NCBI RefSeq assembly: GCF_015277775.1
Contig: NZ_CP063849.1
Coordinates: 558,001-622,000 of the forward strand
Length of the DNA: 64,000 bases
Origin: Paludibaculum fermentans
GTDB taxonomy: Bacteria; Acidobacteriota; Terriglobia; Bryobacterales; Bryobacteraceae
Reading direction: 5' to 3'
In this document: positions 1 to 64,000 of the stretch, in pieces
Layout of the letters: each line of letters begins with the position of its first letter
How positions within the stretch are numbered: position 1 is the first letter of the stretch
Program-made: the position numbers and the translations under genes
Notes under the pieces: generated by a model
The model's input: the letters and a program-made list of their open reading frames with translations, nothing else
The model's database searches: none
What the model was told of the DNA's origin: nothing

Positions 1-814
1 GGAACGACGTCGCTCCCGCCCGGTTCAGCAGTCTGTACGCCTTGCCGTTCGCCCGCAGCAACCCGGTCACCTCGGCCAACACCATCGCATCGTAGACGTG
101 GATGCGGCGCGACGGAGCCAGGGCGAAATCAATCACCGTGCCAGGCTCCTGGACCTCCGTCGCATTCGGTCCGGAGCCACCTCCGGGCACGCAGAGCAGC
201 ACCGGAGTCGAGGCGGAATACAGAGGCTTCCAGAATCCCTCCAACGCAGTCGCCCTGCCTCCGGCACGGCTCGCTATCCAAACCACCAACGCCACGGTGC
301 AAATCGCCAGCACCACCGCGGGCGGCCACCAACCCCAGGTGCGAGCCTTGGTTTCCATCGCCACCGCAGGCAGCGCCGCCGCAGCTGCCGGCACGGGCTG
401 TTCACCAACCATGCGGAACTGCGGAACGTACGATCCGGCCAGCAGGTCGATCCGCATCTCCGAGTCCGTCCCGGATTGCGCGTAATACTGTCCCAGCCGC
501 CGCCGCACTTCGCCCGCCACGCTGCGCACGATGTGGTCGCTGTTCGTGTCGTAGTCCACCGGCCGGTCGAAGACATCGGCCCCGATCCTGCGCTCCTTCA
601 GGTCCTCAATGTTCCCGCTCAATGCGCATTCGATGATGTGCCTCAATAGACTGCACGTGCGCCTACTGGTACGGAAGGCGGGGCTAATGACGATCCGTTC
701 GAGCTCAGCTCGCACCCGGCCGGCATCGATGCCCGCCGGTAACAGCGCGCCAACTGTCGTGGATGGAGCAGGGAACTGAGTGTTCGCCTCTGCTGCCATG
801 GGGTCGTCGTTCAT
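1..814 (-). CDS. membrane-tethered winged-helix-type regulator (partial, 3' end beyond window)
   Basis: This frame is open from an ATG at 814 down to the window edge, giving about 271 residues without a stop, so the C-terminus is missing. Residues ~35-135 form a DNA-binding-like domain with the features FRTSRRTCSLLRHIIE, KERRIGADVFDRP and VRSVAGEVRRRLGQYY. A membrane segment (PPAVVLAICTVALVVWIA) follows at ~163-182, and the remainder would lie outside the cytoplasm. The same layout occurs in the complete gene at 24231-25469, so the two are paralogues. In acidobacteria such proteins resemble CadC-like one-component regulators: a cytoplasmic DNA-binding head, one membrane helix and a periplasmic sensor. 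It is divergent from the GH2 gene at 1053, which makes that gene a natural target by inference. The regulator role is inferred from domain layout; its ligand is unknown. Confidence 0.7.
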   Translation of the reverse strand, partial: MNDDPMAAEANTQFPAPSTTVGALLPAGIDAGRVRAELERIVISPAFRTSRRTCSLLRHIIECALSGNIEDLKERRIGADVFDRPVDYDTNSDHIVRSVAGEVRRRLGQYYAQSGTDSEMRIDLLAGSYVPQFRMVGEQPVPAAAAALPAVAMETKARTWGWWPPAVVLAICTVALVVWIASRAGGRATALEGFWKPLYSASTPVLLCVPGGGSGPNATEVQEPGTVIDFALAPSRRIHVYDAMVLAEVTGLLRANGKAYRLLNRAGATSF

Positions 815-860
815 CGCGGGTCCTGTCGTAAACGCCTAAGCATATCATCATGTTCGCGGC

Positions 861-902
861 TGCCCAGGCACGTCCCGGCCCTGTCCGGGACGTGCCTGGG
901 CA
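861..902. repeat. perfect 18-bp inverted repeat in divergent intergenic region
   Basis: The arm tgcccaggcacgtcccgg (861-878) is followed by a 6-nt loop and its exact reverse complement (885-902). It lies between divergent genes starting at 814 and 1053, so it is not at the 3' end of either, and no T-run follows. An operator for the adjacent regulator or a REP-like palindrome are both possible. Confidence 0.75.
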
Positions 903-1052
903 GGACCGTCCGGTACTTGAACTGACTCCAGGCCGGGTATACAGTCACCCTGCGGGTGCACTCCCCTTGACCCTGTCCGGAGCGCCACCCCGGCCGCCCC
1001 TCCCTTGGGCCGTCGACGTCCCGTGAACCCTTGCCCGCTTCAGGAGATCCGC

Positions 1053-4004
1053 ATGAAAGTAACCCGCCGTCACGTGATGAAAAGCGGCCTGGCTGTGCCC
1101 GCTGCGGCCGGCATCCTCGAAGCCGCCCCTCAAGCGCAGCCTGCCCCGCGCCAGGACGGACTGCGCGACCGGCTGCTGCTCGACTTCGGTTGGCGCTTCC
1201 ACTTCGGTCATGCGAACGACGCGGCCAAGGACTTCGGCTTCGGCGCCGGGCGCTCCGGCGGCTTCCAGAAGTCTGGTGGATTCCTTGCCCCCAGCAACCT
1301 CGCCTTCGACGACAGCGACTGGAAACCCGTGGACCTGCCCCACGACTGGGCCATCGAACTGCCCTTCAAGAACGACCCCGCGCTCGCCAGCAAGGGTTCC
1401 TATCCGCTCGGCCGCGACTACCCCGAAACCAGCGTGGGCTGGTACCGCCGGGTTCTCGACATCCCAGCCTCCGACGCGGGCAGGCGGATCACAGTCGAGT
1501 TCGACGGCGCCTACCGCGAAACCATGGTCGTCTTCAATGGCTATTACATCGGCCGGCATAGCGGCGGCTACGACCCCTTCAGCTTCGACCTGACCGATTT
1601 CGCATTGCCCGGAGAGCCGAACGTCCTGCTGGTCCGCGTCGATGCGACCCTCAGCGACGGCTGGTTCTACGAGGGCGCCGGAATCTACCGCCACGTCTGG
1701 CTGGTCAAAACCGCTCCGGTCCACGTCAAGAAGTGGGGCACGCTCGCCGTCGCGAAAATCACTCCCGGACAGGCCTCCGTCGCCATCCGGACCGAGATCG
1801 AGAACCAGTCGAAGAGCGCCGCCATCGTGCGCGTCATCTCGACCATCTTCGATCCCGCCGGCAAGGAGGTCGCGAAGTCCGCCACCCCGCCGGCCGCGGT
1901 GGCCGCCCTGCGCGAACACTCCTTTGAACAACAGGCGGCCGTCCGCCAACCGGCGCTGTGGTCCCTGGAGCAGCGCAACCTCTACAAGGTCGTCAGCGAG
2001 GTCGAAGCCGGCGGAATCGTCACCGACCGCTACGAAACCCGCTTCGGCATCCGCGACCTCAAGTTCGACCCCGGCCAGGGCTTCCTGCTGAATGGCAAGC
2101 CCGTAAAGGTGAAGGGCACCTGCAACCACCAGGATCACGCCGGAGTCGGAGTGGCGCTGCCCGACTCTCTGCAGCATTTCCGCGTCCGCAAACTGCAGGA
2201 GATGGGCTGCAACGGCATCCGCACCTCCCACAATCCGCCCACCACCGAGCTCCTTGACGCCTGCGACGAACTCGGCATGCTGGTGCTCGACGAGACGCGC
2301 ATGCTGTCTTCCAACCCCGACGGGCTTGCCCAGTTTGAGAACATGATCCGGCGCGACCGCAACCACCCCAGCGTCTTCATCTGGTCGATGGGCAATGAGG
2401 AAAGCATCTCGATCACCGGGACCGGCCTCAAGATCCTCACCTCGATGAAGCAGACCGCCCTGCGGCACGACACCTCTCGGCCCATCTCCATCGCACCGCC
2501 GCCCGCGGGCGACTATATGGGCAAAGGCGGACTCGCGGTCTGCGACGTGATGGGTTACAACTACGCCGACCCGCAGGCCGAGGCGTGGCACAGGAACAAC
2601 CCGAAGGTCGCGATTCTGGGCACGGAAAACGTCAGTGCGGTCGCCACCCGCGGCGCTTACGTGACGGACCGGACGAAAGGGACCGTCGGCTCCTACGACC
2701 CCTACACCACCACCGGCCGCGCCTCGGCCGAAGGCTGGTGGCGCTTCGTCAGCGCACGACCCTACATCTCCGGCGGCTTCGTATGGACCGGTTTCGACTA
2801 TCGCGGCGAGCCCTCACCCTACCAGTGGCCGAACATCAGCTCGCAATACGGCATCATCGACACTTGCGGCTTCCCGAAAGACTCCTTCTACTACTACCAG
2901 GCCTGGTGGACCAACAAGCCGGTGCTGCACCTGTTTCCGCATTGGAACTGGCCTGGCCTGGAGGGGCAGGAGATCGCCGTCTGGGTGCACTCGAACATGG
3001 ATCGCGTGGAGCTGTTCCACAATGGTCAAAGCCTGGGCGCTAAGGACATGCAGAAGGATCAGCACCTCGCCTGGACAGTGAAGTACGCGCCCGGCACACT
3101 GGAAGCCCGCGGCTACCAGGGCGGCAAACAGGTGATGAGCGCCAAACGCGAGACCACCGGTCCCGCGGCCAGGCTCGTCCTGCGGCCGGACCGCCTGCAG
3201 TGCGCGGCCGACGGAGAAGATACCGTGGTCTGCGTCGTGGAAGTCCAGGACGCCCAGGGCCGCGTCGTGCCCGTCACCGACAATTCCGTCAGCTTCCAAG
3301 TGAGTGGGCCGGGCCGCGTGGCCGGTACCGGCAATGGCGATCCCACGAATCATGAGCCCGATCCCGGTTCGACGCGCAAGGCCTTCGCCGGGCTCTGCAT
3401 GGCGATCGTCCAATCGTCCAACACAGCCGGCGAGATCACAGTGGAAGCGGCGTCTCCGGGACTCACCGGAGCCACGGCCACCATCACGGCCAAGGCCGTT
3501 CAGCTGAGACCGCAGGTGCCGGCCTGGGAGCGCGAAGTCCCCAACGGCTCGGGCGTCTCTGGTCTGTGGCGGCCCGCGGCGGCGCTCGCAGCGTCCACCG
3601 CCGGCAACCCGATGGCGCTGGCGGGCGGCAATGTCGACATGGTCTTCACGTTCCGCCAGGACGGTGGCGTTCTGACAGGAGCTGTGGATTCGGCCGCTAC
3701 CGGCGGTTTCGGTGGCGGCCCCACAGGCGGACCCATCCAGGATGGGAAGGTGGACGGCTCCCGCATCTCCTTCCGTGCCGGCGCGACAACCTACACAGGC
3801 ACGATCCAGGGCGACCGTATCGAGTTGGCGCGCAGCACTCCGCCGCGCAGGGGCGGCCCGGGCATGGACCCGCCGGCGTCCACCGGACCCCGCCCCGCCA
3901 TCGGTCCTCCGCCCGGCGGCACGGATCCGTCGTTCGGCGCCGGTTTCGGCCCTGGACGCGGCGGCCCGCAGCCACCGCTCATATTGCGGCGGGCGAAGCG
4001 CTAA
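1053..4004 (+). CDS. glycoside hydrolase family 2 protein (beta-galactosidase-like), secreted
   Basis: A 983-residue protein starting at an ATG with AGGAG at 1042-1046. The N-terminus (TRRHVMKSG followed by an Ala-rich stretch) looks like a twin-arginine signal peptide. GH2 domains follow in order: sugar-binding jelly roll (~35-210, with DLPHDWAIELPF), Ig-like sandwich (~215-310) and TIM barrel (~320-600). The expected acid/base is Glu449 in IWSMGNEE and the nucleophile is Glu525 in ILGTEN. A DUF4982-like segment (NKPVLHLFPHWNWPG) and a further Ig-like domain come next, then a Gly/Pro-rich tail. It should hydrolyse beta-linked oligosaccharides, probably galactosides, outside the cytoplasm; the exact sugar cannot be read from sequence. 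Divergent from the membrane regulator at 814. Confidence 0.9.
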   Translation: MKVTRRHVMKSGLAVPAAAGILEAAPQAQPAPRQDGLRDRLLLDFGWRFHFGHANDAAKDFGFGAGRSGGFQKSGGFLAPSNLAFDDSDWKPVDLPHDWAIELPFKNDPALASKGSYPLGRDYPETSVGWYRRVLDIPASDAGRRITVEFDGAYRETMVVFNGYYIGRHSGGYDPFSFDLTDFALPGEPNVLLVRVDATLSDGWFYEGAGIYRHVWLVKTAPVHVKKWGTLAVAKITPGQASVAIRTEIENQSKSAAIVRVISTIFDPAGKEVAKSATPPAAVAALREHSFEQQAAVRQPALWSLEQRNLYKVVSEVEAGGIVTDRYETRFGIRDLKFDPGQGFLLNGKPVKVKGTCNHQDHAGVGVALPDSLQHFRVRKLQEMGCNGIRTSHNPPTTELLDACDELGMLVLDETRMLSSNPDGLAQFENMIRRDRNHPSVFIWSMGNEESISITGTGLKILTSMKQTALRHDTSRPISIAPPPAGDYMGKGGLAVCDVMGYNYADPQAEAWHRNNPKVAILGTENVSAVATRGAYVTDRTKGTVGSYDPYTTTGRASAEGWWRFVSARPYISGGFVWTGFDYRGEPSPYQWPNISSQYGIIDTCGFPKDSFYYYQAWWTNKPVLHLFPHWNWPGLEGQEIAVWVHSNMDRVELFHNGQSLGAKDMQKDQHLAWTVKYAPGTLEARGYQGGKQVMSAKRETTGPAARLVLRPDRLQCAADGEDTVVCVVEVQDAQGRVVPVTDNSVSFQVSGPGRVAGTGNGDPTNHEPDPGSTRKAFAGLCMAIVQSSNTAGEITVEAASPGLTGATATITAKAVQLRPQVPAWEREVPNGSGVSGLWRPAAALAASTAGNPMALAGGNVDMVFTFRQDGGVLTGAVDSAATGGFGGGPTGGPIQDGKVDGSRISFRAGATTYTGTIQGDRIELARSTPPRRGGPGMDPPASTGPRPAIGPPPGGTDPSFGAGFGPGRGGPQPPLILRRAKR

Positions 4005-4108
4005 GCAGCGGCCCGCCCGGCTACCCGGTGCACCCGGATACCGCCTCGGCCCGATATCCAAGGATCCCCAGCCCCTGTGCTAACAATGGGACAAGGCATC
4101 ACCCACAG

Positions 4109-5509
4109 ATGGCGGATCCTTCCACCCATCGCTGGTCCCTCCGCAAGGTGGCGAGCCAGTTCCTGTCCACCTGGGCCCGCGCGCTGGGCATCGGCTTCGC
4201 CGGACTGCTGCTCCTCATGGTCGCCATGGCCTTCGATGCCACCACGTCGCTCCGCAAAGTCGAACTCGCCACCGCGGCCCTGCGCAACGAATCCCGCGCG
4301 CGCGACGCCCTGCTCGACCAGTTGCGTGCCGACATCTTCCGCATCGCCACCGTCGTGCGCGACTATCTCCTCGAGGTCGACGGAGCCCGCGCCGAGAGCC
4401 AGAAAGCCGAACTCCACCAGCTCCGCACGCACACCCGCGAGACTCTCCAGGTCTACGAGGCCAAACTGCCCGCCTCTGAGCGCGATGCCTTCAACGAACT
4501 CCGCAGCCACGTCGACTCCTACTGGTGGTCGCTGGAGCCTGCCCTTCAGTGGGACGCCAAACTCCGCCGCTCCAAGGCCGGCAGCTTCCTGCTCGACGTC
4601 ATCCTCCCCTTCCGCACCGAGGTCCTGCAGCTCACGCGGCGCATCACGGCCCTGAATGAGCGCGACCTCGACGCCGGCGAGGAACGCATTCGCGCCGTCC
4701 AATCCGGCTTCCGCCGCCGTGTGGTTGTCATCTCCCTCACCGCGCTGCTGCTGGGCCTCGCGCTCGCCACCCTCAGCATCCGCCGTGTCCAGCGCCTGGA
4801 GCACGAGGCGCAGCTCCGCTACGAAGAAGTCGAAGCCGCCCGCCGTGAAATGCAGAGCCTCTCCAGCCGCCTCGTCACGGCACAGGAAGAGGAACGCCGC
4901 AACCTCTCCCGCGAACTGCACGATGAGGTCGGCCAGACCATGTCCGCCATGCTGGTCGAACTCGGCCGCCTGGAGACCTCGCCCGATCCAGAGACCCGCG
5001 GCGAGCGGCTGAAGTCCGTGCGAGGGCTCGCCGAAGCCAGCGTCGGCATGGTGCGGAACATGGCCCTGCTGTTGCGCCCCTCCATGCTCGACGACCTCGG
5101 CCTCGTCGCCGCCCTGCGCTGGCAGGCCCGCGAGGTCACCCGCCGTTCCGGCCTCAAGGTGAAGATGGTGGCCGATGAGATCGTCGAAGACTTGCCCGAC
5201 TCCCACCGCACCTGTGTCTACCGCGTTGTCCAGGAGGCCCTGCACAACTGCACCCGCCACGCCCGGGCCACGCAGGTCAGGGTCGTCGTCCGCCGAGACC
5301 AGCAGGGCCTCTCCGTCACCGTGCAGGACGACGGCGTCGGCTTCGATCCACATCGCGAAAAGGGCATGGGCCTGCTCGGCATGGAGGAGCGTGTGGAACA
5401 ACTGGGCGGCCGCTTCTCCATCGACTCCTCACCCGGCCAGGGCGCCGTCCTCTCCATCCTGCTGCCTCTCCCGGACCAGGCTCAGCATCCTACAAAGGAA
5501 ACTCCATGA
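4109..5509 (+). CDS. sensor histidine kinase, NarX/DesK (HisKA_3) type
   Basis: A 466-residue membrane kinase. TM1 is at ~24-45 (GIGFAGLLLLMVAMAF), then a ~150-residue helical periplasmic sensor, TM2 at ~205-228 (VVVISLTALLLGLALATL) and a coiled linker. The HisKA_3 dimerisation helix carries the phosphoacceptor His271 in ELHDEVGQ. The HATPase domain has an N-box (VVQEALHNCTRHARA), a G-box (DDGVGFDP) and GMGLLGMEERV, as is usual for NarL-partnered kinases. The chosen ATG gives a short basic N-terminus ahead of TM1; the same frame is open further upstream but overlaps the GH2 gene. The stop overlaps the start of the response regulator by 4 nt, so the two form a translationally coupled two-component pair. 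The signal sensed is not identifiable. Confidence 0.9.
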   Translation: MADPSTHRWSLRKVASQFLSTWARALGIGFAGLLLLMVAMAFDATTSLRKVELATAALRNESRARDALLDQLRADIFRIATVVRDYLLEVDGARAESQKAELHQLRTHTRETLQVYEAKLPASERDAFNELRSHVDSYWWSLEPALQWDAKLRRSKAGSFLLDVILPFRTEVLQLTRRITALNERDLDAGEERIRAVQSGFRRRVVVISLTALLLGLALATLSIRRVQRLEHEAQLRYEEVEAARREMQSLSSRLVTAQEEERRNLSRELHDEVGQTMSAMLVELGRLETSPDPETRGERLKSVRGLAEASVGMVRNMALLLRPSMLDDLGLVAALRWQAREVTRRSGLKVKMVADEIVEDLPDSHRTCVYRVVQEALHNCTRHARATQVRVVVRRDQQGLSVTVQDDGVGFDPHREKGMGLLGMEERVEQLGGRFSIDSSPGQGAVLSILLPLPDQAQHPTKETP

Positions 5510-6150
5510 TTCGAATCATTCTTGCCGACGACCATGCCGTGATGCGGCGCGGATTGCGCCTCGTCCTCGAGGAGCACAAGGACTTTCAGGTGATCGGCGA
5601 GGCCAGCGACGGACGCGAAGCCGTCGCCCTGGTCGAAGAGCTCAAGCCCGATCTCGTCGTCCTCGACATCACCATGCCCAACATGAACGGCATCGAGGCG
5701 GCCCGGCAGATCAGTGAAAAACAGGCGGGCGTCTCGATCGTCGTCCTCAGCATGCACTCCGATGAAAGCTACGTCCTGCGCGCCCTCAAGGCCGGAGCCC
5801 GCGGCTACCTGCTCAAGGAATCCGCCGAGTCCGACTTCATCCTCGCCATCCGCTCAGTGAGTGCGGGCAAGGCCTTCTTCAGTCCCGCCGTCAGCCGCCT
5901 GCTGGTCGAAGACTATGTGCGCCAGTTGCAGGACAAGGACATCGAGGATAGCTATGAGCTGCTCACCCAGCGCGAGCGCGAACTGCTCCAACTGATCGCC
6001 GAGGGCAAGAGCAACAAAGATGTGGCGAACATGCTCAACCTCAGCCTCTACACGGTCGAGACCCATCGCGGCAATCTCATGGAGAAGCTCAATCTGCACA
6101 GCGTACCCGAGCTCATCCTCTACGCCGTGCGCAAGGGCGTCATCTCTTGA
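5506..6150 (+). CDS. LuxR/NarL-family response regulator
   Basis: 214 residues. The N-terminal receiver domain has the acidic pair in LADDHAVMRRG, phosphoacceptor Asp54 in LDITMPNMNG and the conserved Lys in GYLLKES. A C-terminal LuxR-type helix-turn-helix follows (LTQREREL, EGKSNKDVANML, TVETHRGNLMEKL). It is the cognate partner of the upstream kinase, since the genes overlap as ATGA. It should bind DNA as a dimer after phosphorylation; its targets are unknown. Its 3' end overlaps the convergent gene at 6140-6706 by 11 bp. Confidence 0.95.
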   Translation: MIRIILADDHAVMRRGLRLVLEEHKDFQVIGEASDGREAVALVEELKPDLVVLDITMPNMNGIEAARQISEKQAGVSIVVLSMHSDESYVLRALKAGARGYLLKESAESDFILAIRSVSAGKAFFSPAVSRLLVEDYVRQLQDKDIEDSYELLTQRERELLQLIAEGKSNKDVANMLNLSLYTVETHRGNLMEKLNLHSVPELILYAVRKGVIS

Positions 6151-6706
6151 GGCCCGCCACCGGCCGCGCCGCGTGGCTGTCCTGCTGCTTCCAGATCGAC
6201 CACGCCGCGCTCACCATGCGGATCACGGCGTTCCCCTCCACCGGTGTTCGCACGACATCGAAGCCTCCGCAGCGCACCAGCTCTTCCCACTGGTTCATGT
6301 CTGAGGTGTCCGACATCAGCACGACGCAGGCTCGGGGCATCATGCGCGACAGCACCCGCACCGCCGGACGCCAGTCCCGGCCCGCCACTTCACGCTGAAA
6401 CAGCACAATCGGGAACCGCTGCTGCATCTGCAGCACCAGCGCCTCAGTCGTGCTATCAGCATATGTCACAGCCCAGCCCCGCTCATCAAAGGCAGCCTGC
6501 AGCGCGCGACGGTCAGCGCCTTCGCCCATCACGGCCAAAGTCCGTGGCACGCCTTCGCCCACCAGCCCGGCCGGTGCCTTTTGCGGATGCGCCCGTTTCC
6601 TGAAGCAAAGGACTACCGACTGGATGCGCTGCACCAGTTTCGCCACGCTCCACGTCCCCCGGCCCGCCAGGGCCATTGCTGGAAACCATCTGGAACTCTC
6701 GATCAC
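6140..6706 (-). CDS. degenerate receiver-domain-like protein
   Basis: 188 residues from a GTG at 6706, with an alternative ATG at 6676; neither has a strong ribosome binding site. From about residue 60 the protein has the length and alternating pattern of a response-regulator receiver: FPIVLFQREVAGRDW where the phosphoacceptor strand should be, VVLMSDTSD like the conserved Thr/Ser strand, and VVRTPVEGNAVIRMV where the LysPro should be. The phosphoacceptor Asp and the Lys are not evident, so it may be a phosphorylation-independent pseudo-receiver. It lies tail to tail with a bona fide response regulator, overlapping it by 11 bp. Function unknown; the fold assignment is inference. Confidence 0.6.
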   Translation of the reverse strand: MIESSRWFPAMALAGRGTWSVAKLVQRIQSVVLCFRKRAHPQKAPAGLVGEGVPRTLAVMGEGADRRALQAAFDERGWAVTYADSTTEALVLQMQQRFPIVLFQREVAGRDWRPAVRVLSRMMPRACVVLMSDTSDMNQWEELVRCGGFDVVRTPVEGNAVIRMVSAAWSIWKQQDSHAARPVAGLKR

Positions 6707-6855
6707 GGCTGACCCGCCTTCTCTCGGGTATCCCCATCATGCGGTGTCCGGCCCTTCCAGCCCATACCACCGGCGCGGTAAATCACGCTCGCCCGCCTGG
6801 GGATTCCACGCCGGAAAACCCTGTAGCCCGGCGTGGAACCCGCCCAGGTATTTCG

Positions 6856-7716
6856 TCAGCGCCGGTGCTCCTCGCGCCCGCCCCCACGCTCCGGACGCGT
6901 CGGCCGCAATTCGTGCCGCTCCACCCGGGGACCTTCCGCATGCGGCGGCCTCACATAAGGGTGCCGGTAGACTTCATGGTTTTCACGCGTACGCGCCCAG
7001 GCGTGGCCATCCACCAGCATCGTCCGCGATCTCCATTCAAAGCCCGACCGGCCCCAGCCCCAGGGCGCAAACGCCGCGCCCAGCGCAATGCGCGGCCCAA
7101 AGCTGATACCCACCGCCAGGCCCACTCGCGGCCGTCCAAAGACAATCAGCGGGTCATAGACAGGCAGGCAGTAGAAACCCGGATCCACGGGGACGATCTC
7201 AATATCGCCCGGGCCGCCCACCGTCACGCGATACTGCGCGTTGTCCTGCAGATACCCGAATTCCCGAGCCTTCTGCCGCATCGCCTGCACCGCATCCATC
7301 ACATCGCCGCGCTGGCCCAGCACCGCGTCGCCCAGTTGGCGCGTCCAGAAGATGTTGCCCGCCATCATGTCCAGAACGGAAGGGAAGGGCAGCAGCGCCT
7401 GCACGCTCGGATCCCAGGGCAGGTTGTCCTGCTGGATGGCTCCGGCCAGGTTGCCTCCCGTCAGGTAGCTGTGTTGATCCGCCCATTGCGCGGCATCCTT
7501 GATCTGTTCGGAATACGTCGAGGCCGTCAGCAACTGTGCCAGCAGCGGGTCGGGATACAGTGCGATCCGCCCCACCAGGTCGTCCAGTTGCTGCGGCGAG
7601 AATTGGACCTGCGCCCGGGCAGGGGCAGACAGGGCGAATACCCCCGCGCACACCAGACCCGCCGTCATCTTCAGCCTGCTCCACCGCTCTGGCCTCCGTT
7701 GGATTGCGTCTTTCAT
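6856..7716 (-). CDS. DUF3300 family secreted protein
   Basis: 286 residues starting at an ATG with an AGGAGA site on the minus strand (7724-7729). A signal peptide (GLVCAGVFALSAPARAQ) ends near residue 36. The DUF3300 hallmark region follows: LDDLVGRIALYPDPLLAQLL, then LPWDPSVQALLPFPSVL and a Met/Ala-rich helix. The C-terminal third turns Gly/Trp/Arg/His-rich and ends in a basic, low-complexity tail. DUF3300 proteins are exported and of unknown function; they occur in many Gram-negative genomes. The gene stands alone on its strand, head to head with 7962. Confidence 0.85.
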   Translation of the reverse strand: MKDAIQRRPERWSRLKMTAGLVCAGVFALSAPARAQVQFSPQQLDDLVGRIALYPDPLLAQLLTASTYSEQIKDAAQWADQHSYLTGGNLAGAIQQDNLPWDPSVQALLPFPSVLDMMAGNIFWTRQLGDAVLGQRGDVMDAVQAMRQKAREFGYLQDNAQYRVTVGGPGDIEIVPVDPGFYCLPVYDPLIVFGRPRVGLAVGISFGPRIALGAAFAPWGWGRSGFEWRSRTMLVDGHAWARTRENHEVYRHPYVRPPHAEGPRVERHELRPTRPERGGGREEHRR

Positions 7717-7961
7717 TTGGATGTCTCCTGCTCTTCTCGACGGTGCCGCCGGCCGTTAAGCTACCGTCTACCCTGGCGCGAACCCCGCAAATACCCGGCA
7801 TAGGGTACCCGCGCCGCCGCTGCCGCCCGCCTACCACCTCAACTCGACCGTGAATGCCGTGTCGACGGGAGACGCCATTCGCGGCCGGTTGTCGTCTTCA
7901 TTAGTGAGCCGGAACAAATAGAGCAACCGGCAAACACAGCGAATAGGAGAAACAGCAAGTC

Positions 7962-8516
7962 ATGACCAAGAGAAGCTTTTCCATCACCCTGATGACCGCG
8001 ATCGGTTCCCTGGTCGCGATTGCCCAGCCGTCCTTCGGCGGAACCACCCCCGCCAGTGCGAGCCAGAACCCCAGGGTGCTGCTCGAAGAGATGCGCGAGA
8101 CCGCTTCCAGCACCGCCGAACAGGCCGATCGCCTCAAGATGGACGCCAGCAATGCCGCCCTCTCCAGTGACTCCCACCTGAGCCCCCTGTGGGCCCTTAA
8201 GGATGACGTCAACACCATGAACCGCGAGATCTCTTCGCTCGAAGCGGAACGCGATACCCTGCAGCCCTGGGAACAGCAGGCCATCGACAAGGTGATGCCG
8301 ATGCTCCGGGAAGCGGCCACCAACACCGAAGACGCCATCCAGTTCTTCAACAACAACCACAACTTCCTCTGGAGCCCGCAATACCGCGCCTACGTCGCCA
8401 ACGTGAAGCGCGACTCCGACCAGATCACCAAAACGCTCAAAGATTACCTGAAGTATGAGAAGGTCCAGCACGAGGAAGAGCAGTTGCGCAACACCATCAC
8501 CCCGGGAGCCAATTGA
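7962..8516 (+). CDS. secreted helical protein of unknown function
   Basis: 184 residues with an AGGAG site about 10 nt upstream of the ATG. A signal peptide is clear (TLMTAIGSLVAIAQPSFGG), so the mature protein begins near residue 27. The rest is nearly all amphipathic helix rich in Glu, Asn, Asp and Ala, with no Cys and no recognised motif, resembling small periplasmic helical-bundle proteins. The stop overlaps the ATG of the next gene (TGATG), so the secreted protein and the STAS-domain protein are translationally coupled. I do not recognise the family. Confidence 0.75.
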   Translation: MTKRSFSITLMTAIGSLVAIAQPSFGGTTPASASQNPRVLLEEMRETASSTAEQADRLKMDASNAALSSDSHLSPLWALKDDVNTMNREISSLEAERDTLQPWEQQAIDKVMPMLREAATNTEDAIQFFNNNHNFLWSPQYRAYVANVKRDSDQITKTLKDYLKYEKVQHEEEQLRNTITPGAN

Positions 8517-8890
8517 TGAACGGCCGGCTGACGGTCCACGAGCGCGGCGATTTCATCATCATCGGCGCGCACGGGAAACTCGCCTCACCGCAAGAGCAGG
8601 GCTCTCTCCACCAGCAGCTGCGGCAGTTGGTGGAGAGAGGCCGCTCCCACATTCTGCTCGACCTCGCCCAGGTCCCCTCGCTCGATATCGAGGACATCGG
8701 GGAACTCATGGTCGGCTATGCCCTCGTCACCCTGGCGGGCGGCGAACTGAGATTGCTCAACCTCTCCGGCTCCACCGCCGATGTGCTGCGGACGACCCGC
8801 ATCATTCACCTCATCGGGGGAGCCGGAGAGACGCCGGACCCGCACCCGCCACCCACCTGGCAGGCCGGCAGTGAGTGGTACATCGGCTGA
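8516..8890 (+). CDS. STAS-domain protein (anti-sigma-factor antagonist-like), atypical phosphosite
   Basis: 124 residues. The ATG overlaps the previous stop by one base. The fold matches STAS/anti-anti-sigma proteins: LTVHERGDFIIIGAHGKL, a central HILLDLAQVPSLDIEDIGEL and GGELRLLNLSGSTADVL. In classical antagonists the central motif is D-S-[ST]-G-[IL]-G and is phosphorylated on a Ser. Here it reads LDIEDIGEL, with no Ser and with Glu and Asp at neighbouring positions. It may therefore be constitutively in one state or not phosphoregulated at all. The Pro-rich C-terminus is unusual. No partner anti-sigma kinase lies in the window. Confidence 0.8.
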   Translation: MNGRLTVHERGDFIIIGAHGKLASPQEQGSLHQQLRQLVERGRSHILLDLAQVPSLDIEDIGELMVGYALVTLAGGELRLLNLSGSTADVLRTTRIIHLIGGAGETPDPHPPPTWQAGSEWYIG

Positions 8891-8949
8891 CGCGCAAACC
8901 CTCACCGGCGCCGAGGCAGTACAGACGTTCAGGCCCAAGGAGCAGCAGC

Positions 8950-9159
8950 ATGGCAACGCAGATCAACGAAATCCATATCGCGCCGCTGGCCGCTGCTCCC
9001 GTGGAGGCCGCGCGGCCCGCGCTCCGGCAGGGCAGGAACCTGCTCTTCGTCATCGCCATCGAGGCCGCCACCCTCTACCTCACAGGCGGAATCCTGGGCA
9101 TCCTGCTCGGGCTCACCGCCTCGATCCTCTTCTCCCAGCTCCGCAGATTCGGCCGCTAG
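8950..9159 (+). CDS. small membrane protein of unknown function
   Basis: 69 residues with an AAGGAG site at 8938-8943 and correct spacing. A soluble, Ala-rich N-terminus (~28 residues) is followed by a hydrophobic stretch of ~32 residues (LLFVIAIEAATLYLTGGILG, then ILLGLTASILF). That can form one long or two short membrane helices with a central Gly-Gly turn, ending in a basic LRRFGR. It lies between the STAS gene and the HlyD gene on the same strand and could belong to the same transcript. No family recognised. Confidence 0.65.
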   Translation: MATQINEIHIAPLAAAPVEAARPALRQGRNLLFVIAIEAATLYLTGGILGILLGLTASILFSQLRRFGR

Positions 9160-9267
9160 CGCCCAGGCAAACCGCGACTGGCAAGGGCCGGGCTCCACCT
9201 ACTCGTCTTTAATGGACCGCATCACCAACCGCAGCCCCTAACCAACCCAAGCCAGAAAGGACTCACC

Positions 9268-10287
9268 ATGAAGCCGCAAACCACCTCGGCCGTCGTCCTG
9301 CTCACCACGGCCTGTCTCGTGGGCGCAGTCTGGACCCATGCCAACCTCACGTCCACTGGTCACTGGCGGCCATCCGATGCCGGCGAGAGCCCCCAGGATC
9401 CGGCGCCCTTCCGCCTGACCGGCGAGCTCGTCTCCGTCTCCACAGTGCCGGTGGAAGGCTCCGTCCTCGAACTCGAAGTCCCCTTGAACGCCCAGGTCCG
9501 CAAAGGCCAGGTGATCGGCGAAACCCAGTTGGACGCGATGCCCGCGCCCGCCGCGGAACTGGACGCCCGCCGCAACCTGGCTGCCGCCGCGGCCGCTGTC
9601 GAAGCGGCCCGCACCCAACTCCAGGACGCGGAGGCCCGCGTCTCCGCCGCCCGCGCTCGAGCCGAAGACACCCGCAACCATCTGGTGGGCGCGGAAGTGG
9701 CCGCCGGCGAAGTGCAGGCCGCTGTGCAGCGGGACGAGATGCTCTACCGCGAGGGGATGGAGAGCCAGTTGAAGCACGACGAGGCGCTCTCGCTGCAGCA
9801 GTCGGCCAGCCGCCAGATCGACACGCAATCGCAACTCGCCGGCAACTCGCTCAACACCATGGAGCAACTGGAATCGCAGCAGGCCGCGGCCCAGGCCGCT
9901 CTCCAGCAGGCGGAAGACGACCGCCGCGCCGCTGAATCCGCCGTCGCCAGCCCGCAGGCCGCGGCCGTCCGCAGCCCCGTCCTCGCGCCGGCCGACGGCT
10001 ACCTCGTCCTTCGCGATGAGTTTTCCAGGGACCTCGAAATCGTCTCCGATCTCAACCGCCAGGTCGAAACCCGGATCCCCCAGTCGAGCCTCTTCGCCGT
10101 CCACATCGGCCAACTCGCCACGGTCACGCTCGACAGCCAGCCGAAGGTCGTGTTCCACGCCGTGGTCCGAAACATCGGTGATGCCCAAGCCTCGGCCGCG
10201 GGCGCCTTCTGCCCCGTCACCCTCTCGCTGACCGATGCCTCCGGCCTGGGCAACGACACCGCCCGCGCCACCATCACCCTGCAATAA
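9268..10287 (+). CDS. HlyD-family periplasmic adaptor (membrane fusion protein)
   Basis: 339 residues. An N-terminal anchor (VVLLTTACLVGAVW) comes first. A lipoyl half-motif (LTGELVSVSTVPVEGSVLEL) leads into a long Ala/Gln/Glu-rich coiled-coil hairpin (~100-235). The returning lipoyl half (SPVLAPADGYLVLRDEF) and a beta-barrel domain follow. This is the layout of HlyD/EmrA adaptors, which link an inner-membrane pump to an outer-membrane channel. No ABC or MFS pump and no TolC-like channel gene is next to it, so it is an orphan in this window. The ribosome binding site is AAAGGA. The family call is firm; the substrate is unknown. Confidence 0.85.
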   Translation: MKPQTTSAVVLLTTACLVGAVWTHANLTSTGHWRPSDAGESPQDPAPFRLTGELVSVSTVPVEGSVLELEVPLNAQVRKGQVIGETQLDAMPAPAAELDARRNLAAAAAAVEAARTQLQDAEARVSAARARAEDTRNHLVGAEVAAGEVQAAVQRDEMLYREGMESQLKHDEALSLQQSASRQIDTQSQLAGNSLNTMEQLESQQAAAQAALQQAEDDRRAAESAVASPQAAAVRSPVLAPADGYLVLRDEFSRDLEIVSDLNRQVETRIPQSSLFAVHIGQLATVTLDSQPKVVFHAVVRNIGDAQASAAGAFCPVTLSLTDASGLGNDTARATITLQ

Positions 10288-10310
10288 CCCGCAGTCTCGA
10301 CGGCAGCGCT

Positions 10311-11723
10311 CTACTCGAGCGTTGCCGTCACATAGATCAGCTGCCCCATCCGCTCCACCAGCAGCACAACCGCATCAGACTTCTTCTGCTCTTTCACGGC
10401 AGCCTTCAACTCATCCAGCGACGCAATGGCTTTGGTGTTCACCTCATAAATCACATCGCCCGCCACCAACCCCGGATTCAAACCCGCATACTCGGCCGGC
10501 ACCGCAGCCACCGCCACGCCCGACAGCCGCCGCAGGTCCGTCAGGATCGCCGTCACCTTCTCGTCCACCGTGACCGCCAGGATCCCCAGTTCCCGCACCA
10601 GCGCGGCCTCATAACTGGCCTGGTCCGCCAGCAGGCTGGGCTCGTTCTTGCGCTCCAGCACCGCCACCGTCTTCGTCATCTCTTCTTTGCCGCGTTGGAA
10701 GACGATCTTCAACTCATCGCCCGGCGACCGCTGGAACACCGTCAACGCCAGGTCCCGCACCTCCCGGATCGGCTTCCCGTCAATCGAGATCAGTACATCG
10801 CCCGGCTGCAACCCCGCCGCGTCCGCCGCGCCATGCGGAGCCACATCCGACAGAATCACACCGGAGTCGCGATCCAGGCCCAAGCCCGATGCCAGCGCCG
10901 GCGTAATCGCCTCCGGCAGCACCCCGATCGCGCCGCGCCTGACCCGCCCGTCCTTGCGCAGCTTCTGGTACACGTCCTTAGCCAGATTCGCCGGAATCGC
11001 AAAACCGATCCCCTCATTGCCGCCCGACTCCGAGTAGATCATCGTGTTGATCCCCACGATCTTTCCCTCGATATCCAGCAGCGGCCCGCCGCTGTTGCCA
11101 GGATTGATCGGGGCGTCCGTCTGGATGTACACCATCGGACTCTCGGGCTTGAGCTGCCGCAGCGTCGCGCTCACCACGCCGTGCGTCAACGTATTCTGCA
11201 ACCCCAGCGGACTGCCCAGCGCCATCACCAGCCGCCCCTGACGCAGGGTGTCCGAATTGAGAAAAGAAAGCGTAGGCAGGTTCGTGCCCTCGATCTTGAG
11301 CACCGCGATGTCCACCTGCCGGTCCAGCCCCACCAGCTTCGCCGGCAGCACGTGCCCATGCGGAGCCTGGCCCTTCTCATCCATTCGCAGCACCTTCACT
11401 TCAATGCGCCGCGCATTCTGCACCACATGCGCGTTCGTGACGATGTAGCCGGCCGGATCCACGATCACACCCGAGCCCGTGGCCTCCTGCTCCGACACAA
11501 AACCCATCCGCTGCGAATCGCCCTGGCCCACCGGCGCCACCCGCTGCACCAGGATCTGCACCACCGCCGGACTCGCCGCCTCGGCCAGGTTCTCCATCGC
11601 CTCGCTATAGTCCGCCAGCGACTTCGCCGGCGCGCTGAGAGGCGCCTTCGCTCTCGTCTGAGCCATCTCCGGAGAAGCCGCCAGCACCATCGCCAGCACG
11701 CCGCAAACAACCGGCCTCATCAT
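10311..11723 (-). CDS. HtrA/DegP-family periplasmic serine protease
   Basis: 470 residues with a strong GGAGG site upstream of ATGATG. After a signal peptide (~1-22) comes a trypsin-like domain with the triad His99 (TNAHVV), Asp138 (DIAVLK) and Ser211 (NPGNSGGPL). Two PDZ domains follow (~265-350, with GAADAAGLQPGDVLISIDG, and ~375-465, with GLNPGLVAGDVIYEVN). The protease degrades or refolds damaged envelope proteins in the periplasm. It is convergent with the HlyD gene, leaving only ~23 bp between stops. The family is certain; assignment to DegP, DegQ or DegS is not made. Confidence 0.93.
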   Translation of the reverse strand: MMRPVVCGVLAMVLAASPEMAQTRAKAPLSAPAKSLADYSEAMENLAEAASPAVVQILVQRVAPVGQGDSQRMGFVSEQEATGSGVIVDPAGYIVTNAHVVQNARRIEVKVLRMDEKGQAPHGHVLPAKLVGLDRQVDIAVLKIEGTNLPTLSFLNSDTLRQGRLVMALGSPLGLQNTLTHGVVSATLRQLKPESPMVYIQTDAPINPGNSGGPLLDIEGKIVGINTMIYSESGGNEGIGFAIPANLAKDVYQKLRKDGRVRRGAIGVLPEAITPALASGLGLDRDSGVILSDVAPHGAADAAGLQPGDVLISIDGKPIREVRDLALTVFQRSPGDELKIVFQRGKEEMTKTVAVLERKNEPSLLADQASYEAALVRELGILAVTVDEKVTAILTDLRRLSGVAVAAVPAEYAGLNPGLVAGDVIYEVNTKAIASLDELKAAVKEQKKSDAVVLLVERMGQLIYVTATLE

Positions 11724-11847
11724 GAATTTCTTTCCTCCACCCAGTGCCGGCAGCCGTCACAGCGGCCGCGGCCGGGCCGCTCTCTGTTACTTCTATTCCT
11801 TGGATGACTGCCGACCCCATCCAGTTTCTTCGTAAGATTTGTAATGC

Positions 11848-11887
11848 AAAACCGGCCCAAGTCCTTGATTCAGGACGTTGGGCCGGT
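11848..11887 (-). terminator. rho-independent terminator of the PEGA-domain gene
   Basis: On the minus strand a 14-bp stem, interrupted by one bulged base (arms 11873-11887 and 11851-11864), closes an 8-nt loop and runs directly into GGTTTTGC. It lies ~50 bp downstream of the stop at 11935, as expected for a factor-independent terminator, although the T-tract is short. Confidence 0.75.
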
Positions 11888-11934
11888 GTTCATCCGGAAT
11901 GGGTGGGCGCACTGCGCGCCGCGCCGATGCTGCG

Positions 11935-12381
11935 TCAAGACTTCGGCTCCATACGCAGCTCCGGCCGCACCTTCATCGTCTTGCCGTTCACCACGTAGAT
12001 CTGTTGCGCGAACTGCTCGCGCCCCGGAGCCCGCACTTCCAGCTTGTATGACCCCTGCCGCAGCCACATCGACTTCAGCTCGCCCACCGTGCCCGCATAC
12101 GACCCGTTCACGAATACCTCGGCGTCTTTGATCTTCGTATCCAGCTTCACCTGGCCCGCATTCGGATGCGTCACCATCGGGTACCCGCCGTAGAAGTACG
12201 GGTCATAGCCGTAACCCCACGGTCCGAACGCCGGGCCAAAGCCAAAGCCGCCCCGGACATAGCGGACGCCCGCGCTCGCGGGCAGGGCCACGATCAAGGC
12301 CGCCGACACCAGTAGCAGCTTGCGCAGCATCGTGAATCCGAAGCGGCGTTCCGCGCCATCCCTGCCATTTGTGAGTGTCAT
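11935..12381 (-). CDS. PEGA-domain exported protein
   Basis: 148 residues from the ATG at 12381, chosen because AAGGAG lies 9 nt upstream on the minus strand (12391-12396); the frame is open further upstream to 12423. A signal peptide (MLRKLLLVSAALIVALPASAG) starts near residue 18. A Gly/Tyr/Phe-rich linker follows (GFGFGPAFGPWGYGYDPYFY), then a PEGA domain: VKLDTKIKDAEVFVNGSYAG and LRQGSYKLEVRAPGREQF. PEGA domains are small beta-sandwich folds found on surface and envelope proteins. The role is unknown. It is followed by a good terminator and so is probably monocistronic. Confidence 0.85.
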   Translation of the reverse strand: MTLTNGRDGAERRFGFTMLRKLLLVSAALIVALPASAGVRYVRGGFGFGPAFGPWGYGYDPYFYGGYPMVTHPNAGQVKLDTKIKDAEVFVNGSYAGTVGELKSMWLRQGSYKLEVRAPGREQFAQQIYVVNGKTMKVRPELRMEPKS

Positions 12382-12627
12382 CGTCTTACTCTCCTTACCG
12401 GACCTCGCTTCTTGCTCGGTCACCCCTATGGACGCCGCATACCCCTGTCGCGTAGCTAGCCTCCGTCGGGTATTCGCACTCCTGCTGAATCAGTAGGCCA
12501 CCCTCCACAGTCACCTGGAGGCGCGCGCCCGCATCACCCGCGCAGGCTTACAATGCTTGAATAGAACGGTGGCGGCTTCCCTCCGCCACCCTGGTGTCCA
12601 ATCCAAATCTCGAGGCCTGTCACGCCC

Positions 12628-13611
12628 ATGTCCAATCAGCCCCCCGCCGACCTCTGGCAGTTGTGCGACCTGCAAACCCCCTGGTGCATCCACACCGCCG
12701 CCACTTTGCGTATCGCCAATCACCTGCAGGCCGGTCTTTCGGACGTGAACGAACTCGCCGCCGCTGCTCACTGCGACGCCTACGCTCTCGACTGCCTCCT
12801 CGGCTACCTCGCCTCCAAAGGCGTCTTTGAGCAGACCGCGCCCGGCCGGTACGCCCTCAATGAAACCGCCCGGGGCCTGCTGGATCCGGGCACGCTGATC
12901 GGCCTCGACGTCGACGGCTTCGGAGGCCGCATGGCCTACGCCTGGGGCACCCTGCCCAGCTATGTCCGCACCGGCCGCCCCGCCTATCACGAACGTTTCG
13001 GCCGCGGCTTCTGGGAGGATCTCGAAGCGAACCCGGCCATCGCGGCCCAGTTCGACGCCCTCATCGGCCCAGCCGGCCACGGCCTGCCCAACCCCAACTT
13101 TGACATCACTGGAGGCTGGGACTCCATCCAGTCGGTAGTCGATCTAGGCGGCGGTACCGGAGCCATGCTGGCCGAACTGCTGCGAGTCCATCCGCATCTC
13201 CAGGGAACGCTGCTCGACCAGCCCGGCACCGTAGCCCGCTCCACGGAAATCTTCGAGCAGGCCGGAGTGGCCTCGCGCGTGACCCTCTGTGGTCAGAGCT
13301 TCTTCGACCCCCTGCCGCCCGGAGCCGGTCTCTACTTACTAAGAGGGATCCTGAACGACTGGCCGGACGCGGAAACCGTAGCCATCCTGAAGCGAGCTGC
13401 CGAAGCCGCCCGGCCCAACGGCCGTGTCGTGGTGTTGAAGAGTGTAAGCCCCAACGGCGGCTCCCGGACGCTAACCATCGAGATGGTGCTGCTGGCCGGC
13501 AAGCACCGCACCCTGGACGAATTCAAGCCGCTAGTCCGGCAAGCGGGCCTGGAAGTGGTATCCGCGGGACCCCAAGCCGCCTACTACGTAGTCGAGTGCC
13601 GCCCCATCTGA
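12628..13611 (+). CDS. SAM-dependent O-methyltransferase (methyltransferase_2 type)
   Basis: 327 residues. The N-terminal half is a winged-helix dimerisation domain (LCDLQTPWCIHTAATLRIAN; ELAAAAHCDAYALDCLLGYL). A Rossmann SAM-binding domain follows with motif I VVDLGGGTGAMLAELL and the acidic motif LLDQPGTV, then LRGILNDWPD, which matches the LHDWxD motif of this family with the His replaced by Asn. That His is the catalytic base in many small-molecule O-methyltransferases, so the change may alter or weaken catalysis. The ending (RPLVRQAG-type helix plus YYVVECRPI) is typical. The likely substrate is a small aromatic or polyketide; no biosynthetic cluster is next to it. Confidence 0.85.
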   Translation: MSNQPPADLWQLCDLQTPWCIHTAATLRIANHLQAGLSDVNELAAAAHCDAYALDCLLGYLASKGVFEQTAPGRYALNETARGLLDPGTLIGLDVDGFGGRMAYAWGTLPSYVRTGRPAYHERFGRGFWEDLEANPAIAAQFDALIGPAGHGLPNPNFDITGGWDSIQSVVDLGGGTGAMLAELLRVHPHLQGTLLDQPGTVARSTEIFEQAGVASRVTLCGQSFFDPLPPGAGLYLLRGILNDWPDAETVAILKRAAEAARPNGRVVVLKSVSPNGGSRTLTIEMVLLAGKHRTLDEFKPLVRQAGLEVVSAGPQAAYYVVECRPI

Positions 13612-13978
13612 CCAGTAACCAGCCCCCCGCGCCACGAACCGCGACTGGTAAGGAGTCCCCATGGCCCCACGGGCCGCCAAAGCGGACGAAGCCGAAATAG
13701 AGCCGCGAAGGTGAGTGAGCGGATAGCCCGCTGAAGAGCTGCAACGACCCCATCCGGACGACCCTATGCCAGCGCGTCTTCTATGGACTCTCAGTATCTC
13801 CCTGCGGGCCGCCAAAACGGAGGAAGCCGCCCCCGCGTCCCCAGTCCCGGAGCGCAGCGACGGGCTACGGTGGCGTCCCCAATGGCGCGGGCCACGGTCC
13901 CCACGCGCCTTCACCGCCGTGGACAGCCACCGCAAGGCTCCACTCAGTGCAGCAGCGCGACGCCCCGCCAACCCCGTT
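13612..13978. other. intergenic region with short direct repeats, no gene seen
   Basis: This stretch lies between convergent genes. I see no convincing coding frame. It holds a ~25-bp direct repeat (gggccgccaaagcggacgaa at 13671 and a diverged copy from 13806) and an inverted relative of the 90-bp array unit (13838-13870). A 17-base stretch around 13638 (aaccgcgactggtaagg) differs by one base from one near 9173. Confidence 0.5.
13838..13870 (-). repeat. single reverse-oriented relative of the 90-bp repeat unit
   Basis: The segment ccccagtcccggagcg followed by gcgacgggcta is the reverse complement, with a 2-nt difference, of the core of the 90-bp units at 36365-36676. It shows that the unit is dispersed and not confined to the array. 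Confidence 0.65.
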
Positions 13979-15733
13979 CTACCGCCCCAGGAACGACTCC
14001 AGCTTGCTCACCTCGCGCTCACCGAGATCGAGATACTTCTTCCCGCCCGCCAGGTCGCCGCGCTTCATCGCGCCCTCGCACTCGTCGAGGTAAAACTCCA
14101 TCCGTTGCGCCGCCGTATTGATGTCGCCGCGCATGCCCAAACCCTGCCGCGCCTGCGCCTGCTTCATCCGTTCCAGGCTCGCCTTCACGGTAGTGGCCCG
14201 CGTCCCCAGCAGCATCAACTGTTCCCGCAAATCGCGCAAGGCCCCCGCGGACGCCTCCGCCGCCTGACTCGCGGCATTCGACCCCGCCGGCTGCTGCACA
14301 ACGGGAGGCGCCGTCACCACCGGATTCTGGCTGGCGCCCGAAGGCTCAATCGAAGCCTGACTCGACCCGGGCCGCGTCGAAACCGGATCCGCATGAGGCC
14401 GCCCGCCGCCCGTAGGCACAGGCACCTCCTTTGCGCCCCCCGAAACCGGCTGGCTCACCGGAGCCTGCCCGGCCACCGGACTGCTAGCGGGCCCCGTAGC
14501 CGGCCCGGAACTCGGTTCCACCCGAGGCGGCTGCGGCGTGCCTGTCGCATCCTGCCCCGAAGACAGACTCTGCGTCGGCCCGCCCGCCTGGGTCCGGAAC
14601 AACTTTGGGATCTGCACGGCGCCGACAATCAGCACGGCCACGGTGGCCAGCGAGCCGATCGCGATATACAACCCCCGGTTCCCCAAAGGCCGGCCCGTGG
14701 GCACATCTGCCGCCGGCGCATAAGCCGGGGCAGGGAACTCGGGAGCCGGAGCCGACACCGGCGACTGCATGAACGCCGAAGCCGAAAGAGGAGCCGCGCC
14801 ACCCGTAGTCGCGGCCGGAGGAACAACCCCCGTTGCCGCAGCCGGCGTGTGTGTAGCCGGGGACACGGACGCCGCCACGGCAGGCCGAGTCACCGTAGCC
14901 CCCGCGGCCGGCCCGCCCAGCAACGTCTCCATCGCGCGCAGCATCGCCGCGGCCGACTGGAACCGCCGCTCCCGGTCCTTCTCAATCGCCGTCAGGATAA
15001 TATCGTTCAACGCCTGCGGCACATTCGGATCAATCTCAATCGGCGGCACCGGAGTCTGTTTCAGATGCGCCACCATCAGGGAATAATCGCTGTCGCCCAG
15101 GAACGGCCGCCGTCCGGTGACGATCTCATACAGCGAGATCCCCAGCGCGTAAATGTCCGCCCGGTGATCCAGGTCCGTCGCGCCTTCAATCTGCTCCGGC
15201 GACATATACGGCAGCGAACCCACGGTGAACCCGGTCTTCGTCAGCGACTGATCCTGCTTCAACTTGGCAATGCCGAAGTCCAGCAGTTTGATCACGCCTT
15301 CCGTGGTCACCATGATGTTGGCCGGCTTCAGGTCCCGGTGGACCACGCCTTCGCCGTGCGCATATGCCAGTGCGCTCAGCACCTGGCTCATTAGCTCCGC
15401 GGCCTTGCGGGGCGGTGCCGGGCCCAACTTCAACAGCCGCTCCAGCGTCGTCCCTTCGACATACTCCATCACCATCAACACCTGGTTATCCACACGCAAT
15501 GCCGTGTGCAGACCCGCGATGTTCCGGTGGGTCAGACGCGCCTGGACCTTGATTTCGCGCAGAAACCGGTCCGCCTGGTCCCGCTCCTCGCCCGCGTTCA
15601 TCAGCAGGACCTTCAGCGCCTCGGTGCGCTCCGTCAGCAGGTTGCGGACCTTATATACTTTGCCCATCCCGCCGGCGCCCAGGACGGAAATGATCTCGTA
15701 GTCGCCGATGCGTGAACCAATCGCGTAGTCCAT
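13979..15733 (-). CDS. transmembrane Ser/Thr protein kinase (PknB-like)
   Basis: 584 residues. The kinase domain (~11-275) has the glycine loop (LGAGGMGKVYKV), Lys41, catalytic Asp134 in HRDLKPAN, DFG at 152-154 and the MSPEQ activation-segment end. A long Ala/Pro/Thr-rich linker precedes a membrane helix near 353-373 (GLYIAIGSLATVAVLIVGAV). Another Pro/Ser-rich stretch and a C-terminal helical domain (LREQLMLLG; AMKRGDLAGGKKYLDLGE) follow, presumably periplasmic. It is transcribed from the CsgG-like gene 8 bp upstream, so the two probably act together, for example in sensing or controlling secretion or envelope state. Partner and substrates are not identifiable. Confidence 0.92.
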   Translation of the reverse strand: MDYAIGSRIGDYEIISVLGAGGMGKVYKVRNLLTERTEALKVLLMNAGEERDQADRFLREIKVQARLTHRNIAGLHTALRVDNQVLMVMEYVEGTTLERLLKLGPAPPRKAAELMSQVLSALAYAHGEGVVHRDLKPANIMVTTEGVIKLLDFGIAKLKQDQSLTKTGFTVGSLPYMSPEQIEGATDLDHRADIYALGISLYEIVTGRRPFLGDSDYSLMVAHLKQTPVPPIEIDPNVPQALNDIILTAIEKDRERRFQSAAAMLRAMETLLGGPAAGATVTRPAVAASVSPATHTPAAATGVVPPAATTGGAAPLSASAFMQSPVSAPAPEFPAPAYAPAADVPTGRPLGNRGLYIAIGSLATVAVLIVGAVQIPKLFRTQAGGPTQSLSSGQDATGTPQPPRVEPSSGPATGPASSPVAGQAPVSQPVSGGAKEVPVPTGGGRPHADPVSTRPGSSQASIEPSGASQNPVVTAPPVVQQPAGSNAASQAAEASAGALRDLREQLMLLGTRATTVKASLERMKQAQARQGLGMRGDINTAAQRMEFYLDECEGAMKRGDLAGGKKYLDLGEREVSKLESFLGR

Positions 15734-15741
15734 CGCTCGCC

Positions 15742-16725
15742 TCAGTTCGTCGTCTTCACCGCATCGCCGACTTTCAAGGGCGATGTACCCGCGTAGGAGC
15801 CGACAGCCGCCAGGTCGTCCAGGTCGGTAATGGTCACCCAGCCGACGGTCTCTTCGATCCGCCGGATCACCTTGCCCGTCGCCGGATCCTTGATCTCGCG
15901 CGTCACCTTCACCACCTGGAACTTGTCACCCAGCGCGACGCCCGCTTTCTTGCCGACGTTCAGGGTAATCGTGTTGCCGCTGACATCGGCCACCAGGCCC
16001 TCGATGATGCGCGCATGCGCCGGAATCGCGGAGGAGTTGCCCTGCAACTGTGTCGCGGTCGAGGCCACGGCCTGCGCTGTCGCCTCGCCGAGAATTGAAT
16101 TCGCGAACTGCGAACTGCCGATGCTGTAGCCCGCACCCGCCGCCGAACTGTAGCTGCCGCCCGAGCCCAGCAGAGACGCGCCCGACCTCTTCGACTCGCC
16201 TTTCCCAGTGAACGCTGCGAAAATCTGGGCCGTATCCGTGCCGATAATGCGTGCGCTGATCGCCACTACTGCCTTGGCTTCCTTCTTGCCCACGCCGCCG
16301 AGACCGTAGCGCGAAGCCATGCCCCCCAGCGCGCCGCCGCCGACGTTGGTCTCCTTGTCATCGCGCCCGAACTGCGTGATGCTCCCCATGATGATCGCGT
16401 CCACGCCCAGAAGTTTGCCGATCTTCGCCGCCGCCGCAGCATCCGCGCGGTCGCTGTTGGAAAGGTTCTGTTCGGCCATCACCTTGTCCAGGGTCTTGCG
16501 TTCGTACACCGTATAAACGCCGCCCTGCACCAGTTTTTCCACCAGCAAATCGGCAATACCCTTGCCGATATCGACATTGCCGCCGAAGATCGCCGACACG
16601 CCGCCCTGCACGGTTCCGTAATCAAAATCGAGAATCGCGACCTTCTTCTTAGGCGGAGCCGTTTGTGCCAGGCAGCTGAATGCCACTGCTCCGGCCAGCG
16701 CCGTCCGCAAAATCATGTTCTTCAT
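15742..16725 (-). CDS. CsgG-family secretion/assembly protein
   Basis: 327 residues with a GGAGGG site just upstream. A short signal peptide (ILRTALAGAVAFSCLAQ) comes first. The CsgG-type domain follows: VAILDFDYGTV, GIADLLVEKLVQGGVYTVYERKTLDKVMAEQ in pieces, and GVDAIIMGSITQFG. The C-terminal part has a FlgT/beta-barrel-like segment (GLVADVSGNTITLNVGKKAG and LGDKFQVVKV). CsgG forms the outer-membrane channel for curli; wider-family members are envelope proteins of varied function. The Cys in the signal region (FSCLAQ) may be a lipobox variant, but the fit is poor. It is coupled to the Ser/Thr kinase downstream. No curlin genes are present, so export of curli is not implied. Confidence 0.85.
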   Translation of the reverse strand: MKNMILRTALAGAVAFSCLAQTAPPKKKVAILDFDYGTVQGGVSAIFGGNVDIGKGIADLLVEKLVQGGVYTVYERKTLDKVMAEQNLSNSDRADAAAAAKIGKLLGVDAIIMGSITQFGRDDKETNVGGGALGGMASRYGLGGVGKKEAKAVVAISARIIGTDTAQIFAAFTGKGESKRSGASLLGSGGSYSSAAGAGYSIGSSQFANSILGEATAQAVASTATQLQGNSSAIPAHARIIEGLVADVSGNTITLNVGKKAGVALGDKFQVVKVTREIKDPATGKVIRRIEETVGWVTITDLDDLAAVGSYAGTSPLKVGDAVKTTN

Positions 16726-17315
16726 TACACGCCCTCCGTGTACCCCAGTATATGGTGTTCCAGCGGCATTCCGTTCGCCGCTATTTGGAAGGCAAACACA
16801 AGGCGAAATTCACAGGCACGGAAAGCCCATCGAGCCGAGAGGCGCCCCCCGGCACCCAATCCAGCAGCCTCCGAAACAGCTCCACCGGCACCCACTCCGG
16901 TAGCCTCCGAAAAGGCCCCCCAGCCTTACCCCCGGCGCTAGCCGGGGGCCCGCCGCAACAGCGAAGCCACTTCCAGCTCAACCCGAAAAGCCCAAGAAGA
17001 GTTCCAACTCCAACCGCGACCCGCCCCCAGGGCACCCACTCCGGGAGCAACCGAACACTCCCCCCAGCCTTACCCCCGGCGCCAGCCGGGGGCCCGCCGC
17101 AACAGCGAAGCCACTTCCAGCTCAACCCGAAAAGCCCAAGAAGAGTTCCAACTCCAACCGCGACCCGCCCCCGGGGCACCCAATCCGGGAGCTACCGAAC
17201 ACTCCCCCCAGCATTACCCCCGGCGCAAGCCGGGGGCCCGCCGCATCAACGAAGCCACTTCCAGCTCAACCCGAAAAGCCCAACCCACGGCGACGCCGGC
17301 AGCCACCGCGTCCCC
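16726..17315. other. 590-bp intergenic region dominated by a tandem repeat
   Basis: There is no supported gene. Frames open through the repeat on both strands only because the 144-bp period is a multiple of three. Promoter elements for the CsgG gene should lie at 16726-16860. Confidence 0.6.
16916..17283 (+). repeat. 144-bp tandem repeat, about 2.5 copies, each with a conserved GC hairpin
   Basis: Units begin at 16916, 17060 and 17204, an exact 144-base spacing; the third stops after ~80 bases. Each unit starts with ccccccagc[ca]ttacccccgg and contains the stem cccccggc/gccggggg with a 4-nt loop that differs in each copy (gcta, gcca, gcaa). Units 1 and 2 differ at only a few positions elsewhere. 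Confidence 0.95.
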
Positions 17316-18431
17316 CTACTCCGTCCCGTAATTAATCTCCAGCCGCCGCACCGCCTTCGACGCCGCCCAAAGCACCAGCACGGTGACCCCCATCAACCCC
17401 AGGATCGCCCCCGCCTTTGACGAAGGCGCCGCCGGATTCAACAACATCTTCAATAACGGAGGAACATCGCTATCCAGAGGAGCCGGCACCGGGCACAACG
17501 ACTGCAGGTAGTGCAGCACGCTCAGCTTCTGCAGCACGTCGGGCAGAAACCCGTTGATGCTCTCCCAGGCCAGCAGCACCGCCGCCGGGATAATCGGATT
17601 CCGCAACAGCAGGCCCGCCGCCACGAACACACTCCCATACCCGACACACCCCAGCACCGCCGCCACGCCGTACCACATCACATGACTCCAGCCCACGCTC
17701 TGCCAGTACGCCTGCATCTCCACCCCGCCGTGCGGCCACAGCATCGCCGCGTAGGACAACAGCGCGCCGCCCGTGAAGATCACGCACGACGCCGTCAAAC
17801 CAGCCATATACTTGCCCAGCAGCAGCACCTCACGCCGCGTCGGGAAGAGAAACCAGAAGTGCAGAGTCTTGTCCAGCATCTCGCCCCGGAACAGGTTCAT
17901 GAAGATGCCCAGGCACCCGAAGAAGATCGCCAGCCGCAGGTAGAAATACTGGAACACCGCCGCGAAAATCGACCGGTCTTCCTCGAAATTCCCCAAGTCC
18001 CGCACATTCTTGCTCTCCAGCATGCCGTTGACGAAATGCAGATACGCGCGCCGCTTGCCGTCGGAGTAAGCCAGGTGCCGGTGCCGCTCTAAATCCGGCA
18101 GCTCCTCATAGCGCCGCTGCCCGTTCGGCGCGTGCGTTTCCTTATACTTCCGACGGTTCCACTCGTTGTCGTCCGCCGGCTCGCCCAGCCGTTTCAACAC
18201 CGCCGCATCCGTCTCGCCCCGCGACACGCTATCGATCATCGCCGCCGAAACTTTCGGGCCCGAGGCCATGCGCCGTTGCTGGAACTTCATATCCACCGCG
18301 TGCCCGATGAAAATCACCGAGGGGAACAAAGCCAGCAGGTACACCCACAGCGCCCGCTTCGAAAAGAACGCCCGCCGCATCTCGATCCGCGCAATCACCC
18401 ACGCCTGGCTGGCCCGCGTCGACATCGTCAT
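17316..18431 (-). CDS. ABC transporter permease (ABC-2 type), last gene of sigma/ABC operon
   Basis: 371 residues with about six membrane segments: ALWVYLLALFPSVIFIGHAV near the N-terminus, then after a ~110-residue extracytoplasmic loop LRLAIFFGCLGIFMNLF, LTASCVIFTGGALLSYAAML, VAAVLGCVGYGSVFVAAGLL and GAILGLMGVTVLVLWAAS. The layout, with a large loop between TM1 and TM2, matches ABC-2 exporter permeases. The start overlaps the stop of the upstream ATPase as ATGA, so the two are translationally coupled and form one exporter half-pair. Substrate unknown. Confidence 0.85.
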   Translation of the reverse strand: MTMSTRASQAWVIARIEMRRAFFSKRALWVYLLALFPSVIFIGHAVDMKFQQRRMASGPKVSAAMIDSVSRGETDAAVLKRLGEPADDNEWNRRKYKETHAPNGQRRYEELPDLERHRHLAYSDGKRRAYLHFVNGMLESKNVRDLGNFEEDRSIFAAVFQYFYLRLAIFFGCLGIFMNLFRGEMLDKTLHFWFLFPTRREVLLLGKYMAGLTASCVIFTGGALLSYAAMLWPHGGVEMQAYWQSVGWSHVMWYGVAAVLGCVGYGSVFVAAGLLLRNPIIPAAVLLAWESINGFLPDVLQKLSVLHYLQSLCPVPAPLDSDVPPLLKMLLNPAAPSSKAGAILGLMGVTVLVLWAASKAVRRLEINYGTE

Positions 18432-19360
18432 CGCCCACCCCCGATCAGATACTCATACAAGGCGTCCACGTTCTCGTCCGCCGGAATCACGCTCGTCACG
18501 TCGTGGCCGCTCAACGCGATCCTCGACAGCGCCCGCGCAAACTCTTCCCGGTTGCGCGTCAACACCAGCAGCCCCAGCTTGTCCTCGTTCAGCTTGATCT
18601 CCGTCACGTGCTCTTCATTGAACAGCAGCGACGCGATCTTCGAGGCATCCCGGCACCGGATGATGAACTGGCTCGGATGCTCGTGAATCTCCTCGCGCAC
18701 CCCGCGGATCTCGCCCTCCGCCAGAATGCTGCCATTCGCGATCAGCACCACCTGATCGCTGATCACGTCCACTTCCTGCAGTACATGGCTCGACAGGATC
18801 ACGTGCCGGCCCATCGCGGCATAGTCGCGGAACAACGCAATCGTCTCCGCCCGCACCAGCGGATCCAGCCCGTTCAACGGCTCGTCCAGCACCAGCACTT
18901 CCGGTTCATGCGCAATCGCCTGCGCCAGCCGCACCCTCTGCCGCATGCCCTTCGAATACGCAGCCACCTTGCGGTGCGCCGCCTCCGTCAGGCTCACGCG
19001 CTTCAGCGCTTCCCACGCCTTGTGCTCCGACTCCGCCTTCGAATACCCGTACAACTCGAGGCCCGTCGTCACAAACTGGAAACCCGACGCCCATCGCGGA
19101 GCCGCATCATACTGCGTCGCATACCCGCAGATCCGCATCAGCTTCTCGGGATCCTTCGGCGACAACCCGCGAACTGAAACCGACCCGCGATCCGGATGGA
19201 TCAGCCCCATCATCAGGTTCATCAGCGTCGTCTTGCCGGACCCGTTCGGGCCCACCAGGCTCGTCAGCCCGGGCGGAATCCGCAGCGAAACCCGGTTGAC
19301 GCCCAGCACCTCGCCATAGAACTTCGAGACGCTCTCGAAAACCACTTCCTGCTGGCTCAC
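18428..19360 (-). CDS. ABC transporter ATP-binding protein
   Basis: 310 residues from a GTG at 19360. This start is fixed by a perfect GGAGGTGATC ribosome binding site just upstream and by the 4-nt overlap with the preceding permease stop; the open frame continues upstream only as a shadow of that permease. It has Walker A (GPNGSGKTT), a signature (YSKGMRQRVRLAQ), Walker B (VLVLDEPLNGLDP) and the switch His (SSHVLQEVDVI). A C-terminal ~80-residue extension resembles those of drug/antibiotic exporter ATPases. It pairs with the permease at 17316-18431. Confidence 0.93.
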   Translation of the reverse strand: MSQQEVVFESVSKFYGEVLGVNRVSLRIPPGLTSLVGPNGSGKTTLMNLMMGLIHPDRGSVSVRGLSPKDPEKLMRICGYATQYDAAPRWASGFQFVTTGLELYGYSKAESEHKAWEALKRVSLTEAAHRKVAAYSKGMRQRVRLAQAIAHEPEVLVLDEPLNGLDPLVRAETIALFRDYAAMGRHVILSSHVLQEVDVISDQVVLIANGSILAEGEIRGVREEIHEHPSQFIIRCRDASKIASLLFNEEHVTEIKLNEDKLGLLVLTRNREEFARALSRIALSGHDVTSVIPADENVDALYEYLIGGGR

Positions 19361-20235
19361 TTGATCACCTCCACCGGCCGCAGCTTGCGTTCCAGCACCA
19401 GGCCCAGCAGGCCTACCAGCACCAGCAGCGCCGCCGCGCATGCCAGCGAACCGGGCCCGTCCGGAGGATCGGCGCCCAGCATGTCGCTCCACACCACGTA
19501 CATCGCCTTCGCCGGATTCAGCAGCACGCCCCAGTCCACGCGGAACACCGCATTCACCATCGAGGCCACGCCCGCTGTCACGAAGAAGAAGCCCAGCACC
19601 AGCGCGCCGGCCACGATCTTCCACTTCACATACGCCGAGCACGCCAACGCCACCAGGCTCACCATCAGAATCCACAGGAAGAACCCCAGCAGCAGCGCGC
19701 CCGCCATGCGCAGGTGATCCATCATCCAGCTCCATCCAGCCATGCCCGATTGAATCCCGAACAGCGTCAGACCCGGAATCCACGTCACCGTCGACAAAAG
19801 CCCCACCAGCACCAGCAGCCGCGCCAGCACATAGTCCTTGCGCGTCAACGGCCGGCTCAGATAGAGCGGCAGCGCGTTGTTCGCCAGGTCTGGTGCAATC
19901 AAACCCGGCCCGGCCATCGCCGCCAGCATGACGCTGAACACCGATTGCGCATTCATGAAGATGAGAAAGAACCTTGCGTTGATCTCCATGAACTTCGCCA
20001 GCCCGCCGTCCTGGCCGCGGTTATTGGTCAGACTCGCGAAGATCTCCAGGTGGTTCGACAGGTAAATGAACATGCCGCACAACAGCGGCCAGATCAGCGA
20101 CGCCGTCAACAGCAGCACTACCAGCCTCTGTTGGAATAACCGCTCCCACGAAAATCTCGGCAGCGACAACAGCCGCGCCCAGTGCCCCGTCAGCGGACCC
20201 TGATACCGCTGGTATCCGCGCTTATAGACCGCCAT
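19357..20235 (-). CDS. ABC transporter permease (ABC-2 type)
   Basis: 292 residues with about six membrane segments: LVVLLLTASLIWPLLCGMF, FSVMLAAMAGPGLIAPDL, LARLLVLVGLLSTVTWIPG, MAGALLLGFFLWILMVSL, IVAGALVLGFFFVTAGVAS and ACAAALLVLVGLLGLVL. The segment PDLANNALPLYLSRPLTR is typical of ABC-2 permeases fused to NosY-like transporters. It overlaps the upstream ATPase by 14 bp and the downstream ATPase by 4 bp. Together with the ATPase at 20222-21205 it forms the first of two exporter pairs in the operon. Confidence 0.88.
   Translation of the reverse strand: MAVYKRGYQRYQGPLTGHWARLLSLPRFSWERLFQQRLVVLLLTASLIWPLLCGMFIYLSNHLEIFASLTNNRGQDGGLAKFMEINARFFLIFMNAQSVFSVMLAAMAGPGLIAPDLANNALPLYLSRPLTRKDYVLARLLVLVGLLSTVTWIPGLTLFGIQSGMAGWSWMMDHLRMAGALLLGFFLWILMVSLVALACSAYVKWKIVAGALVLGFFFVTAGVASMVNAVFRVDWGVLLNPAKAMYVVWSDMLGADPPDGPGSLACAAALLVLVGLLGLVLERKLRPVEVIK
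19363..19372 (-). promoter_or_regulatory. ribosome binding site deciding the GTG start of the ATPase gene
   Basis: The minus strand reads GGAGGTGATC two bases before the GTG, close to full complementarity with the 16S rRNA anti-Shine-Dalgarno end. It is inside the end of the upstream permease gene. Confidence 0.8.
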
Positions 20236-21205
20236 TGGCCGCCACCTCCTGCGGAGCTGCCGCGCCCGGCGTCTTCGCCAGGTGTCCCACCGCCCGCAGG
20301 AAGATCTCTTCCAGCGTGTCGCGCCGGTGTGTCAGCTTTCTTACCCTCAACCCCTCGCCCGCCGTCACCTTCCACACCACGGCGATCTCCACGCCCGGCG
20401 GCAGCACAATGCGCCACCGGCCCTGTCCCTCGCTCACTCCATCGGCGCCCACCTTGTGCAGCCCTTCCAGCAGCCCGCTGTCGTCGCCGGAGACTTCCAG
20501 CTCCACGAAGAACCGGTTCGATTTCCGCTCCGCTTCCAGGTCGGCCTCGTGCACCACCACGCCGTCCTTTAGGATCACCACCTCGTCGCAGACCTCTTCC
20601 ACGTCGCGCAGCAGGTGCGAACACAACACCACGTTCATCCCGTGGTCTTCCTTCATCTCTTTCACCAGCCGCAGCATTCTCTGCCGCGCCGCCGGATCCA
20701 GCCCGTTCGTCGGCTCGTCCAGGATCACCAGCGGCGGCCCGTGCACAATCGCCTGCGCCAGTTTCGCCATCTGCTTCATGCCCAGCGAATACGTGCCCAG
20801 GTCCCTGTACCGCGCCTCGCCCAGCCCCACGTGGAACAGCGTCTCGTGCGCTTTCTCCAGCGCGATCTCCTTGGGCAGCCCCGACAGCTCGCCCATCTGC
20901 CGCAGGAATCGCACCGCCGTCATATTCGAGATGAACGAGTCGCTCTCCGGCATGTAGCCGATTCGCGACCGCACTTCCCGAACCTGCTTGTGGCAGTCAA
21001 ACCCCATGATTTTCGCCGTGCCCGACAGAGGCTGGTGAAACCCCAGCAGCGTCTGGATCAACGTCGACTTCCCGGCCCCATTCGGACCCAGTAGCCCAAT
21101 CGCCCGGCCCTGGCCCGCAACGCCGAGCCGGCAGGAGATCCCCTTCAGGATCTCCCGCCGGCCCAGCTTCACTCTTAGGTTTTCGAGTTCAATTACTGGC
21201 GGCAT
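20222..21205 (-). CDS. ABC transporter ATP-binding protein
   Basis: 327 residues: IELENLRVKLGRREIL, Walker A (GPNGAGKST), Q-loop region (RIGYMPES), signature (YSLGMKQMAKLAQ), Walker B (LVILDEPTNGLDP) and switch His (CSHLLRDVEEV). The signature lacks the usual GGQ; SLGMKQ is typical of the CcmA/NatA exporter class. A C-terminal ~100-residue domain may contact the permease. The gene overlaps the anti-sigma gene upstream by 17 bp and the permease downstream by 14 bp. Confidence 0.93.
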   Translation of the reverse strand: MPPVIELENLRVKLGRREILKGISCRLGVAGQGRAIGLLGPNGAGKSTLIQTLLGFHQPLSGTAKIMGFDCHKQVREVRSRIGYMPESDSFISNMTAVRFLRQMGELSGLPKEIALEKAHETLFHVGLGEARYRDLGTYSLGMKQMAKLAQAIVHGPPLVILDEPTNGLDPAARQRMLRLVKEMKEDHGMNVVLCSHLLRDVEEVCDEVVILKDGVVVHEADLEAERKSNRFFVELEVSGDDSGLLEGLHKVGADGVSEGQGRWRIVLPPGVEIAVVWKVTAGEGLRVRKLTHRRDTLEEIFLRAVGHLAKTPGAAAPQEVAANGGL

Positions 21206-23645
21206 TCTTCTGTATTTTCCGGTTGAGTTTCATCGAGCTTGCGTCGGCTGCCGTACCGGCCAGCATCCCGTCGAGAATCAGGCTCGTTAATCGAGTACGA
21301 CTCGCGACACGGATTCGTTCCGTTTCTCCACTCACAACCACCAGAATCGGGTCCCGGTCCTGTGCAATCGACTTCAGCGCGTCGTTCGAAACAACCGCCG
21401 TCAACCCTTCCAGCGCGCCTTTCATGTTCAGCCACAGGAAGCCCGAAGGATGCACGCCCGCCGAGGCTGGCATGTACTGCACGAACTTCGCTGACCGCGT
21501 CAGGGCAAAACCGCCGTCCCGCGTCTTCAGCGCCCGCTGCGCCACACCCAGGTCCGTGCTCATCACGACGTAGCCCCGGTCATAGGTCCAGTACAGCGTC
21601 ATCGGAGCCCCGGCCGCCTTGATCGTCATCCACAACCGGCCTTCAATCGTCTGCTGGCCCATCACCAGCTTCCGCGATTGATACTCCGCCGGCAGCTCCG
21701 CGTTGTGCGCATCCACCAGCTTTGCAATCGTGCCGTCCAGCGTGCCCGGCTTGTACACTTCCGCCGCGGCAATCCAGCCCGGAATCGGCAGGCTCGCATT
21801 CTCGATCGCCACCGCGAAGTCCGTGCCCAGCGCCGATGCCAGGTCCTTGCCGATGTCGATCCCCAACTTCGCCTGCGCCTCGTCCAGGTGGGTCTTGAAC
21901 TTATCGTCCATCGTGCCCATCAGGTTCGTGATCTCCGTGAACATCTGGCTCGGCTCCTTCGTCGAACCCGAGAACGCCATCAGCGCGTCGCTCGTGATGT
22001 ACTCCGATGCGCCCGACGCCCCCGCCGGAGCCAGCCACGAGGCAATCCCCGCTCTCGCTCCCGCGAAGTTCAACGTCGCTTCGTTCTCCTGCGAGCCGTC
22101 CTTCGACCGCAGTTCGAAGAACACCGTCTTCAGCGGTACTCCGCCCGTCAGTGCGCCCGCCTTCTCGGTCGAGCTCATCTGGAACGCCTGTGCGTTCAGC
22201 CCCAGCATCCAGCCCACGCCGCGCTGATAGTGCTGTGCCACCTCGGCCGCGAAGGCGCTGGTAGCACCCTGGCCCAGTTGCCCCATCGCCCACAGCAGGT
22301 GCGCCTGGTTGTCGGTGATCACTACCACCTTGTCGTTCACGCCGAAGTTCACGCCTTCCACCATCGGTGCCAGCGCCTTGCGCACCGCGGCCTGCTGGCC
22401 CGTGTTCACTTCCGCGATCACAAACGCCACCCGGTCGTGCTCGCCCGCCGGACCCTGCGCCAGTACGAAGCCGATCTCATCGCCCAGCAGCGGCATCACC
22501 GCCTCGACCTTGCCCAGCATCTCGCGCACTTTCTGGCCCTTGTCGGACTTCCACCACTCGGCGAACGTCGCGTTCTGCTCCGCTCTTTGCTCCGCCAGCC
22601 GCTCAGCCTCTTCCAGCGTCCCCGAGATGTTCGGAGCCGCGCCAAAGGCCATCACGTTCGAAGGCAGATACGCCACCAGCTTGGCCTGCGTCCGCATGGC
22701 CGGCGTCGGCAGCGCCGCAATCTGCTTCTCCAGCTTCGAGAACTCAGCCAGCAGCGCGAAATACTTCTCCTTCTCCGCGCTCCAGGCCACCGCTTCCTGC
22801 GCCGTCACCCCACTCAGGGCTGAGGTCGAGCCCGCAATCTCACCCGGCTTCAACGTCTTGTTGAAATTCGGCTGATCCACTTCCACGGCGCCTTCCACCA
22901 CGGCCACAACTGAGCCGTTCATGCCCGTCGACACCGCGAACACCGTCCCCTTCACAGAGGCTTCGGAATCGCGCGTCCGCACCTTCAAGTGCCCGCGCCG
23001 CTGCTTTGCCGCCTGCACAATCACATCGCCGCGATCCAGTTGCACCGTCGCGCCGCTCCACGCCGCATGCACGAACAACTGGCTGCGCTCGTTCATCTCC
23101 ACGGCCGAACCATCGGCCAGCCGCAGCACCGCATGCGACCCCGCGCCGGTGCGCACAATCTGCCCATCGGCCAACGTGGCGCCCGCGCCCATCGCCGTAT
23201 CGGTCAAGCCGTACACCTGGCCCGATGCCCGCTCCAGCGTAGCCCGCGGACCCGACGGCGCCAGCAGCCCGTCGATCCGGTCCCGGCCCGTATACAAAGC
23301 CACCAGCCCGATGCTCGCCGCCAGAGCCCAGCGCTGCCACACCGGCCTCGGCTTCCTGACAGCCACGGCGGGCAGGACGACCACCTTCCGTTCCCCTTTG
23401 GCTTCCGCGTAAATGCGCCGGCATTCCGCGCACCGCCCCAGGTGATCGTCCATCAACGCCCGCCGGTTCTCAGCCAGCTCACCCCTCAGGTAAGCCGGGA
23501 GCTCCGCTTGAAATTCCATGCACAGCGACGGGACCTGCCCCATCAGCTTGCGCAATACCCGCTCCTGCGCCGCTGCCATCTCCCCGGTTGGCACAGGCTC
23601 GTTTCTCAGTGCTTCCAACGCTTGATCCAGACGCTCTTCCGACAT
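21189..23645 (-). CDS. very large zinc-finger/FecR anti-sigma-factor-like membrane protein
   Basis: 818 residues from the ATG at 23645, preferred because GGGGG lies 8 nt upstream; the ATG at 23651 is too close to that site. The cytoplasmic head has a zf-HC2-type zinc-binding set (Cys42, His68, Cys72, Cys75; HLGRCAEC), the fold that holds ECF sigma factors inactive. A membrane helix follows near 102-118 (RWALAASIGLVALY). Then comes a FecR domain (~150-260: VRTGAGSHAVLRLADGSAVE and VRTRDSEASVKGTVFAV). The remaining ~550 residues, rich in Ala and repeated beta/alpha elements, are unrecognised and presumably periplasmic. The usual anti-sigma factor is under 300 residues. It sits 13 bp after the sigma gene and overlaps the ABC ATPase gene. 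Confidence 0.85.
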   Translation of the reverse strand: MSEERLDQALEALRNEPVPTGEMAAAQERVLRKLMGQVPSLCMEFQAELPAYLRGELAENRRALMDDHLGRCAECRRIYAEAKGERKVVVLPAVAVRKPRPVWQRWALAASIGLVALYTGRDRIDGLLAPSGPRATLERASGQVYGLTDTAMGAGATLADGQIVRTGAGSHAVLRLADGSAVEMNERSQLFVHAAWSGATVQLDRGDVIVQAAKQRRGHLKVRTRDSEASVKGTVFAVSTGMNGSVVAVVEGAVEVDQPNFNKTLKPGEIAGSTSALSGVTAQEAVAWSAEKEKYFALLAEFSKLEKQIAALPTPAMRTQAKLVAYLPSNVMAFGAAPNISGTLEEAERLAEQRAEQNATFAEWWKSDKGQKVREMLGKVEAVMPLLGDEIGFVLAQGPAGEHDRVAFVIAEVNTGQQAAVRKALAPMVEGVNFGVNDKVVVITDNQAHLLWAMGQLGQGATSAFAAEVAQHYQRGVGWMLGLNAQAFQMSSTEKAGALTGGVPLKTVFFELRSKDGSQENEATLNFAGARAGIASWLAPAGASGASEYITSDALMAFSGSTKEPSQMFTEITNLMGTMDDKFKTHLDEAQAKLGIDIGKDLASALGTDFAVAIENASLPIPGWIAAAEVYKPGTLDGTIAKLVDAHNAELPAEYQSRKLVMGQQTIEGRLWMTIKAAGAPMTLYWTYDRGYVVMSTDLGVAQRALKTRDGGFALTRSAKFVQYMPASAGVHPSGFLWLNMKGALEGLTAVVSNDALKSIAQDRDPILVVVSGETERIRVASRTRLTSLILDGMLAGTAADASSMKLNRKIQKNAASN

Positions 23646-23658
23646 GTCCATATCCCCC

Positions 23659-24177
23659 TTACTTCCCGAGTTCCGCCTGCAACACTTGCCGGATGCGGTG
23701 CAGCTTCACCGCCACCCTCGCCTTGTCCACATTGAAGATCTCCGCAATTTCCCCATTGCTGAGCCCTTCCACATACCGCAAAAGGAACATCTCGGCGTCG
23801 TCCTTGGGCAGTGCCGCCACGGCCTGCCGCAGCGTCTCCTTTAAGAGATAGGTGGATTCCTTCACCGCCTTCGGCCCGCTCGCTTCCAGCGGAGCCTCCG
23901 CCTTCGATGCCTTCGATCTCAAAATGTCGATCGCCGCGTTCGTCGCCGCCCGCCGGAAATACCGGTCGGGATGCCCCTGTGGATCCACGCCGTCAGCCCG
24001 GTTCCACACCCGCATGAAGACGGTTTGCAGCGCATCTTCCGCATCCGCCGTATTGCCGGTGACGCGCAAAGCGCTTTTGTACACGATGGCTGAGTATTGG
24101 TTGTAGAGTTCTGTGAATCCTGGTGGCGGGTTCATATGTACCGTTACGCTAGACGTCGCCAGGCTGAGTGATCCCAT
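23659..24177 (-). CDS. ECF-family RNA polymerase sigma factor
   Basis: 172 residues. Region 2 is seen in FTELYNQYSAIVYKSALRV and AEDALQTVFMRVWNRAD, followed by YFRRAATNAAIDILRS. Region 4 holds the helix-turn-helix (LPKDDAEMFLLRYVEGLSNG, EIAEIFNVDKARVAVKLHRI). No good ribosome binding site precedes 24177; an internal ATG at 24135 (MNPPPG) is an alternative start. It is the first gene of the set followed by its presumed anti-sigma factor and two ABC pairs, so it probably directs transcription of this operon, perhaps autoregulating it. The signal is unknown. The 53-bp gap to the upstream same-strand regulator leaves room for a promoter. Confidence 0.9.
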   Translation of the reverse strand: MGSLSLATSSVTVHMNPPPGFTELYNQYSAIVYKSALRVTGNTADAEDALQTVFMRVWNRADGVDPQGHPDRYFRRAATNAAIDILRSKASKAEAPLEASGPKAVKESTYLLKETLRQAVAALPKDDAEMFLLRYVEGLSNGEIAEIFNVDKARVAVKLHRIRQVLQAELGK

Positions 24178-24230
24178 ATTCCGGTTGCCTCAGCCACCTA
24201 TACGGGCCGTCTTGCGCCTTTATTTCAAAC

Positions 24231-25469
24231 TCAATCGAGCACGCGGACGAACTCGAAGTACGTCTGCAGGCTGTAACTGTCAATCGACTCGGTCCTGACC
24301 ACGACCTGGAACTTTCTTGGCCAGCGGCCCCCGAACCGTTTCTCGAGCTGGGCCAGGCCCTCAGTCGAGGTGTAGAACTTCGCTCCTGCTTCCGAACCGT
24401 CCGAATTGATTCCGGAGAAGATGATCAGCCTCCGGCGGCTGGCCTGATCCGTTGGCAGCACCGTCACTAAACCATAGTTAAGACGCAGGTTATCGGTCGC
24501 GTACCACCACTCCGTCTCGCCCTTCCGGGGACTGCGGTTGTGGACGCCCAGGCGCCGGTGCTCGGGGTTGTACTCCACCGTCATGCCGCCCTCGGGCATC
24601 AGCGAACTCACCGTTTCGCTGTACTCGGGCCGCCCGATCAGCACCGCGTTCCTCTCCCTAAGTGCCACGGCATGAGTACGATAGGCAGGAATCGTCTCCA
24701 CATGCGCGCCGCGCGCCGCCAGGGCCTGGGTCACCACCAGCGCGGCCGAGGCGTCGCCCCATAAAGGAGAATGATGGTTGGGATGCAGGAACGCGGTCTT
24801 GCCTAATGGATGGTTCCGCCACCGTGTGTACCACTGCTCGAAGCCGGGCGTGCGGTCGATCTCGGTCCGAAATGCCGGATCGCCTGTCGGCGGCGGATCG
24901 TTCCCAAAATCACGGACATACAGTTGGAGTGGCGTCGCCAGGGCGATCGTGACTTCCGTGCCCGGTTCCACCATCGGACCCCAGGCCGCCTTCAAAAACC
25001 GCTCGCTCTCCGGCTGGCTGCGCGAGGACCACAGACGCCATCCGCCCACCAGCAAAGCCACGGTCAGCGCCCCTAAGACGAACGGCAGCCACGGCTTAGG
25101 CCGGCTCACCGGTTTCTCGTCCTGCGTCTGGACTACATACTTGACGCCGTAGGAGCCTTTCGGGATCTCCAGCCGGAACTCGGCTGCACTGGCCTCGCCG
25201 CCGTAGTACTCCTCCAGCTTTTTTCGCAGCGAATGAATACGAGTCCGTACGGAAGAGTCGGTCTCAGGCGAGAAATCCGCCGGCCGCCCCAGCGCCTGCA
25301 CCCCGATCTCGTACTCGGTGACGGCGTTGGCCCGGCCCTGCTGTTCCTGCTGGCAAAGGTACTCGAGCAGCGCCTTGGACTGGTCCGACCGCCGGAACGC
25401 GGCGCTCTCCAGAATGCTCTTTAAGGCCTGCTGCTTTTGCTCGGCTGTGTACGGGGCCGGCCGTGACAT
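24231..25469 (-). CDS. membrane-tethered winged-helix-type regulator with extracytoplasmic sensor
   Basis: 412 residues. The N-terminal ~125 residues form the DNA-binding-like domain (FRRSDQSKALLEYLCQQ; TEYEIGVQALGRPADFSPET; SVRTRIHSLRKKLEEYYGG). One membrane helix follows at ~131-148 (WLPFVLGALTVALLVGGW). The ~260-residue C-terminal part is presumably periplasmic, with an unusual Trp/Tyr-rich sensor (FEQWYTRWRNHPLG; ETEWWYATDNLRLNYG). It is a paralogue of the partial gene at 1-814. It is divergent from the FAD/TonB/FAD operon, its likeliest target, and also runs into the sigma gene 53 bp downstream on the same strand, so it could alternatively be the first gene of that operon. The ligand is unknown; the regulator role is inference from domain layout. 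Confidence 0.75.
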   Translation of the reverse strand: MSRPAPYTAEQKQQALKSILESAAFRRSDQSKALLEYLCQQEQQGRANAVTEYEIGVQALGRPADFSPETDSSVRTRIHSLRKKLEEYYGGEASAAEFRLEIPKGSYGVKYVVQTQDEKPVSRPKPWLPFVLGALTVALLVGGWRLWSSRSQPESERFLKAAWGPMVEPGTEVTIALATPLQLYVRDFGNDPPPTGDPAFRTEIDRTPGFEQWYTRWRNHPLGKTAFLHPNHHSPLWGDASAALVVTQALAARGAHVETIPAYRTHAVALRERNAVLIGRPEYSETVSSLMPEGGMTVEYNPEHRRLGVHNRSPRKGETEWWYATDNLRLNYGLVTVLPTDQASRRRLIIFSGINSDGSEAGAKFYTSTEGLAQLEKRFGGRWPRKFQVVVRTESIDSYSLQTYFEFVRVLD

Positions 25470-25483
25470 CGCGACCCCGAGAG

Positions 25484-25524
25484 TAACACAAACTCACCCC
25501 TGGGAACACCCGCATAACAAACTC
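25484..25524. promoter_or_regulatory. candidate operator: direct repeats TAAC(AC)AAACTC
   Basis: Near-identical boxes taacacaaactc (25484-25495) and taacaaactc (25515-25524) start 31 bp apart, about three helical turns. They lie in the 162-bp divergent region between the membrane regulator and the FAD/TonB operon. They are candidate regulator-binding sites; the function is inference. Confidence 0.35.
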
Positions 25525-25631
25525 GTAACGGCTGCACCACGCTCATTCCAAAGGGCCAATCAAAGAACATCGGCTTGACAACAAGATGCTGGCCCGCCGC
25601 TGCCCGCCTGGCGTTTCATGGCTAAAACGGT

Positions 25632-27623
25632 ATGTCTCGCATCGCGTTTCTGCTCTTTGTGGCCACGGCCTGCCACGCCCAGGTCGATGTCCTGATCGTC
25701 GGCGGCAGCAGTTCCGGCATCGGAGCCGCCATCGGAGCCGCCCGGCTCGGCGGTTCCGTCCTCCTGGTCGAAGACACCCCCGTCCTGGGCGGCATGCTCT
25801 CCAACGGCATCTCCAACATTGATTCCTACTCCTACGAGTCGTTGAGCGGCGTCTTTGATGAGTTCCGTCAACAGGTTCGGGCGCACTACGGCTACTCGGG
25901 GCCTCTTCCTCCGCACAAAGCCTCCCATGTCGATGGACATTCGTTCGCGGCCCATCAGGCCGAAGCCGGAGGCCGCTGGGAGCCCCACGTCGCCGCCCGT
26001 ATCTTCCAGCAGATGGCCGCCCGGTACCCCAATCTCCAGATCCGCTATCGCACTGTCGCCACGGGAGTTGTCATGGACGGCCGGCGCATCGTCGGGGTCC
26101 ATTTCGAAGACGAAAAAGGTCAGAAGAGCACCGTCCTGGCGAAGGTCGTGGTCGACGCCACGCATGAAGGCGACATCGCCGCCTGGGCCGGCGCACCCTA
26201 TCGTGTTGGCCGGGAAGCCCGCTCTCCGCTCGAGCCGCATGCCGGCCACATGTTCTTTTACAACGCCACCAACGAGATCCTGCCGGGCTCGACCGGACGC
26301 CAGGATCAGGCGATTCCGTCGTCCGGTTTGCGGGTCTGTATCAAAAAGTACCCTTCCGGTGCACCCCTCGTCGCTCGCCCCGCCGGCTACGATCCCGAGC
26401 AGTTCAAGTACAGCTCAAAGGGTTTATCTACAGAGGTTCCTGGCGAAAAGTTCGAGATGAACGTGAACCCGATCGGCAACGAGATCCAGGAGCTGAACTG
26501 GACCTGGCCGGAGGGTTCCCTCGCGGAGCGCCGGAGACTCTACGAACTCCACAAGAATCGGGCACTCAGCTATCTCTACTATCTGCAGCACGATCTCGGC
26601 CGGACTGATCTGGGGTTGGCCGACGACGAGTTCGTCGACAACGGGAATTTGCCCTACCGGGTATTTATCCGCGAGGCGCGGCGGGTTGAGGGGGAGGTCA
26701 TGATGACCGAAGCCGACATCAACCCCTTCCTGAGCGGCAACACCTGGCTGACGCCCTTCCGGCCGGACAGCATCGCCGTCGGGGAGTACCCCATCGACGC
26801 CAAGCCGGTCCGGCCCAAGACGGACTTCACGAAGCCGGACAAGGGCGAGGGCGACTTCTATCTGATCGACGTAACCACCGCGTTCCAAGTGCCTTACGGA
26901 GCGATGGTCCCCAAACAGGTGGAGGGGCTGCTGGTGCCCACGGCGCTCTCCGCGACCCACGTGTCGTTCTCGGCCGTCCGCATGGATCCCACCTGGACGG
27001 TCCTTGGCCAAGCCGCCGGCGTCGCGGCCGCGCTTTCCGCCAAAACACAGGTCAGCCCGCGCCAACTGGCTGTCAGCAAAGTACAAAGCGAGTTGCTCAG
27101 GCAGAAGGCCCGGCTGGTTTTCTACTGGGATCTTCCGCTGGATCACCCCGCGTTCGAGGCGATCGAGACGCTCTCGCTGCGCGGTTCCTTCCGCGGCTTC
27201 CCGGATCGGACCTTCCACCCCGACGCTTCGCTCACCCGGGCCCAGGCCGCCGCACTGATTGTAAAGCACTTCGGGCTCTGGCCCAGCGTCAGCGGCCATC
27301 ATTTTACGGACGTCCCATATACGCATTGGGCGTTCCGTGATGTCGAGACGCTGCACGACCAGCACGTGCTGGAATTGCTGGGCCTGCCGCCGCTGTGGCC
27401 CCAGGCCGGTCCCTATCGCGGCCCTGTTCACGCCGGCTTTGCCAAGCCGGCTACTGCTCGTCAATTTCTTCCGGATCAACTAGTTACGTCACAAGAGTGG
27501 AGAAACTTGTTGAACCGTTTCCGCTCCAATTCGCTACCTCCACTGCCTCCCGGCCCAGTCTCGCGGGCGAGGGCGGCGCTGGATCTCTATTCACTGCCCG
27601 TTCAAGAGGGAGTCAATCCATAA
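25632..27623 (+). CDS. FAD-dependent oxidoreductase (xanthan-lyase-like family) with C-terminal SLH domain
   Basis: 663 residues with a signal peptide (MSRIAFLLFVATACHAQ). The FAD-binding N-terminus reads VDVLIVGGSSSGIGAAIGAA and LLVEDTPVLGGMLSNG. The usual family core follows, including MMTEADINPF and HVSFSAVRMDPTWTVLGQAAG. From ~500 there is an S-layer-homology-type segment (GFPDRTFHPDASLTRAQAA; FTDVPYTHWAFRDVETL), a peptidoglycan or cell-wall-polymer binding module that is unusual on an FAD enzyme. It is the first gene of a three-gene operon, since its stop overlaps the next ATG by one base (ataatg). The substrate is unknown; family members are often surface or periplasmic flavoproteins of unknown reaction. 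Confidence 0.85.
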   Translation: MSRIAFLLFVATACHAQVDVLIVGGSSSGIGAAIGAARLGGSVLLVEDTPVLGGMLSNGISNIDSYSYESLSGVFDEFRQQVRAHYGYSGPLPPHKASHVDGHSFAAHQAEAGGRWEPHVAARIFQQMAARYPNLQIRYRTVATGVVMDGRRIVGVHFEDEKGQKSTVLAKVVVDATHEGDIAAWAGAPYRVGREARSPLEPHAGHMFFYNATNEILPGSTGRQDQAIPSSGLRVCIKKYPSGAPLVARPAGYDPEQFKYSSKGLSTEVPGEKFEMNVNPIGNEIQELNWTWPEGSLAERRRLYELHKNRALSYLYYLQHDLGRTDLGLADDEFVDNGNLPYRVFIREARRVEGEVMMTEADINPFLSGNTWLTPFRPDSIAVGEYPIDAKPVRPKTDFTKPDKGEGDFYLIDVTTAFQVPYGAMVPKQVEGLLVPTALSATHVSFSAVRMDPTWTVLGQAAGVAAALSAKTQVSPRQLAVSKVQSELLRQKARLVFYWDLPLDHPAFEAIETLSLRGSFRGFPDRTFHPDASLTRAQAAALIVKHFGLWPSVSGHHFTDVPYTHWAFRDVETLHDQHVLELLGLPPLWPQAGPYRGPVHAGFAKPATARQFLPDQLVTSQEWRNLLNRFRSNSLPPLPPGPVSRARAALDLYSLPVQEGVNP

Positions 27624-30600
27624 TGCGCTTCAGGACACTGTCTGTCACGGCGTTGCTTGCCTTCTCGCTGGCCCTGTCAGCCCTGGCACAGAACGCCCAA
27701 ATTACTGGAATGGTGAAGGATCCGACCGATGCCCCCGTCGCCGGAGCCACCGTCAATATCATCGCCACCGATACCGGGACGTCACGCCTGGTCGTGACGA
27801 GCTCCGAGGGGTACTACACCGCTCCGCTGCTGCCGCGCGGCCGGTACGAAGTAGTGGTTGAGATGAAAGGCTTCAAAGGCTCAAGAAATAAGGACTTGTT
27901 ATTAGAGGAAGGCCAGTCGCTCCGCCTCGATATCCGGCTGGAGATGGGCCAGGTGAGCGAGACGGTGGAGGTGGTCGCGTCAGCCGGATTGCTGAGCACG
28001 GAGACTACCTCGGTATCGACGGTTGTCCCCAACCAGCGCGTGGTCGATCTGCCGCTGAGCGGCCGCAACCCCTTGCTGCTGGCGAACTTAGTGCCCGGTG
28101 TGCGACCGGTCGGGTCGTTTGGCGGCATGACCGTTTCGAGCTTCGACGGCTCCCGGGTATCGATCGCCGGAGGCGCCCCCAGTACCAACAACTTCATGGT
28201 GGATGGAGTCGCGGCAGAGAACTTTGCCTCGGGCGGCATCCAGATTACTCTCTCACCGGATGCCACGGAAGAGTTCCGCGTCATCACGCGCAACCCCAGC
28301 GCCGAGTATGGCCGGACGGGCGGCGGCATCGCCAATTTCGTCAGCAAGGCGGGTACGAACGACTGGCACGGTTCGGCCTTTGAGTTCCTGAAAAATAAGC
28401 AGTTAAACGCCAACAGCTTCTTCAGCAACTACGCCGGGGCGAAGCGCGCTCCGTTCGTCTTCAACCAGTACGGCGCCACGCTGGGCGGGCCAGTCAGGAA
28501 AGACCAGACGTTCTTCTTCTTCAACTGGGAGAAGGTCGCCCAGCGCGGCCAGGACCAGACCTTCCGCACGGTTCCGACCGACCTGCAACGCAAGGGCGAC
28601 TTCAGCCAGACGTTGGACGCCGCGGGCCGGCAGGTGCAGATCTACGATCCCCTGACGACCGTTCCCAATCCGGCCAAGCCGGGCTCGTACCTGCGCAGCC
28701 CGCTGCCCGGCAATGCGATTCCGGCCAATCGAATCAACGCGGTAGCGGCCGCCGTGTCCTCCTACTATCCAGCCTCTAATACGGCAGGCAACGCTTTCAC
28801 CCGGACCAACAACTTCTTCGGCCAGGCCTCGGCGCCGGTCGATAAAGACGTTTATGGAGTGCGAGTCGATCATAACTTCAACCAGAGCCGCCGCATCTTC
28901 GGGCGCTATACCTATGACAAGACGTTCCGGGGCTCCTCCAACTTCTATGACAACGTGGCGGAGACCAACACGAGCGACCTGCCGTTCAAGCGCAACAGCG
29001 CTGTTCTCAGCTACATAGAGACGCTGCGGCCGACCCTGCTGCTGGAGACCCGCGTGGGTTTGAATCGCTACTTCACGCCGCGCGTGACGCGCAGCTACGG
29101 CTTTGATGTCACCAAGCTCTCGATGAATGCTATCGTCAACAGCCAGATGCAGTTACCGGTCTTCCCCAGTTTCAGTGTCGGCGACATGAGCGGGCTCGGC
29201 GCGGCCGCGGACGATCACCTGATCCAGGCTAACGATTCCTACACGGCGGCGGGGTCGGTCACGTGGATCCGCTCGGCGCATAACCTCAAATTTGGCACGG
29301 AGTTCCGGACCTATCGCGCCAACAACAACCAGATGTGCGGCTCGATTCTGGCGCTGGGTTTTGGGCGTGGGTTCACGCAGGGCTCCGACCCGAATGCGAC
29401 GGCCACGAATGCCGGCTTCGGGTATGCCTCGTTCCTGCTGGGCGACGCCAGCAGCGGCGGGTTAACCCGTTGCCCGACTGTCACTTACCAAGTTCCTTAC
29501 GGCGCTGTCTACGCGCAGGACGATTGGAAGGTGACTCCGCGTATCACCTTAAACCTTGGCTTGAGGTATGAGGTGGAAGGTGCTCTCACTGATCGATATA
29601 ATGCGATGTCCATGTGGGATCCGACGGCCTCGTACTCCAGCGGCGGTGTGAACATGACCGGCGGCCTGGTCTATCCGGGTGTCAACGGCTTGGGCCGGGG
29701 CAACCGCCAGGTGTCGTACAAGGACTTCGAGCCGCGCCTAGGCCTTTCGTATCAACTGTTTAAGAAAACGGTGCTGCGCGCCAGCTACGGCATCCTGCAC
29801 CTGCCCACGACCGGTGTGATCATTCGCGTGGGCCAGAGCGGCTTCTCGGCCAGTTCGTCGATGGTGACCTCGGTGGATGGCGGCTTTACGCCGACAGGCA
29901 ACATCGCCAATCCGTTTCCGGATGGCATCAACCTGCCCAGCGGGTCGTCGCAGGGTCTTCTGACCGGGATCGGCACGAGCATCGGCGGCAACCTGTTGAA
30001 TCTACAGCGCGGGTACAGCCAACAGTGGAACTTCAACGTGCAGCAGGAGCTGGGCGGAGGCTGGATTGTGGAGCTGGGGTACATGGGCAACCGGGGCGTC
30101 TCGTTGCCGGCCAACAGGACGTTTCACTACCTGCCGCAGTCGACGCTGTCGCAGGGTACTGCGCTGCAGCAGTTGGTGCCTAACCCCTTTGCTGCCATCG
30201 TGAAAACGGGTCCGCTGGCGCAGGCGAACGTGACCCGGGCGACGCTGTTGAACTACTATCCGCAGTTCAGCGGCTCCAGCGGTTTGGACTCGTGGGCCGA
30301 TTCGATCTACCACGCCGCGACGATGCGGCTGGAGAAGCGTTTCTCGCACGGGTTGTCGCTGCTGGCTTCGTACACCTTCTCGAAGCTCATCGACAACAAT
30401 CTGGGCAATGGAGTCAACGGCTTCGCCGATGGTGGGGACAACGGCGTGCAGAACTGGGACAACCTGCGGGCGGAGCGCGCGGTGTCGACCTCCGATCTGC
30501 CGCAACGCCTTGTGATGACAGCGAGTTACGAGCTGCCGTTCCTGAAGGATTCGAAGGGGCTCGCGAAGGCGGTGCTCGGCGGGTGGCAGCTCAACCCGAT

Positions 30601-31015
30601 CGTCACGCTGCAAAGCGGCAACGTGATTTCGGTGACGGCGAATGCTCCGGCGTTCGGCGGCGGGCGGCCTGATCTGATTGGAGATCCGTCAGTTAGCAAT
30701 CCAAACATCGACAATTGGTTGAACAAGGCGGCGTTCGCTCCGATCCAGCCGTTTACGTTTGGGAATGCTCCGCGCAATCTCCCGACCGTGCGGACCGACG
30801 GCATGCAGAACATTGACCTTTCGGTGCTGAAGAACTTCCGGTTGAAAGAGCGCTACAAGGTACAGTTCCGGGCAGAGTTCTTTAACCTGACGAACACGCC
30901 CACATTCGGCAATCCGACGGCGAACATCAGTTCGGGTAGCTTCGGGACGATCCGGTCGTTGGCGACGAATACGGGTCCGCGGAACATCCAGTTGGCGTTG
31001 AAGTTCCTCTTCTAG
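27623..31015 (+). CDS. Oar-like TonB-dependent outer-membrane receptor with carboxypeptidase-regulatory domain
   Basis: 1130 residues. After a signal peptide (TALLAFSLALSALAQ), residues ~22-105 form a CarboxypepD_reg-like beta-sandwich (AQITGMVKDPTDAPVAGATV; SEGYYTAPLLPRGRYEVVVE). A plug-like region follows (~115-240: VVDLPLSGRNPLLLANLVPG; NNFMVDGVAAENF). The remainder is the outer-membrane barrel, ending in the terminal aromatic motif NIQLALKFLF. Such receptors are greatly expanded in acidobacteria and bind large substrates at the surface. Enclosed between two FAD oxidoreductase genes in one operon (one-base overlap upstream, 2-bp gap downstream), it probably imports or displays the substrate of those enzymes. 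Confidence 0.9.
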   Translation: MRFRTLSVTALLAFSLALSALAQNAQITGMVKDPTDAPVAGATVNIIATDTGTSRLVVTSSEGYYTAPLLPRGRYEVVVEMKGFKGSRNKDLLLEEGQSLRLDIRLEMGQVSETVEVVASAGLLSTETTSVSTVVPNQRVVDLPLSGRNPLLLANLVPGVRPVGSFGGMTVSSFDGSRVSIAGGAPSTNNFMVDGVAAENFASGGIQITLSPDATEEFRVITRNPSAEYGRTGGGIANFVSKAGTNDWHGSAFEFLKNKQLNANSFFSNYAGAKRAPFVFNQYGATLGGPVRKDQTFFFFNWEKVAQRGQDQTFRTVPTDLQRKGDFSQTLDAAGRQVQIYDPLTTVPNPAKPGSYLRSPLPGNAIPANRINAVAAAVSSYYPASNTAGNAFTRTNNFFGQASAPVDKDVYGVRVDHNFNQSRRIFGRYTYDKTFRGSSNFYDNVAETNTSDLPFKRNSAVLSYIETLRPTLLLETRVGLNRYFTPRVTRSYGFDVTKLSMNAIVNSQMQLPVFPSFSVGDMSGLGAAADDHLIQANDSYTAAGSVTWIRSAHNLKFGTEFRTYRANNNQMCGSILALGFGRGFTQGSDPNATATNAGFGYASFLLGDASSGGLTRCPTVTYQVPYGAVYAQDDWKVTPRITLNLGLRYEVEGALTDRYNAMSMWDPTASYSSGGVNMTGGLVYPGVNGLGRGNRQVSYKDFEPRLGLSYQLFKKTVLRASYGILHLPTTGVIIRVGQSGFSASSSMVTSVDGGFTPTGNIANPFPDGINLPSGSSQGLLTGIGTSIGGNLLNLQRGYSQQWNFNVQQELGGGWIVELGYMGNRGVSLPANRTFHYLPQSTLSQGTALQQLVPNPFAAIVKTGPLAQANVTRATLLNYYPQFSGSSGLDSWADSIYHAATMRLEKRFSHGLSLLASYTFSKLIDNNLGNGVNGFADGGDNGVQNWDNLRAERAVSTSDLPQRLVMTASYELPFLKDSKGLAKAVLGGWQLNPIVTLQSGNVISVTANAPAFGGGRPDLIGDPSVSNPNIDNWLNKAAFAPIQPFTFGNAPRNLPTVRTDGMQNIDLSVLKNFRLKERYKVQFRAEFFNLTNTPTFGNPTANISSGSFGTIRSLATNTGPRNIQLALKFLF

Positions 31016-31017
31016 TC

Positions 31018-32616
31018 ATGAATCTCCATTGCTTGACGAAAGCAACAATATTACTTGCCGGTGTCAACTTGTTTGGCGCCGCGCGAACGGTGCAGGATGT
31101 GGTCGTTTACGGTGGGACAGCCGCGGGAGTCACCGCGGCTGTCCAGGCCGCCCGGATGGGCAAGAAAGTGGCCCTGGTCGCTCCGGAGAAACATGTCGGG
31201 GGGATCTCGGTGGAGGGCCTCGGCGGATCGGATATCGATAATCACGACTTCCGAAACAGTATAGCCGTGGGCGGATTGGCGCTCGAATTTTACACGCGAG
31301 TCGGCCAGAAGTATGGGAAGCCGAAGCCGGTGTGGCGGTTTGAGCCGCATGTGGCCGAGGCGGTGTTCGAGGACATGTTGGAACAGAATCATGTCCCGGT
31401 GTTTCGGGCCCGGCGGCTGAAGGAGCCGCTCCCCTCGGCCGTGGTTTGGGACGAGGGCAAGAGGTTGAAGGCGATCGTGACGGAGTCGGGCGAGGTGTTC
31501 GAGGGGCGGCAGTTCATCGACGCTTCGATTGAAGGCGACCTGCTGTTCGCGGCGGGAGTGGAGACGGTGATCGGCCGGGAGTCGAACTCGAAGTATGGGG
31601 AGAAGATGAACGGGATCCGGGCGGTGAACGATTACCGGCAGTTTCCGGTGCGGGTGGATCCTTACAAGGTACCCGGGGTGGCTTCGAGCGGGTTGATTGC
31701 AACAATCCAGGATGAGGAGTTCGGGGTGCCGGGCTCTGGCGATGCCCGGGTGCAGGGGTACTGCTTTCGGTTGTGCTTGACGCGGCGGCCGGAGAACCGG
31801 CTCGCGATCAGTCAGCCGGCCCACTATGATCCTGCGCAGTATGAGATCTACCGGCGGTATGCGAAGGCGGGTGGGCATCTGTTTGCCCCGCAGGAGAACG
31901 TGCCGAATGGGAAGACGGACCTGGGGTCGTGGCACGACCTTTCGGCGAATCTGTATGGGATGAACTCTGCGTATCCGGGCGGGTCGTATGCGGTGCGGGC
32001 GCAGGTGTATCAGCAGCACCTGGAGTTTACGTGGGGACTGCTGTACTTTCTTGCGCACGATGCGGGGCTGCCGGAGAGTGTGCGGGCGGCCTGGCGGGCG
32101 TGGGGTCTGTGCAAGGACGAGTTCACCGATAACGGGGGGTGGCCGCGGCAGATCTATGTGCGGGATGCGCGGCGGATGGTCTCTGATTATGTGTTGACGG
32201 AGGCGCATACGCGGCGGGTGAATGCTCCGCTGGTGGAGGATGGGGTGGCGGTGGCGTATTGGCCTCCGGATGTACACCATGTGCGGCGGATTGTGAAGGA
32301 TGGGGCGGCTTATAACGAAGGGTTTGTGTTTGGCGGGCAGGAGTGGGGGCCGTTCAGTATTCCGTACCGGGCTTTGACGCCGAGACGGCGGGAGGCGGTG
32401 AATCTGCTGGCGGCTGCGTGTCCGTCGTCGTCGCATGTGGCGTACGGGGCGGTGCGGTTGGAGTGGACGTTCATGGCGCTGGGGCAGGCGGCGGGGGTGG
32501 CGGCGGCGTTGGCGGACGGGGCTGTGCAGGATGTGCCGTATCCCCGGTTGAGACGGGTTTTGGTGGAGGCCGGGGCGGTGGTGTCGGTGCAGGGGGTGAC
32601 GGGGTTGGCTCATTGA
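31018..32616 (+). CDS. FAD-dependent oxidoreductase, second of operon
   Basis: 532 residues, starting 2 bp after the TonB receptor stop (tagtcatg), so translation is coupled. The N-terminus has a short signal peptide (TKATILLAGVNLFGAAR). An FAD-binding motif follows (DVVVYGGTAAGVTAAVQAA; ALVAPEKHVGGISVEG). Family core elements include VQGYCFRLCLTRRPENR, DARRMVSDYVLTEAHTRR and SHVAYGAVRLEWTFMALGQA. It is homologous to the first oxidoreductase (25632) over the FAD core but has no SLH tail. Its 3' half is strongly G-rich (many gcg/ggg codons), unlike the preceding gene. Substrate unknown. Confidence 0.88.
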   Translation: MNLHCLTKATILLAGVNLFGAARTVQDVVVYGGTAAGVTAAVQAARMGKKVALVAPEKHVGGISVEGLGGSDIDNHDFRNSIAVGGLALEFYTRVGQKYGKPKPVWRFEPHVAEAVFEDMLEQNHVPVFRARRLKEPLPSAVVWDEGKRLKAIVTESGEVFEGRQFIDASIEGDLLFAAGVETVIGRESNSKYGEKMNGIRAVNDYRQFPVRVDPYKVPGVASSGLIATIQDEEFGVPGSGDARVQGYCFRLCLTRRPENRLAISQPAHYDPAQYEIYRRYAKAGGHLFAPQENVPNGKTDLGSWHDLSANLYGMNSAYPGGSYAVRAQVYQQHLEFTWGLLYFLAHDAGLPESVRAAWRAWGLCKDEFTDNGGWPRQIYVRDARRMVSDYVLTEAHTRRVNAPLVEDGVAVAYWPPDVHHVRRIVKDGAAYNEGFVFGGQEWGPFSIPYRALTPRRREAVNLLAAACPSSSHVAYGAVRLEWTFMALGQAAGVAAALADGAVQDVPYPRLRRVLVEAGAVVSVQGVTGLAH

Positions 32617-32635
32617 GGAGGGGACTGTTGGTGGA

Positions 32636-32693
32636 GGGGGCCGTTGGGATTGGGGCGGGCCCCCGGCTTGCGCCGGGGGTAAGGCTGGGGGGG
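32636..32693 (-). repeat. dispersed GC-hairpin repeat (58 bp), copy A
   Basis: Copy of a 58-bp sequence beginning ggggg ccgttgggattgggg and containing the stem cccccggc/gccggggg with loop ttgc (32660-32679). It is virtually identical to 34690-34747 and is the reverse complement of the core of the 144-bp units at 16916-17283. Confidence 0.9.
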
Positions 32694-32740
32694 CTTTTGG
32701 GCGGGGTGGGGGCTGAGGTTGAGGGAACTTCCGTTGGTGG

Positions 32741-32818
32741 GGGGACGGTCCGCTCTGCCCACGTCGACCTTCTTGTGCCTTGGGGCTTCTTTGGCTGGGG
32801 GCAGAGAGGACCGTCCCC
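32741..32818. repeat. 78-bp imperfect palindrome (MITE/REP-like)
   Basis: A 20-bp arm (32741-32760, starting ggggacggtccgctctgccc) matches the reverse complement of 32799-32818 with one mismatch, enclosing a ~38-nt spacer. It belongs to the same class as the 82-bp palindromes at 40833 and 42329, which share the ggggacg..cgtcccc ends. Confidence 0.75.
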
Positions 32819-32881
32819 GCGGCTGGTTGCGTTGGGATGGCTTGGGCTGGGGAGACGTCCTCGGCGGTGTCGCCGACGGCG

Positions 32882-34540
32882 CTAGGGTTGGAGGGCCAGG
32901 TCGAACCTCAGCAATTGTGGGTTCGGGTCTGTCTTGAATTCGCAGACTACTCGCTGGAGGTGATCGGGCGTCGATGGAAGACGCGCCGGCATTACGAGGT
33001 TCACCTGGTAGAGCCCGAATTGGCCGGGCACCAGGCCCGCATACGGCATCTCGAGACGGGATGAAGGGTCGGAAGTGTTCCAACTGCAGAGGAGATTGTT
33101 CTGGAGCGTTGGCTCCGGCGTTGCGGGTTGGGGCTTGCCTGTCTCTACCGGGGCCGCTACCGGGCCGAGGCCTAGGGCATAGAAATAGAGCGACTCTCCG
33201 GGCAGGGCCGGGTTGTCCAGGGTTACGGGTTGCTGCGTGTCCGCGTGCCTCGGCACATCGTAGATGTCCGGGTAGAGGGTGTTGACGGCGGCCTGGAATT
33301 GCTGGGGTTCCACAAGCGGGTACTCCGCCTGGGTCTGCAAGACCACCTGGGTTTCGGGGGCAGCGGCGCACTCCCAGGGCACCTGAACGAGGAGTTCGCC
33401 GGGCTTGGCCTGGAGGATGGGCGCGGGCCGGCCTCCGATGGTCACCTGGAGATCCGGTTCATCCAGGGCGGTCCCTTTGATCAGCATGGCCGAGCCGATG
33501 GCTCCGTGGAGAGATTCCGTTTCCACGTGGGCGGTGCGGCCTAGGATCTCCGTTACTTTGGGCTCCTCGACTTCCATGCGGAGCAGTCGCCCTCCGAAGG
33601 TGAGGGCGTAGGCGACGCGGCCATTGCCGGAGAGGATGGCGGTCTGGATGCCGTCGGTTTCGCTGGTGAGTTGGCGGACTCCGGTGCCGTCGGCGTTGAG
33701 GACGAAGACCTGGCTGCCGCTGACGGTGAGGATGAGGGATGCGTCGTTGCTGACGGCGGGCTGGCTGAAGTCGGCTGGGCCCTCCAGCACGGTGACGAGT
33801 TCGCCGGAGGTGAGGTCGAGGCGGCGGACCCGGCTGTACTGGTTGTAGGGCGCGGGCCAACGGGAAGTGAAGATGATGGAGCGGCCTTCGGCGTCGATGG
33901 CGGCGCCTTCGATGGTTTCGCTCTGGAAGGTGACGCGTTGGAGGGCTCCGCGCTGGAACAGTTGGAGGTCGTCGTCGTACTTGAGCAGGACTGTGCCGTC
34001 GTTGGTGATCATGCGGCCGGAGGGGGCGAAGGAGTTGTAGGGGAGGGGCCAGGATTCTCCGGTTTCGAGATCCCACTCGCTGCGGCGGGCTCCGGTGGGT
34101 CGGGGGATGCCGGTGATGGTGGCGGCGAGGTAGCGGCCGTTCTGGCTGAGGCGGGCGGGTCCGGCGTAGTCGAGGGGTTCGCCCCGGCCGCGCACCGTGG
34201 TGACGGTGTTGACCATTGAGCCGCAGATGTTTTCGCGGCAGAGGCGGCTGGCGGCGATGGCGCTGATGCGGCCGTCTCCGGAGACGTCGATGCCGGAAAT
34301 GTTGTAGTAATTCGAGATTCTGTTTACCGGGGCTTCGACCATTTCCAGGGTCCGGGCTTCCTGGAGGGCGAGGCCCTGGGCGTCGATTCGGAAGGATTTG
34401 CCATGGGCGGGTTGAGCGGCGCCCTCTTGGATGGAGGGCGTGGTGAAGTAGAGGATGCTGCCATCGTCGGTCGTGCTGAGGCTGGCGATTTGGGCTTGCA
34501 GGGAGGCGGCTAGGAGGAGGGCGAGAATTGCGAGTTTCAC
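32882..34540 (-). CDS. secreted beta-propeller protein with Solibacter-type C-terminal domain
   Basis: 552 residues from a GTG at 34540 with GGAG nearby. A signal peptide (LAILALLLAASLQAQIA) starts it. A WD40/TolB-like propeller fills ~20-330: repeated SxxDG-type blades such as DVSGDGRISAIAAS, ARLSQNGRYLAATI, DAEGRSIIFTSR and SNDASLILTVSG. The last ~220 residues are a domain family (TIGR03437-like) found repeatedly in Solibacter-type acidobacteria, with ALGLGPVAAPVETG and LEMPYAGLVPGQFGLYQVNL. It is probably an extracellular or periplasmic protein that binds other proteins or polymers; function unknown. This domain is the best lineage marker in the window. Confidence 0.88.
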   Translation of the reverse strand: MKLAILALLLAASLQAQIASLSTTDDGSILYFTTPSIQEGAAQPAHGKSFRIDAQGLALQEARTLEMVEAPVNRISNYYNISGIDVSGDGRISAIAASRLCRENICGSMVNTVTTVRGRGEPLDYAGPARLSQNGRYLAATITGIPRPTGARRSEWDLETGESWPLPYNSFAPSGRMITNDGTVLLKYDDDLQLFQRGALQRVTFQSETIEGAAIDAEGRSIIFTSRWPAPYNQYSRVRRLDLTSGELVTVLEGPADFSQPAVSNDASLILTVSGSQVFVLNADGTGVRQLTSETDGIQTAILSGNGRVAYALTFGGRLLRMEVEEPKVTEILGRTAHVETESLHGAIGSAMLIKGTALDEPDLQVTIGGRPAPILQAKPGELLVQVPWECAAAPETQVVLQTQAEYPLVEPQQFQAAVNTLYPDIYDVPRHADTQQPVTLDNPALPGESLYFYALGLGPVAAPVETGKPQPATPEPTLQNNLLCSWNTSDPSSRLEMPYAGLVPGQFGLYQVNLVMPARLPSTPDHLQRVVCEFKTDPNPQLLRFDLALQP

Positions 34541-34689
34541 GGGATGGGCTCCGGTTTTGGTCGGGCGAAATGTGCGATCGATTTTTTGGGAATCGAGATA
34601 TTGATTATTTCGGATGTGTTTATCTTATCGTGTTTCGGGAGGGGTGATTCGGCGGGTGGATCTCCGGGGGTGAGTGTCCTGTTGGTGGT

Positions 34690-34747
34690 GGGGGCCGTTG
34701 GGATTGGGGCGGGCCCCCGGCTTGCGCCGGGGGTAAGGCTGGGGGGG
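34690..34747 (-). repeat. dispersed GC-hairpin repeat (58 bp), copy B
   Basis: Virtually identical to 32636-32693, with stem cccccggc/gccggggg and loop ttgc at 34714-34733. Sequence similarity extends a few bases upstream (ctgttggtgg in both). Confidence 0.9.
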
Positions 34748-34968
34748 AGTTGGGTGTGGGGTTGGGGCAGTGGTTCGGGGAGAGACGGACCGTCCCCGCG
34801 GGTTCGTTGGTTTGGGCGGAGTGGTGGGGGCTCGGGACGGGCTTCTGCTGGACTGGCGGGTGACACCCACTGTTGGGAGGTGTTGGTTCTTTACGGTTCC
34901 CGGATAATTTGATGCTGATCGGTTGGAGTACCGTACCAACTGATTGAGCGCTAGGGCATAATGGGGGC

Positions 34969-34977
34969 GGAGGTGAT
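34969..34977 (+). promoter_or_regulatory. strong ribosome binding site of gdhA
   Basis: GGAGGTGAT lies 5 nt before the ATG at 34983 and fixes the start of glutamate dehydrogenase. Confidence 0.85.
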
Positions 34978-34982
34978 CATCA

Positions 34983-36272
34983 ATGATCCTCGAAGCCACG
35001 AAACCTGACAGCGATGCCGCTCTCGACCGGGAGTTTAACCCCTGGCTCGCTGCCGAGGCCCGCTTCAATGAAGCCGCCCTGTTGCTCGGCTTGGACGATG
35101 GTCTCCAGAAGGTGCTGCGTTCCCCAGCCCTGGAGATGACTGTCCATATTCCTGTCCAACTCGATGACGGCCGTTTAGAAGTTTTTACTGGATATCGTGT
35201 TCAGCATTCGCTGGCCCGCGGGCCGGCCAAAGGTGGGATCCGCTTCGCTCCCGATGTGACTCTGGACGAAGTCAAGGCGCTGGCGTCCTGGATGACGTGG
35301 AAGTGCGCCGTGGTGAACATCCCGTTTGGCGGCGGCAAGGGGGGTGTGATTTGCGACCCCGCGATCCTGTCCCAGAACGAACTGGAACGGATCACCCGGC
35401 GCTACACGGCTGAGCTGATCGACATCATTGGGCCGGAGCGCGATGTGCCGGCTCCGGACATGAATACGAATGAACAGACGATGGCTTGGATCATGGACAC
35501 CTACTCCATGCACAAGCGGACGACGGTGACGGCCGTGGTGACCGGCAAGCCCCTGAACCTGGGTGGCTCGCGGGGCCGGGTGGAGGCGACCGGACGGGGT
35601 TGCCTGTTCGTCACGTTGCAGGCGCTGCGGAAGTTCCGGATGGATCCGGCGCAGACGAAGGTCGTTGTGCAGGGCTTCGGCAATGTGGGCGGCAAGGCCG
35701 CGAAGCTGATGCACAAGGCCGGCATGAAGGTGATCTCCATCATCGAGTGGGACGGCGCGCTGTACAACTCGAACGGGATCGATCCGGAAGCGCTGATGAA
35801 GTATAAGCAGGCGACGGGCACGGTGGTCGGGTATCCCGAGGCGGAGGCGATCGACAAGCACGAGGCGATGTTCCTGGAGTGCGATGTGCTGGTGCCGGCG
35901 GCCAAGGAGAATGTGATTCACTCGGGCAACGCCGCGAGGATCAAGGCCAAGATTCTTTGCGAGGGCGCGAACGGGCCGACGACGGCCGTGGCGGATAAGA
36001 TCCTGGAAGAGAAGGGGATTTTTGTGATCCCTGACATTCTGGCGAATGCCGGCGGGGTCACCGTTTCCTATTTCGAATGGGTACAGGACCGGCAGGGCTT
36101 CTTCTGGAACGAGCAACTGGTGAACGGGCGGCTGGAGGAGATCATGGTGAACTCCTTTAAGGATGTCGTGGATTACGGGGAGCGCCACAAGGTGCACAAC
36201 CGGGCCGCGGCGTACATGCTGGCGTTGGACCGGGTGGCGTTTGCGATCAAGCTGCGCGGGATTTACGCCTAG
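34983..36272 (+). CDS. gdhA: glutamate dehydrogenase
   Basis: 429 residues, the normal size for the hexameric NAD(P)-dependent class. It interconverts glutamate and 2-oxoglutarate plus ammonia in the cytoplasm. Substrate-site lysines are visible at 83 (PAKGGIRF), 107 (MTWKCAV) and 119 (PFGGGKGG), matching the classic catalytic set. The Rossmann fold is seen in [14 protein letters not shown] and the Glu/Asp after it (IIEWDG). The ending [17 protein letters not shown] is typical. Coenzyme preference cannot be settled by eye. It has a full Shine-Dalgarno site, so expression is probably strong. It stands alone between repeat-rich gaps. Confidence 0.95.
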
Positions 36273-36307
36273 TGATGGATGTTTTGGTTTCCCAGGTTGA
36301 TTGGTGC

Positions 36308-36334
36308 GGGGGGCGCGCTTTCGGGCGCGCCTCC
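36308..36334 (+). terminator. GC-rich hairpin after gdhA, possible terminator
   Basis: A ~10-bp stem (gggggcgcgc paired with gcgcgcctcc, one G-T pair) with a 6-nt loop lies 36 bp after the gdhA stop. There is no T-run, so the terminator role is uncertain. Confidence 0.4.
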
Positions 36335-36364
36335 TCGCGTGTGGACGGAGGTGTGCGGAAGGTG

Positions 36365-36676
36365 GACGGGTTAGCCCGTCGCTTACGCTCCGGGACTGGG
36401 GGTGGGTGGACAGGTGCCCGCTCGTTGCCGGTCGCGGTTCGCAGTGGGGCGGGGGACGGGTTAGCCCGTCGCTTTCGCTCCGGGACTGGGGGTGGGTGGA
36501 CAGGTGCCCGCTCGTTGCCGGTCGCGGTTCGCAGCGGGGTAGGGGACGGGTTAGCCCGTCGCTTACGCTCCGGGACTGAGGGTGGGTGGACGGGTGCCCG
36601 CTTGTTGCCGGTCGCGGTTCGCCGTGGGGCGGGGGACGGGTTAGCCCGTCGCTTACGCTCCGGGACTGGGGGTGGG
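36365..36676 (+). repeat. 90-bp tandem repeat, about 3.5 copies, each with a palindromic start
   Basis: Units begin exactly 90 bases apart at 36365, 36455, 36545 and 36635; the last is partial. Each starts with the hairpin gacgggttagcccgtc (6-bp stem, 4-nt loop), then cgctt[at]cgctccgggactg, then ggtgggtgga and gttgccggtcgcggttcg. Copies differ by only a few bases. It fills most of the 697-bp gap between gdhA and mutS; the rest of the gap (36677-36969) shows no gene. Confidence 0.95.
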
Positions 36677-36969
36677 GCCTGGGATCGGGTCGCGGTGGGG
36701 ACCACTCGCTTTCGCTCGTGGTTCGTTGGGGGTAGGTTCAGGTTGGTGGACGGATCGGGTGATGAGCGTGGTTTTGGCTGGGTTCTTCGGGGAGCCGACC
36801 AGGGGGTCGGCTGCGGACCAGGGGGTCCGCCGTCCCAGGGGTTGGTATGGCTTACCAGAGGTGAGGGTTGTTTGATTGATTCGAAGTGGTTCGTTCTTCG
36901 CCGGACCGGGTTGGAGCGGTCCGGGTGGCGCTCAGTTGAAATGAATTCGATTGCGCGGTTGGGGCTATA

Positions 36970-39576
36970 GTGGCCGGCGAACCGACTACGCCGCTGATGC
37001 GGCAATATCACGCCGCCAAACAGCAGGCTCCGAATGCCCTGATGCTGTTCCGCCTGGGCGATTTCTATGAGCTGTTCTTTGACGATGCCGTGACGGCCGC
37101 CAAAGAGCTCGAGATTACGCTCACCTCCCGGAATAAAGAAAAAGGCGAGCCCGTGCCGATGTGCGGGGTGCCCGCGCATGCCGCTGAGAATTACATTGCG
37201 CGCCTGATCCAGAAGGGCTACCGCGTGGCCATCTGCGATCAGATGGAAGACCCGCGGCAGACCAAGAAGATTGTGCGGCGCGAGATTACGCGCATCATCA
37301 CTCCGGGCACTGTGACCGAGGCGGCGCTGCTGCGGTCGCACGAGAACAACTTCCTGGCCGCTGTCGCTTATAAGGGCGACCGGGCCGGGCTGGCTTACGT
37401 CGATATCTCCACCGGCGAGTTTCGTGCTACCGAGATGGACCAGGCCGATGCGGCTGCGTCCCTGGAACAGTTGAAGGTCCGGGAACTGCTGGTGCCCGAG
37501 GGGTCCGGGAAGGCTCCGGAGGGGCGGTGGGTGAAGACTCCGGTGGACGCGTGGACGTTCACCACCGACTACGCCGAGCAGAGTCTCAAGGACCATTTCC
37601 AGTTACTCGTTCTGGATGGGGTCGGGCTCGCGGATAAGCGGCTGGCGGTTTCGGCGGCGGGGGCGATTCTGGCGTACCTGCGGGAGACGCAGAAGTCCGC
37701 TTTGGATCACCTGGATCGCCCGGCGTATTTCGACCGGGCCGGGGCCATGCTGCTGGACGCGGTGACGGTGCGGAATCTGGAACTGGTCGAGCCGATGTTC
37801 TCGGCCGATTTGGACGCCAAGCGGGATTCCACGCTGCTGAGTGTTCTGGATCTGACACAGACGGGCATGGGCGGGCGGCTGCTGCAGCGGCGCCTGCTGC
37901 GGCCGTCGTTGGACCGGGCGGAGATTGAGGCGCGGCTGGATGCGGTGGAGTGGCTGCGGTCGGCTACGGTGGAGCGGGCGAAGCTGCGCGAGGTGATGGG
38001 CGGGATGCTCGATGTCGAGCGGCTGCTGTCGCGGATTGCCGTGGGGACCGCGAATCCCCGGGATGCGCTGGGGTTGGGCCGGACTTTGGCTCGGATCCCG
38101 CTGCTGCGGCCGTTGCTGGAGAAGGCTACGGCGACGCTGCTGTCTGCGGTGCGCGAGCAGTTGGATGACGTGGCCGAGGTGCGGGACAAGATTCTGGCGG
38201 CGATTGCGGATGAGCCTCCGGTGACGTTGAACGACGGCGGCGTGGTGCGGGCCGGGTATAACGCGGAGCTGGACGAGCTGCGGAACCTGGCGAAGAACTC
38301 GCGGCAGATCATCGCGGCGATTGAGCTGCGTGAGCGGGAACGGACGGGCATCGGGTCGTTGAAGGTGCGGTTCAACAACGTCTTCGGGTTCTATATCGAG
38401 ATCTCGAATGCGAACAAGCACCTGGCTCCGGCGGATTACGAGCGCAAGCAGACGCTGGTGAATGCGGAGCGGTTTACGACTCCGGAGTTGAAGGAGCTGG
38501 AGTCGAAGGTCCTGGATGCAGAGGACAAGGCGAACGAGCTGGAGCGGGCGATTTTCGCGGAAGTGAGGGCGGAGGCGGCGGCGCAGTCGGGGCGGATCCG
38601 GGCTACGGCGTCGGCGGTGGCGGAGATCGATTTCTATTGCTCGCTGGCGCAGGCGTCGCTGGATCACCGGTATACGCGGCCGAAATTTTCGGCGCAGTCG
38701 GGTGAGCTGAGGATTGCGGGCGGGCGGCATCCGGTGATCGAGCGGTTGACGGAGAAGGACGCGCAGCGGTTTATTCCGAACGACCTGTACCTGGACCAGG
38801 AGAAGAGCCGGATCGCGATCATCACGGGTCCGAATATGGGCGGCAAGTCGACGTACCTGCGGCAGGCGGCGCTGATTGCCGTGATGGCGCAGATGGGTTC
38901 GTTTGTACCGGCTACGGAGGCGGTGCTGCCTTTGGTGGACCGGGTGTTTACGCGCATTGGCGCGTCGGATAATTTGGCTCGCGGGCGCAGTACGTTCATG
39001 GTGGAGATGACCGAGACGGCTGTCATTCTGAACACGGCTACGTCGAATTCGCTGATCGTGCTGGATGAGATTGGGCGGGGGACCGCCACTTATGACGGGC
39101 TGTCTTTGGCTTGGGCTGTGATTGAGCATATCCATGAGCGGATCGGCGCCTATACATTGTTTGCGACGCATTACCACGAGCTGACGGAGCTGGCGGACAA
39201 GCTGGACGGGATCCGGAATTTGCATGTGTCGGTGAAGGAAGTGGGCGACCAGGTGATCTTCCTGCGGAAGGTGGAGCCCGGGAGCGCGGATAAAAGTTAT
39301 GGCATTGAGGTGGCGCGGCTGGCCGCGCTGCCGATGGCGGTGATTGAACGGGCTCGGGAGATTCTGTCGCTGCACGAGAAGACGGAGCATAAGGTCAGTG
39401 AGCAGTTGGAGGGTCCGCGGCGGAAGAGTAAGCCGGAGCCGAGTTTCCAGATCCAGTTGTTTGAGCCGGTGGGGTATCAGATTGCGGAGCGGATTCGCGC
39501 GCTGGACATTGATAACCTGAAGCCGATTGAGGCGTTGCAGTTGCTGGCGGAGTTGAAGGCAGAGCTGAACGGGTAG
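36970..39576 (+). CDS. mutS: DNA mismatch repair protein MutS
   Basis: 868 residues from a GTG; the N-terminus MAGEPTTPLMRQYHAAK aligns with MutS starts, and ATG 36997 is the alternative. It recognises mispaired bases and passes the signal to MutL. Visible features are the mismatch-contacting Phe32-x-Glu34 (DFYELFFDD), lever and core domains, Walker A at 620-627 (GPNMGGKS), Walker B (VLDEIGRG, Asp699-Glu700) and the ATPase His in ATHYHELTEL. After GRG the sequence reads TAT where most MutS proteins have TST (Ala706). It is the full length of MutS1 proteins. No mutL lies nearby. No strong ribosome binding site was found for the GTG. Confidence 0.97.
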   Translation: MAGEPTTPLMRQYHAAKQQAPNALMLFRLGDFYELFFDDAVTAAKELEITLTSRNKEKGEPVPMCGVPAHAAENYIARLIQKGYRVAICDQMEDPRQTKKIVRREITRIITPGTVTEAALLRSHENNFLAAVAYKGDRAGLAYVDISTGEFRATEMDQADAAASLEQLKVRELLVPEGSGKAPEGRWVKTPVDAWTFTTDYAEQSLKDHFQLLVLDGVGLADKRLAVSAAGAILAYLRETQKSALDHLDRPAYFDRAGAMLLDAVTVRNLELVEPMFSADLDAKRDSTLLSVLDLTQTGMGGRLLQRRLLRPSLDRAEIEARLDAVEWLRSATVERAKLREVMGGMLDVERLLSRIAVGTANPRDALGLGRTLARIPLLRPLLEKATATLLSAVREQLDDVAEVRDKILAAIADEPPVTLNDGGVVRAGYNAELDELRNLAKNSRQIIAAIELRERERTGIGSLKVRFNNVFGFYIEISNANKHLAPADYERKQTLVNAERFTTPELKELESKVLDAEDKANELERAIFAEVRAEAAAQSGRIRATASAVAEIDFYCSLAQASLDHRYTRPKFSAQSGELRIAGGRHPVIERLTEKDAQRFIPNDLYLDQEKSRIAIITGPNMGGKSTYLRQAALIAVMAQMGSFVPATEAVLPLVDRVFTRIGASDNLARGRSTFMVEMTETAVILNTATSNSLIVLDEIGRGTATYDGLSLAWAVIEHIHERIGAYTLFATHYHELTELADKLDGIRNLHVSVKEVGDQVIFLRKVEPGSADKSYGIEVARLAALPMAVIERAREILSLHEKTEHKVSEQLEGPRRKSKPEPSFQIQLFEPVGYQIAERIRALDIDNLKPIEALQLLAELKAELNG

Positions 39577-39630
39577 GCGGGACGGGTTGGTTTGCGCGGC
39601 TCGGATTGCTGGGGTGAGTGAGGTGAAGTC

Positions 39631-40821
39631 ATGAAAGAAGTTCGAAACGGGAAGCCGGAATTAGTGGGAAAGAAGAATGGGGCAGGGATGGTCTGCGCCG
39701 GGATCATGTCGGGCACGTCTTTGGACGGGATCGATGTGGCTGTCGTGCGGCGGTCGAAGACGGGCGTCGAGATGCTGGCGTTTCATTCCGTGCCTTATTC
39801 AGCCGATGTGCGGGCCGCGCTGCTGAACGTTTCGAATTGCGAGACGCATACGCGGGAGATTGCGCGGCTGAACTTCCTGCTGGCCGAGTTGTACGCCTCC
39901 GCGTTTCTGCAGACTTGCAAGAAGGGCAAGATCGCGGTAGAGGATGTCGAGGTGATCGGCTGTCACGGGCAGACGATATTCCACGAAGGCACCGCTGTCG
40001 AGTATCTGGGCAAGAAGATTGCTTGTACGCTGCAGATCGGCGATGGGAATGTCCTGGCGGCCCGCACCGGGCGGACGGTGGTGTCGGACTTCCGGCCGGC
40101 GGACATGGCGGCGGGCGGCAAAGGGGCTCCGCTGGTGCCGTTTGTCGATTACCTGCTGTTTCATGACGACGATTTGACTCGGGTGGCGTTGAATATCGGC
40201 GGGATCGCGAATATTACGTGGCTGCCGGCGGGGCTGGGTCCGGAGAAGGTGGTGGCGTTCGATACGGGTCCGGGGAATATGGTCGTTGACCAGTTGGTCG
40301 CACACTACACGCAAGGGAAGCTGATGTTCGACCGGGATGGGGCCATTGCCGAGGAAGGGCTGGTGCATCCGGAGATTGTCGCTGAGCTGCTGACGGATGA
40401 GTATTTCTCGCAGCGGCCTCCGAAGACCGCGGGCCGGGAGCAGTATGGGGCCGAGTTTGTGAAGGCGCTGATTGGACGGGGGCTGAGTACTGAGGATACG
40501 GTGGCGACGGCTACGTATTTCACGGCGGCGGCGATTGCTGACGGGATTGCGCGATTTGCGGATGGGGAAGAGAATCCGCCTGCCGAGGTGATTGTGGCCG
40601 GCGGCGGGGTACACAACAAGACGCTGATGCGGTTTTTGCGGGCGGAGCTGCCGGAGTCGGAGGTGTCGCGGAGCGAGGTGCACGGGATTGATGCGGATGC
40701 CAAGGAGGCGGTCGCGTTTGCCGTGCTGGCTTCGGAGACGCTGAAGGGGCGGACTTCCAATTTGCCTTCGGCTACGGGGGCGAAACGGGGGGCTGTGCTG
40801 GGGAAGGTTTGCCGGGGGTGA
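39631..40821 (+). CDS. anmK: anhydro-N-acetylmuramic acid kinase
   Basis: 396 residues with an AGGTGAAG site before the ATG; the N-terminus is ~15 residues longer than in E. coli, and Met20 is the alternative start. The enzyme opens and phosphorylates 1,6-anhydro-MurNAc in peptidoglycan recycling, using ATP in the cytoplasm. Family motifs are GIMSGTSLDGIDVAVV, GCHGQTIFHE, LQIGDGNVLAARTGR, FRPADMAAGGKGAPLVP, NIGGIANITWLP, FDTGPGN and VAGGGVHNKTLM. It pairs biologically with murein-lytic enzymes such as mtgA and the M23 peptidase elsewhere in the window, but it is not in an operon with them. Confidence 0.95.
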   Translation: MKEVRNGKPELVGKKNGAGMVCAGIMSGTSLDGIDVAVVRRSKTGVEMLAFHSVPYSADVRAALLNVSNCETHTREIARLNFLLAELYASAFLQTCKKGKIAVEDVEVIGCHGQTIFHEGTAVEYLGKKIACTLQIGDGNVLAARTGRTVVSDFRPADMAAGGKGAPLVPFVDYLLFHDDDLTRVALNIGGIANITWLPAGLGPEKVVAFDTGPGNMVVDQLVAHYTQGKLMFDRDGAIAEEGLVHPEIVAELLTDEYFSQRPPKTAGREQYGAEFVKALIGRGLSTEDTVATATYFTAAAIADGIARFADGEENPPAEVIVAGGGVHNKTLMRFLRAELPESEVSRSEVHGIDADAKEAVAFAVLASETLKGRTSNLPSATGAKRGAVLGKVCRG

Positions 40822-40832
40822 GCTCGGGGGTG

Positions 40833-40914
40833 GGGGACGTTCACGCCCTGTCCACCTGCGGCGACTTCGTTGTTCCGAACAGTTTGCGTTTTGGGACAGG
40901 GGATGAACGTCCCC
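40833..40914. repeat. 82-bp imperfect palindrome, copy 1 (upstream of acetamidase-like gene)
   Basis: The left arm starting ggggacgttcacgccctgtcc pairs with the reverse complement of the right arm ending gaacgtcccc; two mismatches occur over 21 bp. The interior (acctgcggcgacttcgttgt and onward) is conserved with the copy at 42329-42410, and I count only two differences over the whole element. Confidence 0.85.
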
Positions 40915-41035
40915 GCCTCGGGGAGAATCTGGGCGGACGGGTGTAACCGTTGGCGGGGTGCGGTCGTATTCATTCCAGTTGGTCTGGACACCCGGTTGGA
41001 TGCCCGGGTTGCCTGCGAAAGGATGAATCCTCCCT

Positions 41036-42301
41036 ATGAAATGGACGCTCCCGCTGGTCCTGTTGCCTACCCTGGCCTTTTCCGCCGATCTGACCGGCAC
41101 CTGGCAGTTTGTGCTGGTGCGATTTGGCGATGAGTTCGGCGCCGCGCGGGTGGAATTGAAATCCGAGGACTCGAAGGTCACCGGTACGCTGAATGAGCTG
41201 AAGCTCGCGGGAACGTCGGAAAGCGATTCCGTGAAGATCACCGCGATGCGGCCCAACGGGAAGCCTTTCGGCGTGCTGGAGGGCCGGGTGACCGGCGATG
41301 AGATGAGCGGGACCATCACCCAGGGGTCCGATCAGTTTGGCTGGAAGGCCCGGCGGGTGAAGTTGGAGGAGCGCGGTCCGGTGACGCGGTCGTTTGAGCC
41401 GGTGAAGTTTCACCGGGTGTTCTCGGGCGCGATTGAACCGGTGATGCGGCTGCAGCCTGGCGATTCGGTGAGTACGTGGGCGGTGGATGCCGGCGGGACG
41501 GATCCGAAGGGGGTGCGGCGGTCGCTGGGCGGGAATCCGCAGACCGGGCCGTTCTATGTGGAAGGCGCGATGCCGGGCGATACGCTGGCCGTGAAGTTCA
41601 ACAAGATCCGGCTGAACCGGGATACGGCGGGGAGTGGGGACTCGATTGTGGGCAGCGCGGTGACGCCAAACTATCTGCGCGAGGCGAAGCGGGATGCGGA
41701 GTTCGATTCCGAGTGGAAGCTGGACCGCGCGGCCGGATACGCGATGCTGGCGAAGCCGACGGAGCGGCTGAAGAACTTCAAGGTGAAGCTGCGGCCGATG
41801 CTGGGGTGCGTGGCGGTGGCTCCTGCGGCGAACCAGGCGTTCCGGACGGGGTATCCGGGCTCGTTCGGCGGGAATATGGACTACAACGGGCTGCGCGAGG
41901 GCGTCACGGTGTATCTGCCGGTGAATGTCCCGGGGGCGCTGCTGTTCGTGGGCGATGGTCATGCGGCGCAGGGTGACGGGGAGCTGACCGGCGATGCGCT
42001 GGAGACCTCAATGGACATTGAGTTCACGGTGAATGTGATCCGGGGGCAGGGCACGCAGGCTCCGAGGATGGAGGATGCCGAGTGGCTGATGGCCTCGGGG
42101 ATCGCCAATTCATTGCCGGAGGCGCTGCAGCAGGCGACGACCGAGCTGGCCCGCTGGCTGGAGCGGGATTACAAGCTGAGCTCGAATGAGTCGGCGGTTG
42201 TGCTGGGGACGTCCGTGCGGTATGACATCGCGGAGGTAGTGGATCCGCTGGTGCATATCGTGGCCAAGGTGAGCAAAGAGACGCTGTCCGGGCTGAAGTA
42301 G
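41036..42301 (+). CDS. acetamidase/formamidase-family protein, exported, with N-terminal extension
   Basis: 421 residues. A signal peptide (LPLVLLPTLAFSADL) precedes a ~100-residue beta domain (GTWQFVLVRFGDEF; VTGTLNELKLAG). The acetamidase/formamidase fold follows (~120 on: MRLQPGDSVSTWAVDAG, GPFYVEGAMPGDTLAVK, MLGCVAVAP and the metal/active-site-like GDGHAAQGDGE near 305-315). These enzymes hydrolyse simple amides to acid plus ammonia. The signal peptide and extra N-terminal domain are unusual for the classical cytoplasmic enzymes. It is flanked on both sides by near-identical 82-bp palindromes (40833 and 42329). Confidence 0.83.
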   Translation: MKWTLPLVLLPTLAFSADLTGTWQFVLVRFGDEFGAARVELKSEDSKVTGTLNELKLAGTSESDSVKITAMRPNGKPFGVLEGRVTGDEMSGTITQGSDQFGWKARRVKLEERGPVTRSFEPVKFHRVFSGAIEPVMRLQPGDSVSTWAVDAGGTDPKGVRRSLGGNPQTGPFYVEGAMPGDTLAVKFNKIRLNRDTAGSGDSIVGSAVTPNYLREAKRDAEFDSEWKLDRAAGYAMLAKPTERLKNFKVKLRPMLGCVAVAPAANQAFRTGYPGSFGGNMDYNGLREGVTVYLPVNVPGALLFVGDGHAAQGDGELTGDALETSMDIEFTVNVIRGQGTQAPRMEDAEWLMASGIANSLPEALQQATTELARWLERDYKLSSNESAVVLGTSVRYDIAEVVDPLVHIVAKVSKETLSGLK

Positions 42302-42328
42302 AGGCCTCGGGGGTGGGCCTCGAGGGTG

Positions 42329-42410
42329 GGGGACGTTCACGCCCTGTCCACCTGCGGCGACTTCGTTGTTCAGAGCAGTTTGCGTTTTGGGACAGGGGAT
42401 GAACGTCCCC
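42329..42410. repeat. 82-bp imperfect palindrome, copy 2 (downstream of acetamidase-like gene)
   Basis: Same length, arms and orientation as 40833-40914, starting ggggacgttcacgccctgtcc and ending gaacgtcccc. A short extra palindrome-like stretch (ggatgaccgtccccttcggg) follows it. With copy 1 it brackets the acetamidase-like gene. Confidence 0.85.
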
Positions 42411-42468
42411 TCCGGATGACCGTCCCCTTCGGGTGATTGCGGCTGGTGAAGCTATACTGACTAGCAAT

Positions 42469-44721
42469 ATGGCTTACCGGGATGCCTGGATCGTGGCGGC
42501 TTTGCTCTGTCCTTTGGCCTCAGCCCAGACGCTGAGTCCTTCCGATGCTTACAAGTCGGGGCACTCCGCGCATGGTGCCGCTTTCGACAGCGGGCCGCGC
42601 CAGAAGCCGTGGCCGATGACCGGGATCGGCACTGCCCATTTTCCCATTACCACCAAGAACCCTGAAGTCCAGAAGTGGTTCGACCAGGGCAATGCGCTGC
42701 TGCATTCGTTCTGGTTCTATGAGGCCGAGCGGTCGTTCCGATGGTGCCTGAAGCTGGAGCCCGAGAATGCCATGGCGTACTGGGGGCTGGCGGTGGCCAA
42801 TGCGGACCGCCGCGCCGGAGGCGGCAACCGGCCGGCCGACTTCATCCGGGAGGCGGCCAAACGCAAGGGCAGCGTGACGGAACGCGAGCGGCTGTATATC
42901 GAGGCGTGGGAGGCCATCCTGGTCCCGGATCCGGTCCACACCGTTGCTGACGCCAAGAACGACGACGATAGCGCCTACCAGGCGCAGCGGGCCGCTCATA
43001 TCAGGAAGCTGGAAACTCTGGCCGTGAAGTATCCCGACGATATGGAGGCGCGGGCGTATCTGGCGCTGGCCACTCTCGGCGATGCCCGCTATGCCACCGA
43101 GATGATCATTCGCGAGATCCTGGCCAGGCAGCCGATGCATCCCGGCGCGCATCACTACCGGATCCACAATTGGGACTATCACGAGCCGGAGCAGGCGCTG
43201 GTGAGCTGCCGCGCATATACAGACGCGGTGCCCGCGATCGGTCATGCCCAGCACATGCCGGGACACATCTACAGCATCGTCGGGATGTGGGACGAGGCGG
43301 CGATTTCAATGGACTCCGCCACGCGCGTCGAGAAACAGTATATGCGCGACAGCCTCACATTCCCGTTCAACAACTGGAACTACGGGCACAACCGGAATTA
43401 CCTGTCGTACATCCAGGAGCAGTTGGGGATGACGGAGGCTGCCCTGTTTGGCGCGCGGCAGTTGATCGACGCTCCGCTGGATCCGAACGACAATAACGAG
43501 ATTCCCAACAGCAGCCATTCCTATGGGCTGCAGGCTGCCGCTCGCGTGCTGCTGAAGTTTGAGCGCTGGGACGAGCTGCTGGACTCGAAGCTGATCCCGT
43601 GGCGCGACATCCCGCGGGAGAAGGCGTCGAAGGCGTACTTCGAGACGCGCGCCTATCTGGGCAAGGGCAGGATCTCCGAGGCGGAGACGAAACTGGCTGA
43701 GCTGCCGCCGCTGCGGAAGGAGTTTGAGAAGGACAATTTCCGGCTGCGGATCTTCGATACTTATGTGCTGGAGCTGCGCGCGCGGATCGCGATCGCCAAG
43801 GGCGAGACGATCTTCGGGATTGGGTTGCTGGCGGATGCGGCGGAGAAGGAGTTCGCGCTGCAGCGTGAGTACGCCGACCCGCCGTTCTATCCCGAGGCGC
43901 TGTATAACGCGCTTGGCGAAGCTTATCTGGCGGCGAAAAGCCCGCTGCTGGCCGCACAGGCGTTTGAGAAAGACCTGACGCTGGTTGCGAACGACATCTT
44001 CGCGCTGTCAGGACTGGTGCGGGCGTATGCGGCGCTGGGGGAGACGGCCAAGGCCCAGAACGCCATGGCCCGGCTGCTCTTCGAGACTCGTCATGCCGAT
44101 GCGGGGCTGAAACTACTGGAGCAGGCGAAGGCTACGGGGATTACAGCGGTGCCGCGCGACTCGTCGCCGGGTCCGCAGCGGGAGTATACGCGGATCCCGC
44201 TGGAGTCGTATGGGCCGGCGAAGTGGGAGCCGTATCCGGCTCCGCGGCTCGAGGTGAAGGATGCTTCAGGAAAGAGCGTTTCTCTGGAGCAGTTCAAGGG
44301 CAAGAACGTGATCCTGGTTTACTACCTGGGGCAGGAGTGCCCGCACTGCATGAAGCAGTTGAGCGACCTGGGGAAGAAGAAAGACGACTGGGAAGGGCTG
44401 GAGACCGTGGTGCTGGCGGTGAGCAGCGCCGAGCCGTCGAAGAACAAGGGCGGGCTGAAGGAGTACGGTGAGCTGGCGGTGCGGCTGCTGTCGGACTCCA
44501 CGCATGAGAACGCGCGGCGCTTTCACTCGTATGACGATTTCGAGGACATGGAGCTGCATTCGACGCTGCTGATCGACAAGAAAGGCCGTGTGTACTGGGG
44601 CCGGCTGGGCGGGGATCCGTTCACCGACATGGCTTTCCTCGAGAAGCAACTGGGGCGGATGAACGAACTGGTGGAAGCCGAGGGGAAGAAACGGGCGGCC
44701 AGCCTGACTGCCCAAAAATAG
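42469..44721 (+). CDS. TPR protein with C-terminal peroxiredoxin-like (CPHC) domain, exported
   Basis: 750 residues from the ATG at 42469; this start gives a clear signal peptide (DAWIVAALLCPLASAQT), whereas the upstream GTG does not. The first ~580 residues are tetratricopeptide-like helices (AERSFRWCLKLEPENAMAYW; HAQHMPGHIYSIVGMWDEA; LSGLVRAYAALGETAKAQN). The last ~150 residues form a thioredoxin-fold AhpC/TSA-like domain with Cys624-Pro-His-Cys627 (GQECPHCMKQL), LIDKKGRVYW and VSLEQFKGKNVILVYYLG. It is probably a periplasmic or surface thiol-redox protein that docks partners through the TPRs. Substrate unknown; the fusion is notable. Confidence 0.83.
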   Translation: MAYRDAWIVAALLCPLASAQTLSPSDAYKSGHSAHGAAFDSGPRQKPWPMTGIGTAHFPITTKNPEVQKWFDQGNALLHSFWFYEAERSFRWCLKLEPENAMAYWGLAVANADRRAGGGNRPADFIREAAKRKGSVTERERLYIEAWEAILVPDPVHTVADAKNDDDSAYQAQRAAHIRKLETLAVKYPDDMEARAYLALATLGDARYATEMIIREILARQPMHPGAHHYRIHNWDYHEPEQALVSCRAYTDAVPAIGHAQHMPGHIYSIVGMWDEAAISMDSATRVEKQYMRDSLTFPFNNWNYGHNRNYLSYIQEQLGMTEAALFGARQLIDAPLDPNDNNEIPNSSHSYGLQAAARVLLKFERWDELLDSKLIPWRDIPREKASKAYFETRAYLGKGRISEAETKLAELPPLRKEFEKDNFRLRIFDTYVLELRARIAIAKGETIFGIGLLADAAEKEFALQREYADPPFYPEALYNALGEAYLAAKSPLLAAQAFEKDLTLVANDIFALSGLVRAYAALGETAKAQNAMARLLFETRHADAGLKLLEQAKATGITAVPRDSSPGPQREYTRIPLESYGPAKWEPYPAPRLEVKDASGKSVSLEQFKGKNVILVYYLGQECPHCMKQLSDLGKKKDDWEGLETVVLAVSSAEPSKNKGGLKEYGELAVRLLSDSTHENARRFHSYDDFEDMELHSTLLIDKKGRVYWGRLGGDPFTDMAFLEKQLGRMNELVEAEGKKRAASLTAQK

Positions 44722-44801
44722 GGGTGCGGCGGACGGATGGGGAGGGTGAACGCGGGGACCGGTCGAAACTGTTCATTTTCATACGGATGGGGTGGATGGA
44801 A

Positions 44802-44824
44802 GCCCGGGGCTGCGCGGCCCGGGC
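44802..44824 (+). terminator. possible terminator hairpin after TPR/peroxiredoxin gene
   Basis: A perfect 7-bp stem gcccggg/cccgggc with a 9-nt loop lies ~80 bp after the stop at 44721. There is no T-tract, so this is a weak call. The surrounding 44722-44927 shows no supported gene. Confidence 0.3.
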
Positions 44825-44927
44825 GTCCTTGGCGGAGGCATGGTTCCACGGGTACTTCACGCTCCCTCCGAGAAGCCCTACTCTTTTCACTCACATTGGT
44901 CGATAAACCGAATGACCAGAGGGTTTG

Positions 44928-45152
44928 ATGATCCCACCAGCTGAGCATCCCTGTTGGAAGCAACTCGTCACGGGTGCAAGAGAGCTGCGTTCCAACAACC
45001 TCTCGTTCAACATGCTGCTGTTCACCATCAGGCTGCGGTACAAGGGCGACTCTTCGGATGAGCAACTGGAAGAGCTGGGCCGGCATGTCCGCGAGTTCTT
45101 CGTCAAGTTCGAATCCCTGCTCGCAGCCGAACTGGCCGCTTTGGAGAGTTAA
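44928..45152 (+). CDS. small protein of unknown function, first gene of signalling operon
   Basis: 74 residues from an ATG at 44928; the frame runs through TTG at 44925. Two helices are likely: SNNLSFNMLLFTIRLRYKGD and EQLEELGRHVREFFVKFESLL. It is acidic overall, with no signal peptide or membrane segment. It lies 9 bp before the next gene, which in turn is 8 bp from a hybrid kinase, suggesting one transcript. No family recognised. Confidence 0.6.
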   Translation: MIPPAEHPCWKQLVTGARELRSNNLSFNMLLFTIRLRYKGDSSDEQLEELGRHVREFFVKFESLLAAELAALES

Positions 45153-45161
45153 GAGAAGTCC

Positions 45162-46133
45162 ATGCTCCAGACCATCGCTGAAGTTTCCGAGGAAATCAGA
45201 CAAGGAACTCCGCTCCTGCTGGCCGGCAACGAACAGGCGCTGCGGGCGTTGCCGCAGGGTGACTGGATCGGCGGGACGACTGCTTACTTCATGGAGCTCG
45301 AGGGGGGCGTCTGTTCCCGCGACCGTGTTTTCGTAACGCGAGTGCCCGCCTGTGCGAAGGGTGCCCGGATCGTCAGTCACTCCGCTGAAAGTCTGCCGCG
45401 ATTGCTGGAAGATGCCGCGGATAACGGGTATACGGTGCTGATCCTGCCGTCCGGCAGCGCGGTGCACGCCGGCTATGCGCGGGGTGCGGCCCACTATCCG
45501 GGTATGTTCGTAAAGCCGGTTGTGGGGTGGGTTTCCGGCTCGTCGCTGGACGGCGCGGCCAGGCTCAGCCCGAAGGTGATCGATGGCAGGACGGGCGAGT
45601 GTTCAGAGGATCGTGCTGTCGCGATGCATATCGACCTGCCGCCGGGCAAGCTGGCTGAACTCGATATTGTGAATGTGTTCCGGCCGGGCACCGGAGCCGG
45701 CCTGCGGTTTCCCCATACCGGGTTCCAGACCAACTCGTGTGTGGTGGGCGGAGAGACTGTTCCGTTCGCGCAATACCTGGACAGCCGCCACGCCGACATG
45801 CGGCTGCCGCTGACGGCCGATTACAACGGTTCCATCGTCAATGTCAGCATTGAGTCCGTCGACACCCAGACCGGCATGGTGAAGTTCTTCGCGCCTGTCT
45901 TCGAGGGAGTGGAGTACAAACTGGCGGCGCCGGTGCCCGGCTACAGCCACGCGTTCGACGGCCTGCTGGAGGATCGCGGCGAGACGGCGTTCGCCTGCAA
46001 CTGTGTGCTGAACTACCTCTATTGCCATCTGGAGGGCCGTGCGGCCGGCACGATCACCGGTCCGGTCACCTACGGCGAAATCGCCAACATGCTATTGAAC
46101 CAGACGCTGGTCCGACTTTTCATTCGAGGCTGA
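45162..46133 (+). CDS. uncharacterised cytoplasmic protein upstream of hybrid kinase (DUF6976-like, tentative)
   Basis: 323 residues with no signal peptide or membrane segment. Notable segments are LPQGDWIGGTTAYFMELEGG, YTVLILPSGSAVHAGYARGA, FPHTGFQTNSCVVGGETVPF and NCVLNYLYCHLEGRAAGTI. The repeated Gly-rich turns, the N-C-x-x-N-Y-L-Y element and the pairing with a sensor kinase suggest a FIST-like or related sensory fold, and I recall a family with a similar QGxWIGGT motif, but this is tentative. It is 9 bp downstream of the 74-aa gene and 8 bp upstream of the kinase, so it probably serves the same signalling pathway, perhaps as ligand binder. Confidence 0.7.
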   Translation: MLQTIAEVSEEIRQGTPLLLAGNEQALRALPQGDWIGGTTAYFMELEGGVCSRDRVFVTRVPACAKGARIVSHSAESLPRLLEDAADNGYTVLILPSGSAVHAGYARGAAHYPGMFVKPVVGWVSGSSLDGAARLSPKVIDGRTGECSEDRAVAMHIDLPPGKLAELDIVNVFRPGTGAGLRFPHTGFQTNSCVVGGETVPFAQYLDSRHADMRLPLTADYNGSIVNVSIESVDTQTGMVKFFAPVFEGVEYKLAAPVPGYSHAFDGLLEDRGETAFACNCVLNYLYCHLEGRAAGTITGPVTYGEIANMLLNQTLVRLFIRG

Positions 46134-46141
46134 CATCGCCG

Positions 46142-48961
<2,820 letters not shown>

Positions 48962-49753
48962 TGGCCGAGTAGCGGTCCATGCGGGCGGGTGTGCGCCGCA
49001 GCGGGCTGGGCAGGATGGCGGCCAGGCGCGCGCCCTGATCGCGGGTGATCTTCGCCGCATTCGTATGGTAGTGATACTGCGCCGCCGCTTCGGCTCCAAA
49101 GACACCAGGGCCCCATTCGCAGACGTTCAGGTAGAGTTCGAGGATCCGCTTCTTGCCCAGGATGAGTTCGGCCAGCGGGGTGATGGTGAACTCCAGGCCT
49201 TTCCGGATGGCCGATGCGGTGGTCGTAAAGAACAGATTCTTGACGAGTTGCTGGGAGATGGTGGAGGCGCCACGAATGCGCCGGTCTTCCATGCCGTCCT
49301 CGACCGCGTCCTTGATCTGGTCCCAATCGAAGCCGTGGTGCTGGTAGAAGCGCCCGTCCTCGGCGGCGATGACGGCCCACTGGAAGTTCGGTGAGATGCG
49401 GGCCAGCGGGACGAAGGTGTAGCGCTTCTGATATTTCCCCTTCCTGAACCAGGATTGGACGCGGCGCTGCGTTTGGACTCCGGTGGAGGGGGGATCGATG
49501 AACCGCAAGCCGGCCAAAGCCAGCACGATGAAGGCGTAGAAGCCCAGGACCAGATAGAGGAACCAGACCATCAGGCGCCGGAAGCGGAACCGGCCGCCAC
49601 GAAGCTTGGGAACTTTGGGCACCGCTACCCAGGATAGGGGGTAGGGCCCGGTGGACGCCAGACATGAGTGGCGGACGCGCGCCGCCCGGGTGAGAGCGAT
49701 ATGCCCCAGTTCCCTATATCGGACTTTGGCATCTTGATTGCTTAGTTCCCGGC

Positions 49754-51175
49754 ATGGCCGCGCCGCCGCTGAAATACAAACCCAATCCAAAAGCTCCCAG
49801 ACAGGCTTTACCTCTTCTGGATGCACAAGTTAGGGCCCGCACCGCGGAAGAGGTGGCCTTGGGCTTCACGCCGGAACAGGTGAGTGTAGAGGCGCAGCGG
49901 TGCCTCCAGTGCGCCAAACCAACCTGCGTCGAGGCGTGTCCTCTGCATATCGACATCAAGCGCTTCATCGCCCGCCTGGCCGAGAACGAGTTCCAGGCGG
50001 CGCATGATGTCATCAGCGAGCAGAGCCCGTTCCCAGGAGTTTGCGGCCGTGTCTGCCAGCACGAGCTGTTCTGTGAAGACGCCTGCATCGTCGGCCGGAA
50101 GTGGGATCCGGTGGCCATCGGCAGCCTGGAGCGCTTCGCGGCGGACCACGCGCGGTTGCGCATGCAGGAACTGGCCACCAGCTATCCCAAACCGACGGGA
50201 CCCAAGGTGGCGCTGGTGGGCAGCGGCCCGGCTTCGCTGATCGCCGCGTACGACCTGATCCGCTGGAACTACCAGGTGACGATCTTCGAGGCGCTGCACA
50301 AGCTGGGAGGTGTCCTGGCTTATGGGATCCCCAACTTCCGCCTGCCGCGCGAGATTCTGCGGGAAGAGATTGCCCGGCTGCAGAACATGGGTGTCGAGTT
50401 CGTGGTCGATTTCATTGCCGGCAAGACCGCCTCGCTGGCAGAGCTGATGGAAGAGGGCTACCAGGCCATCTTCATTGGTACCGGAGCCGGGCTGCCGCAC
50501 ATGATGGGTATCCCGGGCGAGAACCTGGTGGGCGTGTATACGGCCAACGAGTTCCTGACCCGCATCAATCTGATGGAAGCGTTCAAGTTTCCGGATGCGC
50601 CGACGCCGGTCCGGGTGGGCAAGCGCACGATTGTGGTGGGCGGCGGCAACTCGGCCATGGATGCGGCGCGTTGGGCCAACCGGATGGGCAGCGAGACGAC
50701 GATCCTCTACCGCCGCGGGCGGGTCGAACTGAAGGCGCGGCTGGAAGAGATCGAGCACGCGGAAGAGGAAGGGATCAAGTTTGAGTTCCTGGCCGCTCCG
50801 GTGGCGCTCTACGGCGACGAGAACGGGTATGTGAAAGAGATCGAGTGCATTCGGATGGAGTTGGGCGAGCCGGATGAGAGCGGGCGGCGCGCTCCGGTGC
50901 CGATTGAGTCCAGCCGGCACAGGATTGCGGTGGATACGGTGGTGGCGGCGATCGGCCAGGCTCCGAATCCCACGCTGCAGAAGGTGACGCCGCAGTTGAT
51001 CACGCGGCGCGGCCGCATCCTGATTGACGAGCACGGCGAGACGTCGATGGCCCATGTGTATGCGGGCGGCGATGTCGTGCGCGGCGGATCGACTGTCATC
51101 CTGGCCATGAAGGACGGCCGGGCGGCCGCCCAGGCCATCCATAACGCCCTCAGCGGCACTCCGGAGGTGCAATGA
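49754..51175 (+). CDS. gltA: NADPH-dependent glutamate synthase-like / NfnL-type flavoprotein
   Basis: 473 residues. The N-terminal iron-sulfur domain has Cys50, 53, 58, 62 and Cys97, 101, 107, 111 for two clusters. FAD binding (VALVGSGPASLIAAYDL; FEALHKLGGVLAYGIPNFRL) and NADPH binding (TIVVGGGNSAMDAARWA) follow, then HVYAGGDVVRGGSTVI. This layout is shared by GltD-like proteins and the large subunit of NADH-dependent ferredoxin:NADP oxidoreductase (Nfn). The next gene overlaps by 4 bp and is NfnS-like, so an electron-bifurcating Nfn complex is the better reading than an ammonia-assimilating synthase. There is no glutamate synthase large subunit nearby. Confidence 0.88.
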   Translation: MAAPPLKYKPNPKAPRQALPLLDAQVRARTAEEVALGFTPEQVSVEAQRCLQCAKPTCVEACPLHIDIKRFIARLAENEFQAAHDVISEQSPFPGVCGRVCQHELFCEDACIVGRKWDPVAIGSLERFAADHARLRMQELATSYPKPTGPKVALVGSGPASLIAAYDLIRWNYQVTIFEALHKLGGVLAYGIPNFRLPREILREEIARLQNMGVEFVVDFIAGKTASLAELMEEGYQAIFIGTGAGLPHMMGIPGENLVGVYTANEFLTRINLMEAFKFPDAPTPVRVGKRTIVVGGGNSAMDAARWANRMGSETTILYRRGRVELKARLEEIEHAEEEGIKFEFLAAPVALYGDENGYVKEIECIRMELGEPDESGRRAPVPIESSRHRIAVDTVVAAIGQAPNPTLQKVTPQLITRRGRILIDEHGETSMAHVYAGGDVVRGGSTVILAMKDGRAAAQAIHNALSGTPEVQ

Positions 51176-52011
51176 TGAATCGCGTCCTGGCGAAAAGGGA
51201 GCTGGCTCCCCTGGTGACCCTGCTGGAGGTGGAAGCGCCGCGCATTCAACGGCGCTGGAAGGCCGGGCAGTTCATCATCATAAGGCCGCTGGAGACGAGC
51301 GAGCGGATTCCCCTGACCATCGTCGATTCCAATGCCGAGCGGCAATCCATCACGATGGTGATCCAGGCGATCGGGAAGACGACAAAAGAGGCCGTGTCGC
51401 TGGAACCCGAGGCGCTGATGTGCGACCTGGTGGGGCCGTTGGGCGAGCCGGCCACAATGAGTAAGGGCAAGAATGTGGTGTGCATGGCGGGCGGAGTGGG
51501 CGTGGCGGAGCTGCTGCCCGTGGCGAAGGCGTTCCACCAGGCCGGGAACCGGGTGACGGCGCTGTGCGGGGCACGCTCAGAGAATTACCGGATCCTGGAT
51601 GCCGAGCTGAAAGAGGCCGTGGACGAGCTGCATTGGGCGACCGATGACGGCAGCTTCGGCTTTCATGGCAACGTCGTGCAACTGTTGAACAGCCTGGCTG
51701 GGCCGGACACCTTCCAGGAAGGGCACGTGATCGGGCCGATTCCGATGATGAAGGCGGCGGCCGAGGCGACGCGCGGTTGGGGGCTGAAGCTCCACGCCAG
51801 CCTGAATCCGGTGATGATCGACGGGACGGGCATGTGCGGCGGGTGCCGTGTGACGGTGGGCCACGAAGTGAAGTTCGCGTGCGTCGACGGCCCGGAGTTT
51901 GATGCGCACCTGGTGGATTTCGACGAGTTGACACGGCGGAACCGGGCTTACCGGGAGATGGAGCAGGAGTCGCTGAACCACAAGTGCCGGGTGGGCCTGG
52001 ATATTCACTAA
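51172..52011 (+). CDS. NfnS/sulfide dehydrogenase-like FAD/NAD-binding subunit
   Basis: 279 residues starting at ATGATG, with GGAGGTG just before; Met2 at 51175 is possible. It has a ferredoxin-reductase fold: FAD-binding barrel (GQFIIIRPLETSERIPLTI), NAD-binding domain (MAGGVGVAELLPVAKAF; LCGARSENY) and a [2Fe-2S] site with Cys222, Cys225 and Cys237 (TGMCGGCRVTVG; KFACVDG). The end (HLVDFDELTRRNRAY) matches Nfn small subunits and dihydroorotate dehydrogenase electron-transfer subunits. In Nfn this subunit carries the NADH site while the large one reduces NADP with ferredoxin. Overlap with the upstream gene supports one complex. Confidence 0.9.
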   Translation: MMNRVLAKRELAPLVTLLEVEAPRIQRRWKAGQFIIIRPLETSERIPLTIVDSNAERQSITMVIQAIGKTTKEAVSLEPEALMCDLVGPLGEPATMSKGKNVVCMAGGVGVAELLPVAKAFHQAGNRVTALCGARSENYRILDAELKEAVDELHWATDDGSFGFHGNVVQLLNSLAGPDTFQEGHVIGPIPMMKAAAEATRGWGLKLHASLNPVMIDGTGMCGGCRVTVGHEVKFACVDGPEFDAHLVDFDELTRRNRAYREMEQESLNHKCRVGLDIH

Positions 52012-52018
52012 CGGACGG

Positions 52019-52891
52019 TCACTGGGCGCGCCTGGTTTTTTTCGCGGGCGCCTTCTTCGGTGGAGCCTTCCTGGCGGGAGCCGTGGCCGCGCAAGCCGTC
52101 AGCGGGGCCCATTTCGAGGGATTCACGGCGACTGCGTGGACGTAGAGGCTCCAGTGCAGGTGCGGGCCGTTGGCTCGTCCGGTCGCGCCCACATAACCCA
52201 GGACATCTCCGGGCTTCACCGCGTCGCCTTCATGGGCGGCGGTCTTCGACATGTGTAGATAGATGGAGACGATGCCTTGGCCGTGGTCGACGCCGACTAC
52301 GTTGCCATGGATGTTGTAGGAACGGACCATGCGCACGGTGCCGGCGGCCGTGGCGACGATGGGCTTGCCGGCCGGTCCGCGCTGGTCGACTCCGGCGTGG
52401 TAGTTGCCGGTGGGTTTGCCGTTCTGGTAGCGCTGCACGCCGAAGGGCGAATTCATACAACCGGGGACGGGCGCCAGGAAGGGTTCGGCCCAGAGTTTCG
52501 CCGGCGATTCGAGGTGCTTCAGGGCGTTGACCGTCTCCGTCTCGCCGGGCGAGGGCTTCAGTTCGACCACTTCCTTGGAGAGGGCTACGTTTTGGGTGAG
52601 GTAGTGGGCGTCGAGGATGGTCAGCGTACGGGTTTCCAGGGTTTTCCCGTCCGCTGAGAGCAGTTCGAGGGGATAGTCGCCGGGTTTATCGATCACTGCT
52701 GCCGGGATGAGGGCGGTTCCGTCATAAATGGGGAACTTGCGGTCGTGAACGCGGGCAAAAGCTGCGTGCGTGGCGAAGCGGAGGACTTCGCCCTGTTTCA
52801 CGGCGAGGGGCGATTGGGCAGCGGCGGGGAGCGGCGCGAGGAAGAGGGTGAGTAGAAGAATGAGGCAGAGCAGGGCACGCATTTCAAACAT
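52019..52891 (-). CDS. M23-family (LytM-type) peptidoglycan metallopeptidase
   Basis: 290 residues with a signal peptide (LCLILLLTLFLAPLPAAAQ); Met4 is an alternative start. Residues ~28-130 form a beta-rich N-terminal domain (LKPSPGETETVNAL). The LytM domain then shows the zinc ligands His165 and Asp169 (NYHAGVD), catalytic His213 (YLHM) and the H-x-H pair His244/His246 (GPHLHWSL). All catalytic residues are present, so it should be an active endopeptidase on peptidoglycan peptide bonds. The C-terminus is very basic (APPKKAPAKKTRR), perhaps for wall binding. It is convergent with the NfnS-like gene, only 7 bp apart. Confidence 0.92.
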   Translation of the reverse strand: MFEMRALLCLILLLTLFLAPLPAAAQSPLAVKQGEVLRFATHAAFARVHDRKFPIYDGTALIPAAVIDKPGDYPLELLSADGKTLETRTLTILDAHYLTQNVALSKEVVELKPSPGETETVNALKHLESPAKLWAEPFLAPVPGCMNSPFGVQRYQNGKPTGNYHAGVDQRGPAGKPIVATAAGTVRMVRSYNIHGNVVGVDHGQGIVSIYLHMSKTAAHEGDAVKPGDVLGYVGATGRANGPHLHWSLYVHAVAVNPSKWAPLTACAATAPARKAPPKKAPAKKTRRAQ

Positions 52892-52967
52892 GGTACCGAG
52901 AATGTGGGATTGGCCGGGGCCGTGTTGCCTGGTGCGTTAAAATGGAGTTCCGCCGTGGCTAGACGCA

Positions 52968-53537
52968 ATGGGTGAAACGCCTGAGGACCAGATTACGTTT
53001 TTGCTGCAGAGCATGCGGCAGGGTGACGTGGCGGCGCGGACCCGGCTGGCGGCTGCGGTTTACCCGGAATTGAAGCGTATTGCCGCGAAACAGATGCAGC
53101 ATGAGCGTCTGGACCACACCCTTCAACCCACGGCGCTGGTGCACGAAGCCTTTGTGAAGCTGGCGGGCCACAGCGATTGGGCGATGCAGAACCGGGGTCA
53201 CTTTTTCGCCGTGGCGTCGCAGGTGATGCGGCAGATTCTGGTGGATCATGCGCGGCAATACCGTTCGTTGAAACGGGGCGGTGGCGGGGCGGCGGCGGAG
53301 ATCCAGGAGTGGCACCTGATCACGTCGGAGAAGCCGGATGTGGTGATTGAGGTCGACCGGCTGCTGACGCGGCTGGAGCAACTGGACGAGCGGCAGGCGC
53401 AGGTGGTGGTGATGCGCTACTTCGCGGGCTTCGCCGAGGAAGAGATCGCCCAGGCCCTGGGCATCTCCGTACGCACAGTCAAGCGGGATTGGAGCATGGC
53501 TCGCGCCTGGTTGCGCAAAGAGCTGGCTGCGTCATGA
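52968..53537 (+). CDS. ECF-like sigma factor (TIGR02999-type)
   Basis: 189 residues. It matches the ECF subgroup found in planctomycetes and acidobacteria, often paired with a Ser/Thr kinase: ITFLLQSMRQGD, VYPELKRIAAKQMQHER, ALVHEAFVKLAG, RGHFFAVASQVMRQILVDHA, then region 4 LDERQAQVVVMRYFAGF and ALGISVRTVKRDWSMARAWL. The stop overlaps the kinase start by 4 bp (atga), which ties the two together: the kinase-TPR protein probably controls or reads out this sigma factor. No anti-sigma factor is present. Confidence 0.93.
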   Translation: MGETPEDQITFLLQSMRQGDVAARTRLAAAVYPELKRIAAKQMQHERLDHTLQPTALVHEAFVKLAGHSDWAMQNRGHFFAVASQVMRQILVDHARQYRSLKRGGGGAAAEIQEWHLITSEKPDVVIEVDRLLTRLEQLDERQAQVVVMRYFAGFAEEEIAQALGISVRTVKRDWSMARAWLRKELAAS

Positions 53538-55762
53538 TCGCGGAACGCTGGGCGGCGCTCAAACAACTTTTCGAACAGGCCATGGAGATGGACGAAGCCG
53601 AGCGGCTGGCCTTTGTGGATGGCGCCTGCGCGGGTGATCCGTCGATGGAGCTGTCGCTGCTGCAACTGCTGGCGCACCACGACGCGGCGGCCTCGGTGCT
53701 GGCCGGGCCGGTGCTGTCGATGAAGCGGGCGGCGGAGATTGTGGGTTCCGGCATGCGCACCTTTGTGCCGGGCGAGGTGGTGGCCGGGCGGTTCCGGGTG
53801 GAGCGCTTCCTGGCCGAAGGCGGCATGGGCGAGGTTTACGCGGCAGCGGACCTGGAGCTGGGCGGGCAGGTGGCGCTCAAGACGATCCGGCCCCTGCTGA
53901 CCCGCAGCGAGGAGATTCTGGCGCGCTTCAAGCAGGAGATCCAGTTGGCCCGGCTGGTGACGCACGCGCATGTGGCGCGGGTCTACGATCTGTTCCGGCA
54001 CGAGGTGGAGCTGGACGGGCAGCGGCGGTCGATTGTGTTCCTGTCGATGGAGCTGCTGGATGGCGGGACGCTGGCCGAGCGCTTGCGCCGGGAGGGTCCG
54101 CTGAAGCATGAGCATGCCCTGGTGGTGGCGCGGCAACTGGCGGCGGCGTTGGATGCGGCGCACGCGGCGGGTGTCGTGCACCGCGATTTCAAGAGCGGCA
54201 ATGTGGTGCTGGCGCGAAACCTGGACGGCAGCGAACGGGCCGTGATTATGGACTTCGGGTTATCGGCGGCGGCGCGCCCGTTGCCGGAGAGCCCGTTGAG
54301 CGAATGGGACTCGGGGCGCATGGAGCGGGGTGCGATGGAAGGCACGCCGATGTATATGGCTCCGGAGCAGGTGGGCGGCGCGCCGGTGGGGCCGGCGGCG
54401 GACATCTACTCGTTCGGGATCGTGGTGTACGAGATGCTGGCCGGGCAGCCGCCGTTCCAGGGCACGACATCAATGGAGACGGCGTGGCTGCGGATGACAC
54501 AGGACGCTCCGGCGTTGCACGGCGTGCCGCGGCGCTGGAATGACGCGGTGCAGGCGTGCCTGACGCGCGATCCGGCGGGCCGGCCGGCCAGTGCGGAGGC
54601 CGTGGTGCGGCGGATGGAAGGGCGGTTTGCGTGGACCGCGGCGCGGCGGCGGGCGGCTCTCGCTTTGGCGGCGATGGTCCTGATCGCCGTGGCCGTGTGG
54701 GTGGTACGGCGGCCGCATCAACCTACAGCCGAGGCGCTGCTGGCGGCGGACGTGGCGCGGGTGAAGCAGAGTGCTCAGACGAAGCAGGGGCACGTCGAGG
54801 CGGTGGAGGGGTTCCGGAAGGCGACGGAGCTGGATCCGCAGTGGGCGCAGGCCTGGGCGGAGCTTTCGTACGAGTATGCGACGGCGGCCAACGCGGCGTC
54901 GCTGCCTCCGGCGCTGGCCACGAAGGAGGCGCGGCGGGCGGCGGCCGAGGCGATCCGGCTGGACAGTCATTCGAGCCGCGCATATGGGGCGCTGGGGTGG
55001 GTGCAGTCGCTGGATCTGGAGGAGTGGCCGAAGGCGGAGCAGTCGTTTCAGCGGGCCGTGGAACTGGATGCGAACGACTGGCAGATCCATTACTGGTTTG
55101 GAGTGCACCTGCGGAAGCGGGGCCGGTATCGGGATGCCGAGACGCACGACCGCCTGGCGCTGACACTGAGCCGCCAGAAGGAGCCGATGGTGTGGTGCGA
55201 GTTGGCGTTCCTCTACTGGACGTCGGGGCGGCTGGACCGCATGCAGCAGCACCTGCGCGAGCAACTGGTGGCGTTTCCGAATTTCGGGCTGACGCGGTAT
55301 CTGAATGCCCGGCTGCTGAAGCACCAGGGGCGCTATGCGGAGGCTCAGGAAGAGCTCGACTTCACGGCGAAGCTGCAGTACCCGGCGGTGACGGTGATGG
55401 CGGAGCGGGCGTCGTTGGAGGCGTTTCGCGGACGGCCGGACGAGGCGCGGCGGCTGCTGGCGCGGCTGGAGGAGATCTCCAGGACGGGCTCCGTCGACGG
55501 GCTGCTGATTGCGGGCGTGTACGCGCAACTGGGCGATGCGGACCAGGCGATGGCGTGGCTGGATCGCGCTTACGAACGGCGGGATACGACGCTGCTGTCG
55601 ATTGCGACGAGTCCGGTGCTGAAGCCGCTGCATGGCGATGCGCGGTTTGTGGCGCTGCTGCGGCGGCTGCACTTCGACGATCAGATCATGCAGCAGATGG
55701 GGTTCAATTCGTCCTCGGTCAGCGGCGCGGGCAGCCAGCCGAGGCGCGGCGGGCAGTCGTAG
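53534..55762 (+). CDS. transmembrane Ser/Thr protein kinase with C-terminal TPR region
   Basis: 742 residues from the ATG overlapping the sigma gene. An N-terminal ~75 residues (ERWAALKQLFEQAMEMDEAE) is a helical segment common ahead of these kinases. The kinase domain shows a glycine loop (LAEGGMGEVYAA), Lys116, Asp218 (HRDFKSGN), MDFG and YMAPEQ. A membrane helix (ALALAAMVLIAVAVWVV) lies near 375-393. Tetratricopeptide-like repeats follow to the end (EGFRKATELDPQWAQAWAEL; EQSFQRAVELDANDWQIHYW; GVYAQLGDADQAMAWLDRAY). The last ~25 residues read into the overlapping ycaO gene. Signal and substrates unknown. Confidence 0.92.
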   Translation: MIAERWAALKQLFEQAMEMDEAERLAFVDGACAGDPSMELSLLQLLAHHDAAASVLAGPVLSMKRAAEIVGSGMRTFVPGEVVAGRFRVERFLAEGGMGEVYAAADLELGGQVALKTIRPLLTRSEEILARFKQEIQLARLVTHAHVARVYDLFRHEVELDGQRRSIVFLSMELLDGGTLAERLRREGPLKHEHALVVARQLAAALDAAHAAGVVHRDFKSGNVVLARNLDGSERAVIMDFGLSAAARPLPESPLSEWDSGRMERGAMEGTPMYMAPEQVGGAPVGPAADIYSFGIVVYEMLAGQPPFQGTTSMETAWLRMTQDAPALHGVPRRWNDAVQACLTRDPAGRPASAEAVVRRMEGRFAWTAARRRAALALAAMVLIAVAVWVVRRPHQPTAEALLAADVARVKQSAQTKQGHVEAVEGFRKATELDPQWAQAWAELSYEYATAANAASLPPALATKEARRAAAEAIRLDSHSSRAYGALGWVQSLDLEEWPKAEQSFQRAVELDANDWQIHYWFGVHLRKRGRYRDAETHDRLALTLSRQKEPMVWCELAFLYWTSGRLDRMQQHLREQLVAFPNFGLTRYLNARLLKHQGRYAEAQEELDFTAKLQYPAVTVMAERASLEAFRGRPDEARRLLARLEEISRTGSVDGLLIAGVYAQLGDADQAMAWLDRAYERRDTTLLSIATSPVLKPLHGDARFVALLRRLHFDDQIMQQMGFNSSSVSGAGSQPRRGGQS

Positions 55763-57366
55763 AGACGGCCGGGCGCGCGGCGGTTCCAGATGTGGCGCAG
55801 GCCGGGCACGATGGCGCGCGCGGTATGGAGTAAAACATCCGGGCGGCTGTGATCCACGGCGTAGGCGCGAAGTCCGGCGGCTTGCAGCGTTTCCAGGATT
55901 AGTTCAATTTGCGCGAGGGTGGTGAGCGGCGGCGGCTCGGGCGGCGCGTCGACTTCCCCGTGGGGCTCCAGGTAAGGCTGCGTGGCGAGGGTCTCCCGCA
56001 GGAGCCAGGGGCGGAGCGAGTCCGGCAGGCGGCCGGTGGTCTGGGCGGTGGTCCAGACCTGGGCGGCTTCGCTGGCGGCTTTCCAGGCGGCGACGCGCGG
56101 GGACGGGTGGGCGGCGGAGGCGAAGAGGAGCTCCGAGCCGTCGAGACGCGGGGCTACGGAGACATAGACCGGGATGCCGAAGTCCGTGGTGCAGTCGAGC
56201 AGGTAGAGGCGGCGCCCGATGGCCCGCAGGGACTCGGCGGCGGTGAGGAGCTGCGGGTCGTCGAAGGACTCCAGGCGGACGGCGGGGCGGCGGGCGCGGC
56301 TGTACCACCAGAGCGACATGGCGTCGCGTTCGATCCATTCCAGCAAAGCGTGGGCCAGGGCGTCGTCGAAGGTGCGGCCGCTGCCGCAGCCGATGGTGTC
56401 GGCGCTGGCGAAACGGGGCTCGCCTGGCTGGAACTGGTACCACATGAGGCAACAGGCAGCGGGGACATAGCGGGCTGGGCCGCCGTGGAGGTCGCGGGCT
56501 TCGAGCCAGTCGACGGGGTGAGCGGGATTGAAGGGATCAGGGATGCGAAAGATCTCGTCGGGCAGGGCATTCCAGCGGTCGCGCCGGGCATACTGGGCGC
56601 TGCTGTAGAGCTGGATGGTGTCCGGGTGGAGGATGTCGAGCTCTGAGGTTTTGGCACGAATCAGGGGTTCGTCGCCGCGATAGATGAGGCTGTAGCGTTC
56701 GAGGGCTTCTCCGATGGCGCCGTCGATCGCTTCCGCGGCGGTGCGGCCCCGGCCGTAGGAGGCCTGGCGGCGGAGCAGGGGCCGGGCGCGATGGACGGGC
56801 AGGGGGCTGTTCCAGACCGCGTGGGCGCGGAAGGCTCCGGCGGAGGGGGCGGAGCTGACTTCGACGCGGTTGACGATGCCGGTGAGGGGCGCGCAGTGGG
56901 CCTGGAGAGGGAGGTCTCGCGGGTGTTGGGGGCCGCCGCAGGCATCGCAATTGCGACGCGGGTAGACGTACTGAAACGTGACTTTGGCGGTGGCGTAGTC
57001 GAGGACGGCGACGGTGTTGGGCGGCGGAGTGGCCTGCAGCAGGGCTCCGATCAAAGGAACGGCAGCCGGGGGTGGAGTTTCTTCGGCCTGCTGCCGATGG
57101 AACTGGGTAATCGCGAGCCAGTGAAGTAGGCACTGGCCGCAGGAACCCGAGCCGTGCCAGTGGGCAAGAACGGCGACATCGGTAAACAGGACCAATAGGA
57201 TTGCGGGCTGGGGCCGATGCAATAGGAGATGCCCCAGGTCGTGCAGGCCAAAGCAAAGGCACAAGGCAGAATCTCCGGGCGCCGCGGTCCAATAGGGCGC
57301 GATCTCACTGAGAAACGCGCGGGCGGGCCCGCTCAACAGCGCGGGGCTATGAATTGAGCCTGGCAT
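55681..57366 (-). CDS. YcaO-domain protein with N-terminal zinc domain (azoline-forming RiPP enzyme, TOMM-type)
   Basis: 561 residues. The N-terminal ~160 residues look like the zinc-binding part of TOMM cyclodehydratase C-proteins, with Cys76-x2-Cys79 (SCGQCLLHW) and Cys140-x2-Cys143 (NCDACGG). The YcaO domain follows: SYGRGRTAAEAIDG, with the ATP/Mg residues Glu220 and Glu223 (GEALERYS) and Glu343/Glu346 (LLEWIERDA). YcaO enzymes use ATP to turn peptide Cys, Ser or Thr into thiazoline/oxazoline, or to form thioamides, in ribosomally made peptides. The C-terminal motif, usually Pro-rich and ending in hydrophobic residues, is here LNPICCMI. It is divergent from the 178-aa gene and overlaps the kinase gene by 82 bp. 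No dehydrogenase or protease for a RiPP cluster is seen. Confidence 0.88.
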   Translation of the reverse strand: MPGSIHSPALLSGPARAFLSEIAPYWTAAPGDSALCLCFGLHDLGHLLLHRPQPAILLVLFTDVAVLAHWHGSGSCGQCLLHWLAITQFHRQQAEETPPPAAVPLIGALLQATPPPNTVAVLDYATAKVTFQYVYPRRNCDACGGPQHPRDLPLQAHCAPLTGIVNRVEVSSAPSAGAFRAHAVWNSPLPVHRARPLLRRQASYGRGRTAAEAIDGAIGEALERYSLIYRGDEPLIRAKTSELDILHPDTIQLYSSAQYARRDRWNALPDEIFRIPDPFNPAHPVDWLEARDLHGGPARYVPAACCLMWYQFQPGEPRFASADTIGCGSGRTFDDALAHALLEWIERDAMSLWWYSRARRPAVRLESFDDPQLLTAAESLRAIGRRLYLLDCTTDFGIPVYVSVAPRLDGSELLFASAAHPSPRVAAWKAASEAAQVWTTAQTTGRLPDSLRPWLLRETLATQPYLEPHGEVDAPPEPPPLTTLAQIELILETLQAAGLRAYAVDHSRPDVLLHTARAIVPGLRHIWNRRAPGRLYDCPPRLGWLPAPLTEDELNPICCMI

Positions 57367-57464
57367 GGATCCGTTCGATTGTCACAATCGGCGCAACCGG
57401 CTGGACGCGGGCGTTGGCCTGGCGGTCCAGTTTTTGAGAGTACGGCAAAGGGAGGAAGTGGTTC

Positions 57465-58001
57465 ATGGGCGCGAGAATTGACAAGGGTACGACGGTCACC
57501 ATCGATTTTAGAGAAAAGGACGGCAGCGCGAGCGAGAAGCCCTCGATCGTGACCGAGCATATTGAACTTTTCGGGACCGATCGATGCAATGTGTTGACGA
57601 AGGGCGGGCTCGACATCCCGGCCTACTCCGACTTAGGCAGCCAGGACTGGCTCACCGTGGTGGCGATTGCGGATTCCGTCGAGAATCTCGTGCATTTGAA
57701 GAACTACCTGGGCGAGCAGGAGTACTGCCTGGAGCAGCCGCAGACGTCGGCGTCGAGCTACGGGGTGGCGATTGCGGAGTATAAGGCGGATGGGACGATT
57801 GAGGTGGACAATGGGTGCGTGACGCTGGCGACGGGCAGCGACGTCATCATTCCGCCGGAGGTGACGGGCGGGGCGGCGGCGCTCTATGTGAACGTCAACC
57901 ACATCTACGTGTTCCCTCCGGGCACGCGCATGAGTGCGGATAATCCGTTTGGATTGCCGTGGGCGGCGGTCGCGCCGACTGCCTGCCTTGGCGGCGAGTG
58001 A
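57465..58001 (+). CDS. unknown 178-aa protein divergent from ycaO, possible YcaO substrate or partner
   Basis: 178 residues with a strong AGGGAGGAAG site before the ATG. There is no signal peptide. It has four cysteines (41, 88, 118, 174), a Gly-rich beta-type C-terminal half (VDNGCVTLATGSDVIIPPEV; GAAALYVNVNHIYVFPPGT) and ends in ACLGGE. It is not a typical short precursor peptide, and no leader of the NHLP type is evident, but its position 98 bp from a TOMM-type YcaO makes it the first candidate partner. It may instead be an unrelated structural or regulatory protein. I do not recognise the family. Confidence 0.65.
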   Translation: MGARIDKGTTVTIDFREKDGSASEKPSIVTEHIELFGTDRCNVLTKGGLDIPAYSDLGSQDWLTVVAIADSVENLVHLKNYLGEQEYCLEQPQTSASSYGVAIAEYKADGTIEVDNGCVTLATGSDVIIPPEVTGGAAALYVNVNHIYVFPPGTRMSADNPFGLPWAAVAPTACLGGE

Positions 58002-58023
58002 TCCGGATCGACTGAAGGGACGG

Positions 58024-58052
58024 GCGAGGGCGGCCGGCCGGGCTGCCCTCGC
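58024..58052. terminator. bidirectional terminator-like hairpin between convergent genes
   Basis: An 11-bp stem (gcgagggcggc with gctgccctcgc, one mismatch) and a 7-nt loop lie between the 178-aa gene (stop 58001) and alkaline phosphatase (stop 58068). Without a T-run the termination strength is uncertain, but the position suits both genes. Confidence 0.5.
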
Positions 58053-58067
58053 TGGCGCACCAGTAGC

Positions 58068-59162
58068 CTAGTCGGCCTTCCAGCCGTAGGCGGATAACAT
58101 GATCTGGAACAGATCCGTGTTCACCAGGAAGCCCTTCACCTTGGAGGCTCCCGGGCCTGTTGCGGCTACCAGGACCTGCTCTCCAGAGTGCTTGCCCTGG
58201 ATCACCACACCTTTGTTCGAAACGGGTTTGCCGTCGGCGCCCGGCGTGAAATAGGGCGTGCCCTTGGCGAGGCCGACGGTGCGCAGGTCGAAGGAGTGGT
58301 CGGCCGTGAAAAGGACCAGCGTGTTCGACTGGAGCTTCGTGGCCGTGCTCTCCACCAGTTTGTCGACGACCGGAACACGGCCCAGTCCGCGGTCGATCTT
58401 GTCTGTATGCAGGTCCGACTCGACCATGAGGAAGAAGCCCTTGGGGTTCTTCGACAGGATCTCGATGGCGGCATTTGTGGCGGAGGTGACGTCGAAGTCG
58501 GCGTCGTCGGTGAGCACCACGGCGCGCTTCGTGCCCGGCGGAACGTCCTTCAGCGCGGAGCCGTAGAAGTAGCCCTTATTCTTGAGCTCGGTCTCGATGT
58601 TCTGGCCCAGGGCGGCGGTGGCGGCGGTGATGGCTTTGCGGCCGGGTCCGAAGACGATGTCGACGCCGTCACCGAAGCGCGGCTTCCAGACCTGGGCGAA
58701 GATCTCGCCGATCATTTTGCGGCTGGGGGCGTGGGCATAGCAGGCGGCGGGGGTGGCGTCGGCCATGGGGCTGTTGGAGACGACACCGGTGGAAAGGCCG
58801 TGCTGTTCGGCATATTCGAGGATGGTCTTCAGGGCGGCGCCGCTGGTTTGGCCCGGCGCGGGAACTGTTTCCGAGATGACACCGTTGTTGGTCTTCTGGC
58901 CGGTGACGATGGCGGTCATGCCGGCGGCGGAATCGGTCACCCAGTTGTTGGCGGCCGAGGTATCGGAGAGGCCGATGTTGGGCATGCGCTGGATGAACAG
59001 GGCATTGGGCTTGCCGTAAGCCTGGATGGAGCCGGCATGGAGGGTGGGGATGCCGCCGGCGTCGCCGAGGAAGAGGACGATGTTCTTTGCCTTCTTTTCT
59101 CCAGCACAGACGAGGGTGGAACAGGCCAAGGCGAGGGCCAGCGAGGTACGAAGAATGCGCAC
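58068..59162 (-). CDS. alkaline phosphatase (PhoA family)
   Basis: 364 residues from a GTG at 59162 (a GGAG lies ~12 nt upstream). A signal peptide (LALALACSTLVCA) starts it. Metal-binding and catalytic elements: NIVLFLGDAGGIP, the nucleophile Ser78 in VTDSAAGMTA, DDADFDVTSAT, MVESDLHTDK and FTADHSFDLR with KHSGEQVLVA. These match the alkaline phosphatase family, a periplasmic enzyme that releases phosphate from organic phosphomonoesters using zinc. It is shorter than E. coli PhoA (~470) but in range for compact members. It is divergent from the gene at 59249; no Pho box could be established by eye. Confidence 0.9.
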   Translation of the reverse strand: MRILRTSLALALACSTLVCAGEKKAKNIVLFLGDAGGIPTLHAGSIQAYGKPNALFIQRMPNIGLSDTSAANNWVTDSAAGMTAIVTGQKTNNGVISETVPAPGQTSGAALKTILEYAEQHGLSTGVVSNSPMADATPAACYAHAPSRKMIGEIFAQVWKPRFGDGVDIVFGPGRKAITAATAALGQNIETELKNKGYFYGSALKDVPPGTKRAVVLTDDADFDVTSATNAAIEILSKNPKGFFLMVESDLHTDKIDRGLGRVPVVDKLVESTATKLQSNTLVLFTADHSFDLRTVGLAKGTPYFTPGADGKPVSNKGVVIQGKHSGEQVLVAATGPGASKVKGFLVNTDLFQIMLSAYGWKAD

Positions 59163-59248
59163 GATGATAAGAAACTCCTCTCTTTAGATTAGTGATTCCG
59201 GGCCGCCGAGTTTGGCCTGAGTCGTGCAGGTAGTCATGCCGGATAGCT

Positions 59249-59938
59249 ATGAGAATCGATCGTGCAGGCCAGTCTCTCGGTGAACTGCTCTCGGCCATGG
59301 GCCAGGGCAAAGGATTAACCAGCGCGCTGGAAAACAGCCTCAAGGGCAGCTTTAGCGACGAGTTACAGGCGACCAGCGAGCAGTCGGCAACGGACACTTC
59401 CGGCGAGACGACGACGCTGGGGATGACGCCCTTCCTGGCCGTGGCCCTGGCCGCGAAGAGCGAAGCGTCAAGTTCAGCGGCGGCGAGTCAGAATTCTGAC
59501 ACTACGACGGCGACCAGCGCGGCGAGCGGTTCGGCGGCCGGCAGCACGGCGTCGACGGAGAGCGGCTCAACCATGGCGATCACTTACAGCCTGGACAACA
59601 GCTCGCTGGACCCGAGTCCGGCGGCCCCGTGGAATATGACGCTGGTGAAGCCGTCGGTGCCTTCGGCCCTGGGGCCGGATACGCGCACGGCGCTGAATGC
59701 GGCGTTGACCAAGGCGGGCGTGGATCCGTCGAAGGTCAAGGTCTCCTATTGGGAAGAGCTGGTCTGGTATCCGGGCGGCAACTACATCAACAAGTCGATC
59801 ACGGTGCAGACGCCGAACGGGCAGAAGATGGACTTCGACGCGGCGGCCACGCTGAGGACGCCGGATGTCACGGTTTCGTCGGTCCAGCAGATGCTGCAGA
59901 TGGCGGACGTGACGGCGCCCGAGACCGTGATCAGCTAG
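59249..59938 (+). CDS. Ser/Thr/Ala-rich protein of unknown function
   Basis: 229 residues. The N-terminal ~55 residues are ordinary (LGELLSAMGQGKGLTSALE). A low-complexity Ser/Ala/Thr stretch follows at ~72-107 (SEASSSAAASQNSDTTTATS and onward). The ordered C-terminal part is ~110-229 (LNAALTKAGVDPSKVKVSYW; ELVWYPGGNYINKSITVQTP). No signal peptide is visible. It is convergent with motB, overlapping by 4 bp (the stop codons share ctag). The linker suggests two domains joined flexibly. Not recognised; conservation next to flagellar genes has not been tested. Confidence 0.6.
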   Translation: MRIDRAGQSLGELLSAMGQGKGLTSALENSLKGSFSDELQATSEQSATDTSGETTTLGMTPFLAVALAAKSEASSSAAASQNSDTTTATSAASGSAAGSTASTESGSTMAITYSLDNSSLDPSPAAPWNMTLVKPSVPSALGPDTRTALNAALTKAGVDPSKVKVSYWEELVWYPGGNYINKSITVQTPNGQKMDFDAAATLRTPDVTVSSVQQMLQMADVTAPETVIS

Positions 59939-60744
59939 TGGCGGGCGCCTTCGGCCTTCGGTGCTGACTTGCCTTCGGCGTGACCCTCGGCCGGTGCGGG
60001 CTTGGGGTCTCCGCCCAGATCGTCTTCAAAGCGCACAATGACCGAGACGCGGCGATTGGAGTCGGCCTCGGGATCATCCTTTTTGCGCAGGCGCTGATCG
60101 GCGAAGCCGCGCACCTGGGCGATCTGGTGATTCTCCACTCCGTGGGCGACCATCAGGCGGCGTGCGGCGTTGGCGCGATCGGCGGAGAGTTCCCAGTTGG
60201 AGTAGCCCTCGGGCGTACCGAATGCCTTCGCGTCGGTATGGCCTTCGATGACGAGTTTGTTCTTGAGGTGAGCGAGCTGGGTGGCCAGCATCTCGATCAC
60301 TTCCTTGCCGTCGGCGGTGGGTTCGGGCCGGCCGCGTTCAAAGAAGGTGCTCTTGGCGGACTCCATCAGCTCCACGCGCAGGCCTTCCTCGGTGATGGTG
60401 ATTTCGACGAACTCGCGCAGCTTGTCGAAGTCCTTGATCTCCTTCTTCATGGCGGCCTCGATGCGCTGCTTCAGCTCCGTCATGTCTTCCTTGCGGATGG
60501 AGATGCCTTCGCCACTGGCCGACTTGGTGCTGCCGACCATCTTGCCCTGACCCTTGGGGTCGTTGAAGTAGCCGCCCACGGCCTTCTGGATCTTCTGGTT
60601 GGAGTTGAGCAGCCAGAGGACGATGAATAGGGCCATCATGGCCGTAACGAAGTCGGCGTAGGCGACCTTCCAGGCTCCGCCGTGGTGGCCGCCGTGGACG
60701 ATTTTCTTGACGACAATGATGGGTTGCTGGGAATCGGCTGCCAT
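59935..60744 (-). CDS. motB: flagellar motor stator protein MotB
   Basis: 269 residues. A single N-terminal helix carries the essential proton-conducting Asp31 (AYADFVTAMMALFIVLWLL). A periplasmic OmpA-like peptidoglycan-binding domain follows (VIEGHTDAKAFG; NWELSADRANAARRLMVAHG; DPEADSNRRVSVIV). The C-terminal ~25 residues are Pro/Ala/Glu-rich. With MotA it forms the proton-driven stator that turns the flagellum and anchors it to the wall. It lies 12 bp after motA in the same operon. Confidence 0.95.
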   Translation of the reverse strand: MAADSQQPIIVVKKIVHGGHHGGAWKVAYADFVTAMMALFIVLWLLNSNQKIQKAVGGYFNDPKGQGKMVGSTKSASGEGISIRKEDMTELKQRIEAAMKKEIKDFDKLREFVEITITEEGLRVELMESAKSTFFERGRPEPTADGKEVIEMLATQLAHLKNKLVIEGHTDAKAFGTPEGYSNWELSADRANAARRLMVAHGVENHQIAQVRGFADQRLRKKDDPEADSNRRVSVIVRFEDDLGGDPKPAPAEGHAEGKSAPKAEGARH

Positions 60745-60756
60745 GGCGTCGCTCCC

Positions 60757-61614
60757 TTAGCCGGCGGACTTGCGGCAGGCCTGGTCCATTTCCTTATAGG
60801 TGGGGCGGACGTGCGCGGGGATGGCCCGGCGCGCGGATTCGACGGCGATCAGCGGTGCGATGCCTTTCGTGAACGCGGCGATGCCCTTGCGCAGCACCTG
60901 GTAGTAGTGGGCCTCGGACTCGTTGATCTTGGCCATGTTGGCGGCCAGGGGGCCGACGAAACCGTAGCAGAGCAGAATGCCCAGGAACGTGCCGACAAGA
61001 GCCGCGGCGACCTTGTGTCCCACTTCTTCCGGAGGACCGCCCAGGGCACCCATGGTGATGACGACACCCAGGACGGCGGCCACGATGCCGAGGCCGGGCA
61101 GGCTGTCGGCGACGGTGGAAAGCGATGCCACGGGCACCTCACGCTCGTGCTGCTGGACTTCCATGTCGGACTCCATCATCTGGTCGATGTCGTAGTGGCC
61201 GACCGTGCCGCTGGAGTAGGTGCGCAGCGTGTCGCAGACGAAATCGAGCGCGTGGTGATCGGCGAGCAGCTTCGGGAATTGCGAGAAGACCGAACTGGCC
61301 TTGGGATCCTCGACATCGGCTTCCGCCGCGGCCGGGCCGACCTTGCGGATGTAGACGAAGAGGTCGTACAGCATCTTCAACGTTTCAGTGAAATACGCTT
61401 TGCCGAACTTACTGCCCTTGATGGTGCCGGGCAGGCCCTTCAGGATGGCCATCATGATATGCGGCGGATTGGCGATGAGCAGCGTACCCAGCGCGGCTCC
61501 TCCAATGATGAGCAACTCGGCGGGCTGCATCAGCACCAGCAGGTTGCCCTTCTCCATCAGGTAGCCGCCGATGATCGCACCGATGACGACCAGGACTCCA
61601 GCGATAACCAACAT
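60757..61614 (-). CDS. motA: flagellar motor stator protein MotA
   Basis: 285 residues with four membrane helices: LVIAGVLVVIGAIIGGYLME, ELLIIGGAALGTLLIA, LPGLGIVAAVLGVVITMG and VAAALVGTFLGILLCYGFVG. Conserved features around SLPGLGIVAAVLGVVITM and GALGGPPEEVGHKV mark the family. The large cytoplasmic loop (~70-180) would contact FliG. Proton flow through MotA/MotB produces torque. It is the upstream gene of the pair and follows the small receiver-domain gene by ~24 bp. Confidence 0.95.
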   Translation of the reverse strand: MLVIAGVLVVIGAIIGGYLMEKGNLLVLMQPAELLIIGGAALGTLLIANPPHIMMAILKGLPGTIKGSKFGKAYFTETLKMLYDLFVYIRKVGPAAAEADVEDPKASSVFSQFPKLLADHHALDFVCDTLRTYSSGTVGHYDIDQMMESDMEVQQHEREVPVASLSTVADSLPGLGIVAAVLGVVITMGALGGPPEEVGHKVAAALVGTFLGILLCYGFVGPLAANMAKINESEAHYYQVLRKGIAAFTKGIAPLIAVESARRAIPAHVRPTYKEMDQACRKSAG

Positions 61615-61638
61615 GCTTTTGGATCCTTCCTCTTCTGG

Positions 61639-62046
61639 CTAAACAGGCCGGGTCTGTAATGCGGATTGTCCGGACCGGAGCCCGGCAATCTCTTCGATCT
61701 CCGCCCGGACCACGTCGCGCTTGAGGGGCTTCGACAGGAAGGCGTCCAGACCGCTGGAGAGGAGCCGTTCCACCTGTTCCTCATCCGTGTTGTGAGACAT
61801 ACCGACGAACGGCAGGGCGCTGTACTGCGCGTCCCCGCGCAACTCGGAAAGCAGTTGCGGGCATCCATCCAGATCCAGGTCCACAAAGACCATGTCGAAC
61901 CGCTCCCGGGCCAGCAGGCGGCGGGCTGCCTCCGTGCCGCCGGCGGTGAACGAATGCCGCACGACGGAAGGGTTGGCGCGGAGCGAGGTTTCCACCACGT
62001 GGCGGTCCGCGAATTCATCCATAACAATGAGTGCCGATAAAGACAT
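61639..62046 (-). CDS. stand-alone receiver-domain protein (CheY-like)
   Basis: 135 residues, a single receiver domain. It has the acidic pair in VMDEFAD, phosphoacceptor Asp56 (VFVDLDLDG), a Thr/Ser strand (FVGMSHNTDE) and the conserved Lys in FLSKPLKRD. It should be phosphorylated by a chemotaxis or other histidine kinase and act by protein contact, since it has no output domain. Its place between flhB and motA suggests a role at the flagellar motor or its assembly. The 72-bp gap to flhB is larger than other spacings in the block. Confidence 0.9.
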   Translation of the reverse strand: MSLSALIVMDEFADRHVVETSLRANPSVVRHSFTAGGTEAARRLLARERFDMVFVDLDLDGCPQLLSELRGDAQYSALPFVGMSHNTDEEQVERLLSSGLDAFLSKPLKRDVVRAEIEEIAGLRSGQSALQTRPV

Positions 62047-62118
62047 GCTTTGTTTTTCGATTCATTTCTCTATCGCAGTCCGTTCGGAAGAGTTGAGCGA
62101 ATCTCGACGAATCCGTCC

Positions 62119-63177
62119 CTAGTACATGGAATTCCGCACGCGGTGAACGTAAGCCAGCACCTCGGCGACCGCGCGGTAGAGTGCCGGGGGGATTTCCTGG
62201 CTGATTTTCACAGCTTTGTAGATGGTACGGGCCAGGGGCGGATTCTCGACGATGGGCACACCGTGCTCCTTGGCGATCGCCTTGATCTTCAAGGCTATGA
62301 AACCACGTCCTTTAGCCACCACGCGAGGAGCTGAGGACTTGCCGTGCTCGTACAGCAGCGCGACGGCGTAGTGCGTCGGATTGACGACCACGGCGGTGGC
62401 GGTTTCGACATCCTTCATCATGCGATTGCGCCGCAATTCGCGCTGCAGGCGGCGGATGCGCATCTTAATGAGCGGATTGCCGTCCGTTTCCTTCATTTCG
62501 TCCTTTATTTCCTGCTTGCTCATGCGCAGCGATTGCACGTGGCGCTTGAATTGGCGGGCGAAATCAATCACCCCCATGACGAAGAGGATGGACGCGCCTT
62601 TCCACAGGAGATCGAGCGACATCTTGGCCACGGCGCTGAGGCCGGCCTCGAAATCGGTCATGGAGAGCAGGATGACGGACTGCAGGCGGGTGTCGATCAG
62701 CCAGTAGAGGGCGCCGATGAAGACGATCAGCAAGGCCAGCGCGCTGAGGGCCGACATGAACGATTGCGAGTAGGTGTCCTTGAGCTTCTTGGCCGGATTG
62801 AACTTGCTGGCGCTGGGCGCCATGCGCTTGAAGCTGAAGCCTCCGCCGGTGGAGGCCATGTGGAAGCCGACCGTGGCAAGCACCATCGCCCCGCCCATCA
62901 CCAGCAGCGGCTTCACGTTGCGGGCCATCAGGAAGATGAAGATGTTCTGGACCGTCTCGATGGTGATCGCCTGCTGGGCGACGCCGGAGAGGTGCTGGGC
63001 GAGGGTTTCGCGGCATTCCCGGAACCAGACCGCGCCGTAAGCGCCGGTCAGCATGAGGAAGGCGACGAACTGCAGGCTGCTGATGAAGTCGCGGGAACTG
63101 ACCCACTGGCCCTCCTCGCGAGCCTTTACCTTGCGCCGCTGCGTCGGTTGTTCAGTTTGTTGTGACTTGTCCGCCAT
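62119..63177 (-). CDS. flhB: flagellar type III export protein FlhB
   Basis: 352 residues. Four membrane helices occur in the N-terminal ~210 residues (VAFLMLTGAYGAVWF; VKPLLVMGGAMVLATVGF; ALSALALLIVFIGALYWLI; GASILFVMGVIDFA). A cytoplasmic domain follows with the self-cleavage site Asn266-Pro-Thr-His269 (VVVNPTHYAVALLY). Autocleavage switches export from hook to filament substrates. The basic N-terminus (PTQRRKVKAREEGQ) is typical. It starts 12 bp after fliR in the same operon. Confidence 0.96.
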   Translation of the reverse strand: MADKSQQTEQPTQRRKVKAREEGQWVSSRDFISSLQFVAFLMLTGAYGAVWFRECRETLAQHLSGVAQQAITIETVQNIFIFLMARNVKPLLVMGGAMVLATVGFHMASTGGGFSFKRMAPSASKFNPAKKLKDTYSQSFMSALSALALLIVFIGALYWLIDTRLQSVILLSMTDFEAGLSAVAKMSLDLLWKGASILFVMGVIDFARQFKRHVQSLRMSKQEIKDEMKETDGNPLIKMRIRRLQRELRRNRMMKDVETATAVVVNPTHYAVALLYEHGKSSAPRVVAKGRGFIALKIKAIAKEHGVPIVENPPLARTIYKAVKISQEIPPALYRAVAEVLAYVHRVRNSMY

Positions 63178-63189
63178 GAGTCACCGGGC

Positions 63190-63969
63190 TCACATGCCGC
63201 CGGGCAGCAGGCGGTAGATGTGCGTCATGCAACTGCCGGCCAGGCGTTCAAAGACGCGCGGGAACAGCGCCAGCACCTGGGAATAGATGAAGAGCGTCAG
63301 GAAGATCTTGGCCGGGAACGAGAGGCTGAAGAGCTGCAGGCCGGGATTGATGCGGCCCAGCAGCGAGAGCGCCATGTCGAGCATGAACAGGAACGCCATG
63401 ACGGGCAGGGCGAGGCGCAGGCCGGTGGAGAAGATGGCTCCGGAGTATTGCAGCAGGTCGAGCAGGGTGGCGCGCTGGATGACGAAGGTACCGGGCGGCA
63501 GCACTTCCAGGCTGCGGGCGAGCGCCATGATGATCTGGCGGTGCAGGCCGGTGGCGAAGAGCAGCAGGCCGGCGGTGAGGTTGGCGGTGAGGGTGAGGGC
63601 GCCGGAATCGGCCAGAGAATTGGGATCGACGGAGGAGGCGTAGCTGAGGCCGGACTGCAGGCTGAGCACCTGCGCGGTGAGCAGGAACACTTCCATGACC
63701 ACGGCCAGGCAGAGGCCGACGGCGATGCCGAAGGCGGCCTCCGAGGCGATCCAGCCGAAGTAGACGCCCGTGGTCAATGAACCGGGCGGCATGGCGGGCC
63801 ACATGGGCATGAGGGCCAGGGTAAAGCTGAGGGCGAAGAAGGCCTTGATGGGCTCCGGCCCTTCCTTGAGTCCTGGCAGCGAAAGAAAGGCAAAGACGCC
63901 GCTGACGCGCACGAGGACGGCCAGGAAACTGAGCAGGGTCGAAGTGCCGATCGCAAACTCAACGGGCAT
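63190..63969 (-). CDS. fliR: flagellar type III export protein FliR
   Basis: 259 residues, nearly all membrane. Segments include LLSFLAVLVRVSGVFAFLSL, ALSFTLALMPMWPAMPPG, GIAVGLCLAVVMEVFLLTA, LALPVMAFLFMLDMALSLLG and SLSFPAKIFLTLFIYSQVLA. The pattern PVMAFLFMLDMALSLLGR with NPGLQLFSLSFPAK is the family hallmark. FliR is part of the export gate with FliP and FliQ. It overlaps the preceding partial fliQ by 11 bp. Confidence 0.95.
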   Translation of the reverse strand: MPVEFAIGTSTLLSFLAVLVRVSGVFAFLSLPGLKEGPEPIKAFFALSFTLALMPMWPAMPPGSLTTGVYFGWIASEAAFGIAVGLCLAVVMEVFLLTAQVLSLQSGLSYASSVDPNSLADSGALTLTANLTAGLLLFATGLHRQIIMALARSLEVLPPGTFVIQRATLLDLLQYSGAIFSTGLRLALPVMAFLFMLDMALSLLGRINPGLQLFSLSFPAKIFLTLFIYSQVLALFPRVFERLAGSCMTHIYRLLPGGM

Positions 63970-64000
63970 ACTTGCCGAGGTCTCCGAAGATGGACGCGGC
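63959..64000 (-). CDS. fliQ: 3' end of fliQ (partial, 5' beyond window)
   Basis: The last 13 codons of a minus-strand frame (AASIFGDLGKYAR) end in TGA at 63959-63961 and overlap the fliR start. Its identity rests on gene order alone (fliQ usually precedes fliR), because only the tail is visible. Confidence 0.4.
   Translation of the reverse strand, partial: AASIFGDLGKYAR

Follow-up and report, generated by a model that had tools for sequence, protein, structure and literature searches.

A recurrent acidobacterial YcaO locus linked to a kinase and ECF sigma factor pair, with a divergently encoded candidate client protein

We analyzed 64,000 nucleotides of the Paludibaculum fermentans genome (contig NZ_CP063849.1, positions 558,001 to 622,000; hereafter, the window), in which four genes form a compact module. 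An ECF sigma factor gene (52968-53537, plus strand; TIGR02999, Sig-70_X6; PF07638, E = 1.7e-55) is followed by a Ser/Thr kinase gene with C-terminal TPR models (53534-55762, plus strand; PF00069, E = 6.9e-43), whose 3' end overlaps that of a YcaO gene on the minus strand (55681-57366) by 82 bp (55681-55762, from coordinates). On the other side of the YcaO gene lies a plus-strand gene, here called X (57465-58001), which encodes a 178-aa protein of a new family (XA) and is a candidate client or substrate of YcaO. The original prediction had placed the YcaO and X open reading frames head to head and 98 bp apart (57367-57464, presumably containing both promoters), and the sequence bears this out. 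It had also regarded the YcaO gene as an orphan, a view that no longer holds since the kinase and sigma genes belong to the same module. As to the neighbors, its statement that no dehydrogenase or transporter is adjacent agrees with the genes scanned here; the kinase, the sigma factor, the 82-bp overlap and an M23-peptidase gene had been overlooked.

All gaps within the sigma, kinase, YcaO and X module are 98 bp or less, so that there is no space for a further precursor gene. The M23-peptidase gene (52019-52891; PF01551, E = 3.3e-27), beyond the sigma gene, and an alkaline-phosphatase gene (58068-59162) lie outside the module, and both genes are also present in the related genomes G002 and G006. 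The kinase/YcaO gap of -82 bp is common to the window, G002 and one G006 locus (G006-1). An alignment of the divergent intergenic regions showed no conserved promoter box by eye, and no Rfam element was matched in 52000-59200. No transporter showed up in a general domain scan of the neighboring genes, and the survey of YcaO neighborhoods showed no SagB-like gene near the X-bearing loci. A defense-system identity was considered and dismissed, since the PADLOC matches of the kinase look like generic kinase matches. We consider it highly probable that the four-gene kinase/sigma/YcaO/X module is real.

The occurrence of this arrangement was surveyed in 51 regions selected among the listed acidobacterial YcaO matches, which gave 54 YcaO rows, some of them tandem genes and two of them pieces of a single disrupted gene (gene calls by custom script). 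Of the 54 rows, 15 had a tail-to-tail kinase, at gaps of -82 to +93 bp, and 20 had a SagB-like gene no more than 5 kb away; the two never occurred together (0/54; Fisher p = 3e-4, for rows that are not independent). Neither was seen in the other 19 rows, several of which lie at contig ends. The remaining YcaO loci were viewed with 1.5-kb flanks only, too short to exclude SagB; a recheck of all 90 such loci at hand returned the same 15 distinct kinase-linked loci and added none. An ECF sigma gene was located near 13 of the 15 kinase-linked YcaOs. The contig of G636 ends at the kinase, and G549 has no sigma gene in the 4.3 kb beyond it. A family-level search found 14 of 29 YcaO rows to be kinase-linked. 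Among the 80 contig loci, which stand for the 80 best-matching of at least 549 relatives, SagB-like genes were present in 52; a single locus (L085) had an ECF sigma match, and it was also the only one with a directly adjacent tail-to-tail kinase. At a second locus (L159) the tail-to-tail kinase is 1.7 kb away. It should be noted that the 9.5-Mb genome of P. fermentans contains 43 kinase matches and 36 of ECF type, which makes recurrent adjacency by chance implausible. In a literature search with partial coverage, no title or abstract opening describes a YcaO with an ECF sigma-kinase pair. On the basis of these sequence comparisons, we regard the arrangement as a real, recurrent YcaO locus variant in Acidobacteria.

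Phylogenetic trees, which were quick and carried SH-aLRT support only, indicated that the linked kinases and the linked YcaOs each group together, with exceptions. In the kinase-domain tree, which took in 20 background kinases and left one own-genome sigma-kinase neighborhood out of that background, 14 of the 15 linked kinases fell into one group (support 85), together with a further kinase of the same genome as the window (L245). The YcaO tree included 40 of the 79 loci L086-L164, after matches covering little of the domain had been dropped. Its main clade comprised 10 linked rows and G071; G013, G553, G040, G551 and G636 were placed outside, and the tree carries a warning that long branches come together (G009 and G071). 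In neither tree did G636 join the linked group. Label changes were fewer than in shuffled data for the kinase (3 versus 11.5), sigma (4 versus 11.2) and YcaO (5 versus 14.2) trees.

The window YcaO matched PF02624 (E = 8.8e-72) and passed the YcaO superfamily test, in agreement with the identity and the numbering of Cys76/79, Cys140/143 and Glu220/223/343/346 originally proposed. These residues were invariant across seven aligned kinase-linked YcaOs. When nine sequences were aligned, E220, E223, E343 and E346 were still invariant and the Cys columns were lost, the G040 row being without that region. The nearest NCBIfam model was TIGR03604 (SagD family), for which the window YcaO (207.9 bits) and three linked relatives (218.4, 212.4 and 206.3 bits) were all below the cut-off of 219.25. 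It was also below the cut-off of TIGR03882, which describes the fused C-D region (leader-binding/E1-like; 18.8 versus 36.9 bits), a cut-off passed by the YcaOs of G670 (73.3 bits) and G041 (90.7 bits). A predicted structure (model m697f126e9866; pLDDT 84.3, pTM 0.87) gave LynD (4v1v) as the best Foldseek match (E = 2e-45, TM-score 0.84 on query), and the three nearest solved proteins were LynD, MusD (7u58) and TruD (TM-score on query 0.75-0.86). Thus, the predicted fold is that of a LynD/TruD-type heterocyclase, SagD/LynD-like with a reduced E1-like region that carries CxxC twice. The profile match starts at residue 117 of LynD and residue 155 of TruD, and the window enzyme has 561 residues compared with 775-784, which indicates that the N-terminal part is missing. 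In LynD, this part is the leader-binding domain. The window enzyme ends in ICCMI and not in a PxPxP tail. No TfuA model was matched among the genes scanned, and the window YcaO scored far under the cut-offs of TIGR03266 and NF040716. Judging from the model, its reaction may be that of a LynD/TruD/MusD-like enzyme.

Protein X has four cysteines, a strong ribosome-binding site (AAAGGGAGGAAG) and the C-terminus ACLGGE, as first described. It also proved to be of no known family: at E ≤ 1, neither Pfam nor NCBIfam gave a match (the NHLP and NHLP-Burk precursor models of NCBIfam included), and nothing was matched in PADLOC or PHROGs. X is a real gene, given that three further copies are 91, 73 and 60% identical to it and that its dN/dS is about 0.055. 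In the G000-G002 comparison, dN/dS was 0.055 for X, with synonymous sites close to saturation, compared with 0.094 for sigma, 0.107 for the kinase and 0.175 for YcaO. These values point to strong purifying selection on X, with a constraint greater than that on YcaO and unlike that of a variable-core precursor. Conserved Cys positions, which had been named as support for a link to YcaO, were not found: no Cys is common to all six X copies (C41 is present in 4/6 and C118 in 5/6), and one copy (G373a) has none. The ACLGGE ending is confined to the window X and is therefore not a feature of the family. The lack of a universal Cys, the window-only ending and the purifying selection together indicate that X is not a textbook short-core precursor. 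Consistently, models, composition and gaps revealed no recognizable precursor with leader and Cys/Ser/Thr-rich core at the window locus. Such a core within X itself was rejected, since Ser/Thr/Cys density and clustering are ordinary (shuffle p = 0.483); only for the X of G670 did the value fall below 0.05 (0.025, without adjustment). T94, S95 and S98 are invariant in six copies and lie beside residues 86-98, which have low confidence in the structure model, and this stretch (TSASS, residues 94-98; 57744-57758, plus strand) is, speculatively, a modification site. The model as a whole has a mean pLDDT of 56.8 and a pTM of 0.56. Neither Foldseek with this model against the PDB (best E = 0.13) nor the X profile against PDB sequences (best E = 0.5) identified a fold.

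A single-sequence search recovered X from 3 of 121 relatives, and a profile search from 2 of 396 phylum genomes, the window's own included. In total, six copies occur in four genomes of two families, namely, G000, G002 and G006 of one genus and G373 of another family, with tandem pairs in G006 and G373 (two copies each). The original prediction had suggested co-occurrence as a check, and X indeed adjoins a YcaO ortholog on the divergent strand in all four X-bearing genomes, including that of the second family. In G373, the X of which is ~30% identical to that of the window, the four-gene synteny is retained (sigma 47%, kinase 46%, YcaO 49% and X 35% over 114 aa). A contig scan with the YcaO alignment, which retained the 80 best-matching of at least 549 relatives, detected X in one locus (L085). 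Of the 8 other genomes of the genus searched, 6 gave no X, three of the six being less than 90% complete, and a search of plasmid and phage records with the window X (E 0.01) was also negative. The genes that flank the window's module have homologues in G007 and G008, with a glycosyltransferase gene (PF00535) between them; as the phosphatase homologues are 47-48% identical, this site is likely, not proven, to be the same as that of the window.

A divergent open reading frame of 90-324 aa was present in 11 of the 13 kinase-linked loci with at least 1 kb visible 5' of YcaO. The XA type occurs at four linked loci (G000, G002, G006-1 and G373) and the XB type at two, G006-2 and G559; in G559, a transposase gene (PF01797) intervenes and XB consists of two fused repeats. 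A protein at this locus appears trypsin-like by eye (GDSGS), without Pfam support. The XC type was found in G551, with a homologue in G583 on a contig that stops short of any kinase gene; subtilase genes adjoin X in both genomes (PF00082, E = 1.1e-13 and 1.2e-13). Within a set of 14 proteins, mutual matches had E-values of ~2e-7 for XC and 2e-25 to 9e-47 for XB. Single-sequence candidates occur at G670, G009, G041 and G553; those of G041 and G553 are singletons and possibly not genes. G636 has a gene for a PEP-CTERM protein (PF07589) in place of X, and the linked locus of G040 has no divergent X. A common origin of the X types was not supported, as hhalign was not significant for XA versus G670/G009 or XA versus XB. 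In G071, an exosortase gene (PF09721), an X-like gene, a kinase and a sigma gene lie ~2 to 6 kb from YcaO, and the X-like gene adjoins the kinase, not YcaO, which is about 3 kb away. Pairwise shuffles linked this protein to XB (z of approximately 6) and to G373a (z = 4.3); because E-values over the ORF set were 6 to 14, we claim no relation to the other types. A search for the G071-type X in 237 genomes returned G071 and one G057 match, which was rejected as it looks RibB-like by eye.

The control arm of the module resembles known systems. The window sigma factor passed the TIGR02999 cut-off (207.4 versus 126.15 bits) and has QPTA, with Thr55 by hand count, in place of the acidic DAED of canonical ECFs. 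The motif Q[PA][TS][AD] occupied this position, placed by hand, in all 14 aligned linked sigmas; it is shared by most background sigmas of the genome and thus marks the sigma class, not the YcaO link. The kinase has a hydrophobic, probably membrane-spanning segment at about residues 374-392 (hydropathy maximum 2.42 over 19 residues). According to PMC8999054, the second Thr of STTA in EcfP is phosphorylated by the neighboring kinase, and EcfK/PknS is presented there and in PMC13147305 as a second phospho-activated ECF case. Many sigma and kinase paralogs are described for Ca. Solibacter usitatus Ellin6076 in PMC3174227. The ECF43 systems (EcfP/PknT and EcfK/PknS) resemble the window in that the sigma gene adjoins a Ser/Thr kinase gene and DAED appears to be replaced by a Thr/Ser motif; in contrast with them, the neighbors in the window include a YcaO. 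By this analogy, the kinase probably controls the neighboring sigma factor.

The likely mode of action may be outlined as follows. The kinase, which carries TPR repeats, would sense a signal and, as in EcfP/PknT, phosphorylate a Ser/Thr at the acidic-motif position of region 2.2, which would activate the sigma factor. Active sigma would then direct transcription of the divergent YcaO/X pair, and YcaO would modify X as a protein-sized client, most probably through azoline-type alteration of its backbone at Ser/Thr/Cys; no dehydrogenase that would turn azolines into azoles is adjacent. The type of X varies by locus, while kinase, sigma and YcaO are retained. That a YcaO under kinase and sigma control acts on X in this way has, in our view, an even chance of being right. 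In its fullest form, which we advance tentatively and hold to be doubtful, the module would be a signal-inducible switch in which YcaO puts backbone heterocycles inside a folded X that works as an untrimmed modified protein, and Acidobacteria would have diversified the client (XA, XB, XC and further types) around a fixed set of kinase, sigma and YcaO.

We are evenly divided on whether X is the substrate of YcaO. The constant X-YcaO pairing, the tandem and fused copies, the varied X on a constant chassis and the subtilase genes beside X in G551 and G583 speak in favor of this role. Against it stand the lack of a universal Cys, the window-only ACLGGE ending, the ordinary Ser/Thr/Cys clustering, the constraint on X and the loci of G040, G636 and G071, where X is missing, replaced or beside the kinase. 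X could instead be a non-substrate partner, in the form of an adaptor protein that brings a different, unlinked substrate to YcaO and stands in for the lost leader-binding domain. Such a role would suit the low TIGR03882 score of the window YcaO (18.8 bits against 36.9) and the strong conservation of X. However, divergent X candidates also accompany the G670 and G041 enzymes, in which the TIGR03882 region is intact (73.3 and 90.7 bits), and tandem and fused X copies suit a client better, so that we think an adaptor rather unlikely. The divergent X-YcaO pair in most loci, even with the sigma gene on the other side (G009 and G006-2), also speaks against X being part of the signaling arm (as ligand, kinase substrate or sigma regulator) with YcaO as a co-regulated output acting elsewhere. 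We judge this quite improbable, although the X-like gene of G071 adjoins the kinase about 3 kb from YcaO, and an own-genome kinase of the linked group has a tyrosinase gene (PF00264, E = 1.3e-30) and an ORF of 108 aa as neighbors in place of a YcaO.

If X is the substrate, azoline formation is the somewhat favored chemistry. Another YcaO reaction on X (ATP-dependent peptidase, thioamide or amidine) appears unlikely, as the best fold match is LynD and TfuA models had no match in the genes scanned, although one of the three nearest solved proteins is MusD, whose entry title names a YcaO-mediated ATP-dependent peptidase activity, and ICCMI replaces the PxPxP tail. Finally, an unrelated hypothetical gene and a YcaO might have been inherited together as chance neighbors, which the rarity of X (3/121 and 2/396 genomes) would allow. 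We consider this very improbable, since four-gene synteny and tandem copies are kept in two families and a glycosyltransferase gene occupies the likely same site in the sister genomes G007 and G008. The original interpretation, of X as a modified substrate or partner in a possible new modification system, is partly supported.

The proposed client modification by the window YcaO can be compared with several known systems. Burkholderia NHLP TOMM clusters (NHLP-Burk, TIGR03795; TOMM_kin_cyc, TIGR03903) likewise combine a YcaO with a Ser/Thr kinase, and their paired or fused precursors recall the X copies; PMC2887384 and PMC4603692 describe a large Ser/Thr kinase, a fused cyclodehydratase and tandem-paired or fused precursors in these clusters. 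On the other hand, X has no NHLP match, the match of the window kinase to TIGR03903 is confined to the kinase part (124.7 bits versus a cut-off of 705.75), an ECF sigma gene is additional here and the window YcaO appears to be without a leader-binding domain. Long, structured NHLP leaders are recognized by YcaO via protein-protein contacts, according to PMC12455567. By analogy, we read the likeness to NHLP clusters as a resemblance that may indicate a working mode, not as membership. With the cyanobactin heterocyclases LynD and TruD, and with MusD, the window enzyme shares the predicted YcaO fold with E1-like region, but not the N-terminal leader-binding domain, and its locus is without a short precursor. 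YcaOs with whole-protein clients (McrA thioamidation, TIGR03266; S12 accessory, NF040716) act on a protein and not on a short peptide, as is the candidate role here; in contrast, the window YcaO is far under the cut-offs of both models.

Most YcaO work has short precursor peptides as its subject. Our results suggest an acidobacterial YcaO type that recurs without an adjacent dehydrogenase and is associated with a kinase-sigma pair and with protein-sized partners that differ between loci. The tail-to-tail kinase may serve as a genome-mining handle for loci that precursor-based tools would probably miss. If X is the substrate, these loci would offer a tractable case of whole-protein YcaO chemistry and a link between phospho-signaling and backbone modification.

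In the window, the YcaO C-terminus ELNPICCMI is encoded antisense to the end of the kinase gene (55681-55762). This C-terminus is conserved in four orthologs, among which the antisense overlap between the YcaO and kinase genes was 82 bp in three and 27 bp in one. This overlap may constrain the ends of YcaO and the kinase alike.

Subtilase genes (PF00082) flanked by sigma on one side and X, the gene divergent from YcaO, on the other were observed at two loci (L199:5730-6842 and L202:793-2043); one is kinase-linked, and the other ends before any kinase would be visible. In genome G071, a single stretch (L079:9147-16585) holds YcaO, exosortase (PF09721), X-like (188 aa), kinase and sigma genes, which is perhaps the module in rearranged form.

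The window's genome also contains a second YcaO, distinct from that of the module (L046:8340-10085), with a tRNA pseudouridine synthase gene (PF01416) downstream, and a comparable layout is present in G002 (L084). At ~5.10 Mb of the window's genome, a kinase that groups within the YcaO-linked kinases is followed by a 108-aa ORF, for which no Pfam match was found, and by a tyrosinase gene (PF00264, 1.3e-30; L258:8727-13462). This stretch possibly represents the same chassis as the kinase-sigma-YcaO set, equipped with a different modifying enzyme, tyrosinase.
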